This document shows positions 1-64,000 of a stretch of DNA of 64,000 nucleotides, piece after piece (positions within the stretch are counted from its first letter, which is position 1; each line of letters starts with the position of its first letter). Position numbers and translations under genes: made by a program. Source of the stretch: Magnetovibrio blakemorei (GTDB taxonomy: Bacteria > Pseudomonadota > Alphaproteobacteria > Rhodospirillales > Magnetovibrionaceae); NCBI RefSeq assembly GCF_001746755.1, contig NZ_MCGG01000002.1:62001-126000 (forward strand). The letters are read 5' to 3'. A model generated the notes under the pieces. It worked only from the letters and a program-made list of their open reading frames with translations, was not told the DNA's origin and searched no databases.

Positions 1-1361
1 TCGATAAAAACATCAAAATGCTTATGCCGGAATCCTTTGCCGTTCACCACGATGAATACCTTCGGCGCTATAGCCAAAGCGGCACACCCTCTATCATTGG
101 CCAGGGTCGAGAAGTTGTTGGTCGACGCAAAAACGGCAGTACATTCCCACTCGATCTTGCGGTGAGTGTGCTCAAGCGCAGCGGCAAATCTTTGTTCATC
201 GGAGTGGTGCGCGACATCACCGAACGCAAAAAGGCCGCCCTGGCCCTACACGAAACCAAAGAACGATTCGAGCTGGCCATCAGCGGTGCCGGGGAAGGCA
301 TTTTTGACTGGAACCTGCATTCCGACCAACTTTACATCTCCGCCAAAATTCGCGATTTGACCGGATACAAAAACCATCAGATCAAGGCCATCTCGTGGGT
401 GCGCATGATCCACGCCGACGATCGCGGCGATTATCAATATAACCTTATTCGTCACTTGAAAGGCGAAACGCCGACCTTTTTTAAAGAATGCCGCTTGATG
501 CACAAAGACGGCAGCTTCAAATGGATCCGCATTTCCGGCATGGCGTTGCGCGACAAAGCCGGCTGGGTCTATCGCATGGCAGGATCTGTGGGCGACATCA
601 CCCAACGCATTGAATTCCAAAACCAATTGATCGATGCCAAGGAACGCGCGGAAATTGCCAGCCGGGTCAAAACAGAATTTCTCGCCAACATGTCCCACGA
701 ACTGCGCACCCCCTTAAATGCCATCATCGGCTTTTCTGACGTCATGCTGTCGGGGTTATTCGGTACTGTTGCGCCGCGTTACCATGAATACATTGAAAAT
801 ATTCGCGATTCCGGCGCGCATTTGCTGGCGGTGATCAACGACATCTTGGATGTCTCCAGAATCGAAGCGGGACGGATGGAATTGTACCCGGAGCGCATTT
901 CCATCACGGACTTGATCGAAGCCTCGATACGCCTGATCCGTGATCGTGCCAACGAAGCCAACTTAGGCATAAAAACGAAAATCGCTCCAAATCTTCCTGA
1001 TTTGTTGGTTGACGGCCAACGCATCAAACAAGTGCTGCTGAACATTTTGTCCAATTCCGTTAAGTTCACCCCTGAAAAGGGTAAAATCGTCATTGAGGCA
1101 CGTCTGAAGCCATCCGGCGAATTGGTGATCGCCATTACCGATACCGGCATCGGGATGAGTCAAAGCGACATCGCCACGGCGTTGACCCCATTTGGTCAAG
1201 TGGACAGTAAAATGAACCGCAAGTTTGAAGGTACAGGCTTGGGTCTGCCGCTGACCAAAAGCTTTGTCGAGTTGCATGATTGCAAACTAGAGATTAAGTC
1301 CGAGTGTGATAAAGGCACCACAGTTTCGGTGATTTTCCCCCGAGCGCGGCTGCTCACCTAG
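1..1361 (+). CDS. PAS-domain sensor histidine kinase (5' end outside window)
   Basis: Membrane-free C-terminal part of a sensor histidine kinase that should autophosphorylate on histidine and pass the phosphate to an unseen response regulator. The frame is open to the window edge, and the first residues (NIKMLMPE) match the interior of a FixL-like PAS domain, so the start lies upstream. Counting from the ATG at position 18: the end of PAS 1 up to about residue 75, a second PAS/PAC domain at about 85-205, the HisKA H-box MSHELRTP with phospho-acceptor His227, and an HATPase domain with the N box (LNILSNSVKF), the G1 box (DTGIGM) and the G2 box (GTGLGL). No receiver domain is fused. The next gene starts 20 bp downstream on the same strand. 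The signal sensed cannot be read from the sequence. Confidence 0.93.
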   Translation, partial: DKNIKMLMPESFAVHHDEYLRRYSQSGTPSIIGQGREVVGRRKNGSTFPLDLAVSVLKRSGKSLFIGVVRDITERKKAALALHETKERFELAISGAGEGIFDWNLHSDQLYISAKIRDLTGYKNHQIKAISWVRMIHADDRGDYQYNLIRHLKGETPTFFKECRLMHKDGSFKWIRISGMALRDKAGWVYRMAGSVGDITQRIEFQNQLIDAKERAEIASRVKTEFLANMSHELRTPLNAIIGFSDVMLSGLFGTVAPRYHEYIENIRDSGAHLLAVINDILDVSRIEAGRMELYPERISITDLIEASIRLIRDRANEANLGIKTKIAPNLPDLLVDGQRIKQVLLNILSNSVKFTPEKGKIVIEARLKPSGELVIAITDTGIGMSQSDIATALTPFGQVDSKMNRKFEGTGLGLPLTKSFVELHDCKLEIKSECDKGTTVSVIFPRARLLT

Positions 1362-1381
1362 ATTGGCAAAAAGGTCCGCGC

Positions 1382-2398
1382 ATGAGCCCGCATGAGCCCG
1401 ACGTTCTGAAAGCGCCCATCCGCATCGCCACGTTCAATATGGAAAGTTTGGACGAACCCCCACGCGCCCGCGTTTCGTTGATTGAGCGCATCCATGCCCT
1501 GCGCCCACAACTGGTCAGACTGCGCGCCGACGTGCTGTGCTTGCAAGAGGTCAACGGACAGCTGAACGAAGATGGTTCGGTACGCGCCCTGCACGCACTG
1601 GACGCCGTCCTGTCCGGCACCCCCTACGAACACTATCACCGCGCCGTTACCCAAAGTCCTTCGGGACGGGGCGTGCGCGACCGCCACAATTTGGTGACCT
1701 TGTCTAAGTTCCCCATCTTAAGCGCGGATGAAGTGTGGAACCATCTGGTCGACCCACCGCTGTTTCGTTGCACCACCTCCGATCCCGCCCAAGAGGCCCC
1801 CATGCCCATTGAATGGGACCGCCCGTTTTTATATGTCGATTTGGATTTAGGTGGTGGCCACAAGTTGGTGGTGGTGAACGTGCATTTGCGCGCGCCCCGC
1901 GCAGCCTTTGTGGCCGGACAAAAGCGCGACCAATACAGCTGGAAAACCATGTCCGGATGGGCCGAAGGCTATTTTCTCGCCACCATCAAAGCGGCCGGTC
2001 AAGCCTTGGAAGTGCGCACCTTCCTTGATCGCTTGTTCGATATGGACTTTGACGCCCTGGTGGCGGTGGTGGGGGACTTCAACAGCGATGACAGCCAAGC
2101 CCCGGTGCGCATCATCAAAGGTGATGAAGACGATACCGGTGACGGTCGGCTGGCACCGCGCATGCTGATCGCAGCGGAACGCGGATTGCCGCTCAGTCAA
2201 CGCTTCTCGGTGATTCACCGGGGGGAACCGCATATGGTGGATCACATTTTACTGTCCACCCAACTGTTGGGTTGGCTGGGACATGTCGAGTGTCACAACG
2301 AGGCCCTTCACGACGAAGTCTCAAGCCCTGCCGCCATTTCGGGCGCGCCGGAATCGTATCACGCACCCGTGGTGGCTGAACTGCTCAGACCTCGCTAA
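1382..2398 (+). CDS. endonuclease/exonuclease/phosphatase (EEP) family protein
   Basis: 338-residue soluble protein with the EEP (DNase I-like) fold. Visible motifs are IATFNME near the N terminus (Asn19), LCLQEVNG with the metal-binding Glu56, the catalytic VGDFNSDD segment in the C-terminal half, and MVDHILLS carrying the terminal Asp-His pair. These residues coordinate a divalent metal and cleave phosphodiester or phosphomonoester bonds. The family covers nucleases, inositol phosphatases and sphingomyelinases, and nothing here fixes the substrate. There is no signal peptide. The ATG follows the kinase stop codon by 20 bp, so the two may be co-transcribed. Confidence 0.85.
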   Translation: MSPHEPDVLKAPIRIATFNMESLDEPPRARVSLIERIHALRPQLVRLRADVLCLQEVNGQLNEDGSVRALHALDAVLSGTPYEHYHRAVTQSPSGRGVRDRHNLVTLSKFPILSADEVWNHLVDPPLFRCTTSDPAQEAPMPIEWDRPFLYVDLDLGGGHKLVVVNVHLRAPRAAFVAGQKRDQYSWKTMSGWAEGYFLATIKAAGQALEVRTFLDRLFDMDFDALVAVVGDFNSDDSQAPVRIIKGDEDDTGDGRLAPRMLIAAERGLPLSQRFSVIHRGEPHMVDHILLSTQLLGWLGHVECHNEALHDEVSSPAAISGAPESYHAPVVAELLRPR

Positions 2399-2409
2399 CC
2401 CATCAAGGC

Positions 2410-2610
2410 TTAAACGGCATGATGAGTGTGTGTGAGCTCAGACGACGCTTTGCGATGTTTCACAAGGTTCATCAACACGATGAATTCTTGTTTCAACCAT
2501 ACCGCAAAAGCCTTCAAGCCATCGGCAATCGCGATGGCACGCATCTCATGCGCATCACGAATAGCGGCTTCAATCAGCTCACGTTCATGTCTATCGCTGG
2601 TCATATACAT
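2410..2610 (-). CDS. small hypothetical protein, 66 aa
   Basis: I do not recognise this protein. It is mainly helical and charged, with a conserved-looking stretch (RDAHEMRAIAIADGLKAF). The start is placed at the ATG ending at 2610 because an AAGGAT ribosome-binding site sits about 9 bases upstream. A longer reading from a TTG at 2649 would bury that site inside the gene. It is convergent with the EEP gene. The size and pattern resemble other short helical alphaproteobacterial proteins of unknown role. Confidence 0.5.
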   Translation of the reverse strand: MYMTSDRHERELIEAAIRDAHEMRAIAIADGLKAFAVWLKQEFIVLMNLVKHRKASSELTHTHHAV

Positions 2611-2666
2611 CTTATTTATCCTTAGTGTGGCCGACTTTTGTCGTGCCAATTTTTCGGGGTACGCTA

Positions 2667-2691
2667 TGCACTATACGCATTGTGCAGTGCA
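2667..2691. repeat. short inverted repeat upstream of pepP
   Basis: TGCACT (2667-2672) and AGTGCA (2686-2691) form a 6-bp inverted repeat with a 13-base spacer, in the 215-bp gap between the divergent small gene and pepP. It could be an operator. Nothing else is recognisable in this gap. Confidence 0.35.
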
Positions 2692-2825
2692 ACAAAAGCA
2701 CGGTTTTAACGACCCTGACATGTGTTTTTTGCATTCCTGGCGGCGCATGACACCCCCTTGTCAGAACCAACTTGTACGCTTAGCTTCTAAGAACCCCACA
2801 ATTTCAAGAGATAAGCGCACCTCGT

Positions 2826-4619
2826 ATGTCCATATCTTATGACCCAACATTGATCGCCAAGTTGCGCGGCCAACTTCAGGCGGACGGTTTACAGGGCTTT
2901 TTGGTGCCCCACGCGGATGCTCATCAAAGCGAATACCTGCCGCCCTCTGCCGAACGCTTGGCGCGACTCAGCGGATTTACAGGCTCCGCCGGGCAAGCCG
3001 TCGTCTTGGCGGACGCGGCAGCGCTGTTTGTCGATGGACGCTACACCTTGCAAGCACCTGAGCAAGTCGATACCCAGATTTTTTCCGTGCACGCCATCGC
3101 CACCACCCCCCCCGAAGCGTGGCTGCGCACCCACCTCAAAGCCGGGGATCGCATTGGCTACGATCCGTGGCTACACACGGTAGCCCAATTGGAACCCTTT
3201 GAAGACCTCTGCACCGAGCTGGATGCCCACTTGGTTTCTGTCGATACCAATCCCATTGACACCCTATGGCCGGATCGCCCTGCCGCGCCGTTCAGCCGCG
3301 TCGAAGCCCTCGCCCCGCCGTTCGCGCCGCTCAGCGCCAAGGCCAAAAGAGGCCTGATCGCCAAGGACTTAAAGGCCGCCGGCGTGGATGTGGCGGTGAT
3401 TACGGCTGGTGATTCTCTGGCCTGGGCTTTCAACATCCGCGCCGACGATGTGCCGTTCACGCCCCTGGTGTTGGCTTATGCCCTACTGACGGCTGATGAA
3501 AAAGCCACCTTGTTTATTGATCCGGCACGCTTGGATGAGAACCTGCGCACCCACTTAGGGCCCGACGTGCAGGTGCTTGATTCCAGCCAATTGGGGGCGA
3601 TGCTGGACGCGCTTGGTCAGGGCAAGAAAGCCGTTCGTATTGCGCCTCGCGGGACTCCGGCATGGATTGTCAAACGCCTCACCCAAGCCGGGGCGCGGCT
3701 TATTCCGGGCAGCGATCCGTGTCAATTGCCCAAGGCGAAAAAGACTCCGGCTGAAGTCGAAGGCATCAAACGCGCCCATGTGCGCGATGGTCGCGCGCTG
3801 GTTCAGTTCTTGGCCTGGCTCAGCGAACACGCGCCAATGGGCGGCGTGACGGAGTTGTCTGCCGCTGCCAAGTTGGATGGCCTGCGCGCCCAAAACGAAC
3901 ACTTTCGGGGTCTCAGCTTCCCAACCATTTCCGGATCAGGACCGAATGGCGCCATCGTCCATTACGGTGTCACGGAAAAATCGAACCGCACCTTAAAATC
4001 GGGTGAGCTCTATTTGGTCGATTCCGGCGCGCAGTATTTAGACGGCACCACGGACGTCACCCGCACCGTCGCCATTGGCAAGCCGAGTGCCGAAATGCGC
4101 GACCGCTTCACCCGTGTGCTCAAAGGCCACATCGCCATTTCCAGCCAGCGTTTTCCCGTTGGCACCCGGGGCCAGGAACTGGACGTCTTGGCCCGCCAAG
4201 CCTTGTGGGATGCAGGCTTGGATTACGCTCATGGCACCGGCCACGGCGTCGGCACCTATTTGGGTGTGCACGAAGGTCCCCAGGGGATTTCCAAACGGGG
4301 CCAAGGCGAAGAACTGGTGGCGGGCATGGTGGTGTCCAACGAACCCGGCTATTACAAAGCAGGCGCCTATGGCATTCGCATCGAAAATCTCATCACCGTG
4401 GTGAATGTCCCGGCCCCCAAAGGTGGCGAACTGCAGATGCTGGGTTTTGAACCACTGACTTTAGCCCCCATTGACAAAACCCTCATTGACACCAATCTCC
4501 TCTCCCAAACGGAGCGCGCTTGGATCAACGCCTATCATGCCCAGGTCACCGAACAATTGGCCCCCGGCTTGGACGCCAGCACCTGTAAATGGCTTGAGCA
4601 GCAAACATCTGAACTGTAA
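2826..4619 (+). CDS. pepP: Xaa-Pro aminopeptidase (M24B)
   Basis: Cytoplasmic metallopeptidase that removes N-terminal residues preceding proline. It is 597 residues long, matching the long aminopeptidase P form with two creatinase-like N-terminal domains before the pita-bread catalytic domain. The dinuclear metal ligands are all visible: Asp399 in YLVDSGA, Asp410 in TTDVTRT, His473 in HGTGHGVG, Glu506 in SNEPGYY and Glu520 in RIENLI. The ATG follows a gap with no strong Shine-Dalgarno match, but the N-terminal homology begins almost at once (YDPTLIAKLRGQL), so the start is probably right. Confidence 0.95.
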   Translation: MSISYDPTLIAKLRGQLQADGLQGFLVPHADAHQSEYLPPSAERLARLSGFTGSAGQAVVLADAAALFVDGRYTLQAPEQVDTQIFSVHAIATTPPEAWLRTHLKAGDRIGYDPWLHTVAQLEPFEDLCTELDAHLVSVDTNPIDTLWPDRPAAPFSRVEALAPPFAPLSAKAKRGLIAKDLKAAGVDVAVITAGDSLAWAFNIRADDVPFTPLVLAYALLTADEKATLFIDPARLDENLRTHLGPDVQVLDSSQLGAMLDALGQGKKAVRIAPRGTPAWIVKRLTQAGARLIPGSDPCQLPKAKKTPAEVEGIKRAHVRDGRALVQFLAWLSEHAPMGGVTELSAAAKLDGLRAQNEHFRGLSFPTISGSGPNGAIVHYGVTEKSNRTLKSGELYLVDSGAQYLDGTTDVTRTVAIGKPSAEMRDRFTRVLKGHIAISSQRFPVGTRGQELDVLARQALWDAGLDYAHGTGHGVGTYLGVHEGPQGISKRGQGEELVAGMVVSNEPGYYKAGAYGIRIENLITVVNVPAPKGGELQMLGFEPLTLAPIDKTLIDTNLLSQTERAWINAYHAQVTEQLAPGLDASTCKWLEQQTSEL

Positions 4620-4763
4620 TTGTGTTAATACTTTTGAAGTGCCCAATCGTTTATAAGGGTCGTATGTATGCGTGATGGTTAAGGTTTGTGCTGGCTCTAC
4701 ACCCTAAACCCGTCATCTGAAGCAGTTTCTAATTCTATTCGGCGATACGCTGGGACGACATAA

Positions 4764-5192
4764 ATGGCGCTGTTTGGTTCTGACGATGAAAAACCTGCAA
4801 AAATCACCACACCGGTCGACCCCAATTGGGTGCGCACGCCGGAAGGACGTTTTTTACCGTTTTTAGAGTTAGACCCCGAAGAATTGGGCCTGAACAAAGT
4901 TGGCGGCGTGTTTTTGATTTGGCACGGTGGCGTTCGTCCCCAGTGGGTTTATGCAGGCCACGGCAAAGATTTGGCGAGCGCCTTTCACCAAGCGGGCAAT
5001 AACAAAGACATCTCTTATTATGATAATAACGGCGGCCTGTTTGTGGCGTGGGCGCTGGTGAAAGAACCGTATCGTGCGGGCGTGGTCAAGTATCTGGACC
5101 AATCGTTTAAAACCTTGGTGGAAAACACCACCGATTTCAACGACAATACCGACCCGATCCCGGTCCTCCCGCCGTCAGCCAAAAAGCGTTAA
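4764..5192 (+). CDS. conserved-looking hypothetical protein, 142 aa
   Basis: Not recognised as a named family. It is a small soluble protein without signal peptide or membrane segment. After an acidic N terminus, a core runs GGVFLIWHGG then VYAGHGKDLASAF then LFVAWALV. This alternation of strand, strand and helix loosely recalls GIY-YIG-like or single-domain nucleic-acid proteins, but no catalytic set can be assigned. Codon use matches its neighbours, and the ATG has a GGGACGA-like ribosome-binding site. The upstream gap holds one ATGGTTAA (4675-4682), which reads TTAACCAT on the other strand and matches a CtrA half-site; one copy is weak evidence. It is convergent with ecm. Confidence 0.7.
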   Translation: MALFGSDDEKPAKITTPVDPNWVRTPEGRFLPFLELDPEELGLNKVGGVFLIWHGGVRPQWVYAGHGKDLASAFHQAGNNKDISYYDNNGGLFVAWALVKEPYRAGVVKYLDQSFKTLVENTTDFNDNTDPIPVLPPSAKKR

Positions 5193-5211
5193 ACGCTTTA
5201 GGGCCAAGCCT

Positions 5212-7227
5212 CTAATCTTTTATATTTTCCGCCATGACATCCGCGACTTGGGTGAGCATGGCTCCAAGTTCGAAGTCTTTGGGTGTGAACACCCGCGCCA
5301 CGCCCATGGCTTTTAACGTCGCCATATCGCGTTCGGGAATGATCCCACCGACGATCACGGGGATATCAGCAGCGCCTTGCTCTTTCAACCCCTTCAGCAC
5401 GTCTTCGACCAGTGTCAGATGTGAGCCCGACAGCACCGACAGCCCCACCGCGTGCACGCCTTCTTGCACGGCGGCAGAAACGATTTCCACGGGGGTTTGG
5501 CGAATGCCTTCGTAAATCACTTCAAAGCCCGCATCGCGGGCCGCCAAGGCCACTTGCTCGGCGCCATTGGAATGACCGTCCAGGCCCGGCTTGGCCATCA
5601 GCAAACGTGGACGGGTGCCCAGTTTATCGCTGAGCCCATTGATTTGCGCGCGCAGCGCATCGGCGTCCACCATCGGTGCCCGCGCCGCCCCGGCAATGCC
5701 GGTGGGCGCACGGTATTCGCCAAACACGTCGCGCAACTTGCCGCCCCATTCACCGGTGGTGACCCCGGCCCGGGCGCACTGAATAGAGGCTTCCATGATG
5801 TTGCTGCCCGCCCGCGCGGTGGCTTCCAATTGCTTGAGCGCATCCGCAACAGCCGTCTTGTCGCGCTGGGCACGCCACGCTTTGAGGTTCTCAATCTGGC
5901 TTTTTTCCGCTTCGCTGTCAGGCGTCAAGAAGGTTTCCACACCTGACACCAACGGCGAGGATTCGCATTCGGTGTACTTGTTCACGCCGACCACGATCTG
6001 CTCACCCGCCTGAATGGCCGCCAAACGCCGGGCGTTGGATTCCACCAAACGCTGCTTCATGTAGCCCTGCTCGACCGCACGGACCACACCGCCCATCTCT
6101 TCCAAACGGGCCAGTTCATCGCGAGCCTGGGCTTTCAGCGCATCGACCTTGGCGGTGATTTCGCTCGATCCGTCAAAAATGTCGCCGTATTCCAGCAAAT
6201 CGGTTTCAAAGGCCATAATCTGCTGCAATCGCAGCGACCACTGCTGGTCCCACGGCCTGGGCAGGCCCAGCGCTTCGTTCCACGCGGGCAGCTGCACGGC
6301 GCGGGCGCGGGCGTTTTTGGACAACACCACCGACAACATCTCAATCATGATGCGGTAAACGTTATTTTCAGGCTGCGCTTCGGTCAGTCCCAACGAGTTC
6401 ACCTGCACACCGTAGCGAAAGCGCCGCAATTTAGGGTCTTCGACGCCGTAGCGTTGCAGGGTGATTTCGTCCCAAAGTTCCACAAACGCGCGGGCTTTGC
6501 ACAATTCGGTGACAAAGCGGATGCCGGCGTTCAGGAAAAAACTGATGCGGCCCACCACTTGGGGAAAATCTTCGGCCGATATGTCGCCAGATGCCTTGAC
6601 CATGTCCAACACGGTGATGGCGTTGGCCATGGCGAAGGCCAGTTCTTCCGCCGGTTCCGCGCCCGCTTCTTGCAAGTGGTAGGAACACACGTTCATTGGG
6701 TTCCACTTGGGCATTTCCAACGTTGCAAACGAAATCACATCTGTTTGCAAGCGCATGGAAGGCGCGGGGGGGAAGATGTAGGTGCCGCGCGACAGGTATT
6801 CTTTGATGATGTCATTTTGAGTGGTGCCAGCCAGATCTCTGCGCGCGACACCTTGGTCTTCGGCGGTGGCGATCAACAACGCCAACTGCCACGGCGCTGC
6901 GGCATTGATGGTCATGGACGTGTTCATCTGGTCCAACGGAATGCCGTCAAACAAACGTTTCATGTCGCCCAGATGGGAAATCGGCACCCCCACTTTGCCC
7001 ACTTCACCGCGCGCCAGCACGTCATCCGCGTCCAACGCCGTCTGGGTCGGCAAATCAAACGCCACCGACAAACCGCTTTGGCCGCGGCTTAGGTTGGTGC
7101 GAAACAAAGCGTTCGATGCGGCTGCCGAGGAATGGCCCGAATAGGTGCGAAACAGCCACGGGCGATCCTTTTTGGGGACCGAAGGGGCAAAAAGTGTGTC
7201 TTTCGCATCTGCAATATTTCGCGTCAT
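5212..7227 (-). CDS. ecm: ethylmalonyl-CoA mutase (coenzyme B12-dependent)
   Basis: Converts (2R)-ethylmalonyl-CoA to (2S)-methylsuccinyl-CoA in the ethylmalonyl-CoA pathway for acetyl-CoA assimilation. The 671-residue protein has the acyl-CoA mutase barrel near the N terminus (RPWLFRTYSGH, SVAFDLPTQTALDAD, TSMTINAAA) and a C-terminal cobalamin-binding domain with the DxHxxG motif in GLDGHSNGAEQ. Size and layout match the MeaA/Ecm branch, not the two-subunit methylmalonyl-CoA mutase. Its place opposite ccr-mcd makes ethylmalonyl-CoA the likely substrate. I start at the ATG ending at 7227, which has a GGGAGA ribosome-binding site, instead of an upstream in-frame start. It shares a 241-bp divergent promoter region with ccr. 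Confidence 0.94.
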   Translation of the reverse strand: MTRNIADAKDTLFAPSVPKKDRPWLFRTYSGHSSAAASNALFRTNLSRGQSGLSVAFDLPTQTALDADDVLARGEVGKVGVPISHLGDMKRLFDGIPLDQMNTSMTINAAAPWQLALLIATAEDQGVARRDLAGTTQNDIIKEYLSRGTYIFPPAPSMRLQTDVISFATLEMPKWNPMNVCSYHLQEAGAEPAEELAFAMANAITVLDMVKASGDISAEDFPQVVGRISFFLNAGIRFVTELCKARAFVELWDEITLQRYGVEDPKLRRFRYGVQVNSLGLTEAQPENNVYRIMIEMLSVVLSKNARARAVQLPAWNEALGLPRPWDQQWSLRLQQIMAFETDLLEYGDIFDGSSEITAKVDALKAQARDELARLEEMGGVVRAVEQGYMKQRLVESNARRLAAIQAGEQIVVGVNKYTECESSPLVSGVETFLTPDSEAEKSQIENLKAWRAQRDKTAVADALKQLEATARAGSNIMEASIQCARAGVTTGEWGGKLRDVFGEYRAPTGIAGAARAPMVDADALRAQINGLSDKLGTRPRLLMAKPGLDGHSNGAEQVALAARDAGFEVIYEGIRQTPVEIVSAAVQEGVHAVGLSVLSGSHLTLVEDVLKGLKEQGAADIPVIVGGIIPERDMATLKAMGVARVFTPKDFELGAMLTQVADVMAENIKD

Positions 7228-7341
7228 GAGGCTCTCCCAAAATGAAGTGGACCGCCTTATGCAATGGCAGTTTCCGGGCAAGATTGTCCCTCATCAAACA
7301 AAATTTCGCAAGTGCGGAATAAATTGTGCATTGCAATATTT
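7202..7341. promoter_or_regulatory. ecm/ccr divergent control region with repeated TTCGCA-N2-TGC motifs
   Basis: Three related elements occur: TTCGCATCTGCAAT (7202-7215, inside the first codons of ecm), TTCGCAAGTGCGGAA (7305-7319) and TTGTGCATTGCAAT (7324-7337). The first and third also share GCAT(C)TGCAATATTT. The same type of paired element lies before etfB and the ETF-quinone oxidoreductase gene. It looks like a regulator-binding site for the pathway. The regulator is not in the window, and its family (PccR/ScfR-like or TetR-like) is a guess. Confidence 0.5.
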
Positions 7342-7468
7342 TTTCAGATGCGTCCATACTTACCACCAGAACAGACTTGGTCTAAACCCACGCGGTCAAA
7401 AATGAGCGCCTTATTCTGGGATATAAGTCGGGCAAGCCAAGTGAACAGGGCAGCAATGGAGGCCGATC

Positions 7469-8770
7469 ATGGCTGAGGTAAAAATAGACGAAAACACCGG
7501 TGGTATTGCCGAGACTCTGGCAAACCAGCCGAAAAAAGATTTGTACGAACTCGGCGAGTTCCCCCCGCTGGGTCATATCCCCAAAGACATGTATGCGTGG
7601 GTCATTCGTCGTGACCGTCACGGCGAACCCGATACCGCCATGCAGATCGAAGTGGTGGAAACCCCAGAAATCGATAGCCATGAAGTGCTGGTGATGGTGA
7701 TGGCGGCGGGCGTCAACTACAACGGAATCTGGGCCGCTTTGGGCTTGCCGATTTCCGTTTTCGACGTACACAAACAGCCCTTCCACATTGCCGGGTCCGA
7801 TGCCGCGGGTATCGTTTGGGCCGTGGGTTCCAAGGTCAAACGCTGGAAAGTCGGCGACGAAGTGGTGGTTCATTGCAACCAAGATGACGGCGACGACGAA
7901 GAATGCAACGGCGGCGACCCGATGTTTTCACCGTCCCAGCGCATCTGGGGTTATGAAACGCCGGACGGCTCATTTGCCCAGTTCACCCGTGTGCAAGCGC
8001 AACAGCTGATGGTGCGCCCCAAACATCTGACGTGGGAAGAAAGTGCGTGTTACGTGCTCACCCTGGCCACGGCGTACCGCATGCTGTTCGGCCACCGTCC
8101 GCACATCTTGCGTCCCGGTCACAATGTTTTGGTTTGGGGGGCATCGGGCGGTTTGGGGTCCATGGCCATTCAATTGATCGCGACCGCAGGCGCCAACGCC
8201 ATTGGGGTGATTTCCGAAGACGACAAACGTGATTTTGTCATGCGTTTGGGGGCCAAAGGCGTCGTCAACCGCAAGGAATTCGATTGCTGGGGGCAACTGC
8301 CCGACGTCGACGACCAAGAAGCTTACGGCGATTACATGAAGCGCTGTCGCAAATTCGGCAAAGCGCTGTGGGACTTCACCGGCAAGGGTGTGGACGTCGA
8401 CATGGTGTTCGAACACCCCGGCGAACAGACCTTCCCGGTGTCCGCCTTTGTCGTCAAACGCGGCGGCATGGTGGTGTTTTGCGCCGGCACAACGGGCTTT
8501 AACATCACCTTTGATGCGCGCTTTGTGTGGATGCGTCAAAAACGCATTCAAGGCAGCCACTTTGCCCACTTGCGCCAAGCGGCCCAAGCGAACAAACTGG
8601 TGTGTGAACGGCGCATCGACCCGTGCATGAGCGAAGTCTTCCCTTGGGACGACATCCCCGAAGCCCACATGAAAATGCGCCAAAACAAGCACAAGCCAGG
8701 CAATATGGCCGTGCTGGTCCAGGCCATGCAACCCGGTCGTCGCACCATCGAAGACTGCTTGGAAGACTGA
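7469..8770 (+). CDS. ccr: crotonyl-CoA carboxylase/reductase
   Basis: Reductively carboxylates crotonyl-CoA with NADPH and CO2 to (2S)-ethylmalonyl-CoA, the signature step of the ethylmalonyl-CoA pathway. The 433-residue medium-chain dehydrogenase shows an N-terminal GroES-like domain (MVMAAGVNYNGIWAALG), the Rossmann motif in VWGASGGLGSMAIQL, and the Ccr-specific C-terminal part that includes VFEHPGEQTFP and a FAHLRQA segment. Length and sequence are typical of alphaproteobacterial Ccr, not generic quinone reductases. The ATG has a GGAGG-type ribosome-binding site. The gene is followed 10 bp later by mcd, so the two form an operon divergent from ecm. Confidence 0.96.
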   Translation: MAEVKIDENTGGIAETLANQPKKDLYELGEFPPLGHIPKDMYAWVIRRDRHGEPDTAMQIEVVETPEIDSHEVLVMVMAAGVNYNGIWAALGLPISVFDVHKQPFHIAGSDAAGIVWAVGSKVKRWKVGDEVVVHCNQDDGDDEECNGGDPMFSPSQRIWGYETPDGSFAQFTRVQAQQLMVRPKHLTWEESACYVLTLATAYRMLFGHRPHILRPGHNVLVWGASGGLGSMAIQLIATAGANAIGVISEDDKRDFVMRLGAKGVVNRKEFDCWGQLPDVDDQEAYGDYMKRCRKFGKALWDFTGKGVDVDMVFEHPGEQTFPVSAFVVKRGGMVVFCAGTTGFNITFDARFVWMRQKRIQGSHFAHLRQAAQANKLVCERRIDPCMSEVFPWDDIPEAHMKMRQNKHKPGNMAVLVQAMQPGRRTIEDCLED

Positions 8771-8780
8771 GGAACCTGAT

Positions 8781-10445
8781 ATGAGCACTGAGACCTCCCC
8801 CCTCTTAGACGGGGCTTTAGGGCTTTGCCAACAAGCCGCCATCGATTGCCTCACCTTGGTGAATGCTGCCCGCACAGCCGTGCAGGACAAAATCGTTCGT
8901 GACGGCCGCATCGACGGCCAACTGTTGGATCAAGAGCAATTCGCCGCCCATGGCTTTGCCTGGCTGAAAACCTACGCCACCGCCATCGAACAACTGGTGG
9001 GTTGGGCCGAACGTCTTGAACAAGGCGGTCAGCTTGGCGAATTGGAAAGCTTGATTTTGCAAGTCGGCACCGCCGAATACCTGTCCCAAATGGCCGGCGG
9101 CATTCCCATGAGCCAGGTGGAAATCGTCCGCCCCCGCGATATGGGCGTTGATCCCGCCACCGTGCGCGGCTTTTATTCAGACGCCGTCAAAACCTTGATT
9201 CAAGACGGCAACGCCAACGCCGCACGGGTGCGCATTGCCCAGCTTTTGGATGTGCACACCGCCATGTATGGCAACGACGGACTGAACGACGAAACCTTGG
9301 AAATGGTGCAAGACCAATTTCGCCGTTTCGCCGCCGAAGAAGTTGCCCCCAACGCTCCCAAATGGCATGACAGCGACGTTTTGATCCCCGATGAAATCGT
9401 CAATCACATGGCTGAATTGGGCGTCTTTGGCCTGACCATCGCCGAAGAATTTGGCGGCCTGGACATGGGCAAAACCGCCATGTGCGTGGTCACCGAAGAA
9501 TTGTCGCGCGGCTATATCGGCGTCGGCTCCTTGGGCACGCGCTCCGAAATCGCCGCCGAGCTCATCAGCATTGGCGGCACCGACGCGCAAAAGCAGAAAT
9601 ACCTGCCCGCCATCGCCGCAGGGGAAATTCTGCCCACCGCCGTGTTCACCGAACCCAACACCGGTTCGGATCTGGCCAGCCTGAAAACCCGTGCGGTGCG
9701 CGATGGTGACGTTTACCGCATCACCGGCAACAAAACCTGGATCACCCACGCGGCGCGTTCCGACGTCATGACCTTGTTGGCGCGCACCAACCCAGACGAG
9801 AGCGGCTATAAAGGCTTGTCGATGTTCATCATCGAAAAACCGCGCGGCACAGAAGATAACCCTTTCCCCTTAAAAGGCATGACCGGAACGGAAATTAAAG
9901 TTCTCGGCTACCGGGGCATGAAAGAGTTTGAACTGGCGTTTGATAACTTGGAAGTGCCTGCTTCGGCCCTGCTGGGTGGGATCGAGGGCCAAGGCTTCAA
10001 GCAATTGATGGCGACCTTCGAAGCGGCGCGCATCCAAACCGCAGCGCGCGCCGTTGGCGTCGCCACCAACGCGCTGGAATTGGGTTTGCGTTACGCCCAC
10101 GACCGGGTGCAATTCGCCCAACCCTTGATCAACTTCCCGCGCGTGGCGGCGAAGCTGGGATGGATGGCCGTCGAAACCCAGATAGCCCGCCAACTCACCT
10201 ATTTTGCGGCCCGTGAAAAAGACGAAGAGCGTCGCTCCGACATCGAAGCGGGCATGGCGAAGCTGTTGGCCGCACGGGTGGCCTGGTCCAACGCCGACAA
10301 CGCCCTGCAGGTGCACGGCGGCAATGGCTACGCGCTGGAATACCCGATATCGCGTGTTTTGGTGGACGCGCGCATCCTCAATATTTTTGAAGGTGCCGCC
10401 GAAATCCAAGCCCACGTGATCGCGCGCGGATTGCTCAAACCGTAA
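8781..10445 (+). CDS. mcd: (2S)-methylsuccinyl-CoA dehydrogenase
   Basis: FAD-dependent acyl-CoA dehydrogenase that oxidises methylsuccinyl-CoA to mesaconyl-CoA and passes electrons to ETF. It is 554 residues, longer than ordinary acyl-CoA dehydrogenases because of an N-terminal helical extension of about 150 residues typical of Mcd. The core shows FTEPNTGSD, the KTWITHAARSD flavin-contact segment and the C-terminal QVHGGNGYALEYP followed by IFEGAAEIQ. Start ATG has a GAGGA site 6-10 bases upstream. It is the second gene of the ccr operon and is closed by an intrinsic terminator. etfBA and the ETF-quinone oxidoreductase gene elsewhere in the window could complete its electron path. Confidence 0.95.
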   Translation: MSTETSPLLDGALGLCQQAAIDCLTLVNAARTAVQDKIVRDGRIDGQLLDQEQFAAHGFAWLKTYATAIEQLVGWAERLEQGGQLGELESLILQVGTAEYLSQMAGGIPMSQVEIVRPRDMGVDPATVRGFYSDAVKTLIQDGNANAARVRIAQLLDVHTAMYGNDGLNDETLEMVQDQFRRFAAEEVAPNAPKWHDSDVLIPDEIVNHMAELGVFGLTIAEEFGGLDMGKTAMCVVTEELSRGYIGVGSLGTRSEIAAELISIGGTDAQKQKYLPAIAAGEILPTAVFTEPNTGSDLASLKTRAVRDGDVYRITGNKTWITHAARSDVMTLLARTNPDESGYKGLSMFIIEKPRGTEDNPFPLKGMTGTEIKVLGYRGMKEFELAFDNLEVPASALLGGIEGQGFKQLMATFEAARIQTAARAVGVATNALELGLRYAHDRVQFAQPLINFPRVAAKLGWMAVETQIARQLTYFAAREKDEERRSDIEAGMAKLLAARVAWSNADNALQVHGGNGYALEYPISRVLVDARILNIFEGAAEIQAHVIARGLLKP

Positions 10446-10467
10446 TCTCTGCGATACCCTATTTTGC

Positions 10468-10503
10468 AAAAAAGAGCCCCAGACCTTTGGGGCTCTTTTT
10501 TGT
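10468..10503 (+). terminator. intrinsic terminator after ccr-mcd
   Basis: Perfect stem AAAGAGCCCC / GGGGCTCTTT with a short loop, followed by TTTTGTTTTTTT, 22 bp past the mcd stop codon. Confidence 0.92.
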
Positions 10504-10602
10504 TTTTTTAGGCATGGGGGAAATCATTTTATAGAGGTATAATTCATCATAATAATCTAAAAAATTTCACCATCCATACTCTGAGCGGAAAGAATAATAT
10601 CC

Positions 10603-11394
10603 ATGACCGATGATTTAAGCGGAGTCTACGCCCACGGCGTCGATGCAATTGCCCAGGACATGCGTCAAGAGGTCATCGATGAATCCAGAGAGTTGGTGAC
10701 GGCGCTTGATCTTTTGCTGGACGCGGTTCGCCATGAACGCAGTGAGCCCGAAGAGCTCACCGCTGCCGTTTCCAAAACCGCCCTGAAATTGCGGGTCCAG
10801 GCTGGTAACGTGGGGCTGCGGCTCATCGGCACCATTGCCCGCCGCCTTGAAGATTACATGGCCAATATTACGGAACTTCCGCCCCGGGCCTTCGACGACC
10901 TGCAAATTTTTATCGATCGTTTGGAAGATGTTTTGGAAGGGCGCCTGGAGAACGACAGCGATGCCGCAGTGGTGGTGCGCGCCTTGCCCGCCAACATCGG
11001 GTTTGCCCAAGCCGACATCGAAGTACGCAACATCGAAGTCATGCTGGTGATGCTCCACGGCGCCGCCAATCACTATGTGCAGCGGGAATTGCAACAATGC
11101 GGTTACCGGGTGACGACGGTGTCCACGGTGTTTGAGGCCTTTTCGCAAATCGTGCAGACCAAACCCGATTTTGTCATCATTTCAGCCATCATGCCGGAAC
11201 TCGACGGCGTAGATCTGGCCATTGGACTGTCTTCCATGCCCTCCACCCGCAACATTCCCTTGGCGCTGATCACCAGCCTTGATCCGGGTGACGAACACCT
11301 CAGCTTGGTGCCGAAAAACATCCCCACCATCCACAAGGGCCCATCCTTTGGTGACGACCTTTACGCCGCCCTCGACAACCTGTTTCTCATCTAG
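10603..11394 (+). CDS. degenerate receiver-domain protein with helical N-terminal domain
   Basis: 263 residues in two parts. Residues about 15-125 are helical, with a stretch (LRVQAGNVGL) that recalls a histidine phosphotransfer helix but has Leu where the phospho-acceptor His would be. Residues about 145-263 read as a CheY-like receiver (CGYRVTTVSTVFEAF, then PDFVIISAIMPELDG, then LALITS). The phospho-acceptor Asp position is Ser194 and the acidic pair after strand 1 is replaced by MLH, while the Lys of the last strand seems kept (HKGPSF). It therefore probably cannot be phosphorylated in the normal way. It is convergent with the large histidine kinase 8 bp away. The role is unknown; signalling by protein contact is an inference. 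Confidence 0.8.
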   Translation: MTDDLSGVYAHGVDAIAQDMRQEVIDESRELVTALDLLLDAVRHERSEPEELTAAVSKTALKLRVQAGNVGLRLIGTIARRLEDYMANITELPPRAFDDLQIFIDRLEDVLEGRLENDSDAAVVVRALPANIGFAQADIEVRNIEVMLVMLHGAANHYVQRELQQCGYRVTTVSTVFEAFSQIVQTKPDFVIISAIMPELDGVDLAIGLSSMPSTRNIPLALITSLDPGDEHLSLVPKNIPTIHKGPSFGDDLYAALDNLFLI

Positions 11395-11402
11395 CGAGCG
11401 AT

Positions 11403-14318
11403 TTAATACGACAACGGGACTTTCACCGTAAAGGTTGAACCGACGCCTGGAGTGCTGGACACCTGAATATCGCCGTGCATGGCTTCGATCATGCGTTTGG
11501 CCAGAACCAGGCCCAACCCGGTGCCTTCCACATCCCCGTCTTGGGCATGTAGACGTTGGAACGGCTGGAACAGATCTTGACATTCTGCCTCTGTCAAACC
11601 GTGACCGGTGTCGGTCACATCGATTTTCAAACAGTTGCCCGGCGCAACCGAAACCATCACATCCACCCGGCCGCCATCGACGTTGTATTTCACCGCATTG
11701 CTCAATAAATTGATGAGCACCTGCTTGAATTTGGTGCGGTCCACCCACACGAGCGGAACCGGCGTGTCGCCGTAATCTCGCACCAGCAAAACCCCTTTTT
11801 CAGCACTGAGCGTGCGTACCAACTCGATGCAATCATCAATCACGGCTGTGGCCGATATCGCTTCTAGGTGCGCGCTTGTGCGCCCCGCTTCGATGCTGGC
11901 CAGGTCCAAAACTTCATTGATAACCGTCAGCAGATGCTCGCCTGAGCGTGAAATGATATCGATGTATTCACGCTGTTTGGGCGTCAGACTATCGGAGTCT
12001 TGATACGCCATCATCTGTGAAAAACCGATGATGGCGTTGAGCGGCGTGCGCAATTCGTGGCTCATACCAGACAGAAAATCAGACTTGGCGGCGTTGGCAT
12101 TTTCGGCCAGTTCTTTGGCAATCAGCAAGTCTTGTTCCGCTTGGCGCTGCCAGGTTACGTCCCGGCTCGTTCCCTCGACGCCCAGAATTTCGCCGTCATC
12201 ATCATAATAATAATAGCTGTTGGTTGCCGCCCACACGGTTGTCCCGTCTTTGCGCCGCAATTGAATTTCATAATTTTCGATACGTCCGCCCCGTACGGCC
12301 AGTTGTTTAAGAAACTCATCGCGACCCGAAGCGTCAACGTATATGGCGCTGACAGGCGTACCGACCAATTCGTCTGGCTCATAGCCCAAGAGTTTTATGA
12401 CCCCTGCCGAGCACATGGTGAAGCGACCCTTTTTGTCCGTGCGGTAAAACGCTTCGACAATGTTGTCTAAGATGGCGCGCACGTCCCGCTCGGATTGTTG
12501 CAAGGCGGCTTCCATGCGCTTGCGTTCCGTAATGTCGTGATAAACCAGCAACAGGGCGTCTTCCCCGTCAATATGCATGCGCACCCCCGACATCAAAAAG
12601 TCGCGCATTTCTTTTGCCCGCGTTTGCATGCGGGCCTCATAGTTGACCAACACACCGTCTTTGGTAAATGCCCGCAGCATCTGTTCGCGCGCCAGGGACG
12701 AATGCCACACCTCCAACTGGGTGGAGGTTTTGCCAATCGCTTCGGTGTAATCAAACCCCATCACCTCGACCCACTTGGCGTTGACGTCCAAAAACTGTCC
12801 GTCTTTGAGAACGGAAATGGTCATCAAGCTGGGACTGGCGTGAAAGATGCTCCAGAACTTTCGCTCAGAAGACCGCAGCGCATCTTCCGTCTGCTTGATT
12901 TTGGTGATGTCCGTTTGCACGCTCACCAGTCCGCCCGACGATGTCCGACGGTCTTGGGTCATCAATTGGCGCCCATCCTTCAAGATCACCTGAAAGGTAC
13001 CTTCCAATTTGATGCGATACTTCAGCCTGATTTGGAGATACTCATCGGCATTTTTATAACCCTCGGGAACAACGACGTTGCCTTGCATCACGTCGATCAA
13101 GCCCAAATCCATAAAATGCACACCGGGTCTGGCCTGCGCCTGAGTGTAGCCGTAATCGTTGCGAAACCGCGAATTGCAGATCACCAGTTTGCCGTCTTGA
13201 TCATAGAGCACAAAGCCTTCCGGCATGGAATTGATGGCATCGGTCAAATTCTGCTCGGCACGTGAAGCCCGGTCACGGGTCGTGCGCAGTTCTTGTTCCG
13301 CATCCAGACGCATCAACGCCAGACCGATAATTTCCGCGACGCGTTCCAAGAGGTGAGCATCATCCGTCGTCCATTTGCGCGGACTGGTTTGCACATCAAC
13401 ACTGACAAAACCGATAAACCGCTCTCCCAATTGGATGGGAGCACTGAGGTGAGCGTGAATGTTTGCCCGCAGCAAGCTGGTGCGAAATGCCTCCGCGTCG
13501 GCTGGCAGGTCGAGCGCATTGTCAACCATGACGGTTTTGCCATCACGGTACTGATCCAGACACCATTGAAAGCGATCTCGTGGAATGCCGACGGTTTTTC
13601 TGAGACCCGCGCCCTTTTCGCCCTCAACCCATTCAAGGGCAGTGCTGGCATGGGTGTTGGTGGCATAAAGATTATCGGCGGATAATCGAAACAAAGCCCC
13701 CCGTTGCGCGTCCAGACTGACGGACAAAATGCGCAACGCCTCTTCGATCGCCGCGCCAGAAGCATCCGCCAACAATCCACGGGTGATATCGGCCAAGACG
13801 GTGTCATGCGCTTGGCGCAAGCGTAACGCGGCTTCGGCATCGCGGCGAACCGTTATGTCTTCTTTCACGGCAACAAAATGCGTGATGTCTCCTTGAGGCC
13901 CAAGAATCGGGGCGATTGCCGTGGATTCCCAATAGCGCTCCCCCGTACGTTTGCGGTTGCACATCTCACCGCGCCAAATTTCTCCCTTCAAGATGGTTGA
14001 CCACAACGTGTCATAAACGTGTGTCGGCGTTTGCCCGGATTTGAGCAAATTGGGCTTTCGCCCAATGACGTGCTCTTGGCTGTAACCCGTACTTTTGACA
14101 AAGCGGTCATTGACGTATTCAATCACGCCGCTCCGATCCGTGATGACCACGCATGACGGACTGGCCTCAACCGCCTGAAAAAACTTGCGATACTCATGTT
14201 GCAGATCAAGATGAGCGCCCGCGCCAAAGGGCTCCGCCGCAGTCGCGCCAGCTTTGGATTTTGGGTGCGCCTCTTGAACGATTTGATCCGCGCCGTTTTT
14301 ATTTTTGTTAAATGTCAT
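11403..14318 (-). CDS. multi-PAS/GAF sensor histidine kinase
   Basis: 971-residue cytoplasmic histidine kinase without membrane segments. Domains in rough order: PAS 1 (45-160, ITDRSGVIEYVND, with a GDITHFVAVKEDIT PAC end), GAF (170-345), PAS 2 (355-480, SMPEGFVLYDQDGKL), PAS 3 (485-600), PAS 4 (610-735, FYRTDKKGRFTMCSAG), HisKA with His754 in GMSHELRTPL, and HATPase with LINLLSNAVKYN, DTGHGL and GTGLGL. It has no C-terminal receiver, so it needs a separate partner. The only receiver-like gene nearby is the degenerate protein at 10603-11394. The ligand cannot be predicted; PAS/GAF stacks commonly bind haem, flavin or small molecules. Confidence 0.93.
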   Translation of the reverse strand: MTFNKNKNGADQIVQEAHPKSKAGATAAEPFGAGAHLDLQHEYRKFFQAVEASPSCVVITDRSGVIEYVNDRFVKSTGYSQEHVIGRKPNLLKSGQTPTHVYDTLWSTILKGEIWRGEMCNRKRTGERYWESTAIAPILGPQGDITHFVAVKEDITVRRDAEAALRLRQAHDTVLADITRGLLADASGAAIEEALRILSVSLDAQRGALFRLSADNLYATNTHASTALEWVEGEKGAGLRKTVGIPRDRFQWCLDQYRDGKTVMVDNALDLPADAEAFRTSLLRANIHAHLSAPIQLGERFIGFVSVDVQTSPRKWTTDDAHLLERVAEIIGLALMRLDAEQELRTTRDRASRAEQNLTDAINSMPEGFVLYDQDGKLVICNSRFRNDYGYTQAQARPGVHFMDLGLIDVMQGNVVVPEGYKNADEYLQIRLKYRIKLEGTFQVILKDGRQLMTQDRRTSSGGLVSVQTDITKIKQTEDALRSSERKFWSIFHASPSLMTISVLKDGQFLDVNAKWVEVMGFDYTEAIGKTSTQLEVWHSSLAREQMLRAFTKDGVLVNYEARMQTRAKEMRDFLMSGVRMHIDGEDALLLVYHDITERKRMEAALQQSERDVRAILDNIVEAFYRTDKKGRFTMCSAGVIKLLGYEPDELVGTPVSAIYVDASGRDEFLKQLAVRGGRIENYEIQLRRKDGTTVWAATNSYYYYDDDGEILGVEGTSRDVTWQRQAEQDLLIAKELAENANAAKSDFLSGMSHELRTPLNAIIGFSQMMAYQDSDSLTPKQREYIDIISRSGEHLLTVINEVLDLASIEAGRTSAHLEAISATAVIDDCIELVRTLSAEKGVLLVRDYGDTPVPLVWVDRTKFKQVLINLLSNAVKYNVDGGRVDVMVSVAPGNCLKIDVTDTGHGLTEAECQDLFQPFQRLHAQDGDVEGTGLGLVLAKRMIEAMHGDIQVSSTPGVGSTFTVKVPLSY

Positions 14319-14474
14319 GGCCGTTTCATCCTAAGGAGCCCACAACGTAACGCTCCCACCGCTTCGGTGCAACACACCCATTTGGACGAGGTTGTACGAC
14401 AAAATTATGACATCCGAGCTTGTAGACGCAGACATTTCGGACCATCTTTGTATCTTATTTTAGGAAGGAGTCTC

Positions 14475-15035
14475 ATGGTTAAGCTCACAAAAATCTACAC
14501 CCGCGGCGGTGACGGCGGCGACAGCGGTCTGGTGGACGGCTCTCGCCTTTCCAAAAGTCATACCCGCTTTGCCGCCATTGGTGATGTCGATGAGGCCAAC
14601 GCGACCATTGGCTTTGCACGGGCTGTGGCCACTGTGGGTTCCGCCACGGATCGGTTTCTTGCCGGAATTCAAAACGACTTGTTTGATCTGGGCGCAGATT
14701 TGGCCACACCGGGGGAAATTCCCGGCGCGTTGCGCTTGTCTGAAGGCCGTGCGGAAAGTTTAGAGGCTGAAATCGATGCTTTGACAGAGCAGCTTGGCCC
14801 GTTGACCAGTTTTGTCTTGCCCGGTGGCAGGGAGGTTGCGGCCCGCCTGCACATGGCCCGCACCCAGGTTCGTCGCGCCGAGCGTACCGTCATTAATCTT
14901 AATTTATCTTCCCCCCTCAACCCCGAAATTCTCAAATATTTAAACCGCTTATCCGACCTTTTGTTCCAGATGGCGCGGGCGGAAAATGATATGGGCAGGG
15001 CGGATGTCTTGTGGAAACCGGGCGGGAACGCTTAA
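14475..15035 (+). CDS. cob(I)yrinic acid a,c-diamide / cob(I)alamin adenosyltransferase, PduO type
   Basis: Transfers the 5'-deoxyadenosyl group of ATP to cob(I)alamin, making adenosylcobalamin. The 186-residue protein has the PduO/MMAB N-terminal ATP-binding motif (TKIYTRGGDGG), DEANATIGFAR and the C-terminal VRRAERTV and LFQMARAEN segments. The start at 14475 is fixed by a GGAAGGAG ribosome-binding site 4-11 bases upstream; the frame is open further 5' but this extra part is not homologous. Ecm, 7 kb away, needs this coenzyme, so the gene may serve the ethylmalonyl-CoA pathway. It lies just upstream of etfBA, separated by a control region. Confidence 0.92.
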   Translation: MVKLTKIYTRGGDGGDSGLVDGSRLSKSHTRFAAIGDVDEANATIGFARAVATVGSATDRFLAGIQNDLFDLGADLATPGEIPGALRLSEGRAESLEAEIDALTEQLGPLTSFVLPGGREVAARLHMARTQVRRAERTVINLNLSSPLNPEILKYLNRLSDLLFQMARAENDMGRADVLWKPGGNA

Positions 15036-15076
15036 ATCTTTCCGCTCTGCCCCATCGCTTGACATGATGCCCGCCC

Positions 15077-15112
15077 TTCGCACATGCGAAAAGAGTTTGC
15101 AGGTGCGGCGAA
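15077..15112. promoter_or_regulatory. paired palindromic motif upstream of etfB
   Basis: Perfect palindrome TTCGCACATGCGAA (15077-15090), followed 19 bp later by TTTGCAGGTGCGG (15096-15108) with GAA three bases on. A TTGACA hexamer sits at 15059-15064, so the sites would overlap or follow a promoter. The elements match those in the ecm/ccr and ETF-quinone oxidoreductase control regions. Confidence 0.5.
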
Positions 15113-15202
15113 TCTTGCCTAAGCTCTTGCTTCGCTGGCGGGTAACGTTCCGCCAACAGGGAAGCCATAAGGCAGAATTAAACAGATACCGGAAAAGACA
15201 TT

Positions 15203-15952
15203 ATGAAGGTTTTGGTCGCCGTCAAACGGGTGGTTGACTACAACGTCAAAATTCGCGTCAAAACGGATGGGACGGGTGTGGAAACTGCGGGCGTAAAAAT
15301 GTCCATGAACCCCTTCGACGAAATTGCCGTTGAAGAAGCCGTCCGCCTCAAAGAAGCGGGTGGCGTTGAAGAAATTATCGTTGTCTCTTTGGGCGTTGCC
15401 CAAGCCCAAGAAACCATCCGCACCGCCTTGGCGATGGGTGGCGACAAGGGCATTCATGTCGAAACGGACCAAGTCTTGGAACCGTTGGCGGTGGCGAAGC
15501 TGCTCAAAGCGATTGTGGATAAAGAACAGCCCGATTTGATCGTGTTGGGCAAGCAAGCCATTGACGACGACAGCAACCAGACCGGCCAAATGCTGGCCGC
15601 GCTTTTGGGCTGGCCGCAGGGCACGTTTGCTTCCAAACTTGAGCTCACAGACGGCAAAGCCAACGTGACGCGCGAAATTGACGGCGGCCTGGAAACGCTG
15701 AGCCTCAATATGCCGGCCGTTGTGACCACCGATTTGCGCCTCAACATGCCGCGCTATGCGTCGCTGCCCAACATCATGAAGGCGAAGAAAAAGGTGATTG
15801 AAAAGCTCACCCCCGACGAACTGGGCGTGGACATCAGCCCGCGTCTGACCACGCTGGGCGTCGAGCAACCCGCAACCCGTCAGGCCGGCATCATCGTCGC
15901 CGACGTGACAGAGCTGATTGATAAACTCAAGAACGAGGCAAAGGTGATCTGA
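15203..15952 (+). CDS. etfB: electron transfer flavoprotein, beta subunit
   Basis: Small subunit of the ETF heterodimer that takes electrons from acyl-CoA dehydrogenases. It is 249 residues, the usual length. It shows the N-terminal [18 protein letters not shown], the central [15 protein letters not shown] and the C-terminal [10 protein letters not shown], all family hallmarks of the AMP-binding beta subunit. A GGAAAAG ribosome-binding site precedes the ATG. The stop codon overlaps the etfA start by one base, so the pair is translationally coupled. Mcd in this window is one expected electron donor. Confidence 0.96.
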
Positions 15953-16878
15953 TGAACGTTTTGGTCCTTGCCGAACACGACAATACGCTGCTGAAAGCAC
16001 AAACGCTGAACACCATCACGGCGGCCAAGCAATTGGGCGACGTCACGGTTTTGGTTGTTGGACACGGTTGCCAAGCCGCCGCCCAGGCCTGCGCCCAGGT
16101 CGAAGGGGTCAGCAAAGTTTTGTTGGCCGACGCCCCTGTGTACGAACACACCTTGGCGGAAACCTGGACGCCCCTATTGGTCAAGTTGGCCGAAACGCAC
16201 GGCGTCATTATGGCTCCGGCCACCACCACGGGCAAAAACGTTTTGCCCCGCGTTGCTGCCCTTTTGGACGTGCAGCAAATTTCCGACATAACCAAAGTCA
16301 TCGATGCCGACACGTTCAAGCGCCCCATCTATGCGGGCAACGCCATCGCTACGGTCAAAAGCGGGGACGCCGTCAAAGTCATTACGGTGCGCACTACGGC
16401 TTTCGAAGCCGCGCCGGCGCTCGGCGGTTCGGCCCCCATCGAAACGGTGGATGCCGTCGATGTTCCAACCATTTCAGCTTTTGTCAGCGCCGACTTGACC
16501 CAATCGGCCCGCCCTGAATTGACCGCCGCGTCGGTGATCATTTCCGGCGGACGCGGCATGGCGTCCGGTGAAAACTTCCATCTGCTGGAAGCGGTTGCCG
16601 ATAAGCTGGGTGCCGCTGTTGGCGCATCGCGCGCCGCAGTGGATTCGGGCTTTGTGCCCAACGATTACCAAGTCGGTCAAACGGGCAAAGTCGTTGCCCC
16701 TGATCTGTACATCGCCGTGGGGATTTCCGGTGCCATTCAGCATTTGGCGGGAATGAAAGACAGCAAGATCATCGTTGCCATTAACAAAGATGAAGAGGCC
16801 CCGATTTTCCAGGTTGCCGACTACGGCTTGGTTGCTGATTTGTTTGATGTCTTGCCGGAACTCTCTGAAAAGCTCTAG
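15952..16878 (+). CDS. etfA: electron transfer flavoprotein, alpha subunit
   Basis: FAD-carrying large subunit of ETF, 308 residues. The N-terminal half is the nucleotide-binding-like domain. The C-terminal half has the FAD signature [46 protein letters not shown] and [10 protein letters not shown]. It starts with an ATG inside the etfB stop (TGATG). Electrons leave to ETF-quinone oxidoreductase, encoded at 29380-31026. A short intergenic gap then leads to hbd on the same strand. Confidence 0.96.
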
Positions 16879-16916
16879 GCGATCAGCACGGGCGATTATA
16901 TATAGGGAAGAAGCGG

Positions 16917-16931
16917 GCCTACGCCGTAGGC
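16917..16931. repeat. palindrome between etfA and hbd
   Basis: GCCTACG-C-CGTAGGC, two perfect 7-bp arms around one base, 26 bp before the hbd start. It could be an operator or a small hairpin. There is no following T-run, so it is not a clear terminator. Confidence 0.4.
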
Positions 16932-16956
16932 ACGTTGCATTGAAACGAGGAACGAT

Positions 16957-17841
16957 ATGTCTGTGGAAAACATCAAGAAGATTGGCGTGATCGGTGCAGG
17001 GCAAATGGGCCGCGGCATTGCGCATGTCGCCGCCCTTGCCGGATATGATGTGCACCTGATGGATGCCAACGCCGATGCGGTTGCCGTGGCGCTCGATACC
17101 ATCAAAAGCTACATGGATCGCCAAGTTGAAAAGGGCAAAGCCACCCAAGCCGATGTCACCGCTGCATTGCCGCGCATCACCGTCAGTTCAGACATGTCGG
17201 GTTTCTCCGACGCGGACTTGGTCATCGAAGCCGCCACCGAAGACGAAACCGTCAAAAAAGCGATCCTCAGCGAATTGTGTCCGGTGTTGAAACCCGAAGC
17301 GATCATTGCGTCCAATACGTCATCGATCTCCATCACCCGTCTGGCGGCCAAAACCGACCGCCCCAGCCAGTTTGTCGGCATGCACTTCATGAACCCGGTT
17401 CCGGCCATGGAATTGGTGGAAATGATCCGCGGCATCGCCACCGGCGAAGAAACCTTCAAAACGGTTTCCGCGCTGGCGCTCAAGATGGGCAAAACCCCGG
17501 TTCCGGCAGAAGATTTCCCGGCGTTTATCGTCAACCGCATGCTGATTCCGATGATCAACGAAGCGGTCTATACCCTGTACGAAGGCGTCGGCACCGTCGC
17601 CGCCATCGATAACGCCATGCGCATGGGTGCTCATCACCCCATGGGCCCGCTGCAACTGGCCGACTTCATCGGTTTGGACACCTGCTTGGCGGTGATGAAT
17701 GTCTTGCATGAAGGCTTGGCCGATTCCAAATATCGCCCTTGCCCGCTGTTGGTGAAGTACGTCGAAGCCGGATGGCTGGGCAAAAAAACCAACAAGGGTT
17801 TTTACGACTATTCCGGCGCCGAGCCCGTGCCGACCCGCTAA
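16957..17841 (+). CDS. hbd: 3-hydroxybutyryl-CoA dehydrogenase
   Basis: NAD(P)H-dependent oxidoreductase linking acetoacetyl-CoA and 3-hydroxybutyryl-CoA. 294 residues, typical for the stand-alone enzyme. It has the N-terminal dinucleotide motif VIGAGQMGRGIA, the SNTSSISITRLA segment, the catalytic HFMNPVPAMELVE, and the C-terminal domain with NRMLIPMINEAV and MGPLQLADFIGLD. AGGA precedes the ATG. Next to the ccr/ecm/mcd enzymes it could help form crotonyl-CoA from acetyl-CoA, although it may also serve polyhydroxybutyrate or fatty-acid routes. An intrinsic hairpin follows the stop codon. Confidence 0.95.
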   Translation: MSVENIKKIGVIGAGQMGRGIAHVAALAGYDVHLMDANADAVAVALDTIKSYMDRQVEKGKATQADVTAALPRITVSSDMSGFSDADLVIEAATEDETVKKAILSELCPVLKPEAIIASNTSSISITRLAAKTDRPSQFVGMHFMNPVPAMELVEMIRGIATGEETFKTVSALALKMGKTPVPAEDFPAFIVNRMLIPMINEAVYTLYEGVGTVAAIDNAMRMGAHHPMGPLQLADFIGLDTCLAVMNVLHEGLADSKYRPCPLLVKYVEAGWLGKKTNKGFYDYSGAEPVPTR

Positions 17842-17861
17842 GGCCGCTTCGCTCTTTATTC

Positions 17862-17896
17862 CATAAGCCGCCCCACCCGGGCGGCTTATTGGTTTT
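17862..17896 (+). terminator. hairpin terminator after hbd
   Basis: Perfect stem ATAAGCCGCC / GGCGGCTTAT with a 7-base loop, followed by TGGTTTTGG. The T-run is short and interrupted, so termination strength is uncertain. Confidence 0.7.
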
Positions 17897-17912
17897 GGAC
17901 TCTTAAACTCAC

Positions 17913-18536
17913 ATGTCTGACCTCACCCTGCTGGGCGTTTTCATTCCGACGTTTTTCTTCGTCTCCATCACCCCGGGGCTGTGCATGACGCTGGCCTTGA
18001 CCCTGGGCATGACCATTGGTGTGCGCAAAGCTTTGTGGATGATGAGCGGCGAACTGTTGGGCGTGGGCACCGTGGCGGCGGCAGCTGTGTTAGGCGTTGC
18101 GGCATTGGTGACGCAATACCCTGAGGCGTTCTTGGTGTTGCGCTTTGGCGGCGGCGCATATTTGGCCTTTTTGGGCGTTCAGTTGTGGCTGTCCAGAGGA
18201 AAAGTCGCGCTCCGCATTGGGGAGGAAGACTTGCCCCAACCCCACCCTTTGAGCCTCGCCACCCAAGGGTTTATTACGGCCATCTCCAACCCCAAGGCGT
18301 GGGCCTTTATGGTCGCGCTGTTGCCACCCTTCGTGAACCTGCAAGACCCCATCGTCCCCCAATTGGTCGTGTTGATCGCGATCATCTTGGTGTTGGAATT
18401 CATCTGTTTGATGATTTACGCCACCGGAGGCAGGTCCTTGCGCAAGCTTTTGCAAAATTCAGGAAACGTGCGCATCCTCAACCGCATCGCAGGCATCCTC
18501 ATGATCAGCGTGGGCATCTGGCTGGCGTTTTTGTAG
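17913..18536 (+). CDS. LysE/RhtB-family amino-acid exporter
   Basis: Inner-membrane exporter of 207 residues with about six hydrophobic segments. The N-terminal helix with the family motif around FVSITPGLCMTLALTLGM (prolines and glycine typical of LysE/RhtB) and GGGAYLAFLGVQLW are diagnostic. The interior also has GFITAISNPKAW, the conserved NPK turn. Substrates of this family are amino acids and related small molecules; which one cannot be told here. It stands alone between hbd and olsB. Confidence 0.9.
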   Translation: MSDLTLLGVFIPTFFFVSITPGLCMTLALTLGMTIGVRKALWMMSGELLGVGTVAAAAVLGVAALVTQYPEAFLVLRFGGGAYLAFLGVQLWLSRGKVALRIGEEDLPQPHPLSLATQGFITAISNPKAWAFMVALLPPFVNLQDPIVPQLVVLIAIILVLEFICLMIYATGGRSLRKLLQNSGNVRILNRIAGILMISVGIWLAFL

Positions 18537-18686
18537 ACCGCTGGGTCTTTTTTTTCCGCTCCACCACTGCAATATTTTTGAAACGCTAGCGACTAAGAAC
18601 TTTCATGGCTCCGTCATGCGGGTATCACGCAAATCGCCCACCCTTACGGTCAGATTTAGGAAAGAACCGTAAAAGGATGTGGCGCT

Positions 18687-19517
18687 GTGAAGCCTCTGAT
18701 CGTAAATAACCTAGAAATTCGCCTGGCTGAGACGGACCGTGAAGTCGATGCCTCTTTGGCCCTTCGTTATCGCATCTTCTATGAAGAAATGGGCGCAAAA
18801 GCTACGCCTCGCGTGCTTGCGACCGAACGCGATTTTGACCCCTATGATGAATTTTGCGACCACTTGTTGGTGATTGATCGTGACCGCGGTTCTGCGGCAC
18901 ATCCCTGTGTGGTCGGCACCTATCGATTGCTCCGCGGCGAAGTCGCCGACGACTATGCGGGCTTTTATTCGGAAAGCGAATTTGAATTGGGACCGTTGAT
19001 TTATCGCTCCGGCCAAGTTCTGGAATTGGGCCGCAGCTGTATCGACAGCAACTATCGCTCACGCGGCACCATGCAGTTGTTGTGGCGCGGCATTGCGGAT
19101 TATGTTTTTGCCCATTCCATTCGCTATATGTTCGGCTGCGCGTCCATTCCCGGCATCAATCCCAGCGACATGAAGCTGCCTTTGTCGTACCTCTATCACC
19201 ACCACTTGGCGCCGCGCCCCATTCGCACCCATGCTTTGGAAGAGCGTTTTGTCGACATGAACATGATGGCCAAAGACACCATCGATGTGGGCCAAGCGTT
19301 GCGCGAATTGCCCCCATTGATCAAAGGCTATCTGCGGGTTGGCGGCGTGGTCGGCGACGGTGCCGTGATCGATTATGATTTTAACACCGTCGACGTAAAC
19401 ATCATCGTCGAAACCGAAAACGTCACCGCCAAGTACTTGAACCATTACACCCGCGACAACGACAAAGCGGCTGTTCAAGAAATCGACAAAGTGGCCGCTC
19501 AAGGCACCGCCGCATGA
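18687..19517 (+). CDS. olsB: GNAT-like N-acyltransferase, probable ornithine-lipid synthase OlsB
   Basis: 276 residues, matching the OlsB / hemolysin-like acyltransferase family, which uses 3-hydroxyacyl-ACP to acylate ornithine and form lyso-ornithine lipid. Diagnostic parts are LRYRIFYEEMG, DEFCDHLLVID, CVVGTYRLLR and VLELGRSCID with the GNAT-type fold. The start codon is GTG with AAAAGGA upstream. The stop overlaps the next gene by ATGA, and that gene encodes the expected second acyltransferase, which supports OlsB over the other acyl-homoserine-lactone-like GNAT enzymes. The C-terminal 30 residues are variable and charged. Confidence 0.85.
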   Translation: MKPLIVNNLEIRLAETDREVDASLALRYRIFYEEMGAKATPRVLATERDFDPYDEFCDHLLVIDRDRGSAAHPCVVGTYRLLRGEVADDYAGFYSESEFELGPLIYRSGQVLELGRSCIDSNYRSRGTMQLLWRGIADYVFAHSIRYMFGCASIPGINPSDMKLPLSYLYHHHLAPRPIRTHALEERFVDMNMMAKDTIDVGQALRELPPLIKGYLRVGGVVGDGAVIDYDFNTVDVNIIVETENVTAKYLNHYTRDNDKAAVQEIDKVAAQGTAA

Positions 19518-20389
19518 CGTTTTCCGTCCTGCGTGCGGGACTGAACGTCTTTTTGTTTTTGGTGCTCATAGGGCTGTTGTTAGGACCGTACGTCTTAATG
19601 ATCGCTTTGGCACCGCACAAACGTCACAAGATTGCGCAGTTGTTTTTCAAAGGCTGTGTTGCGCTCACCGGGTTGCGACTGGTCGTCACTGGTGCACCCA
19701 GCGAGCGCACGGTTATGTTTGCGTCCAATCATGCATCTTACCTGGACATCATCGTGTTGGGGGCCGTCATTCCCGGCGGCGTGTTTGTGGCCAAAAGCGA
19801 AGTCGCCGACTGGCCCTTGTTCGGGTTTCTGGCACGCCTTTCCAGAACCATTTTCATCAGCCGCAATGGCCAAGACGCCGCCCTTCAGCGCACCGTATTG
19901 GCCGCGCGCATGAATAAGGGGCATGCTTTGGTGCTGTTCCCCGAAGGGACCTCAACCAACGGCGCCTCCATCAAGCGGTTTAAAAGCACTTTGTTTGCCG
20001 CCTTGGACGACGTCAATGCCCAGCCCTGGGTGCAGCCGGTCAGCCTTGTGTACGCCCGCCATGTGAATGGCCCGCAGCTCAGCCCCGGTCCCTTGCTCAG
20101 CCAAAGTGAGCGTGAACAGTTCACCTGGTTCGGCGATATGACCCTGGCCCCCCATCTGCTGAACGTTTTTGGTTCCCGCGGTTGTGAGGTGGAGGTCACA
20201 TTTCACCAGCCCCTGAATGCGGTCCAGTTTGATGACCGTAAAATGATCGCCAAAGCCTGTGAAGAAGCCGTTGGCGGGCATCTCAACGATACCCTTGGCC
20301 CCATTACGCTTGATTTAAATGTTGCGGCAAACGATACAGAGTCGTTTACAAGCCTCGGACAGACAGCCCCCGCAATCGGGGCCGAATAG
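19514..20389 (+). CDS. olsA: 1-acyl-sn-glycerol-3-phosphate acyltransferase family, probable OlsA
   Basis: Membrane-associated PlsC-type O-acyltransferase of 291 residues. One N-terminal hydrophobic segment (residues about 8-32) is followed by the acyltransferase block I motif NHASYLD (His73, Asp78), the substrate-binding FISRNGQ, and block III LFPEGTST (Glu144). Coupled to olsB by a 4-base overlap, it should add the second acyl chain to lyso-ornithine lipid. Like other OlsA proteins it may also act on lysophosphatidate. Ornithine lipids are membrane lipids often made under phosphate limitation; no Pho-box is evident here. Confidence 0.85.
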   Translation: MTFSVLRAGLNVFLFLVLIGLLLGPYVLMIALAPHKRHKIAQLFFKGCVALTGLRLVVTGAPSERTVMFASNHASYLDIIVLGAVIPGGVFVAKSEVADWPLFGFLARLSRTIFISRNGQDAALQRTVLAARMNKGHALVLFPEGTSTNGASIKRFKSTLFAALDDVNAQPWVQPVSLVYARHVNGPQLSPGPLLSQSEREQFTWFGDMTLAPHLLNVFGSRGCEVEVTFHQPLNAVQFDDRKMIAKACEEAVGGHLNDTLGPITLDLNVAANDTESFTSLGQTAPAIGAE

Positions 20390-20398
20390 AGCAACGTC

Positions 20399-20881
20399 TT
20401 ATGATTCGCGAATTTGATCTTCCGTGAGCGCCTCGGCGTAATCCATGGTCACGCCGGCTTCTTTGAACATGCGCTCGGAAAACTTGCCCTTTTCGTCCCA
20501 GCGAGCCTGAAAATCGTCATCCGATACCGAGGCGCGGTCCACCACCACATGCTTGATGCCCACCTGCAAGATGGCGCGGGCGCAATCGGGGCACGGCACG
20601 TGGGTGACATAGATGGTGTTGTTCAACAACGTCTGACCCGTGCGGGTGGCGTTGTAGATGGCGTTGCGCTCGGCGTGTTCTGTCCAGTCGTACTTGTCGG
20701 GGCGTTCATGGCGTTCCGCCGCATCGTCATCAATGCCACGGGGGAAACCGTTGTAGCCATATGAGCTGGGGGTTTTGTCTTCGGCCACAATTACCGCGCC
20801 GACGCACGTTGAGCGGTCTTTGGACCAAGACGCGATTTCGCGCGCCAGACGAATAAAGCGGGAATCCCATTTTAGCGACAT
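20399..20881 (-). CDS. deoxycytidylate (dCMP) deaminase family protein
   Basis: Zinc-dependent cytidine/deoxycytidylate deaminase of 160 residues that would convert dCMP to dUMP for thymidylate synthesis. The zinc site is complete: His69-Ala-Glu71 in EHAERNAIYNA and Cys97/Cys100 in VPCPDCARAI. The N-terminal KDRSTCVGAV and the GYNGFPRG loop are typical of ComEB/dCMP deaminases, not tRNA adenosine deaminases. It ends 9 bp from olsA and is convergent with it. Confidence 0.9.
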   Translation of the reverse strand: MSLKWDSRFIRLAREIASWSKDRSTCVGAVIVAEDKTPSSYGYNGFPRGIDDDAAERHERPDKYDWTEHAERNAIYNATRTGQTLLNNTIYVTHVPCPDCARAILQVGIKHVVVDRASVSDDDFQARWDEKGKFSERMFKEAGVTMDYAEALTEDQIRES

Positions 20882-20975
20882 GGCGACCTCTCAAGACTGA
20901 ACAAAACGTCCATCATTACTAGGGTAACTGGATTGCTCAACGCAAGGGGGATCGGCCTGGGTAAATGAATTTTTA

Positions 20976-21027
20976 GTCTTCGGGGCCGTGTTCGAGTGCG
21001 ACCTGGAACTGTGATGACCCCGAAGAC
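20976..21027. repeat. 10-bp inverted repeat between dCMP deaminase and ccrM
   Basis: GTCTTCGGGG (20976-20985) and CCCCGAAGAC (21018-21027) are perfect 10-bp arms around 32 bases. No T-run follows on either strand, so it is not a standard terminator. The 169-bp gap (20882-21050) has no other feature that I can see. It could be a structured 3' end of the ccrM transcript or a small RNA. Confidence 0.45.
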
Positions 21028-21050
21028 CTGGGAGTTGCCCCCCAATTGGT

Positions 21051-22220
<1,170 letters not shown>

Positions 22221-22239
<19 letters not shown>

Positions 22240-22856
22240 AATATCTTGCGAATTGGGGCAAAACTTTTTCGGTGCTGGGGGGTCACGCCAAGGGCTTTCA
22301 GGCCCTCTTGATGGGCTTTGGTGCCGTACCCGGCATTGGCCGACCAGCCATATCCGGGATACGTCCGGTCCAAATCCGCCATCATCCGGTCACGGCTGAC
22401 TTTGGCGACGATGGACGCCGCCGCAATTGACAGGGATCTGCCATCGCCCTTCACAATGGCCTCGGCCGGACAGGGCAAATTTTTTGGCAGCCGATTGCCG
22501 TCGATCAGCGCGAAGTCGGGCCTGACACCTAAATTCGCCACGGCCCGTTCCATCGCCAACAGGGTTGCCTGTAAAATGTTCAGCTCATCGATTTCTTCAG
22601 CGCTGGCAATGCCCAGGCCCAACACCGCATCGCTTTGTTCCAATACCGCCAGCAAGGCTTCGCGCTTTGGGGCTTTGAGCTTTTTGGAATCATCCAATCC
22701 CTTTGCCAAGGACTCAGACAAGGTCGCCGCGTTGAGGATGGCCGCCCCCGCCACCACCGGCCCGGCCCAAGGCCCACGCCCGGCTTCGTCCACGCCGACG
22801 ATCAGGCCCGAATGACCAAGTTCTAGGGAAAAGTCAGGCACGGGGAACGCTCTCAA
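22221..22856 (-). CDS. rnhB: ribonuclease HII
   Basis: Endonuclease that removes ribonucleotides from RNA-DNA hybrids. 211 residues with the type 2 RNase H motif VGVDEAGRGPWAGPVVA (catalytic Asp23, Glu24), the third acidic residue in LIDGNRLP, and AAASIVAKVSRDRMM. The reading starts with TTG at 22854-22856; a GTG five codons later is an alternative, and neither has a strong ribosome-binding site. It lies directly upstream of ccrM, and its last codons carry two of the clustered GANTC sites. Confidence 0.93.
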
Positions 22857-22923
22857 TCGTGTAGGGGCAACAGGGACCCCATTGTTGACCTCAGCCGTGT
22901 CTTTGCAAGAAAAATGTCGGCGG

Positions 22924-23289
22924 TTATATGGCGACTTTTTGTGGGGAGCTGTTCGTATTGATCTTCATCGACACAATCATCGCAAGACCTTGGTCCGTGG
23001 CTTGAATGATTTTGGCCGCATCACGGGGTAACGGCACGCCATGTCGTTTGCACACCAAAATCATCGCCGTCAGAACAAAGGACTCATTCAAATGCAGCTC
23101 ATAGGGTTTTTTGGGGTTTGAGGTCATAAAATCGACGACCAGCGTCGAGCCCCCCGCAGGCCTCGGCGTAAAATGGATTTTTTGAATCGGTGAATTCGGG
23201 ACCTGTTTACCTTCCGTTTTGCAATGCGCCAACAACGCCTGTTGCAGCAGTTCATCGGAAAAAATCAGCTTACGAACGTCAAGCAACAT
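22924..23289 (-). CDS. hypothetical protein, about 121 aa
   Basis: Not recognised. The start at the ATG ending at 23289 (MLLDVRKLIFS) is preferred. The frame extends a further 59 codons upstream, but that part overlaps the end of the radical SAM gene and is AT-rich and unlike coding sequence. The protein reads as one alpha/beta domain: FSDELLQQALLAHC, then IQKIHFTPRPAGGSTLVVDFM, a helical stretch and a C-terminal strand (GLAMIVSMKI). There is no signal peptide or membrane segment. It follows the radical SAM gene by 71 bp on the same strand. Confidence 0.55.
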   Translation of the reverse strand: MLLDVRKLIFSDELLQQALLAHCKTEGKQVPNSPIQKIHFTPRPAGGSTLVVDFMTSNPKKPYELHLNESFVLTAMILVCKRHGVPLPRDAAKIIQATDQGLAMIVSMKINTNSSPQKVAI

Positions 23290-23360
23290 GTGTTTTAACT
23301 CATCGAATTCAATCAAAAGGTTTAATAAATTTTTCCAATGATCGCACAAATCTCGATAAA

Positions 23361-24467
23361 TTAAAATAAAATGAATTGATCTCCCATATCGAGAGGCCGC
23401 TGGAAGGCTTTTGTGCTCAATATACAAGCCCCCAGCTTTGCAGGAATCAAGCCATTCTTTTTGCACGCCAAATCAAATCGCCGACCCAACAACTGGGCGT
23501 GAACTCCGGTTCCCGTCATCCGTGCATTGAAATCAGACACATAAAGCTGCCCGCCCCGCGATTGACGGAGCAAGCTCATCACCCGCTTGGCTTTATGGGG
23601 AACGTGGGTCTGCAACCATTCCCTAAACAGGTCTTTGACCTCCCGCGGCAAGCGCAGCAATATGTACTTTGCACCGCTGGCCCCGGCTTTGGCACTGGCC
23701 GCCAAAATGGCTTCCAATTCATGATCGTTGAGCGTCGGCACCAGGGGGGCAGCCAACACCGTCACCGGAACCCCCGCTTCGGCTAAAATGCGCATGGCAT
23801 CCAAGCGCCGCGCCGGTGTTGCGGCACGGGGTTCCAGCGTGCGCGCTAGCTCCCCGTCCAAGGTACACAAGGATATGCCCACGGACACCAGATTGTCCTT
23901 GGCCATATCTGCCAAGATATCCACATCGCGGGTGATTGCATGCGATTTGGTGACGATCATGACCGGGTGGCGAAAGCGATGCAGCACTTCAAGCAAATCG
24001 CGCGTCACACGATGTTCACGTTCTAGGGGTTGATAGGGATCGGTGTTCGCCCCAAGCATAACCGGAGCAGGTTTATAGGACGGCTTTCGCAGTTCCGCTT
24101 CCAACACCTGGGCAAGATCTTTTTTAACGAACAACTTGCTTTCAAAATCGAGCCCCGGCGACAGGTTCATGTAGGCATGAGACGGGCGGGCGTAGCAATA
24201 CACGCAACCGTGCTCACAGCCCCGATAGGGATTGAGAGACCGATCAAAGGCAATGTCGGGAGAGCTGTTGCGGGTCAGGGCGGACTTTGCCCGCTCCACC
24301 GTCACTTCGGTTCTGAGCTTCGGCAGGGCTTGGTCATCTTCGCCCAGATGCCAACCGTCATCGACCGCGTGTCGGGCCAACGGTTCGAACCGTCCGGCCG
24401 CATTTGACACCGCGCCCCGGCCTTTTTTGGGCAGCACCTGATCTCTCAAAGCAAAAGCATCAACCAT
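23361..24467 (-). CDS. SPL-like radical SAM protein (PA0069 family)
   Basis: 368-residue radical SAM enzyme with the cluster motif CxxxCxxC in GCEHGCVYCYA (Cys84, Cys88, Cys91). YRGCEHGCVYCYARPSH plus MLGANTDPYQPLE and VTKSHAITRDVDIL place it in the spore-photoproduct-lyase-like PA0069 group, whose reaction is not established. The N-terminal 60 residues are a basic and acidic extension common in this group. A GTGGAAGG sequence lies next to the ATG. No photolyase or DNA repair gene is adjacent, apart from rnhB further downstream. Confidence 0.88.
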   Translation of the reverse strand: MVDAFALRDQVLPKKGRGAVSNAAGRFEPLARHAVDDGWHLGEDDQALPKLRTEVTVERAKSALTRNSSPDIAFDRSLNPYRGCEHGCVYCYARPSHAYMNLSPGLDFESKLFVKKDLAQVLEAELRKPSYKPAPVMLGANTDPYQPLEREHRVTRDLLEVLHRFRHPVMIVTKSHAITRDVDILADMAKDNLVSVGISLCTLDGELARTLEPRAATPARRLDAMRILAEAGVPVTVLAAPLVPTLNDHELEAILAASAKAGASGAKYILLRLPREVKDLFREWLQTHVPHKAKRVMSLLRQSRGGQLYVSDFNARMTGTGVHAQLLGRRFDLACKKNGLIPAKLGACILSTKAFQRPLDMGDQFILF

Positions 24468-24551
24468 CCTTCCACCTTACACAACGAGCGAGAACAATTC
24501 AAGAACACATAAGGCGCTTTGGTGACGGTGAAGACGTGGTAATCTCCGTTC

Positions 24552-25229
24552 ATGTTGAGCATCATCATCCCCACCTTGAACGCCGAAGCGACTGTAGACC
24601 GGACGCTTCAAAGCCTTCGTGCGTCAAGTACCCTCATCAACGAAGTGCTGGTCATCGATGGGGGCTCAACGGACGACACGGCGCGGATCGCCACCCAGCA
24701 CGACACAAAGCTGATCGTTTGCACCCCCGGACGCGGCCGTCAACTGGCCCGGGGTGCGGCTGAGGCCCAAAGTCCGTGGATGCTGTTTTTGCATGCCGAT
24801 AGCATTTTGCCCAAAGGGTGGGAGGCGATTGTGAACCGCTTCACTGCCCCCGAACGCCACCAACAGCTGGCCGCCTATTTTCGCCTCGACTTCGATACGC
24901 ACAGTGGCGGCGCAAAACGGGTCGCCCTGTTGGCCAACTGGCGGGCCCAGGCGCTGAACTTGCCGTATGGCGATCAAGGCCTGCTGATCCACCGAAGCCT
25001 TTACGACGAGGTCGGCGGATATGTGCCTGAGCAAGCGATTATGGAAGACGTCGACTTGGTGCGGCGCATCGGCCCAATGCGCTTAAGGCGCCTCAACGCC
25101 ACCCTGCAGACCTCAGCCCAGCGCTACCAAACGGGCGGCTGGTGGGCACGACCGTTGCGCAACCTGACGTGCCTGGGTCTTTATCTGCTGGGTGCGTCCC
25201 AATCCATATTGCTGAGACTGTATCGATGA
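24552..25229 (+). CDS. family 2 glycosyltransferase, arsenosugar-biosynthesis type (TIGR04283-like)
   Basis: 225-residue GT-A glycosyltransferase without an N-terminal signal. It has IIIPTLNAEATV, the DXD-like segment LFLHADSILP, GRGRQLARGA and a C-terminal hydrophobic stretch (GLYLLGASQSILL). The pattern (RGRQ...G, YGDQGLLI, MEDVDLVRRI) is that of the TIGR04283 group, named for arsenosugar biosynthesis. It overlaps the next gene by ATGA; that gene belongs to the partner family. No ArsM- or ArsS-like methyltransferase or radical SAM arsenosugar gene is visible here, so arsenic chemistry is not proven. Confidence 0.85.
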   Translation: MLSIIIPTLNAEATVDRTLQSLRASSTLINEVLVIDGGSTDDTARIATQHDTKLIVCTPGRGRQLARGAAEAQSPWMLFLHADSILPKGWEAIVNRFTAPERHQQLAAYFRLDFDTHSGGAKRVALLANWRAQALNLPYGDQGLLIHRSLYDEVGGYVPEQAIMEDVDLVRRIGPMRLRRLNATLQTSAQRYQTGGWWARPLRNLTCLGLYLLGASQSILLRLYR

Positions 25230-25825
25230 ATCATTTGCCCCAACATCTGGTGCTGATGAGCAAAGCGCCACGCATCGGGCGGACGAAATCGCGCTTGGCC
25301 AAAGACATCGGCTGGGCCCGCGCCTGGGCCTTTCACCGCACGTTGCTGTTTGCCACGGCGCGAAAATTGCGTGACCCGCGTTGGCAAGGCTGGTTGAGTG
25401 TAACGCCGGACGTTGCGGTACATGATTCGCGGCAATTCCCCCCCGGCTGGACGCTCATCGGCCAAGGCCCGGGGGATTTGGGGGACCGCATGCTGCGCCC
25501 TTGGTTGACGTTGCCCCCCGGTCCGGTGGTGATCGCTGGCTCAGACATTCCGGCCATAACGCCTGCCCACATTGCGGCGGCGTTTCAAGCCTTGGGCGCA
25601 AACGATTTGGTGTTTGGTCCGGCCACCGACGGCGGCTATTGGCTTGTCGGGGCCAAGCGTCGCCCGTGCCTCCTCAACCCCTTTCAAGGGGTTCAGTGGT
25701 CCACCGCCCAAGCGCTTTCAGACACCCTCGCGCGGGTGCCGAAAGGGTACAAAGTCGCTTTCATCGAAAGCCTCAGCGATGTGGATGATGGGGCTGATTT
25801 TAGCGCTAAACCAAGTGCTCTTTAA
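25226..25825 (+). CDS. TIGR04282-like glycosyltransferase (arsenosugar/DUF2064 type)
   Basis: 199-residue nucleotidyl/glycosyltransferase-like protein with LVLMSKAPRIGRTKSRLA near the N terminus and PVVIAGSDIPAITPAHI, LVFGPATDGGYWLVG, all typical of the DUF2064/TIGR04282 group. The start is the ATG overlapping the previous gene's TGA, giving tight coupling to its companion. Its 3' end overlaps the convergent moaB gene by 20 bp. Function inferred from family pairing only; the two families co-occur beyond arsenic loci as well. Confidence 0.85.
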   Translation: MNHLPQHLVLMSKAPRIGRTKSRLAKDIGWARAWAFHRTLLFATARKLRDPRWQGWLSVTPDVAVHDSRQFPPGWTLIGQGPGDLGDRMLRPWLTLPPGPVVIAGSDIPAITPAHIAAAFQALGANDLVFGPATDGGYWLVGAKRRPCLLNPFQGVQWSTAQALSDTLARVPKGYKVAFIESLSDVDDGADFSAKPSAL

Positions 25826-26342
25826 GACGCGGCATCAGTTCAACCATGTTGCAGGGCCGCGTGCGGGCGTCCAACTGGTGGACCAAGATGTCATCCCAAG
25901 CGTCTTTGCAGGCCCCCGTCGAACCGGGCAGGGCAAACAGATATGTGCCATTGGCCAGCCCCGCCGTGGCGCGCGATTGAATGGTCGAGGTTTTGATTTT
26001 TTGATATCCGATCCAGCGAAACAATTCGCCAAAGCCGGGAATTTCTTTTTCACACACCTGAGCAAAAGCTTCAGGGGTCACGTCGCGCCCCGTCAACCCG
26101 GTGCCACCGGTGGCGATCACCACGTCGATGGTGTCGTCGTTGATCCAGGCGGTCAGCTGTTCGACCAGTTTCGGCACTTCGTCTTTGATGATTTCACGCG
26201 CCGCGACAATATGATTGGCCGCTTCGATGCGCGCCACCAAAGTGTCACCGGACTTATCGTTTTCCAATTTGCGGGTATCTGAAACCGTCAAGACGGCAAT
26301 GCGCACCGGCAGAAATTCACGTTCACCTTCGATTTGAGACAT
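25806..26342 (-). CDS. moaB: molybdenum cofactor biosynthesis protein B
   Basis: 178 residues of the MogA/MoaB family that adenylylates molybdopterin before molybdenum insertion. Clear motifs are IAVLTVSDTR, the ATGGTGLTGRDVTPEA nucleotide loop and FALPGSTGACKDAWD. The start MSQIEGER is chosen because the longer frame overlaps slt with no homology. It overlaps the slt stop by 20 bp on the same strand and is convergent with the glycosyltransferase gene. The nitrate reductase NasA in this window is one enzyme that would need its product. Confidence 0.92.
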   Translation of the reverse strand: MSQIEGEREFLPVRIAVLTVSDTRKLENDKSGDTLVARIEAANHIVAAREIIKDEVPKLVEQLTAWINDDTIDVVIATGGTGLTGRDVTPEAFAQVCEKEIPGFGELFRWIGYQKIKTSTIQSRATAGLANGTYLFALPGSTGACKDAWDDILVHQLDARTRPCNMVELMPRLKEHLV

Positions 26343-28173
26343 TTTCGGCAACCTGTTCTGGTGCCCCAGCCCCAGAGGGGTCAAGGGCTGAATAACTGGG
26401 CCAAACACCGGACGCAATGGCATCCAAAGACGGTGCGGGTTGACCCAAACGATTGCGATAGACCCATAAATTGGTCAGCACGCGTTCAATGAAAATACGG
26501 GTTTCGCGCGACGGCAGGCTTTCGATGAAAAACAACGCATCGTCCATGTCGTTGACGCGCCGACGCCACTTGTTGAGATTGCCAGGCCCGCCATTCCAGG
26601 CCGCCGCCATCAAAAACAAATCACCCTGAATTTTGTTGTCGTTGAGCAAAATGGAAATGTATTTCTGCCCTAGGGCAAGATTGAATTCGGGATCAAAAAG
26701 CTGTGCTCTTTTGTTCCAGCGCAAGGTTCGGTCACGGGCCACAAAGCTGGCGGTTCCGGGCATCAATTGCATCAAACCGCGCGCACCGGCACCGGACTGG
26801 GCATTGGGATTAAAGCGCGATTCTTGGCGCACCAGGGCGTAAATCAACGCCGGGTCCACCGTAAAGCCGCCGTCCGGTTGCCACGCGGGCAAGGGGTAAG
26901 AGGCCCCGTCAAAGCCGCCGCCATCGGGGTAAAGCATGGCGTCCAAGCGCATGGTCAATTCCGCCATGCCCGTGTGCGCGGCAATGGACAGCATGCCCTG
27001 GGCCATTTCTTTGGGTGCCAAGCGGGCGGTTTGGCGCATTTCTTTTTCGGCCAATTCGCTTTCGCCAACTTGTACCAAGGCCAACGCCCGGCGTCCGCCG
27101 CCGTTTGCCAGCAAGGCTTGAACTTCGTCCCCATTCATGGGCGGCATTTGCCAGTTGAATTCCGGCTCGCGGCCCAAAAGTTTATTGGCCAGCATGCCGT
27201 AGAATGTGCGCGGATGTTTGGCAGCTTCTTCCAACAAGGGCATAACTTTTTCGGGGTGGCGCGCGATCAAATTGGCCCGCGCGGCCCAAAAGGCAGAGGC
27301 CGAATGCGTCCAAGAAGACGCATCGTACTTGGCCGACAGTTCAAAATGTTCGGCGGATTTCTCCACATCGCCCAGACGCCAATAAGCCAGACCCGCAATC
27401 CAGTGTGCGCTGGGCAAATACTTTCCGGACTTGGCCGCGGATTTTTCCGCCCACTTGACCGCCCAATCGTCGCGCCCGTCCATAAAATAGCCTTTGGCCA
27501 AACTGGCCCTTGCCCAATCCATATTGTAGTCATCGAACAATTTTTGAGCTTCGCCCGATTCAATCAACTGCTTGGCAGACAGGGTGTGGCCTTTGCGCAT
27601 GTAGCTTTTCAGCATGACCTTTAAGGTCGCGACCCGGCGACGCTGCGTACGGGTCAAGTGCTTGCGTGTGGGCTGGTCGACGTCTTCTTGGCTATTGGAG
27701 GCCTTGTTATATAAGGCCCGCCCCACCTGTGGCTTTGTGGGAAATTTATAGCCTGCCGGACGGCGCTTCAGGGCCAGTTGATAAATCTGCTTGGCGTAAA
27801 AGTGGTCGTTGTAGGTGTCCAGCCAGGATTTCAATTCTTTGTATTTGGAGCGGTATTTGGTCGGGTGCAAATAGCGTTGCGCCAGCACGTGCCCCATCAA
27901 CAGGCGATCAGATAGCTGCTTGATTTCCCGGTCGGCTTTGCCCCAGTCGCCCTTTTCTTGCAAGGCGAAAATTTTCCGGTAGCGCGCCGTGTCCTCCGCG
28001 TTCAATACGCTGGGCAAATCGAGTTGCGCCACCTGTTGAACGGTGGCCGGGCTCGCGTCTTCGCCGACATCTTGGGCCGCATCTTGAGCGTGAACCAAAG
28101 ATGGCACAACCGACATCAAAACCCAAACGGATGCGGCCATGCTCAAGGCACGAAAAAATGGCTTTACCGACAT
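26323..28173 (-). CDS. slt: soluble lytic murein transglycosylase (Slt70-like)
   Basis: Periplasmic enzyme that cleaves peptidoglycan glycan strands with 1,6-anhydro product formation. 616 residues, with an N-terminal signal peptide (cleavage likely after SLVHA near residue 29) and a long alpha-helical superhelix of TPR-like repeats. The C-terminal lysozyme-like domain has the catalytic Glu in YALVRQESRFNP, GARGLMQLMPGTA and AAWNGGPGNLNKW. Size and order match E. coli Slt70. It precedes moaB on the same strand with a 20-bp overlap. Confidence 0.94.
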   Translation of the reverse strand: MSVKPFFRALSMAASVWVLMSVVPSLVHAQDAAQDVGEDASPATVQQVAQLDLPSVLNAEDTARYRKIFALQEKGDWGKADREIKQLSDRLLMGHVLAQRYLHPTKYRSKYKELKSWLDTYNDHFYAKQIYQLALKRRPAGYKFPTKPQVGRALYNKASNSQEDVDQPTRKHLTRTQRRRVATLKVMLKSYMRKGHTLSAKQLIESGEAQKLFDDYNMDWARASLAKGYFMDGRDDWAVKWAEKSAAKSGKYLPSAHWIAGLAYWRLGDVEKSAEHFELSAKYDASSWTHSASAFWAARANLIARHPEKVMPLLEEAAKHPRTFYGMLANKLLGREPEFNWQMPPMNGDEVQALLANGGGRRALALVQVGESELAEKEMRQTARLAPKEMAQGMLSIAAHTGMAELTMRLDAMLYPDGGGFDGASYPLPAWQPDGGFTVDPALIYALVRQESRFNPNAQSGAGARGLMQLMPGTASFVARDRTLRWNKRAQLFDPEFNLALGQKYISILLNDNKIQGDLFLMAAAWNGGPGNLNKWRRRVNDMDDALFFIESLPSRETRIFIERVLTNLWVYRNRLGQPAPSLDAIASGVWPSYSALDPSGAGAPEQVAENVSNRR

Positions 28174-28319
28174 AATGATTTAAACAACTCCGCCCAATTC
28201 CCAGCCTGATGAATCCGCACTGAGTATCCACCCAAAATATTGACAAATCTTATACGTCATAGGACCAGATATAGCAATCCTGCCCCAAAGGGGTCTCTGC
28301 GTTTCAAGCCTGGGGGAAA

Positions 28320-29207
28320 TTAAGCGTGCTCAGCCAATTTGGCCTTGATCGCAATCAGGTCCAACCACGTTTGACGCTTATGTGCCGGCGTGCTCAGCAA
28401 ATTCAGCGGATGGTAAATGGCGGTGGCAGCGATGGGGTGCGACATCTGCGGCGTTTCATAGGTGAACCATTGCCCCCGCAGCCGCGATATGCTGCCGGGA
28501 TGGGCCAACAGGGAATGCGTGGCCGGCCCGCCCACCGTAATCAAAACGACGGGATCGATGATTTCGATCATGCGCTCCACAAACGGCAGACACACCGAAA
28601 TCTCACCTGCGTTGGGGCTGCGGTTGCCGGGCGGACGCCAAAACACCGTGTTCGATAAAAACACGTTGGTACGATCCAAGCCAATGGATGCCAACATTTT
28701 GTCCAGCAATTGGCCACTTGCACCGACAAACGGCACACCTTGGCGGTCTTCATCAGCCCCCGGCGCTTCGCCGATCAGGACGATGCGGGCCGCCGGATTG
28801 CCATCGCCAAACACCAGATTCGTTGCGTTTTTCTTCAATCCACAGCCGTCAAAAGTTTCCAAGGCGGCACGCAACTGGTCCAGGTTTTTGGCCGCTGCCG
28901 CACGCTCGACGGCCTCTTTCATCGCCTTTTGCACGTCAACCATGTCCGCAGGACGAACCGGAACCGGGACCGAACCGATCCGTCCCGGGCTTGGAGACGA
29001 CATCGGCGTGGCAACGTGAGAGGTGTCATGGGCGGTTTGGGCTTCTTTCAGCATCGCTTCTGCGGCCAGGGCGCGCTCGGCCTGAGCTTCTTGCAGCAAG
29101 GCATAGCGATCCAAGGGCTGCTCGCCCATGGCCTCATCAACCCCGGCGTCGAGATACCATTTCAGGACCTCGGCGGGATGCAGCGCGGTGTCTTCAAACC
29201 TGTACAT
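28320..29207 (-). CDS. uracil-DNA glycosylase, family 4/5-like superfamily member
   Basis: About 295 residues with a variable, Ala/Glu-rich N-terminal region (to about 130) and a C-terminal uracil-DNA glycosylase domain: GEAPGADEDRQG, VGASGQLLDKML, RPPGNRSPNAGEI and ITVGGPATHSLL. Of the four iron-sulphur cysteines of family 4 enzymes, one expected Cys is Trp (FWRPPGNR) and the N-terminal CxxC is reduced to one Cys, so a full cluster is unlikely. The start is uncertain: ATG ending at 29207 is chosen, with a second ATG four codons upstream. Divergent from the ETF-quinone oxidoreductase gene. Confidence 0.83.
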   Translation of the reverse strand: MYRFEDTALHPAEVLKWYLDAGVDEAMGEQPLDRYALLQEAQAERALAAEAMLKEAQTAHDTSHVATPMSSPSPGRIGSVPVPVRPADMVDVQKAMKEAVERAAAAKNLDQLRAALETFDGCGLKKNATNLVFGDGNPAARIVLIGEAPGADEDRQGVPFVGASGQLLDKMLASIGLDRTNVFLSNTVFWRPPGNRSPNAGEISVCLPFVERMIEIIDPVVLITVGGPATHSLLAHPGSISRLRGQWFTYETPQMSHPIAATAIYHPLNLLSTPAHKRQTWLDLIAIKAKLAEHA

Positions 29208-29249
29208 AACCGCCACCATACCATCGCCACCGCACAAGGGAAGTCTTGC

Positions 29250-29284
29250 TGCATTGCAAAAAGATGATTTCGCAGTTGCAGCAA
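29250..29284. promoter_or_regulatory. paired motif upstream of ETF-quinone oxidoreductase gene
   Basis: TGCATTGCAAA (29250-29260) and TTCGCAGTTGCAGCAA (29269-29284), 19 bp apart start to start. Both motif types also occur in the ecm/ccr region. The block is about 96 bp before the start codon. A shared regulator is an inference. Confidence 0.45.
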
Positions 29285-29379
29285 TTCAAATCCTGGGGTT
29301 TAATTTGGCCAAGGCCCCTTAAAATACCAAAACAGAAAACGGGGCCACCAGAAAACAGGGTAAAACAGGAGCACAGCGG

Positions 29380-31026
29380 ATGGAACGTGAAGCCATGGAA
29401 TTCGACGTCGTTGTCGTGGGCGGCGGACCGGCAGGTCTGACGGCGGCCATTCGCGTCAAACAGCAAGCCCAAGCGGCGGGCAAAGAGATTTCGGTGTGCG
29501 TGCTGGAAAAGGGCTCGGAAATCGGCGCCCACATTTTATCGGGTGCCGTCATTGACCCCATTGCCCTAACCGAACTGTTTCCCGATTGGAAGGACCTGGG
29601 CGCGCCGTTGAACACGCCCGTGGTTGATGACCAGTTTTTGTTCATGACGGCGACGTCCGCATTCAAATTGCCGACCCCTCCGCAAATGCACAACTCCGGC
29701 AACTTCGTTGCGTCCTTGGGGGAACTGACGCGCTGGCTGGGCGGCCAGGCCGAAGCGTTGGAGATCGAAGTCTTTGCCGGATTCGCCGCTGCGGAAATTC
29801 TGTTTGCAGACGACGGCCCGGGGAATAGGCGGGTCAAAGGCGTCGCCACCGGCGATATGGGCCGCACGCAGGCGGGCGAAGAAGGCCCGAATTTTGAACC
29901 CGGTGTTGAGTTGCACGCCACCTACACCCTGTTTGCCGAGGGCTGTCGCGGCTCGCTTTCCCAGCAATTGATGGAAAAATTCAACCTGCGCGATGGCGTT
30001 CAGCCGCAAACCTACGGCGTCGGCATCAAAGAACTGTGGGAAATCAAACCCGAAAGCTTCAAGCCCGGCACCGTGATCCACACGGTCGGTTGGCCACTCA
30101 CCAGCGACGTTTATGGCGGGTCGTTCCTCTATCACTTTGGCGAAAACATGGTGTCCGTCGGCTTTATCATCGGCTTGGATTACACCAACCCCTACCTGTC
30201 GCCGTTCGATGAAATGCAGCGTTTTAAGACCCATCCGAAAATCCGTCCCATTTTTGAAGGCGGGCGGCGCATTGCCTATGGCGCGCGCGCGCTCAACGAA
30301 GGCGGCTTTCAATCCATCCCCAAGCTGATTTTCCCGGGTGGTGCTTTGATCGGCGCGTCTGCGGGCTTTATGAACGTACCGCGCATCAAAGGCTCGCACA
30401 CCGCCATGAAGTCGGCCATCGAATGCGCGGACGCCATCGTAAAGGTTTTTGGCGAAAACGCCCCGGCTTTGTTGGAAACGTACCCCGAACAGCTGCAAGC
30501 GTCGTGGCTGTGGGCGGAACTGAAAAAATCGCGCAACATTCGCCCGTCGTTCAAAAACGGCCTGTGGATGGGTATCGCCTATTCGGCGCTGGACACCTAT
30601 TTGTTTGGCGGTCGCGCGCCGTGGACATTCAAGCACCACACCGATCACGACCAGTTAAAACCGGCCAAAAACGCCCGCAAAATCGATTACCCCAAGGCTG
30701 ACGGCAAAATCACCTTCGACAAGCTGAGCTCGGTGTTTATTTCCAACACCAACCATGAAGAAGACCAGCCGTGCCACTTAAAGCTCAAAGACCAAGGCGT
30801 GCCCCTGTCTGTGAACTTGGCGCTGTACGATGGGCCGGAGCAACGGTTTTGCCCCGCGGGAGTTTATGAATTTGTCGAGGTTGAGGGGGATTCATCGGCC
30901 AAACGCCTGCAAATCAACGCCCAAAACTGCGTACATTGCAAAACCTGCGACATCAAAGACCCCAGCCAAAACATCATCTGGACCACGCCCGAAGGCAGCG
31001 GCGGGCCAAACTATCCGAATATGTAA
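29380..31026 (+). CDS. electron transfer flavoprotein-ubiquinone oxidoreductase
   Basis: Membrane-surface iron-sulphur flavoprotein that takes electrons from reduced ETF and reduces the quinone pool. 548 residues. The N terminus has the FAD motif [15 protein letters not shown] and the [15 protein letters not shown] segment. The C terminus has the 4Fe-4S motif [12 protein letters not shown], with the end [15 protein letters not shown] typical of the family. An AGGAG site precedes the ATG. It completes the electron path from Mcd and EtfBA to the quinone. Quinone type is open: ubiquinone is usual in this class, but menaquinone genes lie 3.5 kb downstream. Confidence 0.96.
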
Positions 31027-31090
31027 AAATAGCTGCGAACAACAACTTCGTCTTATTGCGAGCCGGGCACGAGACAGCTACACTGCGGCC

Positions 31091-32848
31091 ATGACAACAT
31101 TGCATCGCACCCTCAAAACCATGTCTTTTGCAACCCACCTGACATGCACCGCCGTCGCCATCGGTTTCGCCGCCATCACGCTTTCTGCAGCGTCGCACGC
31201 GTACGCGGAAAACGGCTCCGCTAAACCCGAAGAAAATCTCATTGACGGCAGCGGTGAAGCAGCTTCCGGCAGTTACCTTGCCGGACGTCACGCCGAACAG
31301 GTTGGCGACAGCTTGGCGGCGTTGAATTTTTACACCGCCGCCGTGACCCGAGGGGATCTGGCCACGCCAGACCTGCAAAAGCGCATTTACATTCTGGCCC
31401 TCACCGAAGGGCGCATTGATGAAGCCCTTGAGGCATTGAACAAAATTGAAATGGCGGGTGAAGAAGCGCCGTTCGCCAATTTGCTGCGGGCCGTTCTGGC
31501 ACTTAAAACCAACAACTACGCCGCTGTCGAACTGGTGTTGAAAGCGGAAAAGGTTGGCCTGATCCGCTTGCTGGCTCCGGCCCTTAACGCGTGGGCCAAG
31601 GTTGGCCAGAACGACACCAAGGGTGCGCTGGAAGCGCTTGGCGCTATGAAAGAGCAAAAAGCCCTCAATGCTTTGCATGACCTTCATGCCGCCTTGATCG
31701 AAGAGCACGCTGGCAACTCTGCGGCGGCGGAAGCCTCTTTCTTGGAGGTCTTGAAATCTGCCGGTCTGTCCATCCGTGTGGCGCAGCTTTTGGGAGGCCA
31801 TTTCGAACGCTTGGACCAATACGACAAAGCCTTTGAACTGTACGAAAAGTTCAAGGATGACGGCGAAGGCGAGGCTATGCTGGTGCTCGCGCAAGGTCGT
31901 CGCAAGGCCGGCAAGCGCTTGACCCTTGACGTCGCCACCCCCCAAGACGGTGCCGCTGAGATTTTGTACAACATCGCCAGCGTGCTGCAAAAGCAAGCAA
32001 GTGACAGCCGGGTTTTGGTTTTGGCGCGCTTGGCGCTCTATCTGCGCCCCGATATGGACGGCGCCAAAGTGGTGATCGCCGCAGCGCTGGAAACCAGCCA
32101 GCGCTATGCGGACGCCAACGCCATTTATGCCAACATCCCCAAAGATTCACCGCTGAGCTGGAATGCCCGCATGCACACCGCCGACAACTTGGACCGCCTG
32201 GACCAAACCGACGCGGCTGTGAGCTTGTTGCGCACCTTGGCCCGTGAACGGCCGAACCGGGAAGCCCCCCTGATCGAATTGGGCGGTGTTTTGCGCCGTC
32301 ATGAACGTTTTAAAGAAGCGGTAGAAGCCTATACGGACGCCCTGAAACGGATCGATAAAATTGAGCCCCGCCATTGGGTCGTCTATTACGCGCGCGGCGT
32401 GTCTTATGAGCAAACCGATCACTGGCCCGAAGCCGAAGCGGATTTCCTCAAAGCATTGGAATTTGATTCCGAACAGCCCACCACTTTGAACTATCTGGGC
32501 TATTTGTGGATTGATAAAGGCCAGCATCTGGATCAGGCCTTAAAAATGATTGAAAAAGCCGTCGATTTACGGCCCCGCGACGGCTACATCGTCGACAGCC
32601 TGGGCTGGGGGCTCTATCGCCTGGGTCAATTTGACATGGCCACCAAAAAACTGGAACGCGCCGTCATGCTGCGCCCCGACGACCCTGTTATCAACGATCA
32701 TTTGGGCGATGCCCTGTGGAAAGTGGGCCGCACCCGCGAAGCGCGCTTTCAGTGGCAACGCGCCAAAGGCTTGGAGCCCGATGAAAAGCTCCTCAAGCTC
32801 ATTGAGCAAAAACTCAAAAGTGGCCTGGACGCCGTATCCTCTCAGTAA
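31091..32848 (+). CDS. TPR-repeat periplasmic or outer-membrane-associated protein
   Basis: 586-residue protein that begins with a signal peptide (hydrophobic segment to about residue 33, cleavage likely after SHAYA), followed by helical tetratricopeptide repeats across nearly the whole length. Repeats are clearest from about 380 on (LRRHERFKEAVEAYTDALKR, YLGYLWIDKG, DSLGWGLYRLGQFDMATKKL). The start is placed at the ATG at 31091 because the long 5' extension in this frame overlaps the ETF-quinone oxidoreductase gene and is not secretion-like. The distinctive YLGYLWIDKG...DSLGW pattern recurs in alphaproteobacterial TPR proteins next to ispE. Role unknown, probably envelope assembly or lipoprotein handling. 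Confidence 0.85.
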   Translation: MTTLHRTLKTMSFATHLTCTAVAIGFAAITLSAASHAYAENGSAKPEENLIDGSGEAASGSYLAGRHAEQVGDSLAALNFYTAAVTRGDLATPDLQKRIYILALTEGRIDEALEALNKIEMAGEEAPFANLLRAVLALKTNNYAAVELVLKAEKVGLIRLLAPALNAWAKVGQNDTKGALEALGAMKEQKALNALHDLHAALIEEHAGNSAAAEASFLEVLKSAGLSIRVAQLLGGHFERLDQYDKAFELYEKFKDDGEGEAMLVLAQGRRKAGKRLTLDVATPQDGAAEILYNIASVLQKQASDSRVLVLARLALYLRPDMDGAKVVIAAALETSQRYADANAIYANIPKDSPLSWNARMHTADNLDRLDQTDAAVSLLRTLARERPNREAPLIELGGVLRRHERFKEAVEAYTDALKRIDKIEPRHWVVYYARGVSYEQTDHWPEAEADFLKALEFDSEQPTTLNYLGYLWIDKGQHLDQALKMIEKAVDLRPRDGYIVDSLGWGLYRLGQFDMATKKLERAVMLRPDDPVINDHLGDALWKVGRTREARFQWQRAKGLEPDEKLLKLIEQKLKSGLDAVSSQ

Positions 32849-32860
32849 GAGGTGAGAACC

Positions 32861-33919
32861 ATGCCCAAATCCGAACCCGCCAGCAGCTTTGCGCCCACAA
32901 CCCGCTTCACCCGCTTCGCGCAAGTCACCCGTTTCGCGCCGGCGAAGATCAACTTGTACCTGCACGTCACGGGGCGGCGCAGCGACGGCTATCATGAACT
33001 CGACAGCTTGGCCGTGTTTGCTGACATCGGCGATGTCATTACCGTCAGCGCCGTTGAAGCGGGTGCGGGCTTAAGTCTCGACATCAGCGGCCCGTTTGCC
33101 GACGCCCTTTCGCCCGATGATGACAATCTGGTGATGCGCGCCGCCCGGCTGTTGGCGGCGCACACCGGCGTTCCCGCCGACGCGCACATCCAGTTGGAAA
33201 AGAATTTACCGGTTGCATCGGGAATCGGTGGCGGATCCGCAGACGCGGCGGCGACCCTCAAAGCTTTGGTCGTGTTGTGGGATATTGAACTGTCCGACAG
33301 CGCCATTCACGGCGTTGCTCGGGACATCGCCGACACCATCGACACCGCGCGGGCCTTATCGACCCTGTTTAAAGTGTGGCGCGACGATTTGGGCTCCGAC
33401 ATGCTGTTCACCCTTGGCCTGCAACTGGGCGCGGATGTTCCGGTGTGCCTGGAAGGTCGCCCGGTGTACATGGGCGGTATTGGCGAGCTGCTTGAATTGG
33501 CCCCGCACCTGCCCGTAACGTGGCTGGTGCTGGTCAATCCCGGCGTCTGCGTTTCCACCCCCGCCGTTTTTCAGGCCCGCAGAGATATGACCGAAGCGCA
33601 AGAGGACACATTCTCCCCCCCTGCGCGTTTTCACCACCATCCGCTCGACGTCGCCCATTTTGCCCGCCAACTGAGCGAACGCCACAACGACTTGATGGCC
33701 CCAGCCATTGCGCTTAGCCCCACCATTGGGGACGTCTTAAACGCGCTCGAATCCTCAGAGGGCGTCCTGCTCGCCCGCATGAGCGGCTCCGGCGCCACCT
33801 GCTTCGCCTTGTTCGCCCACGAAAGCGAAGCCCAAGCCGCCGCCCAGTCTTTAGCCCAAGCCCATCCCCAATGGTGGGTCAAAGCGACACAAATGCTCGA
33901 CGAACCGCTGCCAATGTAA
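32861..33919 (+). CDS. ispE: 4-diphosphocytidyl-2-C-methyl-D-erythritol kinase
   Basis: GHMP kinase of the MEP isoprenoid pathway that phosphorylates the 2-hydroxyl of CDP-methylerythritol. 352 residues, with the substrate segment FAPAKINLYLHVTGRRSDGYHEL, the ATP-binding PVASGIGGGSADAAA and the C-terminal MSGSGATCFALF. An insert of about 45 residues in the middle (near ARDIADTIDTARALS) makes it longer than E. coli IspE. ATG at 32861 has an AGAGGTGAG ribosome-binding site; a GTG 9 bp upstream is less likely. It starts 13 bp after the TPR gene, so they are probably co-transcribed. Confidence 0.93.
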   Translation: MPKSEPASSFAPTTRFTRFAQVTRFAPAKINLYLHVTGRRSDGYHELDSLAVFADIGDVITVSAVEAGAGLSLDISGPFADALSPDDDNLVMRAARLLAAHTGVPADAHIQLEKNLPVASGIGGGSADAAATLKALVVLWDIELSDSAIHGVARDIADTIDTARALSTLFKVWRDDLGSDMLFTLGLQLGADVPVCLEGRPVYMGGIGELLELAPHLPVTWLVLVNPGVCVSTPAVFQARRDMTEAQEDTFSPPARFHHHPLDVAHFARQLSERHNDLMAPAIALSPTIGDVLNALESSEGVLLARMSGSGATCFALFAHESEAQAAAQSLAQAHPQWWVKATQMLDEPLPM

Positions 33920-34078
33920 CCACAAAAAGGGCTGATTTCCGCGATAAATATGCAAAACAAAAGCCGTTTTGCACATTAGCTAAAGTTTTTCCCATTACCC
34001 GCTTGCGAACCCGGCCATTACCCCTTATTTTCCCCCCCGCACCCCTTGTGACACGTTGTCCAAAGGGGACACCACGAA

Positions 34079-34153
34079 TGGGGCGTAGCCAAGTGGTAAG
34101 GCAGCGGCTTTTGATGCCGTGCACCGTAGGTTCGACTCCTACCGCCCCAGCCA
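34079..34153 (+). tRNA. tRNA-Gln (anticodon TTG)
   Basis: The sequence folds into a standard cloverleaf: acceptor stem TGGGGCG pairing with CGCCCCA, anticodon stem GCGGC / GCCGT with loop TTTTGAT (anticodon TTG), T arm with GGTTCGACTCC, discriminator G and encoded CCA (34151-34153). A possible promoter lies in the 159-bp gap upstream (TTGCGA, then TTATTT 16 bp later, near 34003-34030), weakly supported. A strong terminator follows 9 bp on. The tRNA marks the left edge of the menaquinone block. Confidence 0.96.
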
Positions 34154-34161
34154 AAATCAGC

Positions 34162-34187
34162 AAAAGGCTCCCGAGCGGGAGCCTTTT
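34162..34187 (+). terminator. intrinsic terminator of tRNA-Gln
   Basis: Perfect 11-bp stem AAAAGGCTCCC / GGGAGCCTTTT with loop GAGC. The T-run at its end (34184-34187) runs directly into the first TGTC repeat of the adjoining element. Confidence 0.93.
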
Positions 34188-34250
34188 GTCATTTCCAGTT
34201 TAATTTGTCATTTCACAGCTTAGTTTGTCGTTTTCATAACTTAGTCTGTC
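34187..34250 (+). repeat. four TGTC-core repeats at about 20-bp spacing (possible transposon end)
   Basis: TGTC cores start at 34187, 34206, 34226 and 34247, spacings 19, 20 and 21 bp. Their surroundings agree: TTTTGTCATTTCC, TAATTTGTCATTTCA, TAGTTTGTCGTTTTCA and TAGTCTGTCGCAAG. Multiple binding-site repeats at about two helical turns, starting with TGTCATTT, are characteristic of transposon ends bound by TniA/TnsB-type transposases (Tn5053/Tn402, Tn7-like). No transposase gene and no convincing inverted partner end was found in the window, so this is at most a remnant. The rest of the AT-rich gap to 34486 shows no other feature. Confidence 0.5.
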
Positions 34251-34486
34251 GCAAGATTTGGCCAGTATCCTGATAAATCAGGGTGTTGGCCGTATTTTAT
34301 TTACAGATCAAAAATTGACCGTTTTCACAATTGAGAGTTTTCGTCGGATAACGGTTGGAGCGAATTAAATGACTAAAAATCACCAAACTCATTAGATTAC
34401 ATTCCCGGTCATAAATGAAGTCGACGCATGACAAGGTCCCGTCCTTTATCGTCGACAACTCTGCATCAAGATGGCATAGGTTTCTC

Positions 34487-35887
34487 ATGGATAGTTTTCA
34501 CCCATTGTTGAGCGCGCTGCTGGCCCGTTCGGATGCCGCTGCGGCGTTAATAGGCTCGGGGATTACCAGCGTCACCATGGCCCTGCCCGACGTTGGGTTT
34601 GACGGATTGCCACAGGGCCTACCCCAAGGATTGACCGATTTCATCTACTGGGCGAGCCCCGAAGATCGCCACTTCCTGCTCGGCTGCGAACAGGTGGTTT
34701 CGGTCGAGACCACGGGCCAGCGGCACATTGGTGCGCTGGCCGCCGCCTTGCAGTCGATGCAGACCAATTGGCGGCAGTTTGACCTCGACGACCTGGGCCA
34801 ATCCCCAGCCCTGTTCACTGGTTTCCCCTTTGCCGCGGCAAGTGCCAACGACGCAACCGAGCACACCACGGCAGGGCTAAGCGCCTTCCTGCGCTTGCCC
34901 CTGATCACCCTCCAGCGCCAACGGGCGGTGTGCAGCCTGACCCTCAACTGGCACCGCGACAAGGGCGACGGCGAGGCCGCCAAGGCCGCCTGGCTGCACG
35001 CCCTGCAGCGGCTTCTGATCGCCGTTTCCTCACCGATTGACGCCGCCCCCTGCGCCAATCCCCTGCGCCGCGTCTCGGCCACGCCCAACGACGCCACCTG
35101 GCTTGCCCGCGTCGGCCAAGCCACCCAAGACATCCACCAAGGACTCTTAAAAAAGGTCGTCCTGAGCCGCCACATCCACGTTGTCGCCCCGCGCCGCTTC
35201 GAACCGGCGCGGCTGTTGATCAACCTCGCCCAACGCTTTCCCAGTTGCGTTCAGATCGCCATGACCGGAGACTTCGGCGTGTTGGCGGCGGCAACCCCGG
35301 AACGGCTGATTCGCCTGAAACACGGACGACTGCACAGTGACGCCCTGGCCGGGACCTGGCGCCGCGATCCCGACGAAGGCCGCGACGCCCTGCTCGGCTT
35401 CGATCTGCAACACAGCGACAAAGCCCTGCACGAACACCAACTGGTCGTCGATGCCATCTTGCGTCGGCTCGCCCCAGTCAGCTCAGACCTCACCTATCCA
35501 GAAGAGCCCCTGCTGATGCGGTTGCGCGGCCTGCATCACTTGTGGACCCCGATTGAAGGCAAACCCGCCCGTGAAATCGGCTTGCTCGACCTCGCCGAAC
35601 GCCTGCACCCGACCCCTGCGGTCGGCGGCGCGCCCTCCGCAGCGGCCCTTGATTGGCTAGCCCGTCATGGTGAAACCCGCGACGGCCTTTATACCGGTGT
35701 GTTCGGCTGGATGACCCCCGGCGGCGATGGCGATTTGTCCGTGGTTTTGCGCTGCGCCGTGCTCAAAGACAATCACGCCCATCTATCGGCGGGGGCGGGA
35801 ATTGTCGGTTCCTCCGACCCCATAGAGGAACTGGCCGAAACCGAGCTCAAACTCGCCGCCATGCTCGACGCCCTGGAGGAGGCATGA
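34487..35887 (+). CDS. menF: isochorismate synthase (menaquinone-specific)
   Basis: Converts chorismate to isochorismate, the first step of the classical menaquinone pathway. About 466 residues of the chorismate-binding family. Diagnostic parts include KKVVLSRHI, AATPERLIRL, ALAGTWRRD, HLWTPIEGK, LHPTPAVGGAPS and YTGVFGWMTPGGDGD near the C terminus, ending AGAGIVGSSDPIEELAETE. The start at 34487 is preferred. The frame is open to an ATG at 34415, but that extension lies in AT-rich sequence with no clear ribosome-binding site. First gene of the menF-D-B-C block; GC is markedly higher than in the genes outside the block. The final TGA overlaps the menD ATG. Confidence 0.92.
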   Translation: MDSFHPLLSALLARSDAAAALIGSGITSVTMALPDVGFDGLPQGLPQGLTDFIYWASPEDRHFLLGCEQVVSVETTGQRHIGALAAALQSMQTNWRQFDLDDLGQSPALFTGFPFAAASANDATEHTTAGLSAFLRLPLITLQRQRAVCSLTLNWHRDKGDGEAAKAAWLHALQRLLIAVSSPIDAAPCANPLRRVSATPNDATWLARVGQATQDIHQGLLKKVVLSRHIHVVAPRRFEPARLLINLAQRFPSCVQIAMTGDFGVLAAATPERLIRLKHGRLHSDALAGTWRRDPDEGRDALLGFDLQHSDKALHEHQLVVDAILRRLAPVSSDLTYPEEPLLMRLRGLHHLWTPIEGKPAREIGLLDLAERLHPTPAVGGAPSAAALDWLARHGETRDGLYTGVFGWMTPGGDGDLSVVLRCAVLKDNHAHLSAGAGIVGSSDPIEELAETELKLAAMLDALEEA

Positions 35888-37620
35888 TGCTGGACCAGGG
35901 ACACTTGAACCTGATCTGGGCCGACGCCCTGATTAACGGCTTGGTCCAGGCCGGGGTCCGGCGCGTCGTCATCTCGCCTGGCTCGCGCTCGACGCCGTTG
36001 GTCCTCGCCGTTGCGCGCCATCCGTCAACCCGAGATTGGGTCATCGGCGACGAACGTAGCGCCGCCTATTTCGCCCTCGGCCTAAGCAAGTTGTCGGGCA
36101 CGCCAGCGGCCGTGATTTGCACCTCCGGCACCGCCGTCGCCAATTGGCTGCCCGCCATCATGGAGGCCTCGGCTGCCAATGTGCCGTTAATCCTGATCAG
36201 CGCCGACCGCCCGCCCGAAGCGCGGGCAATCGGTGCCAATCAAACCACCGACCAAATCAAACTGTTCGGTGATCTGGTGCGCGCCTTTCATGAATTGCCG
36301 CCGCCCGCCGAAGACGAGATCGACACCTTGCCCGGCCTCACCGCCCGCATCGTCGATGCGGCGCTGTCGTCCCGCCCCGGCCCGGTCCACATCAACGTGC
36401 CGTTTCGCGAACCGCTGCTGCCCAAAAATGACCTCCCGCCAGCGAATAGGCGCGGTGGGCGGGCCATAACCATCCATCGCGGCGTCACCCTGCCCAGCGC
36501 CGACACCATCACCACCCTCGCCGCTGTCCTGTCGAGTGGCAAGGGGGTGATCGTCTGCGGTCCGGATCGTCTCGACGTACCCTTTGCCCACGCCGCGGTC
36601 CGCTTGGCCAACCGCGTCAACGCGCCGATCCTGGCCGATCCCCTGTCCGGCCTGCGGCGCGGCCCATGGGTCGACGACACCGTTATTGGCGGCTACGACG
36701 GCTTTTTGCGCAGCCCTCATTTCACAGAGGCTCACCAACCGGACTGGGTACTGCGTTTCGGCGCCTATCCGGTGTCCAAGGGCCTCGGTCAGTACATGCG
36801 CATGTGCGCTACCAGCCAGCACATTGTCGTTGCCGAATATGATCAATGGCCCGACCCCGCCGGACACGCCACGCACATGATCCACGCCGACCCCCGCAGG
36901 GTTGCCGAATCGCTCACCAAGGCCATCGCCACGGGGGCAGACCTGCACTGGCTGAAGGCCTTCCAAGCGGCCGATGCGCAGGTTCGCGCGGCCCTTCCCC
37001 CCCCCTCCGCGACGGGTCTGTTCGAGGATCGCGTGGTCACCCTGCTCGCCCACCACCTGCCCGCCGATAGCTTGCTGTTCGCCGGGAACTCGATGCCCGT
37101 GCGCGAGTTGGACAGCTTCCTCAGCGTCGAGCACAAACCCTTGCGCATGACCGGCAACCGCGGCGTATCCGGGATCGACGGCAATATCGCCACCCTCCTG
37201 GGACTGGCCGCTGCCGACCCCGCAGGCGCGCCCGCGGTCGGCCTGATCGGCGATCTGACCTTCGCCCACGATAGCGCCAGCCTGCGCGCGGCCCAAGACA
37301 TCCCGGTGCTGATCGTCGTCCTCGACAACGGCGGTGGCGGCATTTTTGAATACTTGCCGCAAGCGGGCCTGGATGCGGCACTGTTCGCCCGCTACTGGCT
37401 GACCGACGACGCCCCCGACATCGCCAAAGTCTGTGCCGCCTATGAGATTGTCTGTCATCACGCCATTGACGAGGCAAGTTTGCAGCATGCCTTAAGCGCG
37501 GCCTTGCGCTCCAAAACGACGCAGGTGATCCGCGTCGTCCTCGACCGCCGGGCCAGCAACAAACGCCACCAGGACCACTGGCAGGCTTGTATCGACCCCT
37601 TTCAAGGAGACACCCCGTGA
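35884..37620 (+). CDS. menD: 2-succinyl-5-enolpyruvyl-6-hydroxy-3-cyclohexene-1-carboxylate synthase
   Basis: Thiamine-diphosphate enzyme that joins isochorismate with 2-oxoglutarate-derived succinic semialdehyde (SEPHCHC synthase). 578 residues, the usual length. N terminus carries the family's [26 protein letters not shown] (ThDP-activating Glu) and [12 protein letters not shown]; the C terminus has [13 protein letters not shown] and [12 protein letters not shown] with the ThDP-Mg motif region and [12 protein letters not shown]. Start ATG lies in the menF stop overlap. One sample line (36121-36180) is 68% GC by my count, against 50% in a sample line (30121-30180) of the ETF-quinone oxidoreductase gene outside the block. 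Confidence 0.95.
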
Positions 37621-38441
37621 GCATTGCCTGGCAGGCCATCGAAAAACCCACCTTCACCGACATCACCTATCATCAAGCCGAGGGCATCGCCAAGATCACC
37701 ATCAATCGCCCACACGTTCGCAACGCCTTCCGTCCGGAGACCGTGCGCGGCATGATGGCGGCCTTCCGCCACGCCCATCTCGACAAAGACATTGGCGTTA
37801 TCATTCTGACTGGCGCGGGCGAACTGGCTTTTTGTTCGGGCGGCGATCAGAAAGTGCGCGGCGATAGCGGCTATCGCGATGAAAGCGGCGAGGAAGGCCT
37901 CGACGTTCTCGAATTGCAGCGGCAAATCCGCACCCTGCCCAAGCCCGTCGTTGCCATGATCGCCGGGTACGCCATCGGCGGCGGTCATGTCTTGCACCTG
38001 TGTTGCGATCTGGCGATTGCTGCCGACAACGCCCGCTTCGGCCAAACCGGCCCCCGCGTCGGCAGCTTCGATGCGGGTCTCGGCGTCGGCTTGCTGGCGC
38101 GTATGGTCGGCCTGCGCCGGGCCAAGGAAATCTGGTTCCTGTGCCGTCAGTACGACGCCCGGCAGGCCTATGAAATGGGCTTGGTCAACACCGTGGTCGC
38201 CGTCGAGGATCTGGAGGCCGAAACCGTCGCCTGGTGCCGCGATATGCTTAAACTGTCACCCACCGCCTTGCGCTGCATGAAGGCCTCGTTCAACGCCGAC
38301 ACCGATGGCGTCGCCGGTCTACAAGAACTGGCTGGCAACACCACCGGGCTGTTTTACATGACCGAGGAAGGACAGGAAGGCCGCAACGCCTATGTCGAAA
38401 AGCGCGCCCCCGATTTTTCAAGCTTCCCCCGTCGACCATAG
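37617..38441 (+). CDS. menB: 1,4-dihydroxy-2-naphthoyl-CoA synthase
   Basis: Crotonase-fold enzyme that closes the naphthoquinone ring, forming DHNA-CoA from o-succinylbenzoyl-CoA. 274 residues, starting with GTG that overlaps the menD TGA. It closely follows the E. coli type: [39 protein letters not shown] (bicarbonate-type, with Gly where other MenB forms carry the catalytic Asp), [11 protein letters not shown] and [13 protein letters not shown]. These features separate MenB from ordinary enoyl-CoA hydratases. Third gene of the block. Confidence 0.95.
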
Positions 38442-38456
38442 ATCAAACCATCCGTC

Positions 38457-39431
38457 ATGCTCACCGTAATCCCCTACAGCCTGCCCCTGTTGCGTCCGTG
38501 GACGACGGCGCGGGGCGTGCTGCACACCCGCCAGGGCTGGCTGGTGCGGGTCGGTGATGCATGGGGCGACTGCGCGCCCATGGTCGAGGCCGGAACCGAG
38601 TCCCACGCTCAGGCCTGGGCGGCCTTGACCTCTTGGGACGGCGGCACCACCGAGGAACTACCCGCCGCCGCCCGCTGCGCCATCGAAAGCGTCCGCCTGC
38701 CGCATCGTTTCGGTGGTGCGGGAACGGTCCGCGTCAACGCCGCCCTCGGGGCCATCGACGACGCCCTGGCCGCCTCGATTGCCGACGCCGCCGACGCAGG
38801 CTTCCAGATCGTCAAACTCAAACTCGGCGTCCGCCCATGGGCCGAGGAACTGACCGCGCTGGAGGCCCTGAGTCTGCCCGAGGGGATGTCTTTGCGCCTC
38901 GATGTCAACGAGGCCTGGACCATGGCTCAGGCAAGCGACGCCGTTCAGCGCCTGCGCCCCCTCGCCATCGACTGTATCGAAGACCCCTTGACCGACCCAT
39001 CATGCGACGCCCTCGCCGCCCTCCAGGCGCAAACGTCGATTCCCCTCGCCGCAGATGCCTGCCTGAGCAGACTTGGTGTCGATGCCCTGATCGCCGCCAA
39101 GGCGGTTCGACGGTTGATCCTCAAGCCGATGGTCCAGGGCGGCCCCGACCGTTGCGTGGCCATCGCCGCACGGGCCAAGGCCGAGGGCATCGCTTGCATC
39201 GTGACGACGGTCGTCGAAAGCGCCTGCGGCGTGTGGCTGGCCGCGCGCACGGCGGCGGAGATCGACCCCAGCGCAGAGCAGACCCACGGATTGGATACGT
39301 CACGTTGGCTGTGCGAAGACACCGGCCAACCGCCGCCAATCGTACGGGGTCGCATCGCCTTAGGGGGCGGGTTTGTGCCCTTCGATGAGTTTCTTCAGAG
39401 CCCTGCGATCAGACTTGCCAAGCCGATTTAA
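38457..39431 (+). CDS. menC: o-succinylbenzoate synthase
   Basis: Enolase-superfamily dehydratase making o-succinylbenzoate from SHCHC. 324 residues. Catalytic and metal residues are in order: Lys in KLKLG, Asp in LDVNEAW, Glu in CIEDPL, Asp in LAADACL and Lys in LILKPMVQGG. The gene follows menB by 15 bp, apparently as the last gene of the plus-strand men block. Its 3' end overlaps the convergent menE gene by 72 bp, so both genes share coding DNA in opposite strands there. MenH, which makes its substrate from SEPHCHC, is not visible in the window. Confidence 0.93.
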   Translation: MLTVIPYSLPLLRPWTTARGVLHTRQGWLVRVGDAWGDCAPMVEAGTESHAQAWAALTSWDGGTTEELPAAARCAIESVRLPHRFGGAGTVRVNAALGAIDDALAASIADAADAGFQIVKLKLGVRPWAEELTALEALSLPEGMSLRLDVNEAWTMAQASDAVQRLRPLAIDCIEDPLTDPSCDALAALQAQTSIPLAADACLSRLGVDALIAAKAVRRLILKPMVQGGPDRCVAIAARAKAEGIACIVTTVVESACGVWLAARTAAEIDPSAEQTHGLDTSRWLCEDTGQPPPIVRGRIALGGGFVPFDEFLQSPAIRLAKPI

Positions 39432-40631
39432 GGGCAGTTCGTCGACCTGAACTGCTTGGCGAGGACGGTAAGACCCGGCCAGATTTTCGCGCGCCCAGGC
39501 GAGCACCTGGGCGGGCGCAATCGTCCCCACATAGAGCGCAACCACCACGTCACCCCACGTCGGGTCCTGCGTTGCCGTGACCGCCACCCCCTCGACTCCG
39601 GGGCAATTCGACAGGGCCGCCTCAATGGCGGTGGGGTGCAGGGTTACGCCACCACTGATCAACACGTCATCGGCCCGCCCGAGGATGCTCAGCGTGCCGT
39701 CGGCCTCCACGCGGGCCACATCGCCGGTCTTGAACCAGCCGTTTTCGTCCAGTCCATCGCCGGGTCGTAAATCAGCGTTGAGGTAGCCACACATCACTGC
39801 GGGGCCGCGCACGGCGAGGCGTCCATCCCCAACAAGGGCGACCTCAAAAGAGTCGAGCGGGCGGCCAACTTGACCGGGCCGCCAGGTATCGTCGATGGTC
39901 ATCAGAGTCGCCAACTGAGAACCGGTCTCGCTCATCCCGTAGGTTGGCGCGAGCGGCCATCCGGCGGCCAAGGCGCGCCCTGCTAGGGCCGGGGACAGCG
40001 CCGCCCCGCCGGTCAAAACCACGCGCAAGGCGGGTGGCGGCGGACGATCCCCGGCGGCATCGAGGAGCTGCGCCAGCATCGCCGGAACGACCGAGATGTG
40101 GCTGACCGGGTGGGCGTTGATCTCGGCCCACACATGATCGGCTTCGAATCGCTCGGCGAGCAGGACCGTCGCCCCGGCGGCGGCGGCCCGATAAAGAATC
40201 GACAAGCCGCCGATATGACTGAGCGGCAAGGGGTTGAGCCAGATATCGCCGGGATGCAGGGGAATCCGTACGTTCGAGGCAGCGACGGCGGCGCTGATGT
40301 TGGCTTCACTGAGCATCACCGCCTTGGGCGTGCCGGTGCTGCCCGTGGTGGCAACGATCAGGCGTACGTCTGTCGCCGCCGTGGTGGTCGCGACGGGGGC
40401 GAGCAAAGCCTCACGGAGGGGCCTGGGCAGGGTCGGGTCAAGGGCAAACAGCGCGCGTTTCGCGGCCCACGCCCCATGGACCAGGCTGACCATATCGAGA
40501 CGATTCGTTTCGCCGACGACCACCTGCGCATCGCCATAGGACGCCATCACCTCCCGCCCCCGGGCGTGCAGAGTGGCGTAGGATACGGCTCGTCCGCTAT
40601 GGATCAAGGCGATGGCGTTGCTGTTGTTCAT
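39360..40631 (-). CDS. menE: o-succinylbenzoate-CoA ligase
   Basis: AMP-forming acyl-CoA synthetase of about 423 residues, shorter than most ligases of the superfamily but normal for MenE. Motifs: TTGSTGTPKAVMLSE (P-loop), NPLPLSHIGGLSILYRA, TYGMSETGSQ, WFKTGDVARVE and LPLNRLGKSDRRALKKL with the C-terminal catalytic Lys. The start at 40631 (MNNSNAIALI) is preferred; the frame is open 118 codons further upstream but those show no homology. It is on the opposite strand to menF-D-B-C and needs its own promoter. GC-rich like the rest of the block. Confidence 0.93.
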   Translation of the reverse strand: MNNSNAIALIHSGRAVSYATLHARGREVMASYGDAQVVVGETNRLDMVSLVHGAWAAKRALFALDPTLPRPLREALLAPVATTTAATDVRLIVATTGSTGTPKAVMLSEANISAAVAASNVRIPLHPGDIWLNPLPLSHIGGLSILYRAAAAGATVLLAERFEADHVWAEINAHPVSHISVVPAMLAQLLDAAGDRPPPPALRVVLTGGAALSPALAGRALAAGWPLAPTYGMSETGSQLATLMTIDDTWRPGQVGRPLDSFEVALVGDGRLAVRGPAVMCGYLNADLRPGDGLDENGWFKTGDVARVEADGTLSILGRADDVLISGGVTLHPTAIEAALSNCPGVEGVAVTATQDPTWGDVVVALYVGTIAPAQVLAWARENLAGSYRPRQAVQVDELPLNRLGKSDRRALKKLIEGHKPAP

Positions 40632-40917
40632 AGAATCACGACTAGACAGAGCGAAGGCGAAACTGTCGCCGGGCAGGATGGTTGAGCCAATTAAGCACAC
40701 CCTCACCGTATGCGAAAGGGGCTCCTGCACAACGCCCTTGAGCGAAACAAAGGCCTCGCCCTTAGCCCCGCCGTTGCGGCGCAGGCGACCATGTCTGACG
40801 TCAGCATCCCTGGGACACACGGAGACCAATGCGTAACGGAAGATTTTTGGCTCGTCGTAGAGAGTGAAAGCGAATGAAGATGAAACTAGAAATCCATAAA
40901 CGAGACAGACAGCGCCG
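40632..40917. other. intergenic gap, probable right edge of the GC-rich men block
   Basis: 286 bp between menE and the thioesterase gene, both on the minus strand. It is open in the menE frame but does not read as MenE. I see no terminator, tRNA or clear transposon end. It contains GACAGA at 40645 and 40905, too weak to count as the partner of the TGTC repeats at 34187-34250. Promoters for menE are expected here. Confidence 0.35.
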
Positions 40918-41331
40918 TCAGTCGAAACGGGCGCGGATGTCATCGGGAACGCAGACCGCCCGAATACCGCTGACGTGGGTCTCATCGATCACCACCCAAC
41001 CCCGCACCTCATGACCAATCACCGCTTCCACGCCGCCGTTGTAAATCTTATGGATGACTTTAAAGGAAGAGTTTCCCCAGCTTTCGATGGCGCTTTCCAC
41101 GGTAATCACATTGCGAAAACGTGATGGCCGCATAAACTTCGCATGTGCGTCCAAGATGGGAATGCCGAGGATGCCATGATCCTTGAACATCTGCGGAAGC
41201 TCCAACCCCACCGACGCAAAAAGTTCGGTGGTTCCGTTTTCGAACCAGCGAAAATAGTTGGGGTAGAAAACAATGTCGGCAGGATCGCAATCGCCCCACG
41301 GCACGGTCATGTCATAACGGTTGGACTTCAT
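40918..41331 (-). CDS. 4-hydroxybenzoyl-CoA thioesterase family protein (hotdog fold)
   Basis: 137-residue hotdog-fold acyl-CoA thioesterase. The 4-hydroxybenzoyl-CoA thioesterase active site is present: the catalytic Asp in GDCDPADIVFYPNYFRWF near the N terminus, followed by PILDAHAKFMRPSRF. A GGGGAAT ribosome-binding site precedes the ATG. A sample line (41101-41160) is 50% GC by my count, so it looks native, not part of the GC-rich men block. Its substrate is open: 4-hydroxybenzoyl-CoA by family, or 1,4-dihydroxy-2-naphthoyl-CoA, because the cyanobacterial and plant DHNA-CoA thioesterases belong to this family and menE is its neighbour. Confidence 0.85.
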   Translation of the reverse strand: MKSNRYDMTVPWGDCDPADIVFYPNYFRWFENGTTELFASVGLELPQMFKDHGILGIPILDAHAKFMRPSRFRNVITVESAIESWGNSSFKVIHKIYNGGVEAVIGHEVRGWVVIDETHVSGIRAVCVPDDIRARFD

Positions 41332-41352
41332 TTTAGGATTCCCCTCGTGCCG

Positions 41353-41439
41353 TTATTTGAGCATATGCGGTAGCCACAGCGCCAATGTTGGGAACAAGGT
41401 CAGCTGCGCAACGCGAATAAAGTCCGCTGTCTAAAATGG
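41353..41439 (-). pseudogene. 3' remnant of a TRAP transporter large permease
   Basis: The minus strand reads LPF-stop-TADFIRVAQL, then TLFPTLALWLPHMLK and a stop codon at 41353-41355. This resembles the C terminus of DctM-type TRAP permeases (alternating hydrophobic residues ending LWLP). A TAG lies where a Leu is expected, and everything upstream is missing. Only about 28 codons remain, 21 bp before the thioesterase start, so the two were once probably neighbours in one operon. Confidence 0.5.
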
Positions 41440-41558
41440 CAACGAAGGTTTCTGTCAGCTTCACACCACGCGCCATGGAGTTAACCTGGATTATTCATCG
41501 AAGGCTCGGTTTCGAGTTGGTGGGCATAACATCATTCCTTGTAATCGTTTAGAAAATT

Positions 41559-41584
41559 GTTGTTAAGCAGCCTTTCTTAACAAC
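41559..41584 (-). terminator. hairpin, possible terminator of the nas operon
   Basis: Perfect 9-bp arms GTTGTTAAG / CTTAACAAC around 8 bases. On the minus strand it is followed by AATTTTC. It lies 257 bp past the nasA stop codon and could end the nas transcript. The T-run is weak. Confidence 0.5.
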
Positions 41585-41689
41585 CCCCGAAAATGCCACG
41601 CCCGCGATGACCGATGATATCCTTCTTCCCTTCGATCTTCCAGTGGTTCGCCGCAACATTTTCATCATCACCCAGGCAAGCGGCATGCC

Positions 41690-41838
41690 AGGATGGTGGC
41701 GAAGACAATGCCCTGTGGCAGGACAACGATCCCGCCGGTGATGCCGGCGATCAGGTCGGCCTTTAGCGTTTGTGGCGTGACCATAGACAACCAGCCGACA
41801 AGAATGCAGGTCTGAACGGGGGGATGAATTTGCGGCCC
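41690..41838 (-). pseudogene. 5' remnant of a SulP-family anion transporter
   Basis: About 45 codons on the minus strand read VGWLSMVTPQTLKADLIAG then ITGGIVVLPQGIVFATI, the signature N-terminal membrane entry of SulP sulfate/anion transporters. The next codons lose the family sequence (LACRLPG) and hit a stop codon. A different frame is then open for about 35 codons (GDDENVAANHWKIEGK), which I cannot identify. The remnant starts just after the nasA stop, as if a co-transcribed transporter had been truncated. Confidence 0.6.
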
Positions 41839-41840
41839 CG

Positions 41841-44525
41841 TCAGGCAACCGCCTGATGAGGACTGTCGCAGATCACCGGAGGCAATTCTGCGTCCAGGAT
41901 GGCCTGGATTTCCGAACGGCACGATCCGCAGTTGGTCCCGGCTTTCAGGGCTTCACCAATGGCGTCGACGGTGAGGATTTGATCTTGCGTGATGGCGCGG
42001 CGCAGGTCGTTGATACCGACACTGAAACACGAACACACCATGGGGCCTGGATCAAACGCATCACCCGCCGCACGCCCGGCCAGAAGTCCTGCACGGGCCA
42101 GGTCGTCCAAGGCATCAAGGCCGAATTGCGTTTGCACCCAATCGAGACTCGGCAAATCGGCCCGCGGCGATATGAACACGGCAGCGGTGAGCAGTCCGTC
42201 GCGCAGGGCCGCAAAACGGTGCCGCCCACCCGATGGGTCACAGAAGCTCAGCCATTCTGAATTGTGTCCGCCCAGGCGTTGCCGCGCCCAAGATTCCCAA
42301 TCGGAAATTTCCCCCGTCCCCGCCATGGTCGTGATTGAACAGGCGGTTCCGGTGATGGTGGTCCAATAGTCCGCCTCACCCACATCCACGTCTTCACGCG
42401 TCACCAAAAGCGCATGCCATTTGGGGTGAAAGGCGCAGAGTCTGACCGGCGTAAATTTTGATTCAGGTTGCCCCGATAGCGCATCCGTGGACGGACTCAC
42501 CAAGCGGCCGATCACCGCGTTGGCGCTGTTGGTGTCGCTCCAATGAATGGGAACAAAGATCGAGCCTGGACGTTGGCTGTCGTCGAGACGAACCCGCAAC
42601 AACGCTTCCCCCCAACGGCTGGTGAGCGTCGCAAATCCCCCATCTGTCAAACCATATGCGGCAGCGTCGCCGGGGTGGACTTCAACAAATGGTTCGGTTC
42701 TGTGTTGGGCCAAGCGCGGGCTTAATCCGGTTCGGGTCATGGTGTGCCACTGATCGCGCACCCGTCCGGTGTTCAACACCAATGGATAGGCCGCACTGAG
42801 GTCGTGAGTTGGTGACTTGTGGTGCACAGCGACAAAACGCGCGCGTCCATCGACGTGAAAAAACCCGCCCGCGCCAAACAGACGCGCACAGCCATCTGCG
42901 TCGGAACTGAGGACCGGCCACTGCACCGGCATCAGGGCATCATAAGATGATGGATCGAGTTGCGTTAAACCGCTTAAGTCGAAATCACGCGACCCGTCAT
43001 TTTCAAATGCGGACAACCCGGCATGTTCGGCAAAGATCATGGCGGGCCCCGCAAAAGCGAAGGCCGCGCCATGACCCATGCGCGCCGCCACATCGCAGAT
43101 GATACGCCAATCTTCACGCGCTTCCCCAGGCGCTGTGCGAAATGGACGCTGGCGGGAAATACACCGTTCCGAATTGGTGACGGTGCCGTCGCGATCGCCC
43201 CATGTGGTGCTGGGCAGAACCACATCGGCAAACGCCATGGTGTCGTTGGTGGGAACGCAATCGGACACGGCGACAAAGGGACAGATTGCCAAAGCTTCAC
43301 GCACCCGATTGGCATCGGGCAAGCTGACAGCCGGATTGGTGGCCATCACCCACAGCGCCTTGATGCGCCCGTCATGGATGGCTTCGAACATCTCAACGGC
43401 CTTAAGTCCCGGTGCCCGCGCGATGGCGGGCGCGTCCCAGAACCTCTCAACGATATCGACCGAGACCGGATCAAAATCCATATGCGCGGCCAGGGTGTTG
43501 GCAAGTCCGCCGACTTCGCGCCCGCCCATGGCATTGGGCTGCCCGGTGACCGATAACGGCCCGCAGCCGGGTTTGCCGATGCGCCCCGTGAGCAAGTGGC
43601 AATTGATGATCGCGTTGACTTTGTCGGTGCCTTGAGACGACTGGTTGACGCCTTGGCTGTAGACGGTGACAATTTTTTCGCTGCGTTCAAAGGCCGCATA
43701 AAATGCCGATACGTCGGCGGTCCCCACACCGCAATCGCGGGCAAGCGTCGCGATCTCCGCCCCTCCAAGGTGCGCCGCGTCCAGCGCAATGCCAAAGTCC
43801 TTGGTGTGGCGCTGAACAAAATCGTCATCGACGCATCCACGCCCATCCAAGTGCGCCAACAAGCCATTGAACAGGCGCACATCGGTTCCGGGTTTGATGG
43901 CCAAGTGCTGATCGGCGATGTCGCACGTGGCGGTGCGACGCGGATCAATAACGATTACGTGGGTGCCGTGTTCTTTTTTTGCCAGCGCCAAACGCTGGTA
44001 CAGCACCGGGTGGCACCATGCCAAGTTTGAACCCACCAACACCACCGTGTCGGCATGGTCTAAATCTTCGTAATTGCCGGGAACCGTATCAGAGCCAAAT
44101 GCGCGTTTGTGCCCGGCGACACTGGACGCCATACACAGGCGCGAATTGGTGTCGATGTTGGCCGAACCGATGAAACCTTTCATCAGCTTGTTGGCCACAT
44201 AATAGGCTTCCGTCATCAATTGCCCGGACACATAAAACGCGACGGCGTCGGGACCGTGCTCCTGAATGACGGCTTTGAACTCATCCGCCACCCGGTCCAG
44301 CGCCGTGTCCCAATCTGTGTGCTCCCCATTCACCTCAGGATAAAGCAAACGGCTTTGATCGCTGAGCGTTTCCGCCAGCGCCGACCCCTTTGAACACAAC
44401 CGTCCAAAGTTGGCTGGATGATCCGGATCACCCTTGACCTGATAATCGCCGTCACCCAAGTCCGTGACCAGCACGCCGCAGCCGACGCCGCAATAGGGAC
44501 AGGTGGTGTGGACCGCTTCAGCCAT
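41841..44525 (-). CDS. nasA: assimilatory nitrate reductase, catalytic subunit
   Basis: Cytoplasmic molybdopterin enzyme that reduces nitrate to nitrite. 894 residues. An N-terminal 4Fe-4S site (Cys9, Cys12, Cys16, Cys44) is followed by molybdopterin oxidoreductase domains (ASSVAGHKRAFGSD, VYSQGVNQSSQGTD, TGQPNAMGGREVG, MDFDPVS), the molydopterin dinucleotide-binding domain near residues 600-720, and a C-terminal Bfd-like 2Fe-2S domain (VCSCFSVG and GTNCGSCRSEI). No NADH/FAD subunit (NasC) is visible in the window, so the electron donor is unknown. It is the last gene of the nas operon and overlaps nirD by 8 bp. MoaB nearby is consistent with its cofactor need. Confidence 0.94.
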   Translation of the reverse strand: MAEAVHTTCPYCGVGCGVLVTDLGDGDYQVKGDPDHPANFGRLCSKGSALAETLSDQSRLLYPEVNGEHTDWDTALDRVADEFKAVIQEHGPDAVAFYVSGQLMTEAYYVANKLMKGFIGSANIDTNSRLCMASSVAGHKRAFGSDTVPGNYEDLDHADTVVLVGSNLAWCHPVLYQRLALAKKEHGTHVIVIDPRRTATCDIADQHLAIKPGTDVRLFNGLLAHLDGRGCVDDDFVQRHTKDFGIALDAAHLGGAEIATLARDCGVGTADVSAFYAAFERSEKIVTVYSQGVNQSSQGTDKVNAIINCHLLTGRIGKPGCGPLSVTGQPNAMGGREVGGLANTLAAHMDFDPVSVDIVERFWDAPAIARAPGLKAVEMFEAIHDGRIKALWVMATNPAVSLPDANRVREALAICPFVAVSDCVPTNDTMAFADVVLPSTTWGDRDGTVTNSERCISRQRPFRTAPGEAREDWRIICDVAARMGHGAAFAFAGPAMIFAEHAGLSAFENDGSRDFDLSGLTQLDPSSYDALMPVQWPVLSSDADGCARLFGAGGFFHVDGRARFVAVHHKSPTHDLSAAYPLVLNTGRVRDQWHTMTRTGLSPRLAQHRTEPFVEVHPGDAAAYGLTDGGFATLTSRWGEALLRVRLDDSQRPGSIFVPIHWSDTNSANAVIGRLVSPSTDALSGQPESKFTPVRLCAFHPKWHALLVTREDVDVGEADYWTTITGTACSITTMAGTGEISDWESWARQRLGGHNSEWLSFCDPSGGRHRFAALRDGLLTAAVFISPRADLPSLDWVQTQFGLDALDDLARAGLLAGRAAGDAFDPGPMVCSCFSVGINDLRRAITQDQILTVDAIGEALKAGTNCGSCRSEIQAILDAELPPVICDSPHQAVA

Positions 44526-44850
44526 GCGTTCCCGTAGCTTTCACGTCCGGCATTTGCAGACGGATAATGTCGCCACTCACGGATACCGGCACCGTACGTG
44601 AACAGCCGTTGTCGGGGCCTTTCACTTCGCCCGTGACCAAATCGATGTTCCAATTGTGCAGAGGACAGGCCACCGCTTTGCCATGGACGATGCCCTGGCT
44701 GAGCGCGCCGCCTTTGTGCGGACAACGGTCGAACAGCGCGAAGATCTCGTCATCGGCGGTGCGAAAAATCGCGATGTCACCTTGCCCGCTTTGCACCACC
44801 CGCGCCCCCAACTTGGGGATATCGTTGACGGTTCCAATTTCCATCCACAT
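44518..44850 (-). CDS. nirD: nitrite reductase small subunit
   Basis: 110-residue Rieske-type ferredoxin subunit of the NAD(P)H-dependent nitrite reductase. It has the 2Fe-2S ligands in CPHKGGALSQG and CPLHNWNIDL. The start at 44850 is fixed by AAGGAG 9 bases upstream; a longer in-frame reading is less likely. It lies between nirB and nasA, with 8-bp overlap to nasA. The GKAVACPLHNW layout separates NirD from the electron-transfer Rieske proteins of dioxygenases. Confidence 0.93.
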   Translation of the reverse strand: MWMEIGTVNDIPKLGARVVQSGQGDIAIFRTADDEIFALFDRCPHKGGALSQGIVHGKAVACPLHNWNIDLVTGEVKGPDNGCSRTVPVSVSGDIIRLQMPDVKATGTHG

Positions 44851-44871
44851 GATCGTTTTCTCCTTCAACAT

Positions 44872-47310
44872 TTAGGCGACAATTTTGAGCGGGGTGAATT
44901 CGTGTGCGTCCTTGACGCCCTCGGCCCGTTTGGCCCAGGGGTCTTCCTGCAAGGCTTTTTGCGAAACCATAAAACGGGCGAACAGGGCTTTGCGCTTTTC
45001 ATCATCATCAACCAAGTTGGCTTTGATGTGATCCAATCCGACCCGTTCCACCCACGGGGCGGTGCGTTCCAGATAGCGCGCTTCTTCGCGATAAATTTGC
45101 ATGTAGGCCCCGGCGTATTCCAACACGTCTTGTTCCGTTTCGACGGTGGTGAGATAATCCGTCACCCGTACATCAATGCCGCCATTGCCGCCCACGTGCA
45201 GGGCATAGCCGCTGTCGACCGCAACCACACCAAAGTCCTTGATGGTGGCTTCGGCGCAATTGCGCGGACACCCGGACACGGCCATTTTAAACTTGTGCGG
45301 CGTCCACGACCCCCAAGTCATTTGTTCCAGCGCAATGCCCATTTCAATGGCGTCTTGGGTGCCGAAGCGACACCATTGATTGCCCGCGCAGGTTTTAACC
45401 GTGCGCAAAGATTTGCCATACGCATGACCCGACACCATGCCCGCTGCGTTCAAATCCGCCCACACCGCAGGCAGGTCTTTTTTCTGCACGCCGAATAAAT
45501 CAAGACGTTGACCACCGGTGACTTTGACGGCCGGGATTTCGAACTTGTCCACCACATCGGCGATGGCGCGCAGTTCCTTAGCCGACGTCATGCCGCCCCA
45601 CATGCGCGGCACAACGGAAAAGGTGCCGTCCTTTTGAATGTTGGCATGAACGCGTTCGTTGATGAAACGCGACTGGTTGTCATCAATGTACGTTTCAGGC
45701 AGGGCGCACAACAAATAATAGTTCAGCGCCGGGCGGCAACTGGAACACCCGTCCGGCGTGCTCCATTCCAACTGTTGCATGACTTCGGGAATTGACTTCA
45801 TGTCTTTTGCCACAATCAATCGACGCACGTCGTCATGGCTATGAACGGTGCAGCCACACATGGGTTTGACGGTTTGCATTTGGTACGCGTCACCCAACGT
45901 GAGAGACAGGACTTGTTCGACCAAACCGGAACACCCGCAGCACGATGCCGAGGCTTTGGTGTGGGCTTTGACTTGATCCAAAGTCGTCAAGTCGTTTTTG
46001 GTAATGGCGGTGACGATGTCGCCTTTGCACACGCCGTTGCAGCCACAGATTTCAGCGTCATCTGCAAGGGCGGCAACGGCGGCGCTAGGGTCCGCTTGGG
46101 CCCCTCCCCCCGCATAGGCCTGACCAAACACAATGGTGTCGCGCAGCTCAGATATGTCTGCACCGTCTTTCATCAATTGGAAGTACCAGGCACCGTCCTT
46201 GGCATCGCCATAGAGAACCGCGCCTTCGACTTTGTCATCGCGAACCACGATGCGCTTGTAGACACCGCGGGCGGCATCGCGAAACACGATGTCTTCTGCG
46301 CCGTCTCCGCCGGAAAAATCTCCGGCTGAAAACACGTCAACGCCGGTAACTTTCAACTTGGTCGAGGTGACGGAGCCTTCATAGCCAACGCCTTCGCCGC
46401 CCGTCAGATGCGCCGCCAAGACCTTGCCCATTTCAAACAGCGGCGCGACCAATCCATAGGTCAGGCCCCGGTGTTCAACGCATTCGCCGACTGCGTATAC
46501 ATCAGCCGTTGAGGTTTGCATTTGGTCGTTGACCATCACGCCCCGACCAATTTCAATGCCGGCTTCACGCGCCAAGGCGACGTTGGGTTTGATGCCCACT
46601 GCCATGACCACCAGATCGGCTTTTAACTGGGTGCCATCGACAAGTTCAAGCCCTGTCACTTTGGTGTCGCCTAAAATCGCTTTGGTGTTGGCCCCGGTCA
46701 AAACCTTCAAGCCGCGCCCTTCCAATTCTGAAACCAACAGATAACCCGCCGCTTCATCTAATTGGCGTTCCATCAAGGTGTCCATCAAGTGCACCACCGT
46801 GACATCCATGCCGTTGGCCTTCAGACCCACTGCGGCTTCCAAGCCCAGCAAGCCACCACCGATGACGATGGCGCGTCCACCCAACTTGGCGGCGGCCAAC
46901 ATGCGATTGACATCGTCCAAATCGCGGAACGTTACCACGCCGTCCAAGTCTTTGCCCGGCACCGGAATGATGAACGGATCGGACCCCGTCGCCAGCAACA
47001 GCTTGTCGTAACCCAACGTCAGGCCGCGTTGGGAGGTGACGGTCTTGGTGGTGGTGTCAATGGCGGTGACGGCATCTCCGGCGAACAAGGTGATGTCGTT
47101 TTCGACGTACCATTCGCGGCTGTTGATGATGATATCTTCAAAACATTTTTCACCGCTGAGAACGGGGGACAGCATGATGCGGTTATAATTCTCCCGCGCC
47201 TCGGCACCAAACACGGTGATGTCATAGAGACCCGCATCACGCTTGAGAATTTCTTCCACCGTGCGCATGCCGGCCATGCCGTTGCCGATTACGATCAGTT
47301 TCTGTTTCAT
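44872..47310 (-). CDS. nirB: nitrite reductase large subunit (NAD(P)H, sirohaem)
   Basis: 812-residue enzyme reducing nitrite to ammonium in the cytoplasm. Domains in order: FAD/NAD-binding part (IVIGNGMAGMRTVEE, LLATGSDPFI, VIGGGLLGLEAAVGL), two Bfd-like 2Fe-2S modules (ICGCNGVCKGDI, SCCGCSG and DGCSSC), and the C-terminal sirohaem/4Fe-4S part (CAGNQWCRFG, SGCPRNCAEATIKD). Start MKQKLIVIG at 47310 has a GGAGAAG site; an upstream extension in frame overlaps the transporter gene. Translation of NirB and NirD is close (21 bp apart), as expected for the complex. Confidence 0.95.
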   Translation of the reverse strand: MKQKLIVIGNGMAGMRTVEEILKRDAGLYDITVFGAEARENYNRIMLSPVLSGEKCFEDIIINSREWYVENDITLFAGDAVTAIDTTTKTVTSQRGLTLGYDKLLLATGSDPFIIPVPGKDLDGVVTFRDLDDVNRMLAAAKLGGRAIVIGGGLLGLEAAVGLKANGMDVTVVHLMDTLMERQLDEAAGYLLVSELEGRGLKVLTGANTKAILGDTKVTGLELVDGTQLKADLVVMAVGIKPNVALAREAGIEIGRGVMVNDQMQTSTADVYAVGECVEHRGLTYGLVAPLFEMGKVLAAHLTGGEGVGYEGSVTSTKLKVTGVDVFSAGDFSGGDGAEDIVFRDAARGVYKRIVVRDDKVEGAVLYGDAKDGAWYFQLMKDGADISELRDTIVFGQAYAGGGAQADPSAAVAALADDAEICGCNGVCKGDIVTAITKNDLTTLDQVKAHTKASASCCGCSGLVEQVLSLTLGDAYQMQTVKPMCGCTVHSHDDVRRLIVAKDMKSIPEVMQQLEWSTPDGCSSCRPALNYYLLCALPETYIDDNQSRFINERVHANIQKDGTFSVVPRMWGGMTSAKELRAIADVVDKFEIPAVKVTGGQRLDLFGVQKKDLPAVWADLNAAGMVSGHAYGKSLRTVKTCAGNQWCRFGTQDAIEMGIALEQMTWGSWTPHKFKMAVSGCPRNCAEATIKDFGVVAVDSGYALHVGGNGGIDVRVTDYLTTVETEQDVLEYAGAYMQIYREEARYLERTAPWVERVGLDHIKANLVDDDEKRKALFARFMVSQKALQEDPWAKRAEGVKDAHEFTPLKIVA

Positions 47311-47332
47311 GTGACTTCTCCTAGCGACCGAC

Positions 47333-49057
47333 TTATGCGACAGCTTTTTCATCTTCTTGGCGTTCAGACTTGCTTTGATTGCCGTGTTCATATTCTTCCA
47401 GGAACCCGAGCAGTTGCGCGCGCAATTCGTAATAGCGGGGGTGTTCCAACAACGCCTTGCGAGTGCGTGGGCGGGGCAGGTCGACATCCATGATTTTGCC
47501 GATCCGTGCGTGCGGTCCGTTGGTCATCATCACCACCCGATCCGCCAGCAAGATGGCCTCATCGACGTCGTGGGTGACACACACCGTGGTGACTTTGGTG
47601 CGGTCCCAAACTTCCATGAGAACCTCTTGCAGTTCCCAGCGGGTTAAGCTGTCGAGCATGCCGAACGGTTCATCGAGCAGCAAAAGTTTGGGCGACAAGG
47701 CAAAGGCGCGGGCAATGCCGACACGTTGTTTCATGCCGTTGGACATGTCGGCGGTGGGCCGGTTCATGGCATCTTTCAGGCCCACACGCGAAAGATAATA
47801 TTCAACGATGTCGTTGCGCTCGGCCGCCGTCGCGTGAGGGAATACCCGATCCACACCAAGCATCACGTTTTCTTTGGCCGTCAACCAGGTGTACAGATTG
47901 GGGGACTGAAACACCACGGCACGTTCCGGGTTTGCGCCCGTCACTTCATGACCATCCAAAACAATGCCGCCGTCGCTGATGGAATTCAGCCCCGCCGCCA
48001 TCGACAGCACCGTAGACTTGCCGCATCCCGAATGTCCGATCAGGGAAATAAATTCGCCTTTTTTCAAGATGGTTTCAAAGCCATCGACCACGGTCAACGG
48101 ACCCTTCGCCGTCGGATAGGTTTTGGTGAGGTTAAAAAATTCCAGATAGCGTTCATCGTGATGACTGATCATCGCATCGCGGAACGCTTTGGGAGGCTTT
48201 TTGGCGTTGGGAAACACCGGGGTGACATTGGGCAGCGCCCCATCTTCATCACCACCGGCTTTTTGCGCCGCTTGCTGGGCAGCTTTGCCTGCGTCCATCA
48301 AATACGAGGTCACGTCGGCGCGGAGTTTTTTGAACACCGGGCTTGAGTTCATCTGCGTGCGCTCACGTGGGCGCGACAATTCAACCTTAAAGTCCGGACC
48401 AAGTGTTGCGTTGGGTCCGGGGTTCAAGGGAATGATGCGATCGGCCAACAACAAGGCTTCGTCCACATCATTGGTGATCAAGATGACGGTCTTTTTGTCT
48501 TGCGACCAGATCTGTTCAATCTCGTCTTGCAGCTTGGCGCGGGTCAACGCATCCAACGCCGACAAGGGTTCATCCAACAACAAGATATCGGGGTTCATGG
48601 CCAAGGCGCGTGCCACCGACACCCGCTGGCGCATGCCGCCGGACAGTTCCGCAGGACGCCGATCGGCGGCATGTCCAAGCCCCACCATATCTATGTAGTG
48701 CTGGGCTTTGGCCAGATGTTCGGCCTTGCTGAGTTCGCCAAATACGCTTTCCACCGCCAGCTTGATGTTGTCCAACACGGTCAACCATGGAAACAAAGAG
48801 TAGCTTTGAAACACCAAGCCACGATCCGGCCCCGGCCCGGTGACGGGCTTGCCCTTCAACAACACTTCGCCTTGGTCGGGTTTTTCCAAGCCAGCAATCA
48901 AGTTGATCAATGTGGTTTTGCCAGACCCGGAGAAGCCCACGATGGCGACAAACTCTCCGTCTTCGATGGTGAGATCAATGCCTCCCAAGACGTCGGTTTT
49001 TTCTTTGCCTTGACCGAAGCTTTTGGTGACGTTTTTGAGCTCTAGGATCGGTGTCAT
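47333..49057 (-). CDS. nitrate ABC transporter, tandem ATP-binding protein (NrtD-NrtC-like fusion)
   Basis: 574 residues holding two complete ABC ATPase domains in one chain. Domain 1 (about 1-260): Walker [10 protein letters not shown], signature LSGGMRQR, Walker B ILLLDEP. A linker of about 55 residues rich in Ala/Gln/Pro follows. Domain 2 (about 310-574): Walker [10 protein letters not shown], signature MSNGMKQR with Asn for the first Gly-preceding Gly, Walker B LLLLDEP. Both have the TauB/NrtD type HDVDEA or [11 protein letters not shown] switch. Cyanobacteria use separate NrtC and NrtD; this gene fuses two ATPases. It would energise NrtB for nitrate uptake. It lies 22 bp before nirB and 21 bp after nrtB. 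Confidence 0.92.
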
Positions 49058-49078
49058 GATGGGTCTCTCTTTTTGCTC

Positions 49079-50191
49079 TTAGCGCACGTCGCCGTGGGTG
49101 AACATCGCCTGCAGCGCAGACATCACGCGATCCAATGCAAATCCTAAGATGCCGATGGTGAACACGGCGACCATGATTTTGGCCAACGATTGCGAGGATC
49201 CGTTCTGGAATTCATCCCACACGAATTTGCCCAGGCCGGGGTTCTGCGCCAGCATTTCAGCGGCGATCAAAACCATCCAGCCCACGCCCAAGGACAACCG
49301 CAAACCTGTGAAGATGTAGGGCAAGGAACTGGGCAGAACCAACTTCGTCAAGGTGGTGTCCCACTTCAAACGCAGCACCCGCCCAACGTTCATCAGGTCT
49401 TTGTCGATGGAGGCAACGCCCACCGCGGTGTTGATCAAGGTCGGCCACAACGAACACAATGTTACGGTGATGGCGGAGGTGACAAAGGCTTTGTCAAACA
49501 TCGGATCATCACTGACGTAAAGCGCACTGACCACCATGGTCACCAGCGGCAACCACGCCAATGGCGAAACGGGTTTGAAGATTTGAATGAGCGGGTTTAA
49601 CGCTGCATTGACCGTCGGTGACAATCCACAGAACACCCCCAACGGCACAGCGATGACCGAGCCGATGAAAAAGCCCATGAACACCGTCTTCAAGCTGGTG
49701 AAGATTTGATCTATGTAGGTCGGCTTGCCGGTGTATTGACGATCTTTGACTTCTGCCTCGGGATTTTTTGCCAGTCTGTCGGCGTTACGTTTGTCTTGAC
49801 GATCATAAAAAGCAGCGGCTTTTTCGCGTTCACGCACATGGTCGGCATAGAGATTACCAGCCTGTTCCCACACTTGGGCCGGTCCGGGAATGTTGCCCAG
49901 CGAGGTCTGCACCATCGGTGCGGTTTCAGCCCACACCACCAAGAACACGCCGATGGCCACCAACGGCACACCCAACAAACGCCACAGCTCTTTGCTCTGC
50001 GCTTTCACATCTTCGCCAGCGATCATTTTGAGGATCGGCGTGACCCAACCCAGGCCGACGACGTTGAAATATTTTGCCGCCTTGTTGATTCGCGTGTGGA
50101 GACGCTCTTGGCGTTTTGCTTTCTGGGCAGCTTTGAAAGCCTGCTCAGCGTCTTGTGCATTCACGTCATTTGCGGTTGTTGCGGTGTTCAT
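49079..50191 (-). CDS. nrtB: nitrate ABC transporter permease
   Basis: Inner-membrane permease of 370 residues. The start at 50191 is fixed by GAGGAA upstream. A hydrophilic N-terminal region of about 50 residues precedes a first helix (GVPLVAIGVFLVVWA), an unusually long charged periplasmic or cytoplasmic loop (about 100-165, with REREKAAAFYDRQDKR), and then five helices with the permease EAA-loop region near TLTKLVLPSSLPYIFTGLRLSLGVGW. Family is TauC/SsuC/NrtB. Second transport gene of the nas operon, placed between nrtA and the tandem ATPase. Confidence 0.92.
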   Translation of the reverse strand: MNTATTANDVNAQDAEQAFKAAQKAKRQERLHTRINKAAKYFNVVGLGWVTPILKMIAGEDVKAQSKELWRLLGVPLVAIGVFLVVWAETAPMVQTSLGNIPGPAQVWEQAGNLYADHVREREKAAAFYDRQDKRNADRLAKNPEAEVKDRQYTGKPTYIDQIFTSLKTVFMGFFIGSVIAVPLGVFCGLSPTVNAALNPLIQIFKPVSPLAWLPLVTMVVSALYVSDDPMFDKAFVTSAITVTLCSLWPTLINTAVGVASIDKDLMNVGRVLRLKWDTTLTKLVLPSSLPYIFTGLRLSLGVGWMVLIAAEMLAQNPGLGKFVWDEFQNGSSQSLAKIMVAVFTIGILGFALDRVMSALQAMFTHGDVR

Positions 50192-50259
50192 GAAACTGTT
50201 CCTCAATTTGTGTCTTTTGGTGAGGGGGAGGATGCCACCCGGCACCCTCCCGATTGGCC

Positions 50260-51687
50260 TTATTTTGCTGCCATCACCTCGTTCCCCACGACGATCTCTT
50301 TACCCTTTAAACCGATGGGAAACTGGGCGAGATAGGCGTTGGGCTGGGTGCCGTCATAGACGAAGTTGTCGATGAAGTGTTTTTGCGGGGCGCGATAACC
50401 ATCCGTGTCCCAAGGAAAGTCTTCTTTCTTCACCTTGCCTTCCGCGACCAACAACTTGACAGCTTCCATATAGATGTCGGGACGGTAAACTTTCGCGGCG
50501 GTTTCTTTGTACCAAGCATCAGATTTCTCTTCGGTGATCTGACCCCAGCGACGCATTTGGCTGAGATACCAGATGGCGTCCGAATAGTAGGGATAGGTCG
50601 CAAAGTGACGGAAGAACACGTTGAAATCGGGCACATCGCGCTTGTCGCCTTTTTCGTATTCAAACGTGCCCGTCATGGAGTTGGCGATCACGTCGGCATC
50701 GGCACCCACGTATTGTGAACGGGCAAGAATTTCGACGGCTGCGGGACGATTGGCGTTGTTGTTTTCGTCCAACCACTGCGCCGCACGGATCAAAGCCTTA
50801 ACCACGGCCAAGTGGGTCTTGGGATTTTTCTCGGCCCATGCGTTGCTGACGCCAAAAACCTTTTCCGGGTTGTTCTTCCAGATTTCATAATCGGTCACCA
50901 CCGGAACGCCGATGCCTTTGAACACCGCCTGTTGGTTCCACGGTTCGCCCACGCAGTAGCCGAAAATCGTCCCGGCTTCCATGGTGGCCGGCATCTGCGG
51001 CGGGGGCGTCACCGACAACAAAGCATCGGCGCCGATTTGACCCGACGTATCGGTCTTGGAATAAAAGCCCGGATGGATGCCGCCGGCGGCCAACCAATAG
51101 CGCAGTTCGTAATTGTGGGTGGACACCGGGAACACCATGCCCATCTTGAACGGCTTGCCTTCGCTGCGGTATTTATCGACCACCGGTTTCAAGGCATCGG
51201 CCTTGATCGGGTGGACCAATTTGCCGTCACTGCCAACCGGAACGTTCGGTTTCATCTGGTCCCAAATGTCATTGGATACCGTAATGGCGTTACCGTTCAA
51301 ATCCATCGAGAACGCGGTGATGACATGCGCTTGTGTGCCAAAGCCGATGGTGGCGCCCAACGGTTGGCCGGCCAGCATGTGCGCGCCATCCAGCTCACCG
51401 GAAATCACCCGGTCCAACAGAACCTTCCAGTTGGCTTGGGGTTCCAAGGTGACGAACAAACCTTCGTCTTCGAAAAAGCCCTGCTCGTAGGCCACGGCCA
51501 GCGGTGCCATGTCGGTGAGCTTGATGAAGCCGAACTTTAACTCTTCCTTTTCCACCGCCTGCGGCTCGGCCTGAACCGGCAGGCTAAACAGGCCGAGGCC
51601 CAAGGCGAGGCAACCCACGCCATAGGCCGCTTGGCGGATGATGGATTTAATCGAATGGGAATGCTTTTGCATTCGGGGGTTATTCAT
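50260..51687 (-). CDS. nrtA: nitrate ABC transporter, substrate-binding protein
   Basis: Periplasmic nitrate/nitrite-binding lipoprotein-like or soluble protein, 475 residues. It starts at the ATG at 51687 with AGGAG upstream. A hydrophobic N-terminal segment (about residues 18-40, ending LPVQA) acts as an export signal; it has no lipobox Cys, so it is probably soluble. The NrtA/NasF signature [37 protein letters not shown] and [11 protein letters not shown] are present. It is the first gene after the attenuator leader, so its expression should follow NasT. Confidence 0.94.
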
Positions 51688-51738
51688 CTGGTTTGCTCCT
51701 GTTCGCCCCCGCCCACATTGGGGGACTGGGTTCAACAC

Positions 51739-51817
51739 AAAAAAAAGGCCGCAAAGAAACCTGAACCTCTAAGGTCCCGGACTCTGCGGCGTTGCAGCTC
51801 TCACCCGGCGGTGGGTG
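51739..51817 (-). promoter_or_regulatory. nas leader attenuator: two ANTAR-type hairpins and an overlapping terminator
   Basis: On the minus strand, upstream of nrtA: hairpin P1 CACCC-ACCGCC-GGGTG (51802-51817), then hairpin P2 CTGC-AACGCC-GCAG (51784-51797). Both have six-base loops with A at position 1 and G at position 4, the known signature of ANTAR-protein targets. The 3' arm of P2 begins GCCGCAGAG and can pair instead with CTTTGCGGC (51748-51756), followed by eight T, forming an intrinsic terminator. NasT binding to P1-P2 would therefore block termination. The mechanism matches known nas leader control; the actual pairing is my reading of the sequence. Confidence 0.85.
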
Positions 51818-51863
51818 AATATGAAATTGGGATGGCAGCGGTGCCAAATAACAAACTTACAAA

Positions 51864-51880
51864 TACAAGATGCGTGCCAA
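51864..51880 (-). promoter_or_regulatory. sigma-54-like promoter for nrtA-nasA
   Basis: Minus strand TTGGCACGCATCTTGTA: a perfect -24 element (TTGGCACG) and a -12 element with GT where GC is usual (GG-N10-GT). It lies about 47 bp before hairpin P1. Nitrogen control by NtrC is suggested, but I see no clear NtrC site. Confidence 0.55.
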
Positions 51881-51978
51881 TCGGCCCCTAACGCTTTAAC
51901 CCGTTGATTTTCTTGTAATAGCGCGAGCACCCCGGCTTAGGCTTTTGGGGAAGCCGCTTTCACAACTGCACTGTTTTT

Positions 51979-51993
51979 AAGCATATTATGCTT
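51979..51993. repeat. AT-rich palindrome downstream of nasS
   Basis: AAGCATA-T-TATGCTT, 7-bp arms around one base, 18 bp past the nasS stop codon. It could be an operator or a weak terminator. Confidence 0.35.
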
Positions 51994-52011
51994 ATTTAAT
52001 AAACAATGCCT

Positions 52012-53142
52012 CTATTTTGAACAGTTTTTGATCGCGAGTTGGGCGATATATCCCGTGACATCTGTCGCATCAAAGGTGATTCCATCCAACGGCAGCGGCG
52101 ATGGACTGGCTTCGTGTGCGGCACGGGGCGCAATAACGTCCACCAACAGATCCGGGCGGAAGGTGCGGCAAACCGCCTGTTCGGCCTGTGCAGAGGGCGG
52201 AGTCTGCCCCCACCGCACCATCTGCGCGTACAGCCACAGGGCGTCTTCGCATTCGGCCCATTCGGCCCCGTCGCGATGGAACTTGAGATCGCCTTCTAAG
52301 GCGCTCAACACCAGGCTTTCCACCACATCCAAATAAGCGGGCTGGGCCAGAATATGAGCCAATTGTGCATGGTGGTCCGGATCATCGACCCATTGCGCCG
52401 CCTCATCAAGGGCTTGAAGCAACGCCTTCAGCGTTTGCGGATGAGCCTCCGCCCAACGTTGTTGAAGGCCCAAAACCTTTTCCGGACCGGATGGCCAGAA
52501 CGCCGAAGTGTGGGTGAGAATGACGCCCACACCCTCTGCCGCCGCCTGGATATTCCAGGGCTCGCCAACGCAAAAGCCATCGACTTGCCCGGCTTTAAGA
52601 CTGTTGACCATATAAGGCGGGGGGATAACGACCAAACGCACATCGCGCTCGGGATCAACGCCACCCGCCGCCATCCAGTAGCGCAGTTGGTAGTTGTGGC
52701 ACGAAAACGGAAACACCTGGCCGAACGATAACGGTTCCTGGCCTTGGGCCTGGCGCGCCGCCACCACTTGGCCAAGGGCGCGCGCCGCCGTCAAAGGCTG
52801 ACTCAAATCGCGGCCCGTGTCTTGAAGGGCTTGATAAAGCGCATGGCTCACGGTAATGGCATTGCCGCCCACCCCCAGGGCCAAGGGGGCAATGGTCGGA
52901 ATTTTGATGTGGTTGATGCCTAAACTTTGCGCAATCGGCATGCCCGCCAGCATGTGCGCCACGTCAAACTGCCCGATGTTCACGCGGTCGCGGATGTTGG
53001 CCCAGGACACCTCTTTGGTCAGATGCAAGTCCAGGCCGTGGGCTTGGGCAAAGCCCAATTCGCGCGCAGCCACCAGCACCGCGCAATCAACCAACGCAAT
53101 AAATCCGGCGCGAACAACAGTGAGGTTTTCAGGGCTCGTCAT
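52012..53142 (-). CDS. nasS: nitrate/nitrite sensor NasS (NrtA-like, cytoplasmic)
   Basis: 376 residues homologous to NrtA but without a signal peptide, so it acts in the cytoplasm. In known systems NasS binds NasT and releases it when nitrate or nitrite binds. The NrtA-type motifs are clear: AGFIALVDCAVLVAA, DVAHMLAGMPIAQS, NAITVSHALY and FCVGEPWNIQA. It lies 12 bp after nasT on the same strand, and upstream of the attenuator leader. The protein substrate-binding site resembles nitrate-binding NrtA. Nothing suggests a change in ligand. Confidence 0.92.
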   Translation of the reverse strand: MTSPENLTVVRAGFIALVDCAVLVAARELGFAQAHGLDLHLTKEVSWANIRDRVNIGQFDVAHMLAGMPIAQSLGINHIKIPTIAPLALGVGGNAITVSHALYQALQDTGRDLSQPLTAARALGQVVAARQAQGQEPLSFGQVFPFSCHNYQLRYWMAAGGVDPERDVRLVVIPPPYMVNSLKAGQVDGFCVGEPWNIQAAAEGVGVILTHTSAFWPSGPEKVLGLQQRWAEAHPQTLKALLQALDEAAQWVDDPDHHAQLAHILAQPAYLDVVESLVLSALEGDLKFHRDGAEWAECEDALWLYAQMVRWGQTPPSAQAEQAVCRTFRPDLLVDVIAPRAAHEASPSPLPLDGITFDATDVTGYIAQLAIKNCSK

Positions 53143-53154
53143 GATCGCTTTTCC

Positions 53155-53739
53155 TCAACTCAGTAAATCGGCGGCCATCACGACACTGGCCGCGACCTCC
53201 GCAATTTTTTTCTTTTGGTTCATGGCGTTGCGCCGCAGCAGGGTATAGGCCTCGTCTTCACCGATGCACTTTTGTTTCATCAAAATGCCCTTGGCGCGGT
53301 CAATGATGATGCGCTCTTCCAACTTGGTTTTGGTGTCGTCAAGCTCGCGTTGCAGCCGGGAAAAGGCGTTGAATCGACTGATGGTCATATCAAGAATGGG
53401 TTTGATGCGTTCTTTCTTCAGGCCATCCACGATGTAGGCGCTGACCCCGGCATCCACCGACGCGGTGATCATGGCGCTGTCGGATTGATCGACGAACATG
53501 GCGATGGGGCGTCGGACCTCGCGGCTGACCTGAAACATTTGCTCCAATACATCACGATTGGGGCTTTCCAGATCGATCAGCACAACGTCCGGGTCCAGCG
53601 CCGAAATGCGCATATACAGGTTCGATGTGTCGGCAATCCATTCCACACGCAAAAGCCCCGCGTCGCTCAAGCCCTCTTTCAAGATGGCCGCGCGCACGGG
53701 GTTTTCGTCAATCACCAGAATTTTAATTTCGTCCGTCAT
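53155..53739 (-). CDS. nasT: ANTAR-domain antiterminator NasT
   Basis: 194-residue response-regulator-like antiterminator. The receiver-like domain (1-120) has Asp11-Glu12, Asp56 in VVLIDLES, and no canonical Thr pattern that I can check. A coiled-coil linker (RLQRELDDTKTKLEER) leads to the ANTAR RNA-binding domain at about 135-190 (IDRAKGILMKQKCIGEDEAYTLLRRNAM). The start is the ATG at 53739; the frame is open to a TTG nine bases further upstream. It should bind the P1-P2 hairpins in the nrtA leader and prevent termination when not held by NasS. Confidence 0.94.
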   Translation of the reverse strand: MTDEIKILVIDENPVRAAILKEGLSDAGLLRVEWIADTSNLYMRISALDPDVVLIDLESPNRDVLEQMFQVSREVRRPIAMFVDQSDSAMITASVDAGVSAYIVDGLKKERIKPILDMTISRFNAFSRLQRELDDTKTKLEERIIIDRAKGILMKQKCIGEDEAYTLLRRNAMNQKKKIAEVAASVVMAADLLS

Positions 53740-53773
53740 CCACCCCAACCCGCTGAAAACCGCGAGGAGGTCT

Positions 53774-53791
53774 TTGCAATATTTACGCCAA
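53774..53791 (-). promoter_or_regulatory. sigma-54-like promoter for nasT
   Basis: Minus strand TTGGCGTAAATATTGCAA: GG-N10-GC spacing is exact, with -24 TTGGCG and -12 TTGCA. It is 35 bp before the nasT start. A second sigma-54-like promoter in the same locus supports nitrogen control of both nasTS and the structural genes. Confidence 0.45.
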
Positions 53792-53852
53792 GACGTGACG
53801 AGTCATGATATGCGCTATATGCGCTCTGCCAATACCCGGCAAACAAAGGTCC

Positions 53853-53888
53853 AAGCACCCCCGATGCATAGCGCACTGGGGGGTGCTT
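53853..53888 (-). terminator. GC-rich hairpin after the proVWX-like operon
   Basis: AAGCACCCCC (53853-53862) and GGGGGTGCTT (53879-53888) are perfect 10-bp arms. It lies 13 bp past the proX stop codon; the following T-run is short. It may end the proX transcript and insulate nasT. Confidence 0.65.
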
Positions 53889-53901
53889 AGATCAAAGGGG
53901 G

Positions 53902-54915
53902 TTACTGAGCGGCAGCGCGAGCAGCCTCAAGCCAGGAATCGAAAGTTTTGCGATTGGCCGCGATCCACGCGTCCGCGTGACGCTCGGCAGCTTTCCATCC
54001 ACCCTCGCCCTTTTCTTTCATTTTTAGGTTTTGCGCAGAAACGTCGTTAACAGATACGTTCATCACCTCAAACAGCTTCGCCGCCGCCGGGTTGTTGGCC
54101 ACGAAGTCCGTATTCGCAACGATCATTTGCGTATTCACCTCAAAGCCGTAGTTCTTGCCGTTCGGCAACTTCGTGTCGACATTGTTGGGGTGCGCCGAAT
54201 GCGGCACTTCAATCCACGTCACGTCATCGCCCGGTACAAGAACGCCGGAAACCCAATACGGGGTCCACGTGTAATATAAAATAGGTTTGCCTTCTTTATA
54301 ACGGGCAATGGTTTCCGCGATGATAGCGGAATATTCGCCTTGGTTATGCTTGACCGTGTCGCGAAGCCCAAACGCATCCATCTGATGTTCAATCACACGC
54401 TCGCACCCCCAACCGGGCACGCAACCCGCCAAATCCGCTTTGCCGTCGTCGTTCGCATCGAACAATTTGGCTATTTTGGGATCTTTCAATTGACCGATGT
54501 TGGAGATGCCGTACTTATCCGCCGTTTTTTTATCAATCAGATAACCCTGCGCACAGCCCGGCAGATAATTGCCGGTGCGAGATAATTTGGCCTCCCCACC
54601 AGCGGCGTCGTAAAACGCTTGGTGCAACGGATTCCAGTGATCGGCCATGAAGGTGACATCGCCATTGGCGATCGCAATATGCAGCGTGGGATACTTGGCG
54701 TTTTGCACACTCTTGACCTCATACCCCAGTTCCTTCAGCGCTTTGATGACGAGGATCGTCTGAAAGTTTTCGCCATCGACGTTATCTTGGCCGGGTTGGA
54801 TCACGACCCCTTTGCCGGGCATGTGGTGATCTGCCTGCGCCGTTCCACAAAATGTCGTCACGCCCATCGCCAGAGCTGCGGTCGCAACCACGCCACGAAT
54901 AAGTTTTGTAATCAT
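53902..54915 (-). CDS. proX: glycine betaine/proline-betaine ABC transporter, substrate-binding protein
   Basis: Periplasmic ligand-binding protein of 337 residues with a signal peptide (hydrophobic segment 8-25, cleavage after AQA). The aromatic residues typical of ProX betaine sites appear: MADHWNPLHQAF, GCVPGWGCERV and YYTWTPYWVSG. The Cys pairs in these loops are family features. It is the third gene of proV-proW-proX on the minus strand, 60 bp after proW. The operon supplies compatible solutes for osmoprotection, in keeping with a marine or brackish habitat, though choline or carnitine cannot be excluded. Confidence 0.9.
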   Translation of the reverse strand: MITKLIRGVVATAALAMGVTTFCGTAQADHHMPGKGVVIQPGQDNVDGENFQTILVIKALKELGYEVKSVQNAKYPTLHIAIANGDVTFMADHWNPLHQAFYDAAGGEAKLSRTGNYLPGCAQGYLIDKKTADKYGISNIGQLKDPKIAKLFDANDDGKADLAGCVPGWGCERVIEHQMDAFGLRDTVKHNQGEYSAIIAETIARYKEGKPILYYTWTPYWVSGVLVPGDDVTWIEVPHSAHPNNVDTKLPNGKNYGFEVNTQMIVANTDFVANNPAAAKLFEVMNVSVNDVSAQNLKMKEKGEGGWKAAERHADAWIAANRKTFDSWLEAARAAAQ

Positions 54916-54975
54916 CAGTCCTAACCTCTTTTCCTGTGCTTAAGCGTCATGCCCCAAAGGGGACTTTGCTTGCGG

Positions 54976-56058
54976 TTATCCCTTTTTCAACACCACCGAG
55001 CGAAACAGACCGATCGGTCCCGCTTCATACCAATGGCGAATGCCTTTACTGCGCTTTTCCTGTCCCATCGCCTGAGTGATCCGGTCCAAAACAATCGCCA
55101 GTAAAACGATGCCGACACCGCCAACGGTCGCCAGCCCCATGTCGAGACGTCCGATGCCACGCAGCACCATTTGCCCAAGGCCACCGACCGCAATCATCGA
55201 GGCGATGACGACCATGGACAGGCACAGCATCAAGGTTTGGTTGACGCCCGCCATGATCGTCGGCATGGCCAGTGGCAATTGAACTTTGAACAGCAATTGC
55301 GAAGGGCTGGCGCCAAAGGATCGCGATGCTTCCACCAAATCCGCAGGAACCTGACGTATGCCCAGATTGGTCAGGCGGATCAACGGCGGAAGCGCGAAGA
55401 TGATCGTCACCACAACACCGGGGACATTGCCAATACCGAATAGCATCACGATGGGCACCAGATAAACAAACGCCGGCGTGGTCTGCATGGCGTCCAAAAT
55501 CGGACGGACCGTCACAGAAACTCTGTCCGAACGCGACAACCATATGCCCATTGGCAAACCGATAAGGAGACTAAAAAATACAGACGTCAGAACCAACGAC
55601 AGTGTCACCATGGCCTCCGGCCAGGCCCCAATCAATCCGATGCAGATCAAAGATACAACCGAACCAATGGCCAAACGAACATTGGCCATTTGCCATGCGA
55701 TCAATCCGAATATGGCGATGATAATCATGGACGGCGTTGTCAGCAGTCCGGTTTCTACGGCCGACAACGTGGTGTCGATGGGGACACGAATGGCCTGAAA
55801 CGCCGGACGAAAATTGGTCACCAACCATTCCAAACCAAGTTCGGTCCACTCATCTAAGGGAATGCTTGAATGCGCGAATGGGTCGAATATGTCGAAAGAT
55901 GTCTCTTCCGCCTTTGACGACGAAAGCCAGTTGGTATTTGCTCCCTGATCAGATTGTTCCGAGACGCCCCATGCGGTGCCTTCGTTACCGGTTACGGTCG
56001 GCTGTTTCACAGGGGCCGCAGGTGTTTCCCAAGGGCTGGTTGTTGCCTGATCAGCCAT
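54976..56058 (-). CDS. proW: glycine betaine/proline-betaine ABC transporter permease
   Basis: Inner-membrane permease of 360 residues. An N-terminal hydrophilic region of about 75 residues ([12 protein letters not shown]) is typical of ProW. Seven or so hydrophobic helices follow, with the EAA-loop [30 protein letters not shown]. The start MADQATTS at 56058 overlaps the proV stop by 8 bp, so translation is coupled. A longer frame extends upstream but overlaps proV with no homology. It would pair with ProV as the ATPase and ProX as the binding protein. Confidence 0.92.
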
Positions 56059-57292
56059 CGTATTGGTCCATTTCCTGATCAAGAGCTTCCAGCAAACACG
56101 TTTTGGTGACGACCCCCAGGTACTTATTATTGGGGCCCACCACTGGCAATCCGCACGGCGCGTTGGCGACAATGCCGATCAAGTCCGAAAGCACCATATC
56201 TGCGGGTAAAACTTCAATGCCGGGGATAAAGGCAGAGGACAAATCTTGCCCTGCGCCGCCCTTCATCGCCGCACGGATCGTATCTTCCGACACCACTCCG
56301 GCGAATTCCTGATTTTTCCCCAAGACATAGGCATAAGACCGGTCTTCCTGGCGCAACTCCTCCAACCCCGTACGCAGCCCAACGCCGATACGTTTGATAA
56401 CGGTGACTTGCGACTTGCGTGCGATGTCCTTGGCGCTCAACACCGTCGAGACGTTGACACCGCGGAAGAACGAAGCGACGTACTCATCTTCCGGATTGTT
56501 GAGAATATCTTCAGGCGTTCCCACCTGGACGACACGCCCGCCCTCCATAATGGCAATCCGATCGCCGATGCGCATCGCTTCATCAAGATCGTGAGAAATG
56601 AATATAATGGTACGTTTGTTTTCTTCCTGAAGCTTGAGCAATTCATCCTGCATTTCCGAGCGAATCAACGGATCAAGGGCAGAAAAAGCTTCATCCATCA
56701 ACATGACGGCCGGATCATTGGCAAGTGCCCGCGCCAAACCAACCCGCTGCTGCATACCGCCAGAAAGCTCATCGGGAAAGCTGTGCGCAAAGGTTTCCAG
56801 GCCGACTTGCTTTAACGCCTCCATTGCCCGGAGATGCCGCTCGTCTACCCCAATGCCGGAAAGCTCCAGCCCAAACGCCGTATTGTCGATGACATTTAAG
56901 TGTGGCATCAGAGCAAACGATTGAAACACCATGCTCATATCGTTCCGTCGAAGCGCCATCAGCTCTTTGTCGGGCATGGAAGCAATGTCGCGGCCGTCAA
57001 AAAGAACTTGCCCCGCCGTGGGTTCAATCAATCGGTTCAGCAAGCGAACGAGCGTCGACTTTCCAGAGCCAGACAAGCCCATGACAACAAAAATTTCGCC
57101 TTCCCGGATCGTAAAGCTGGCGTCACATACGCCGACGGCATTCCCTGTTTTTTCAAAGATATCCGCCTTGTCAACGCCTTGCTTCAAAAGCTTCATCGCT
57201 TTCGCAGGGTTATCACCGAAAACCTTATAAAGGTTTTTCAGCACGATCTTATCGGGCGCTCTATCTGTTTGTGATGAATTTAAATCCGTCAT
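56051..57292 (-). CDS. proV: glycine betaine/proline-betaine ABC transporter ATP-binding protein
   Basis: 413-residue ATPase. It has the ProV-specific N-terminal extension ([16 protein letters not shown]), Walker [10 protein letters not shown], signature [15 protein letters not shown], Walker [13 protein letters not shown] and the His switch [12 protein letters not shown]. The C-terminal region (about 290-410) has two CBS-like domains that sense ionic strength in the family ([30 protein letters not shown]). I start at ATG 57292; an in-frame GTG five codons upstream is equally possible and neither has a clear ribosome-binding site. First gene of the transporter operon. Confidence 0.92.
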
Positions 57293-57366
57293 TACACGAT
57301 GGCTCACTCATTTCACGATGGCTTAAAAACTGGTGAATGTGTGCAGCATATGCATACATGGACCCA

Positions 57367-57402
57367 AACCCGCATTCGGGTTAAGGGTCTCGAAAAGCGA
57401 GA
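57367..57402. other. two adjacent hairpins upstream of proV
   Basis: AACCCG-CATT-CGGGTT (57367-57382) and TCTCG-AAAAG-CGAGA (57388-57402). They lie 75 bp upstream of proV in the gap between proV and ccmI. They could end a short upstream transcript on the minus strand or form a leader. No T-run follows. Apart from a possible small gene at 57418-57606, the remaining sequence to 57744 shows nothing else. Confidence 0.45.
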
Positions 57403-57417
57403 TTCCGCCTTAAAAAA

Positions 57418-57606
57418 TTAGGTGAGCGAGGGAATGAGATGTTCGGAGTTTGGCATGGCACACTTGCCAACAAACATCCAAGTTGGTTCTTCGTTGCCGC
57501 GAAGGCAGTTGGGAATGTCCCAAACCCGCTCACGCAAGCGCCCCACCTCATCTTCGGAGATGAGAATTGCCGGGGTCTTGCCAGTGTCAAGGTTACTTAA
57601 AAACAT
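57418..57606 (-). CDS. possible small hypothetical protein, 62 aa
   Basis: Reads from an ATG at 57606 (MFLSNLDTGKTPAILISEDE) with plausible codon use but only a weak TTGAG ribosome-binding site. It has no recognised domain. Features: an acidic helix (SEDEVGRLRERVWDI) and Cys residues in NCLRGNEEP and GKCAMP. A longer frame to 57711 exists without better support. It lies alone between ccmI and proV. It may be spurious. Confidence 0.35.
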   Translation of the reverse strand: MFLSNLDTGKTPAILISEDEVGRLRERVWDIPNCLRGNEEPTWMFVGKCAMPNSEHLIPSLT

Positions 57607-57744
57607 CAACTCAAAGAATAAAGGTTTCGTGACGGTTGTCAAATTGCGGGCATGCAAACACCAAAGCAAACCGGCTTGTTTTATGCCGGTTGACGACGCC
57701 CCGTCACACACCGGGTGGTATGCGAAATTTACCTGGCCTGGCCT

Positions 57745-58971
57745 TTATTGAGTCGACAGACGCTGAACCTGAGCCTCGGCTTCGGCCGCCTTGTCGGCAT
57801 TGCCCAACACCCGATAAGCCTGGGCAAGGCGTTTCCACCCTGCGACGTCGTCAGGGTTTTCCTTCAGCTTATCGGCCAAGCGTTGGACCATGGATTCGAT
57901 CATTGCTTTTTGATCTTCCGCGGTCATTTCCTGGGCATCACGCATTTGCTCTTGGGTTGGTCCCGGTGCCGCGTTTGCTCCACCTTCAGGATTGGCAAGC
58001 GCGCCGGGGCCGGTCGCCAAACCAGAAGACACAGGACCCATCGGCGGCAACATCTCTACCACTGGAACGGGTTGCCCCATTTCCGTCGCCAAGTCTTGCA
58101 TACGGGTTTGAATTTGTTCGACCCATTCGGCGTTGGACGGGGACGCCTTCAACAGCGCCACATATTCAGCCATCGCGCCTTCTTGGTCTTGGTGCTGTAA
58201 ACGTTCCAGCGCCAAGTAAAAATACGCGCGCGGCTCGGACGGGTCTTTGGCTTTGACCTCTTTGAGAAGCTCCGTCACAGCTGGCAACACGACGGTGTCG
58301 TTGGCAACGATCTGCGCCTCCGCCCACGCCGTCAGCACTTCCACATGACGGTCGGTCAAGGCCACGACCTTTTCATAGACCCCCGCCGCATCGGCGTAGC
58401 GGTTCATGGCTTCATAGACTTGCGCCAGCACCAACCAACCTTCGATGTCTTTGGGATTTTGCTCTAAGCGCTGTTCCAACTCAGCCAGCATTTTACGCGC
58501 GCGGTCGCGATCCGCTTCGCTGATGCCCGCATGCTGCGCAGATTGCTGTTCCGCCTCTAAATTGCGGGCGGCCAACGGCTGATCGGGCAACTGAGGCTGC
58601 CCCAGATACATGTAAAAGCCCACGGCCCCCAAAGGCACGACAATCAACAGCGCGATGATCAGCGCCATGGCGGTTTTGCGGTTGCTGGTTTCTGCCACTT
58701 CAAGACCGCTGGCACTGCCCCCATCGGTGTCGGAGGCATTCAACATGCGCCGTTCAATTTCGGTCCGCGCCGCCAAAGCTTGGTCTGGGTTCAAGACGCC
58801 GCGATCCAAATCGCGATCAATTTCGCTGAGCTGATCTTTATAAACCGTCAAATCATATTCGGCGCGCGAGGGACCTTGGGCCGTCGATTTGGTCTTGCGC
58901 GCCAAGGGCACAATGAGAAACACCAGCGCGACAACGATCAACGCGGCAACAACACTCCAAAACGCGATCAT
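57745..58971 (-). CDS. ccmI: cytochrome c maturation protein CcmI
   Basis: Apocytochrome c chaperone of system I. 408 residues. Two N-terminal membrane segments (6-22 and about 95-120, MALIIALLIVVPLGAVGFYMYL) flank a cytoplasmic part with a leucine-zipper-like stretch (YDLTVYKDQLSEIDRDL), typical of CcmI-1. The periplasmic remainder is TPR-rich (GWLVLAQVYEAMNRYADAAGVY and WKRLAQAYRVLGNADKAAE). A Pro/Gly-rich linker of 50 residues occurs near 290-330. It overlaps ccmH by 4 bp, so it is the last gene of the ccm operon on this strand. Confidence 0.93.
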   Translation of the reverse strand: MIAFWSVVAALIVVALVFLIVPLARKTKSTAQGPSRAEYDLTVYKDQLSEIDRDLDRGVLNPDQALAARTEIERRMLNASDTDGGSASGLEVAETSNRKTAMALIIALLIVVPLGAVGFYMYLGQPQLPDQPLAARNLEAEQQSAQHAGISEADRDRARKMLAELEQRLEQNPKDIEGWLVLAQVYEAMNRYADAAGVYEKVVALTDRHVEVLTAWAEAQIVANDTVVLPAVTELLKEVKAKDPSEPRAYFYLALERLQHQDQEGAMAEYVALLKASPSNAEWVEQIQTRMQDLATEMGQPVPVVEMLPPMGPVSSGLATGPGALANPEGGANAAPGPTQEQMRDAQEMTAEDQKAMIESMVQRLADKLKENPDDVAGWKRLAQAYRVLGNADKAAEAEAQVQRLSTQ

Positions 58972-59465
58972 GCGTCATTTTCCTTCAATAAATTTTCGAG
59001 ACGACGACGTTCATCATCGCTTAAGGGTTCCGCTTGCACACCGGATGTGGACAGTTCCATTTCGCCGCTGGCGGTTTTGCGCCGCCGAAACAACAGCACC
59101 ACCCACAACAGGCCCAGGCCCGCAATCGCCGCAGGGCCGACCCACAACACCAACGTGGCGGCCTTAAACGGTGGGTCCAACAACACATAGTCGCCGTAAC
59201 GGTCTACCATATAGTCGATGACTTGCTGATTTGAATCGCCCGCCGTAATGCGGTCGCGGACCAGCACCCGCATGTCGCCCGCCAGTTCTGCGTTGGAATC
59301 ATCAATGGATTGGTTTTGACACACCACACAGCGCAGCTGCTTGCCCACTTCGCGAGCGCGCATTTCCAGCGCCGGGTCTTTGAGAATTTCATCGGGTTCG
59401 ACGGCACCCGCAAATTGGGGCACAAGCACCGCCAACATCAAGGCCACGGCAAAAAAGCGGTTCAT
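58968..59465 (-). CDS. ccmH: cytochrome c maturation protein CcmH
   Basis: 165-residue periplasmic thiol-oxidoreductase that reduces apocytochrome c haem-binding cysteines. It has a signal peptide (to about residue 20), the RCxxCQ motif (Arg45, Cys46, Cys49, Gln50 in LRCVVCQNQS), and a C-terminal membrane anchor (LVLWVGPAAIAGLGLLWVVLL) followed by a cytoplasmic tail. Start MNRFFAVAL at 59465 overlaps the ccmG stop by ATGA. A longer reading upstream lies within ccmG. Partner of CcmF and CcmI. Confidence 0.94.
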   Translation of the reverse strand: MNRFFAVALMLAVLVPQFAGAVEPDEILKDPALEMRAREVGKQLRCVVCQNQSIDDSNAELAGDMRVLVRDRITAGDSNQQVIDYMVDRYGDYVLLDPPFKAATLVLWVGPAAIAGLGLLWVVLLFRRRKTASGEMELSTSGVQAEPLSDDERRRLENLLKENDA

Positions 59466-60013
59466 GGTTTGCGAAGCTCCTGAATTAAGGGCCATAATGT
59501 GTCTCTCCACACAGCCGGCGTAATCGGACCGATTTGCTTGTAGCGAATGATGCCCTTTTGATCGACGATGAAGCTTTCCGGCGCCCCCGTCACACCAAAT
59601 GCAATGGCGGCTTTGGAGTTGGGGTCGTCACCGATCAAGGTGTAGGGATTGCCATATTTTGCCAGCCACTTCGGTCCCGCATCAGGGGTTTTTTCCCGCC
59701 AATCCAGACCGTAAATCGGCACCAGATTTTTTTCCTTCACGGTCATCAAAAACGGATGTTCGGCCTGACACGCCACACACCACGATCCAAACAAGTTCAC
59801 GATCGTAACTTGACCCATCAAATCTTTGGAACCAAAGCCCTGGGAAAAGCCCTGAATGGGCTCTAACTCAAACGGCGGAACTTCCCGATTGAGCAACACC
59901 GACGGCAAAATATTCACCGCCTTGCCGTCGCTCACTTGCTTCAACTGGGCAATGGAAAATCCCCCAACAACGACCAGCACCAGCAGAGGGATAACATACA
60001 AAAGGCGATTCAT
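59462..60013 (-). CDS. ccmG: thiol:disulfide interchange protein CcmG/DsbE
   Basis: Periplasmic thioredoxin-like protein that keeps the CcmH/apocytochrome thiols reduced. 183 residues. One N-terminal membrane anchor (5-22), then a thioredoxin fold with the active site WCVAC (Cys79, Cys82) and the CcmG-specific acidic and Pro features near YGLDWREK and GVTGAPESFIVD (cis-Pro). Usual length. It lies 33 bp after ccmF and overlaps ccmH. Confidence 0.95.
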   Translation of the reverse strand: MNRLLYVIPLLVLVVVGGFSIAQLKQVSDGKAVNILPSVLLNREVPPFELEPIQGFSQGFGSKDLMGQVTIVNLFGSWCVACQAEHPFLMTVKEKNLVPIYGLDWREKTPDAGPKWLAKYGNPYTLIGDDPNSKAAIAFGVTGAPESFIVDQKGIIRYKQIGPITPAVWRDTLWPLIQELRKP

Positions 60014-60046
60014 TTCACGTTCTTTCCGTGGCTTTTCACATTGGCC

Positions 60047-62044
60047 CTATTCGGCCGGTACCGGCGTGGCTTGGGTTGAGCCCTGAGGATGGGCACGGGT
60101 CGGCGCACCGATGCGATGGCGTCGATCCGTCAAGCTAATCAGGGAGCCCAAAACCATCAACAACGCACCGCCCCACAACCACGCCACCAGGGGATTGTGA
60201 TAGATGCGCATCACGTAACCGGAACCGTTTTGTTCTTTGTTGCCGAGCGCAACATACAAGTCGGCCCAAAACGTGGTTTCGATGGCGGCCTCGGTGGTGG
60301 GACGCCCTTGCACCGGATAGATGCGGTTTTCAGGATACAGCACGGTGTAAAGTTCACCGCCGTGGCTGACCTCAATGGTACCAACTTGCGCAATCCAGTT
60401 CGGACCTTGCTCTTCACGAACCCCTTTTAAGGTATAGGTGTAGCCCGCCAGTTCAACGGAATCGTCCAACTTCATCACCTGGATGCTTTCTTGCTTCCAC
60501 ACCGTCGAACCAATCATGCCTGCAATGGCGATGCCCAATCCGGCGTGGGCAAACGTCATGCCCCACGATGATCGCGGCATGGCGAGCAGACGCCGAACGC
60601 TTGTGCCCAAATCGGTTTTAAACAACCGCGCCCGAACCGCGACTTCCGTCAAGGTCCCGAATACCAGCCAAGCTGATAACCCGGTGCCCAACACCGACAA
60701 GAAGCTGGCGTCTTTAAGCAACACGAAGTTCACACCAACCGTCACCGCCGCCACACCAAGGGCGACGAACAGTTGTCTGAACGCCCGCATCGCATCACCG
60801 CGTTTCCACGACATCAACGGACCAAAGGCCATGACCATGATCATCGGCACCATCAAAGGGATGAACACCGCATTGAAGAACGGTGGGCCAACGGACACTT
60901 TGTCGCCACTCAACGCATCCAAAAACAACGGATACAACGTGCCCAGCAACACCGCCGCCGCCGCCACCGTCATCAACAAATTGTTCAGCAACAAGGACCC
61001 TTCACGCGACACCGGCTGGAACAAACCACCCGATTTCAGCTGCGGACCTCGCACCGCGAACAAGGCGAACGAACCGCCCACCACAGCCAGCAACAAGCCT
61101 AAGATAAACACACCACGCGCTGGGTCAGAGGCAAACGAATGCACTGACGACAACACCCCGGAGCGGACAATAAACGTGCCCAACAGAGAAAAGGAAAAAG
61201 CTACGATGGACAAAAAGATGGTCCAACCCTTCAAGGTGTTGCGCTTTTCCACCACCACGGAGCTGTGCAGCAATGCCGTGCCCACCAACCATGGCATGAA
61301 CGAGGCATTTTCCACCGGGTCCCAGAACCACCAGCCGCCCCAACCCAGCTCATAATACGCCCACCACGAACCCAGCACGATGCCAGCGGTGAGAAACGAC
61401 CACGCCGCCAACGTCCACGGGCGCACCCACCGCGCCCACGCCGCGTCCACGCGGCCTTCGATCAAGGCGGCGATGGCAAACGAAAAAGCAATGGAGAAAC
61501 CCACATAACCGAGATACAGCAGCGGCGGGTGAAACGCGAGACCGGGATCTTGCAACAACGGGTTCAAGCCCTGACCGTTCGCCGGTGCGGGAAACACGCG
61601 CGCAAACGGATTTGAGGTCAGCAAAATAAACAGATAAAAGCCCAGCGCGATCAACGCCTGGATACCCAACACACGGGCGCGCAAGCTGGGCGGCAGGTTG
61701 CGGCCAAAGACCGCCACGGCCAGACCATAAATGGCCAGGATCAACACCCACAACATCATCGAGCCTTCGTGGTTGCCCCACACGCCCGAAATTTTGTACA
61801 GCATCGGCTTATCGGAATGTGAATTCGACGCGACGTTCAGAACGGAAAAATCCGACACAACATAAGCATAGGTCAGCGCCGCAAAAGACAAGATGACGAA
61901 CAAGGATTGAACCACCGCCGCGGGCTTGGCGAAGTTCATCCATTGCACATCGCCGCGCGCCGCACCCACAAGGGGAACAATGGTCTGAAAAACAGCCACC
62001 ATCAGGGCCAATACCAAGGCGAAGTGTCCAAGCTCGACGATCAT
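60047..62044 (-). CDS. ccmF: haem lyase subunit CcmF
   Basis: Large multi-pass membrane protein of cytochrome c haem ligation, 665 residues, with about fifteen hydrophobic helices. The tryptophan-rich haem-handling motif is present as WAYYELGWGGWWFWDPVENAS near residue 240. Conserved periplasmic histidines occur in GNHEGSMMLWVL and LLHSSVVVEKRN. The C-terminal part (from about 560) forms the periplasmic domain (GTIEVSHGGELYTVLYPENRIYP). It starts with the ATG that overlaps the ccmE stop by 4 bp. Interacts with CcmH and CcmE. Confidence 0.96.
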   Translation of the reverse strand: MIVELGHFALVLALMVAVFQTIVPLVGAARGDVQWMNFAKPAAVVQSLFVILSFAALTYAYVVSDFSVLNVASNSHSDKPMLYKISGVWGNHEGSMMLWVLILAIYGLAVAVFGRNLPPSLRARVLGIQALIALGFYLFILLTSNPFARVFPAPANGQGLNPLLQDPGLAFHPPLLYLGYVGFSIAFSFAIAALIEGRVDAAWARWVRPWTLAAWSFLTAGIVLGSWWAYYELGWGGWWFWDPVENASFMPWLVGTALLHSSVVVEKRNTLKGWTIFLSIVAFSFSLLGTFIVRSGVLSSVHSFASDPARGVFILGLLLAVVGGSFALFAVRGPQLKSGGLFQPVSREGSLLLNNLLMTVAAAAVLLGTLYPLFLDALSGDKVSVGPPFFNAVFIPLMVPMIMVMAFGPLMSWKRGDAMRAFRQLFVALGVAAVTVGVNFVLLKDASFLSVLGTGLSAWLVFGTLTEVAVRARLFKTDLGTSVRRLLAMPRSSWGMTFAHAGLGIAIAGMIGSTVWKQESIQVMKLDDSVELAGYTYTLKGVREEQGPNWIAQVGTIEVSHGGELYTVLYPENRIYPVQGRPTTEAAIETTFWADLYVALGNKEQNGSGYVMRIYHNPLVAWLWGGALLMVLGSLISLTDRRHRIGAPTRAHPQGSTQATPVPAE

Positions 62045-62511
62045 TTTGCAGCTCCCGTGTTTGCGTTTTGCGCATCACCTTGCCATTGGCCGGATTTTTT
62101 CAAAGCATCGACCGCTTCGGGCGGCATGTAATTTTCATCATGCTTGGCCAGCACTTCTTCGGCGATAAATGTACCGTTCACGACTTTACCGGTGGTGACG
62201 ATGCCCTGGCCTTCGCGGAACAAATCAGGAAGCAGGCCCTCATAGACGACATCGACCGAATTTTCCAAATCGGTGACACGAAAATGCACGGAGGAAGAGC
62301 CTTCGGCGCGCTGTACCGAGCCCTCTTCAACCAAGCCGCCCAAGCGCAAACTCTGGTTAGGGTCGGGGGCTTTGGTCACGATATCGGTGGGACTATGGAA
62401 CAACGACACCCCGTCGCCCAGCGCGTACAGCACCAAACCCGTGGCAACGCCGACCAAGGCCATCGCCACGATAACAAAAGTGAGACGTTTGTGCTTACGC
62501 TTCATCGCCAT
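62041..62511 (-). CDS. ccmE: periplasmic haem chaperone CcmE
   Basis: 156-residue haem shuttle. One N-terminal membrane anchor (about 10-30) and an OB-fold periplasmic domain with the covalent haem site His124 in LAKHDENYMP, plus Tyr128. The His is of the usual LxKHDExYMP type, so haem attaches through His as in E. coli. The start is the ATG at 62511, with GGAG 6 bases upstream; the ATG two codons later is the alternative. It overlaps ccmD by 17 bp. Confidence 0.96.
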   Translation of the reverse strand: MAMKRKHKRLTFVIVAMALVGVATGLVLYALGDGVSLFHSPTDIVTKAPDPNQSLRLGGLVEEGSVQRAEGSSSVHFRVTDLENSVDVVYEGLLPDLFREGQGIVTTGKVVNGTFIAEEVLAKHDENYMPPEAVDALKKSGQWQGDAQNANTGAAK

Positions 62512-62695
62512 TGGCGGTCTCCATTCTTTTCATTTCTTTGGGGCCGACTGCCGCTCTCAGGCGGTCAAATGTGGTTTCGGTGGATTTCAGGCTTTTGAGA
62601 CTGACAACCAGCAACACCACCAGAACCACCGCCGTCAAACCGTATGAGGTCCACACGTAGGTACCGTATCCGCCCATGGAAAAAAATTCAGCCAT
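62495..62695 (-). CDS. ccmD: haem exporter accessory protein CcmD
   Basis: 66-residue single-span membrane protein that stabilises the CcmABCDE complex. N-terminal MAEFFSMGGYGTYVWTSYG leads into one hydrophobic helix (TAVVLVVLLVVSL) and a basic cytoplasmic tail (KSLKSTE). Short, divergent and typical of CcmD. The neighbours ccmC and ccmE in order confirm the call. It overlaps ccmE by 17 bp. Confidence 0.9.
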   Translation of the reverse strand: MAEFFSMGGYGTYVWTSYGLTAVVLVVLLVVSLKSLKSTETTFDRLRAAVGPKEMKRMETANGDEA

Positions 62696-62707
62696 GTCTG
62701 GGTCTCC

Positions 62708-63430
62708 TTAACCGCCGTGAACTTGCTTCAAGCGCAAGATCCGGACTTTGTTGGCGGTCAGTTCTTGGCGAATGCGCACCAACAGAACCCACACATAATA
62801 TGTCTTAAACGCCACCGCCATGACGACGGCGGGAATCCACATCTCGGGCGGCATCGAAGGACCACCTTGTTTCATAAACGAGGACGTCTGGTGCAACGTG
62901 TTCCACCAATCGACCGAAAACTTAATGATCGGCAAATTCACCGCCCCCACCAGGGCGAGCACGGCAGAGGCTTTGGCCCCGCGGGTGCGATCATCAAATG
63001 CGCCTTGCAGCGCCATATAACCGATGTACAAAAACAGCAAAATCAACATGGAGGTGAGGCGCGCATCCCACACCCACCATGTGCCCCACATAGGTTTACC
63101 CCATAGGGAGCCTGTGGCCAGTGACAAAAACGTGAACGCCGCGCCGACCGGGGCTGTGGCCTTGGCGGCCACATCGGCCAGCGGGTGCTTCCAAATCAAC
63201 GCCACCGCAGACGCAACGGCCATCGCCGCATAACAAAACATGCCCATCCACGCGGCGGGCACATGCACATACATGATGCGGATGCTTTCCCCTTGTTGGT
63301 AATCCGGTGGCGCTGTGAAGAACGCCATATAAAGGCCTGTGCCAAACAAAATGATGGTGAGGCCCGCCATCCACGGTTGGACGGCGGCGGCGATTTTTAA
63401 AAATCGCGTTGGGTTGGCGAAGCGATGCAT
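62708..63430 (-). CDS. ccmC: haem exporter protein CcmC
   Basis: 240-residue membrane protein that delivers haem to CcmE. Six hydrophobic helices. The tryptophan-rich motif (WGKPMWGTWWVWDARLTSML) is at about 120-140, with the flanking conserved His residues (HVPAAWMGM before, LHQTSS after). The start ATG at 63430 has a GGGGACTT sequence upstream. It is followed by ccmD with 12 bp spacing and preceded by ccmB across a 146-bp gap. Confidence 0.96.
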   Translation of the reverse strand: MHRFANPTRFLKIAAAVQPWMAGLTIILFGTGLYMAFFTAPPDYQQGESIRIMYVHVPAAWMGMFCYAAMAVASAVALIWKHPLADVAAKATAPVGAAFTFLSLATGSLWGKPMWGTWWVWDARLTSMLILLFLYIGYMALQGAFDDRTRGAKASAVLALVGAVNLPIIKFSVDWWNTLHQTSSFMKQGGPSMPPEMWIPAVVMAVAFKTYYVWVLLVRIRQELTANKVRILRLKQVHGG

Positions 63431-63576
63431 AAGTCCCCTGATAATCTGACAAACGGTATACGTTTTTTTGTTTTCGCTTAATCTGACGCGGTCGGTTCTA
63501 GCCGTTTTCCTTCACAAGTGCCAGACTTTGCCCCCAAGTGATGGCGCAATTGTGGCGAATGTTGCACGTTTTGGTC

Positions 63577-64000
63577 TTATTCTAGGGCCTGTCTCAGCCC
63601 CGCTGCCGCCGCCCACGGCGTCAGCGCAAGAGCGCCCACCAAAAGTGCGGCCAAAAACACCAGGTGCGGGCGCACGCTCTGATCAAAAATGGCCGCATCC
63701 ACCGCGGAAACGCCAAAAATCAAGATGGGAATGTACAGCGGCAACACCAGCAACGACAACAGCACACCGCCACGTCTGGAGCCCAAAATCAACGCCGCCC
63801 CCACGGCCCCGATCAAGCTCAACGTCGGCGTGCCCAGCAACAAGGCTGCGATCAGCACCAAAAAACCTTCAGACGGCAACTGCATCAACACCGCCAACAG
63901 CGGCGCCGTAACGATCAACGGCAAGCCCGTCGTCAGCCAGTGTGCGACCACCTTGGCCAAAACGGTGATTTCCAACGGCACCGGGGCCAGCGCCAAAAGC
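63577..64000 (-). CDS. ccmB: haem exporter protein CcmB (5' end outside window)
   Basis: The C-terminal 140 or so residues of the ABC permease CcmB. Visible features are LTTGLPLIVTAPLLAVLMQLP, the Gly-rich GTPTLSLIGAVGAALILG, and LVLPLYIPILIFGVSA, the usual membrane segments of CcmB, ending QALE. The reading frame stays open to the window edge (LLALAPVPLEI), so the gene starts beyond 64000. ccmA is expected further upstream. Confidence 0.92.
   Translation of the reverse strand, partial: LLALAPVPLEITVLAKVVAHWLTTGLPLIVTAPLLAVLMQLPSEGFLVLIAALLLGTPTLSLIGAVGAALILGSRRGGVLLSLLVLPLYIPILIFGVSAVDAAIFDQSVRPHLVFLAALLVGALALTPWAAAAGLRQALE

Follow-up and report, generated by a model that had tools for sequence, protein, structure and literature searches.

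A probable orphan end of a Tn7-like transposon in the terminator of the tRNA-Gln gene of Magnetovibrio blakemorei

Downstream of the tRNA-Gln gene of Magnetovibrio blakemorei, in the 64,000 nucleotides of DNA analysed here (the window), we observed an array of repeats with TGTC cores. Judged by its sequence and by comparison with related genomes, this array is very probably the tRNA-proximal (left) orphan end of a Tn7-like TniQ-TnsA-TnsB-TnsC transposon, the repeats representing putative TnsB-binding sites. The scar is genuine but fairly commonplace, the mobile DNA that left it being of a familiar kind. Nevertheless, about 65 bp of sequence are sufficient to place the left boundary of a genomic island, and the list of Tn7-like attachment sites now includes tRNA-Gln of Rhodospirillales-type bacteria. 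Moreover, diverged TnsB end arrays with a fixed spacing, together with stacked insertions, are useful for studying how TniQ reads a tRNA and how the specificity of TnsB changes. A limited literature search, covering main texts, found no published description of a tRNA-Gln attachment site; the use of diverse tRNA genes by Tn7-like elements is already known (PMC11406308). The features concerned are as follows.

34079 to 34153, plus strand: tRNA-Gln (TTG) with encoded CCA, the attachment gene and sole tRNA of the window (ARAGORN)
34161 to 34188, plus strand: stem-loop of the tRNA-Gln terminator (CAAAAGGCTCCCG/CGGGAGCCTTTTG; inverted repeat)
34182 to 34186, plus strand: CTTTT quintet outside the end, by its position expected to be the left-hand copy of the target duplication (5 bp)
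34187 to 34255, plus strand: left-end array consisting of the terminal TGTCATTTC and three 20-bp TnsB-type sites (sequence, site matrix)
34195 to 34214, 34215 to 34234 and 34236 to 34255, plus strand: the predicted 20-bp TnsB-type sites, with cores spaced 19/20/21
34259 to 34292, plus strand: stem-loop followed by a T-rich tail, a predicted terminator (sequence)
34293 to 34414, plus strand: A+T-rich stretch before the menF frame, probably the interior of the element end (sequence)
34415 to 40985: menF, menD, menB and menC (plus strand) and menE (minus strand), a G+C-rich block and possible former cargo (reading frames, GC)
57745 to 58971, minus strand: ccmI-like gene, the first one past the array to occupy the same place in the relative G008 (comparison with G008)

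The earlier note had reported four TGTC cores at a spacing of 19-21 bp that start in the tRNA-Gln terminator, and these positions proved exact to the base. The cores are located at 34187, 34206, 34226 and 34247 (spacing 19/20/21), corresponding to 33, 52, 72 and 93 nt past the CCA of tRNA-Gln. The sequence from 34187 to 34251 reads TGTCATTTCCAGTTTAATTTGTCATTTCACAGCTTAGTTTGTCGTTTTCATAACTTAGTCTGTCG, and from the last bases of the tRNA-Gln terminator, whose 13-bp stem is perfect and within which the transposon end begins, the order is TGTCATTTC-CAGTTTAATTTGTCATTTC-ACAGCTTAGTTTGTCGTTTTC-ATAACTTAGTCTGTCGCAAG. A set of four TGTC sequences spaced by 18-22 bp is present a single time in the window and in none of 40 mononucleotide shuffles, and the same holds for a set of three TTAR..TGTC cores spaced by 19-22 bp. 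By itself, the looser motif TTTGTCATTTC is unremarkable (14 matches versus 22.7 expected); the signal resides in the spacing and in the longer 20-bp unit, and not in this motif. When a site matrix derived solely from relatives was scanned over 147 kb of the contig, the three full sites of the array obtained the three highest scores (27.6, 22.7 and 19.8), and the next-best place, with a score of 16.2, was isolated. The array is not a product of chance. With four cores and TGTCATTTC at its start, it has the predicted make-up of a Tn7-like end, namely several TnsB-type sites and a terminal TGT.

Related arrays were sought at the DNA level in 100 related genomes, and in the sequence behind their tRNA-Gln genes. 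They were found behind tRNA-Gln in ten genomes of the same order (G001, G002, G003, G004, G008, G010, G131, G134, G135 and G154), at a distance of 29-43 nt from the CCA and with diverged sequence. The core offsets +19/+20/+21 are conserved in the clear cases, and most TGTC cores are replaced by TGCG in G001 and G004. The attachment site is fixed and spares the target gene, at 33 nt past the CCA in the window and at like offsets in these ten other genomes. According to the earlier note, the same repeats downstream of tRNA-Gln in relatives without any insertion would speak against a transposon end; in G005, which belongs to the same genus, and in G006, G007 and G016, tRNA-Gln is present and the array behind it is absent. 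Since the array is present in some relatives and absent in others, we consider it an insertion and not a part of the tRNA terminator. A model comprising array and hairpin (R1) matched a single place in the M. blakemorei genome (E 2e-26) and, within the order, had matches in 13 further genomes. The hairpin behind the array is kept in most family members having the array; as its covariation is weak (2/16 pairs), we name it a predicted terminator only. In G002 (C18, 4131-4362; L004), a TGTC-type and then a TGCG-type left-end array follow each other behind tRNA-Gln, each with its own hairpin, and represent the layered scars of two elements.

A pattern scan of public genomes yielded mostly unrelated tandem repeats, the useful matches being JANLGW010000071.1, NVTL01000040.1 (similar to G010) and one further NORP contig with a tRNA-Gln tail and the array; a plasmid search gave chance matches only. 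A contig labelled Flavobacteriales (JAESTK010000120.1, L163) contains a tRNA-Gln tail followed by this array and the hairpin, and is most likely a misbinned alphaproteobacterial contig.

Intact elements with these left ends are found in G134, a complete genome of the order, where two Tn7-like elements are stacked at tRNA-Gln. The left end of the upstream element lies at 937446, 31 nt past tRNA-Gln, and its partner right end at 967798; the terminal repeats are identical at 17/22 positions and the 5-bp duplication is TATGT. The second left end begins at 967801-967802, one element being inserted immediately before an older one. The earlier note had compared the repeats to ends bound by TniA/TnsB transposases and had suggested a possible insertion point. 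The upstream element supports a transposon of the TnsB type (DDE, Mu-C) and an insertion behind tRNA-Gln, being located there with the same left end, together with a right end and the 5-bp duplication. It contains TniQ-TnsA-TnsB frames, of which Pfam confirms TniQ and TnsB, and a DDE transposase ORF after tnsB, and the downstream stretch, opened by the older left end, encodes TniQ-TnsA-TnsB-TnsC, all four confirmed by Pfam. The TnsA of this genome is a 213 aa ORF. The G134 elements resemble the window in the tRNA-Gln target, in the offset (31 vs 33 nt) and in the 19/20/21 spacing, and their 20-bp site (CACAGCTTAGATTGTCC) is similar to, but slightly different from, the window site. However, G134 has two stacked copies with transposition genes, the upstream one with both ends and the duplication, whereas the window has the left end only. 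Like stacking is observed in G012, where a right end terminating in ..CTGACA is followed by TCAGA and then by TGTCAGATACATCTTAG.

G008 contains an intact 25-kb Tn7-like element inside its own copy of the array. The ends of this element differ (TGTCGGGAACATTTTTAATTG) and comprise perfect 21-bp terminal repeats with the duplication ACAGC; its genes encode TnsA, TnsB, TnsC, TniQ, a type I restriction-modification system and a Mokosh-like system. In G003, a 34-kb TniQ-TnsABC element is located 33 nt past tRNA-Val, with the duplication TTTTT. The TniQ proteins of G008 and G134, both at tRNA-Gln, share 52% identity, as compared to 34-36% with the TniQ at tRNA-Val of G003, which is in line with, but no proof of, a TniQ that may choose the tRNA. 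A simple repeat scan revealed no CRISPR-like repeats in the G134, G008 and G003 loci or in the window, and no Cas effector was present among ten G134 ORFs scanned.

Targeting of tRNA genes is shared with CRISPR-associated transposons. CyCAST (type I-D CAST, Tn7745) employs TnsD for homing 30-33 nt downstream of tRNA-Leu (PMC10293859), a distance matching the offset in the window, and the Tn7 core machinery is common to both. CyCAST and PmcCAST (type I-B2; PMC10293859, PMC11406308) combine TnsD homing to tRNA genes with a fused TnsA-TnsB and CRISPR-Cas. In contrast to these I-D and I-B2 systems, tnsA and tnsB are separate genes in the intact elements of the relatives, which encode a single TniQ (424-439 aa) and in which no CRISPR-like array was found.

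The inverted partner end and the 5-bp duplication, which the earlier note had proposed to look for, were detected neither in 147 kb of the contig, searched by terminal-repeat identity, the CTTTT duplication, the site matrix and a covariance model, nor by genome-wide pattern and model searches, which revealed no clustered sites elsewhere and no second copy of the end. Likewise, the genome contains no match to the TnsB (Mu-transpos_C) or TniQ domain. The control genomes also gave no match to these models, but the genes were recovered by the same searches in the relatives G003, G008 and G134, where Mu-transpos_C and TniQ genes are present, as are tnsA and tnsC. The earlier note had seen neither a transposase gene nor a partner end, and this holds as well. 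Because partner end and duplication are missing, we file the array as an orphan end and not as a complete element, and the extent of the original element cannot be derived. Within the family, no owner transposase of the exact site variant CTTAGTTTGTCG was found; the nearest intact owner belongs to another family of the order and to the TTAGATTGTCC-type variant. A Mu-transpos_C match in G004 was rejected, as it is likely a Mu-type phage transposase (ParB neighbour, no TniQ). Mu-transpos_C matches also occur in G006 and G007, genomes in which no TniQ was found.

In the gene order of G008, the ccmI-like gene at 57.7 kb is the next backbone gene, and the variable interval therefore extends from 34.19 to 57.7 kb. 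In the A+T-rich stretch at 34293-34414, a short segment (GATCAAAAAT) is similar, by eye, to G008. The first genes of the interval are menFDBC and menE. Positions 41350-41830, flanked by a thioesterase-like frame (about 40.9-41.33 kb) and a molybdopterin oxidoreductase gene, contain no long reading frame and resemble, by eye, broken pieces of a TRAP transporter; this segment may be the scar of a rearrangement to the right of the men block.

The men block (34.4-41.3 kb) could be the cargo of an element with this left end, only the right end and the transposition genes being lost, which would refine the assignment to a Tn7-like transposon and not replace it. We regard this as a serious possibility that falls short of being probable. 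The block lies directly behind the array, its GC is 0.65 versus about 0.56, no MenD of comparable score was found in 17 genus/family relatives, and metabolic genes are known among Tn7-like cargo (PMC8649781). However, the link is unproven because no right end was found in 147 kb, nor was a duplication copy; moreover, the apparent gene remnants at 41.35-41.83 kb point to a possible later rearrangement, and the men genes may have arrived separately.

Transposons of the Tn402/Tn5053 type (tniA-tniB-tniQ-tniR) lack tnsA and target plasmid res sites; the terminal bases of their ends are of the TGTC type, and several transposase sites follow one another at intervals of about 20 bp. The start TGTCATTT and the repeats spaced by about 20 bp are reminiscent of Tn5053-type ends, a resemblance already mentioned in the earlier note. 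Nonetheless, it is highly improbable that the array is the end of such a TniABQR transposon: elements with this end type carry tnsA beside tnsB, and are therefore Tn7-like and not Tn402/Tn5053, and they are located behind tRNA genes instead of plasmid res sites. Finally, there is next to no chance that the array represents operator repeats for a regulator of menF, with direct 20-bp repeats (two helical turns) preceding the men operon, since, although the menF frame follows the array at a distance of 160-300 bp on the same strand, the position of the array tracks the tRNA and not menF, a predicted terminator separates the two, and the proposal is largely refuted by arrays without men genes, G001-G004, G008 and G010 having the array there, yet only weak generic TPP-enzyme matches to MenD.

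For the orphan Tn7-like end, we envisage that a TniQ/TnsD target selector would have recognised the tRNA-Gln gene and that TnsC would have passed the target signal on. Insertion by TnsA and TnsB would then have taken place in the terminator, about 33 nt past the 3' end of the tRNA, leaving the tRNA intact, with TnsB presumably binding the 20-bp units. Later, the transposition genes and the right end may have been lost by deletion, leaving the left end with the predicted terminator hairpin. Persistence of the left end requires nothing more than simple decay from the far side; target immunity conferred by a retained left end is speculation. More tentatively, tRNA-Gln might serve as a serial landing pad in this order, where CRISPR-free Tn7-like elements with unfused TnsA/TnsB and a tRNA-Gln-specific TniQ would insert repeatedly before or inside older left ends, thereby generating layered scars. 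According to this rather doubtful scheme, the TnsB site would have drifted from TGTC to TGCG with the 19/20/21 spacing remaining fixed, and orphan ends might confer target immunity.

Further arrays were observed at other locations. In G003, a larger Tn7-like element contains two right-end-like arrays (C71, 13888 and about 36289; L092/L093) that are inverted in orientation and share no duplication. The sites of the array at 13888 are spaced by about 44, 22 and 31; this array is located beside tnsC, but its orientation is wrong for a part of that tns operon, and its spacing is that of a right end. In G049 (C144, about 10.2 kb; L148), the transposon ends TAGAACTGACA and TGTCAGTTCTAG are arranged head-to-head, 8 bp apart, and a further TGTCAGTTCC end is located downstream.
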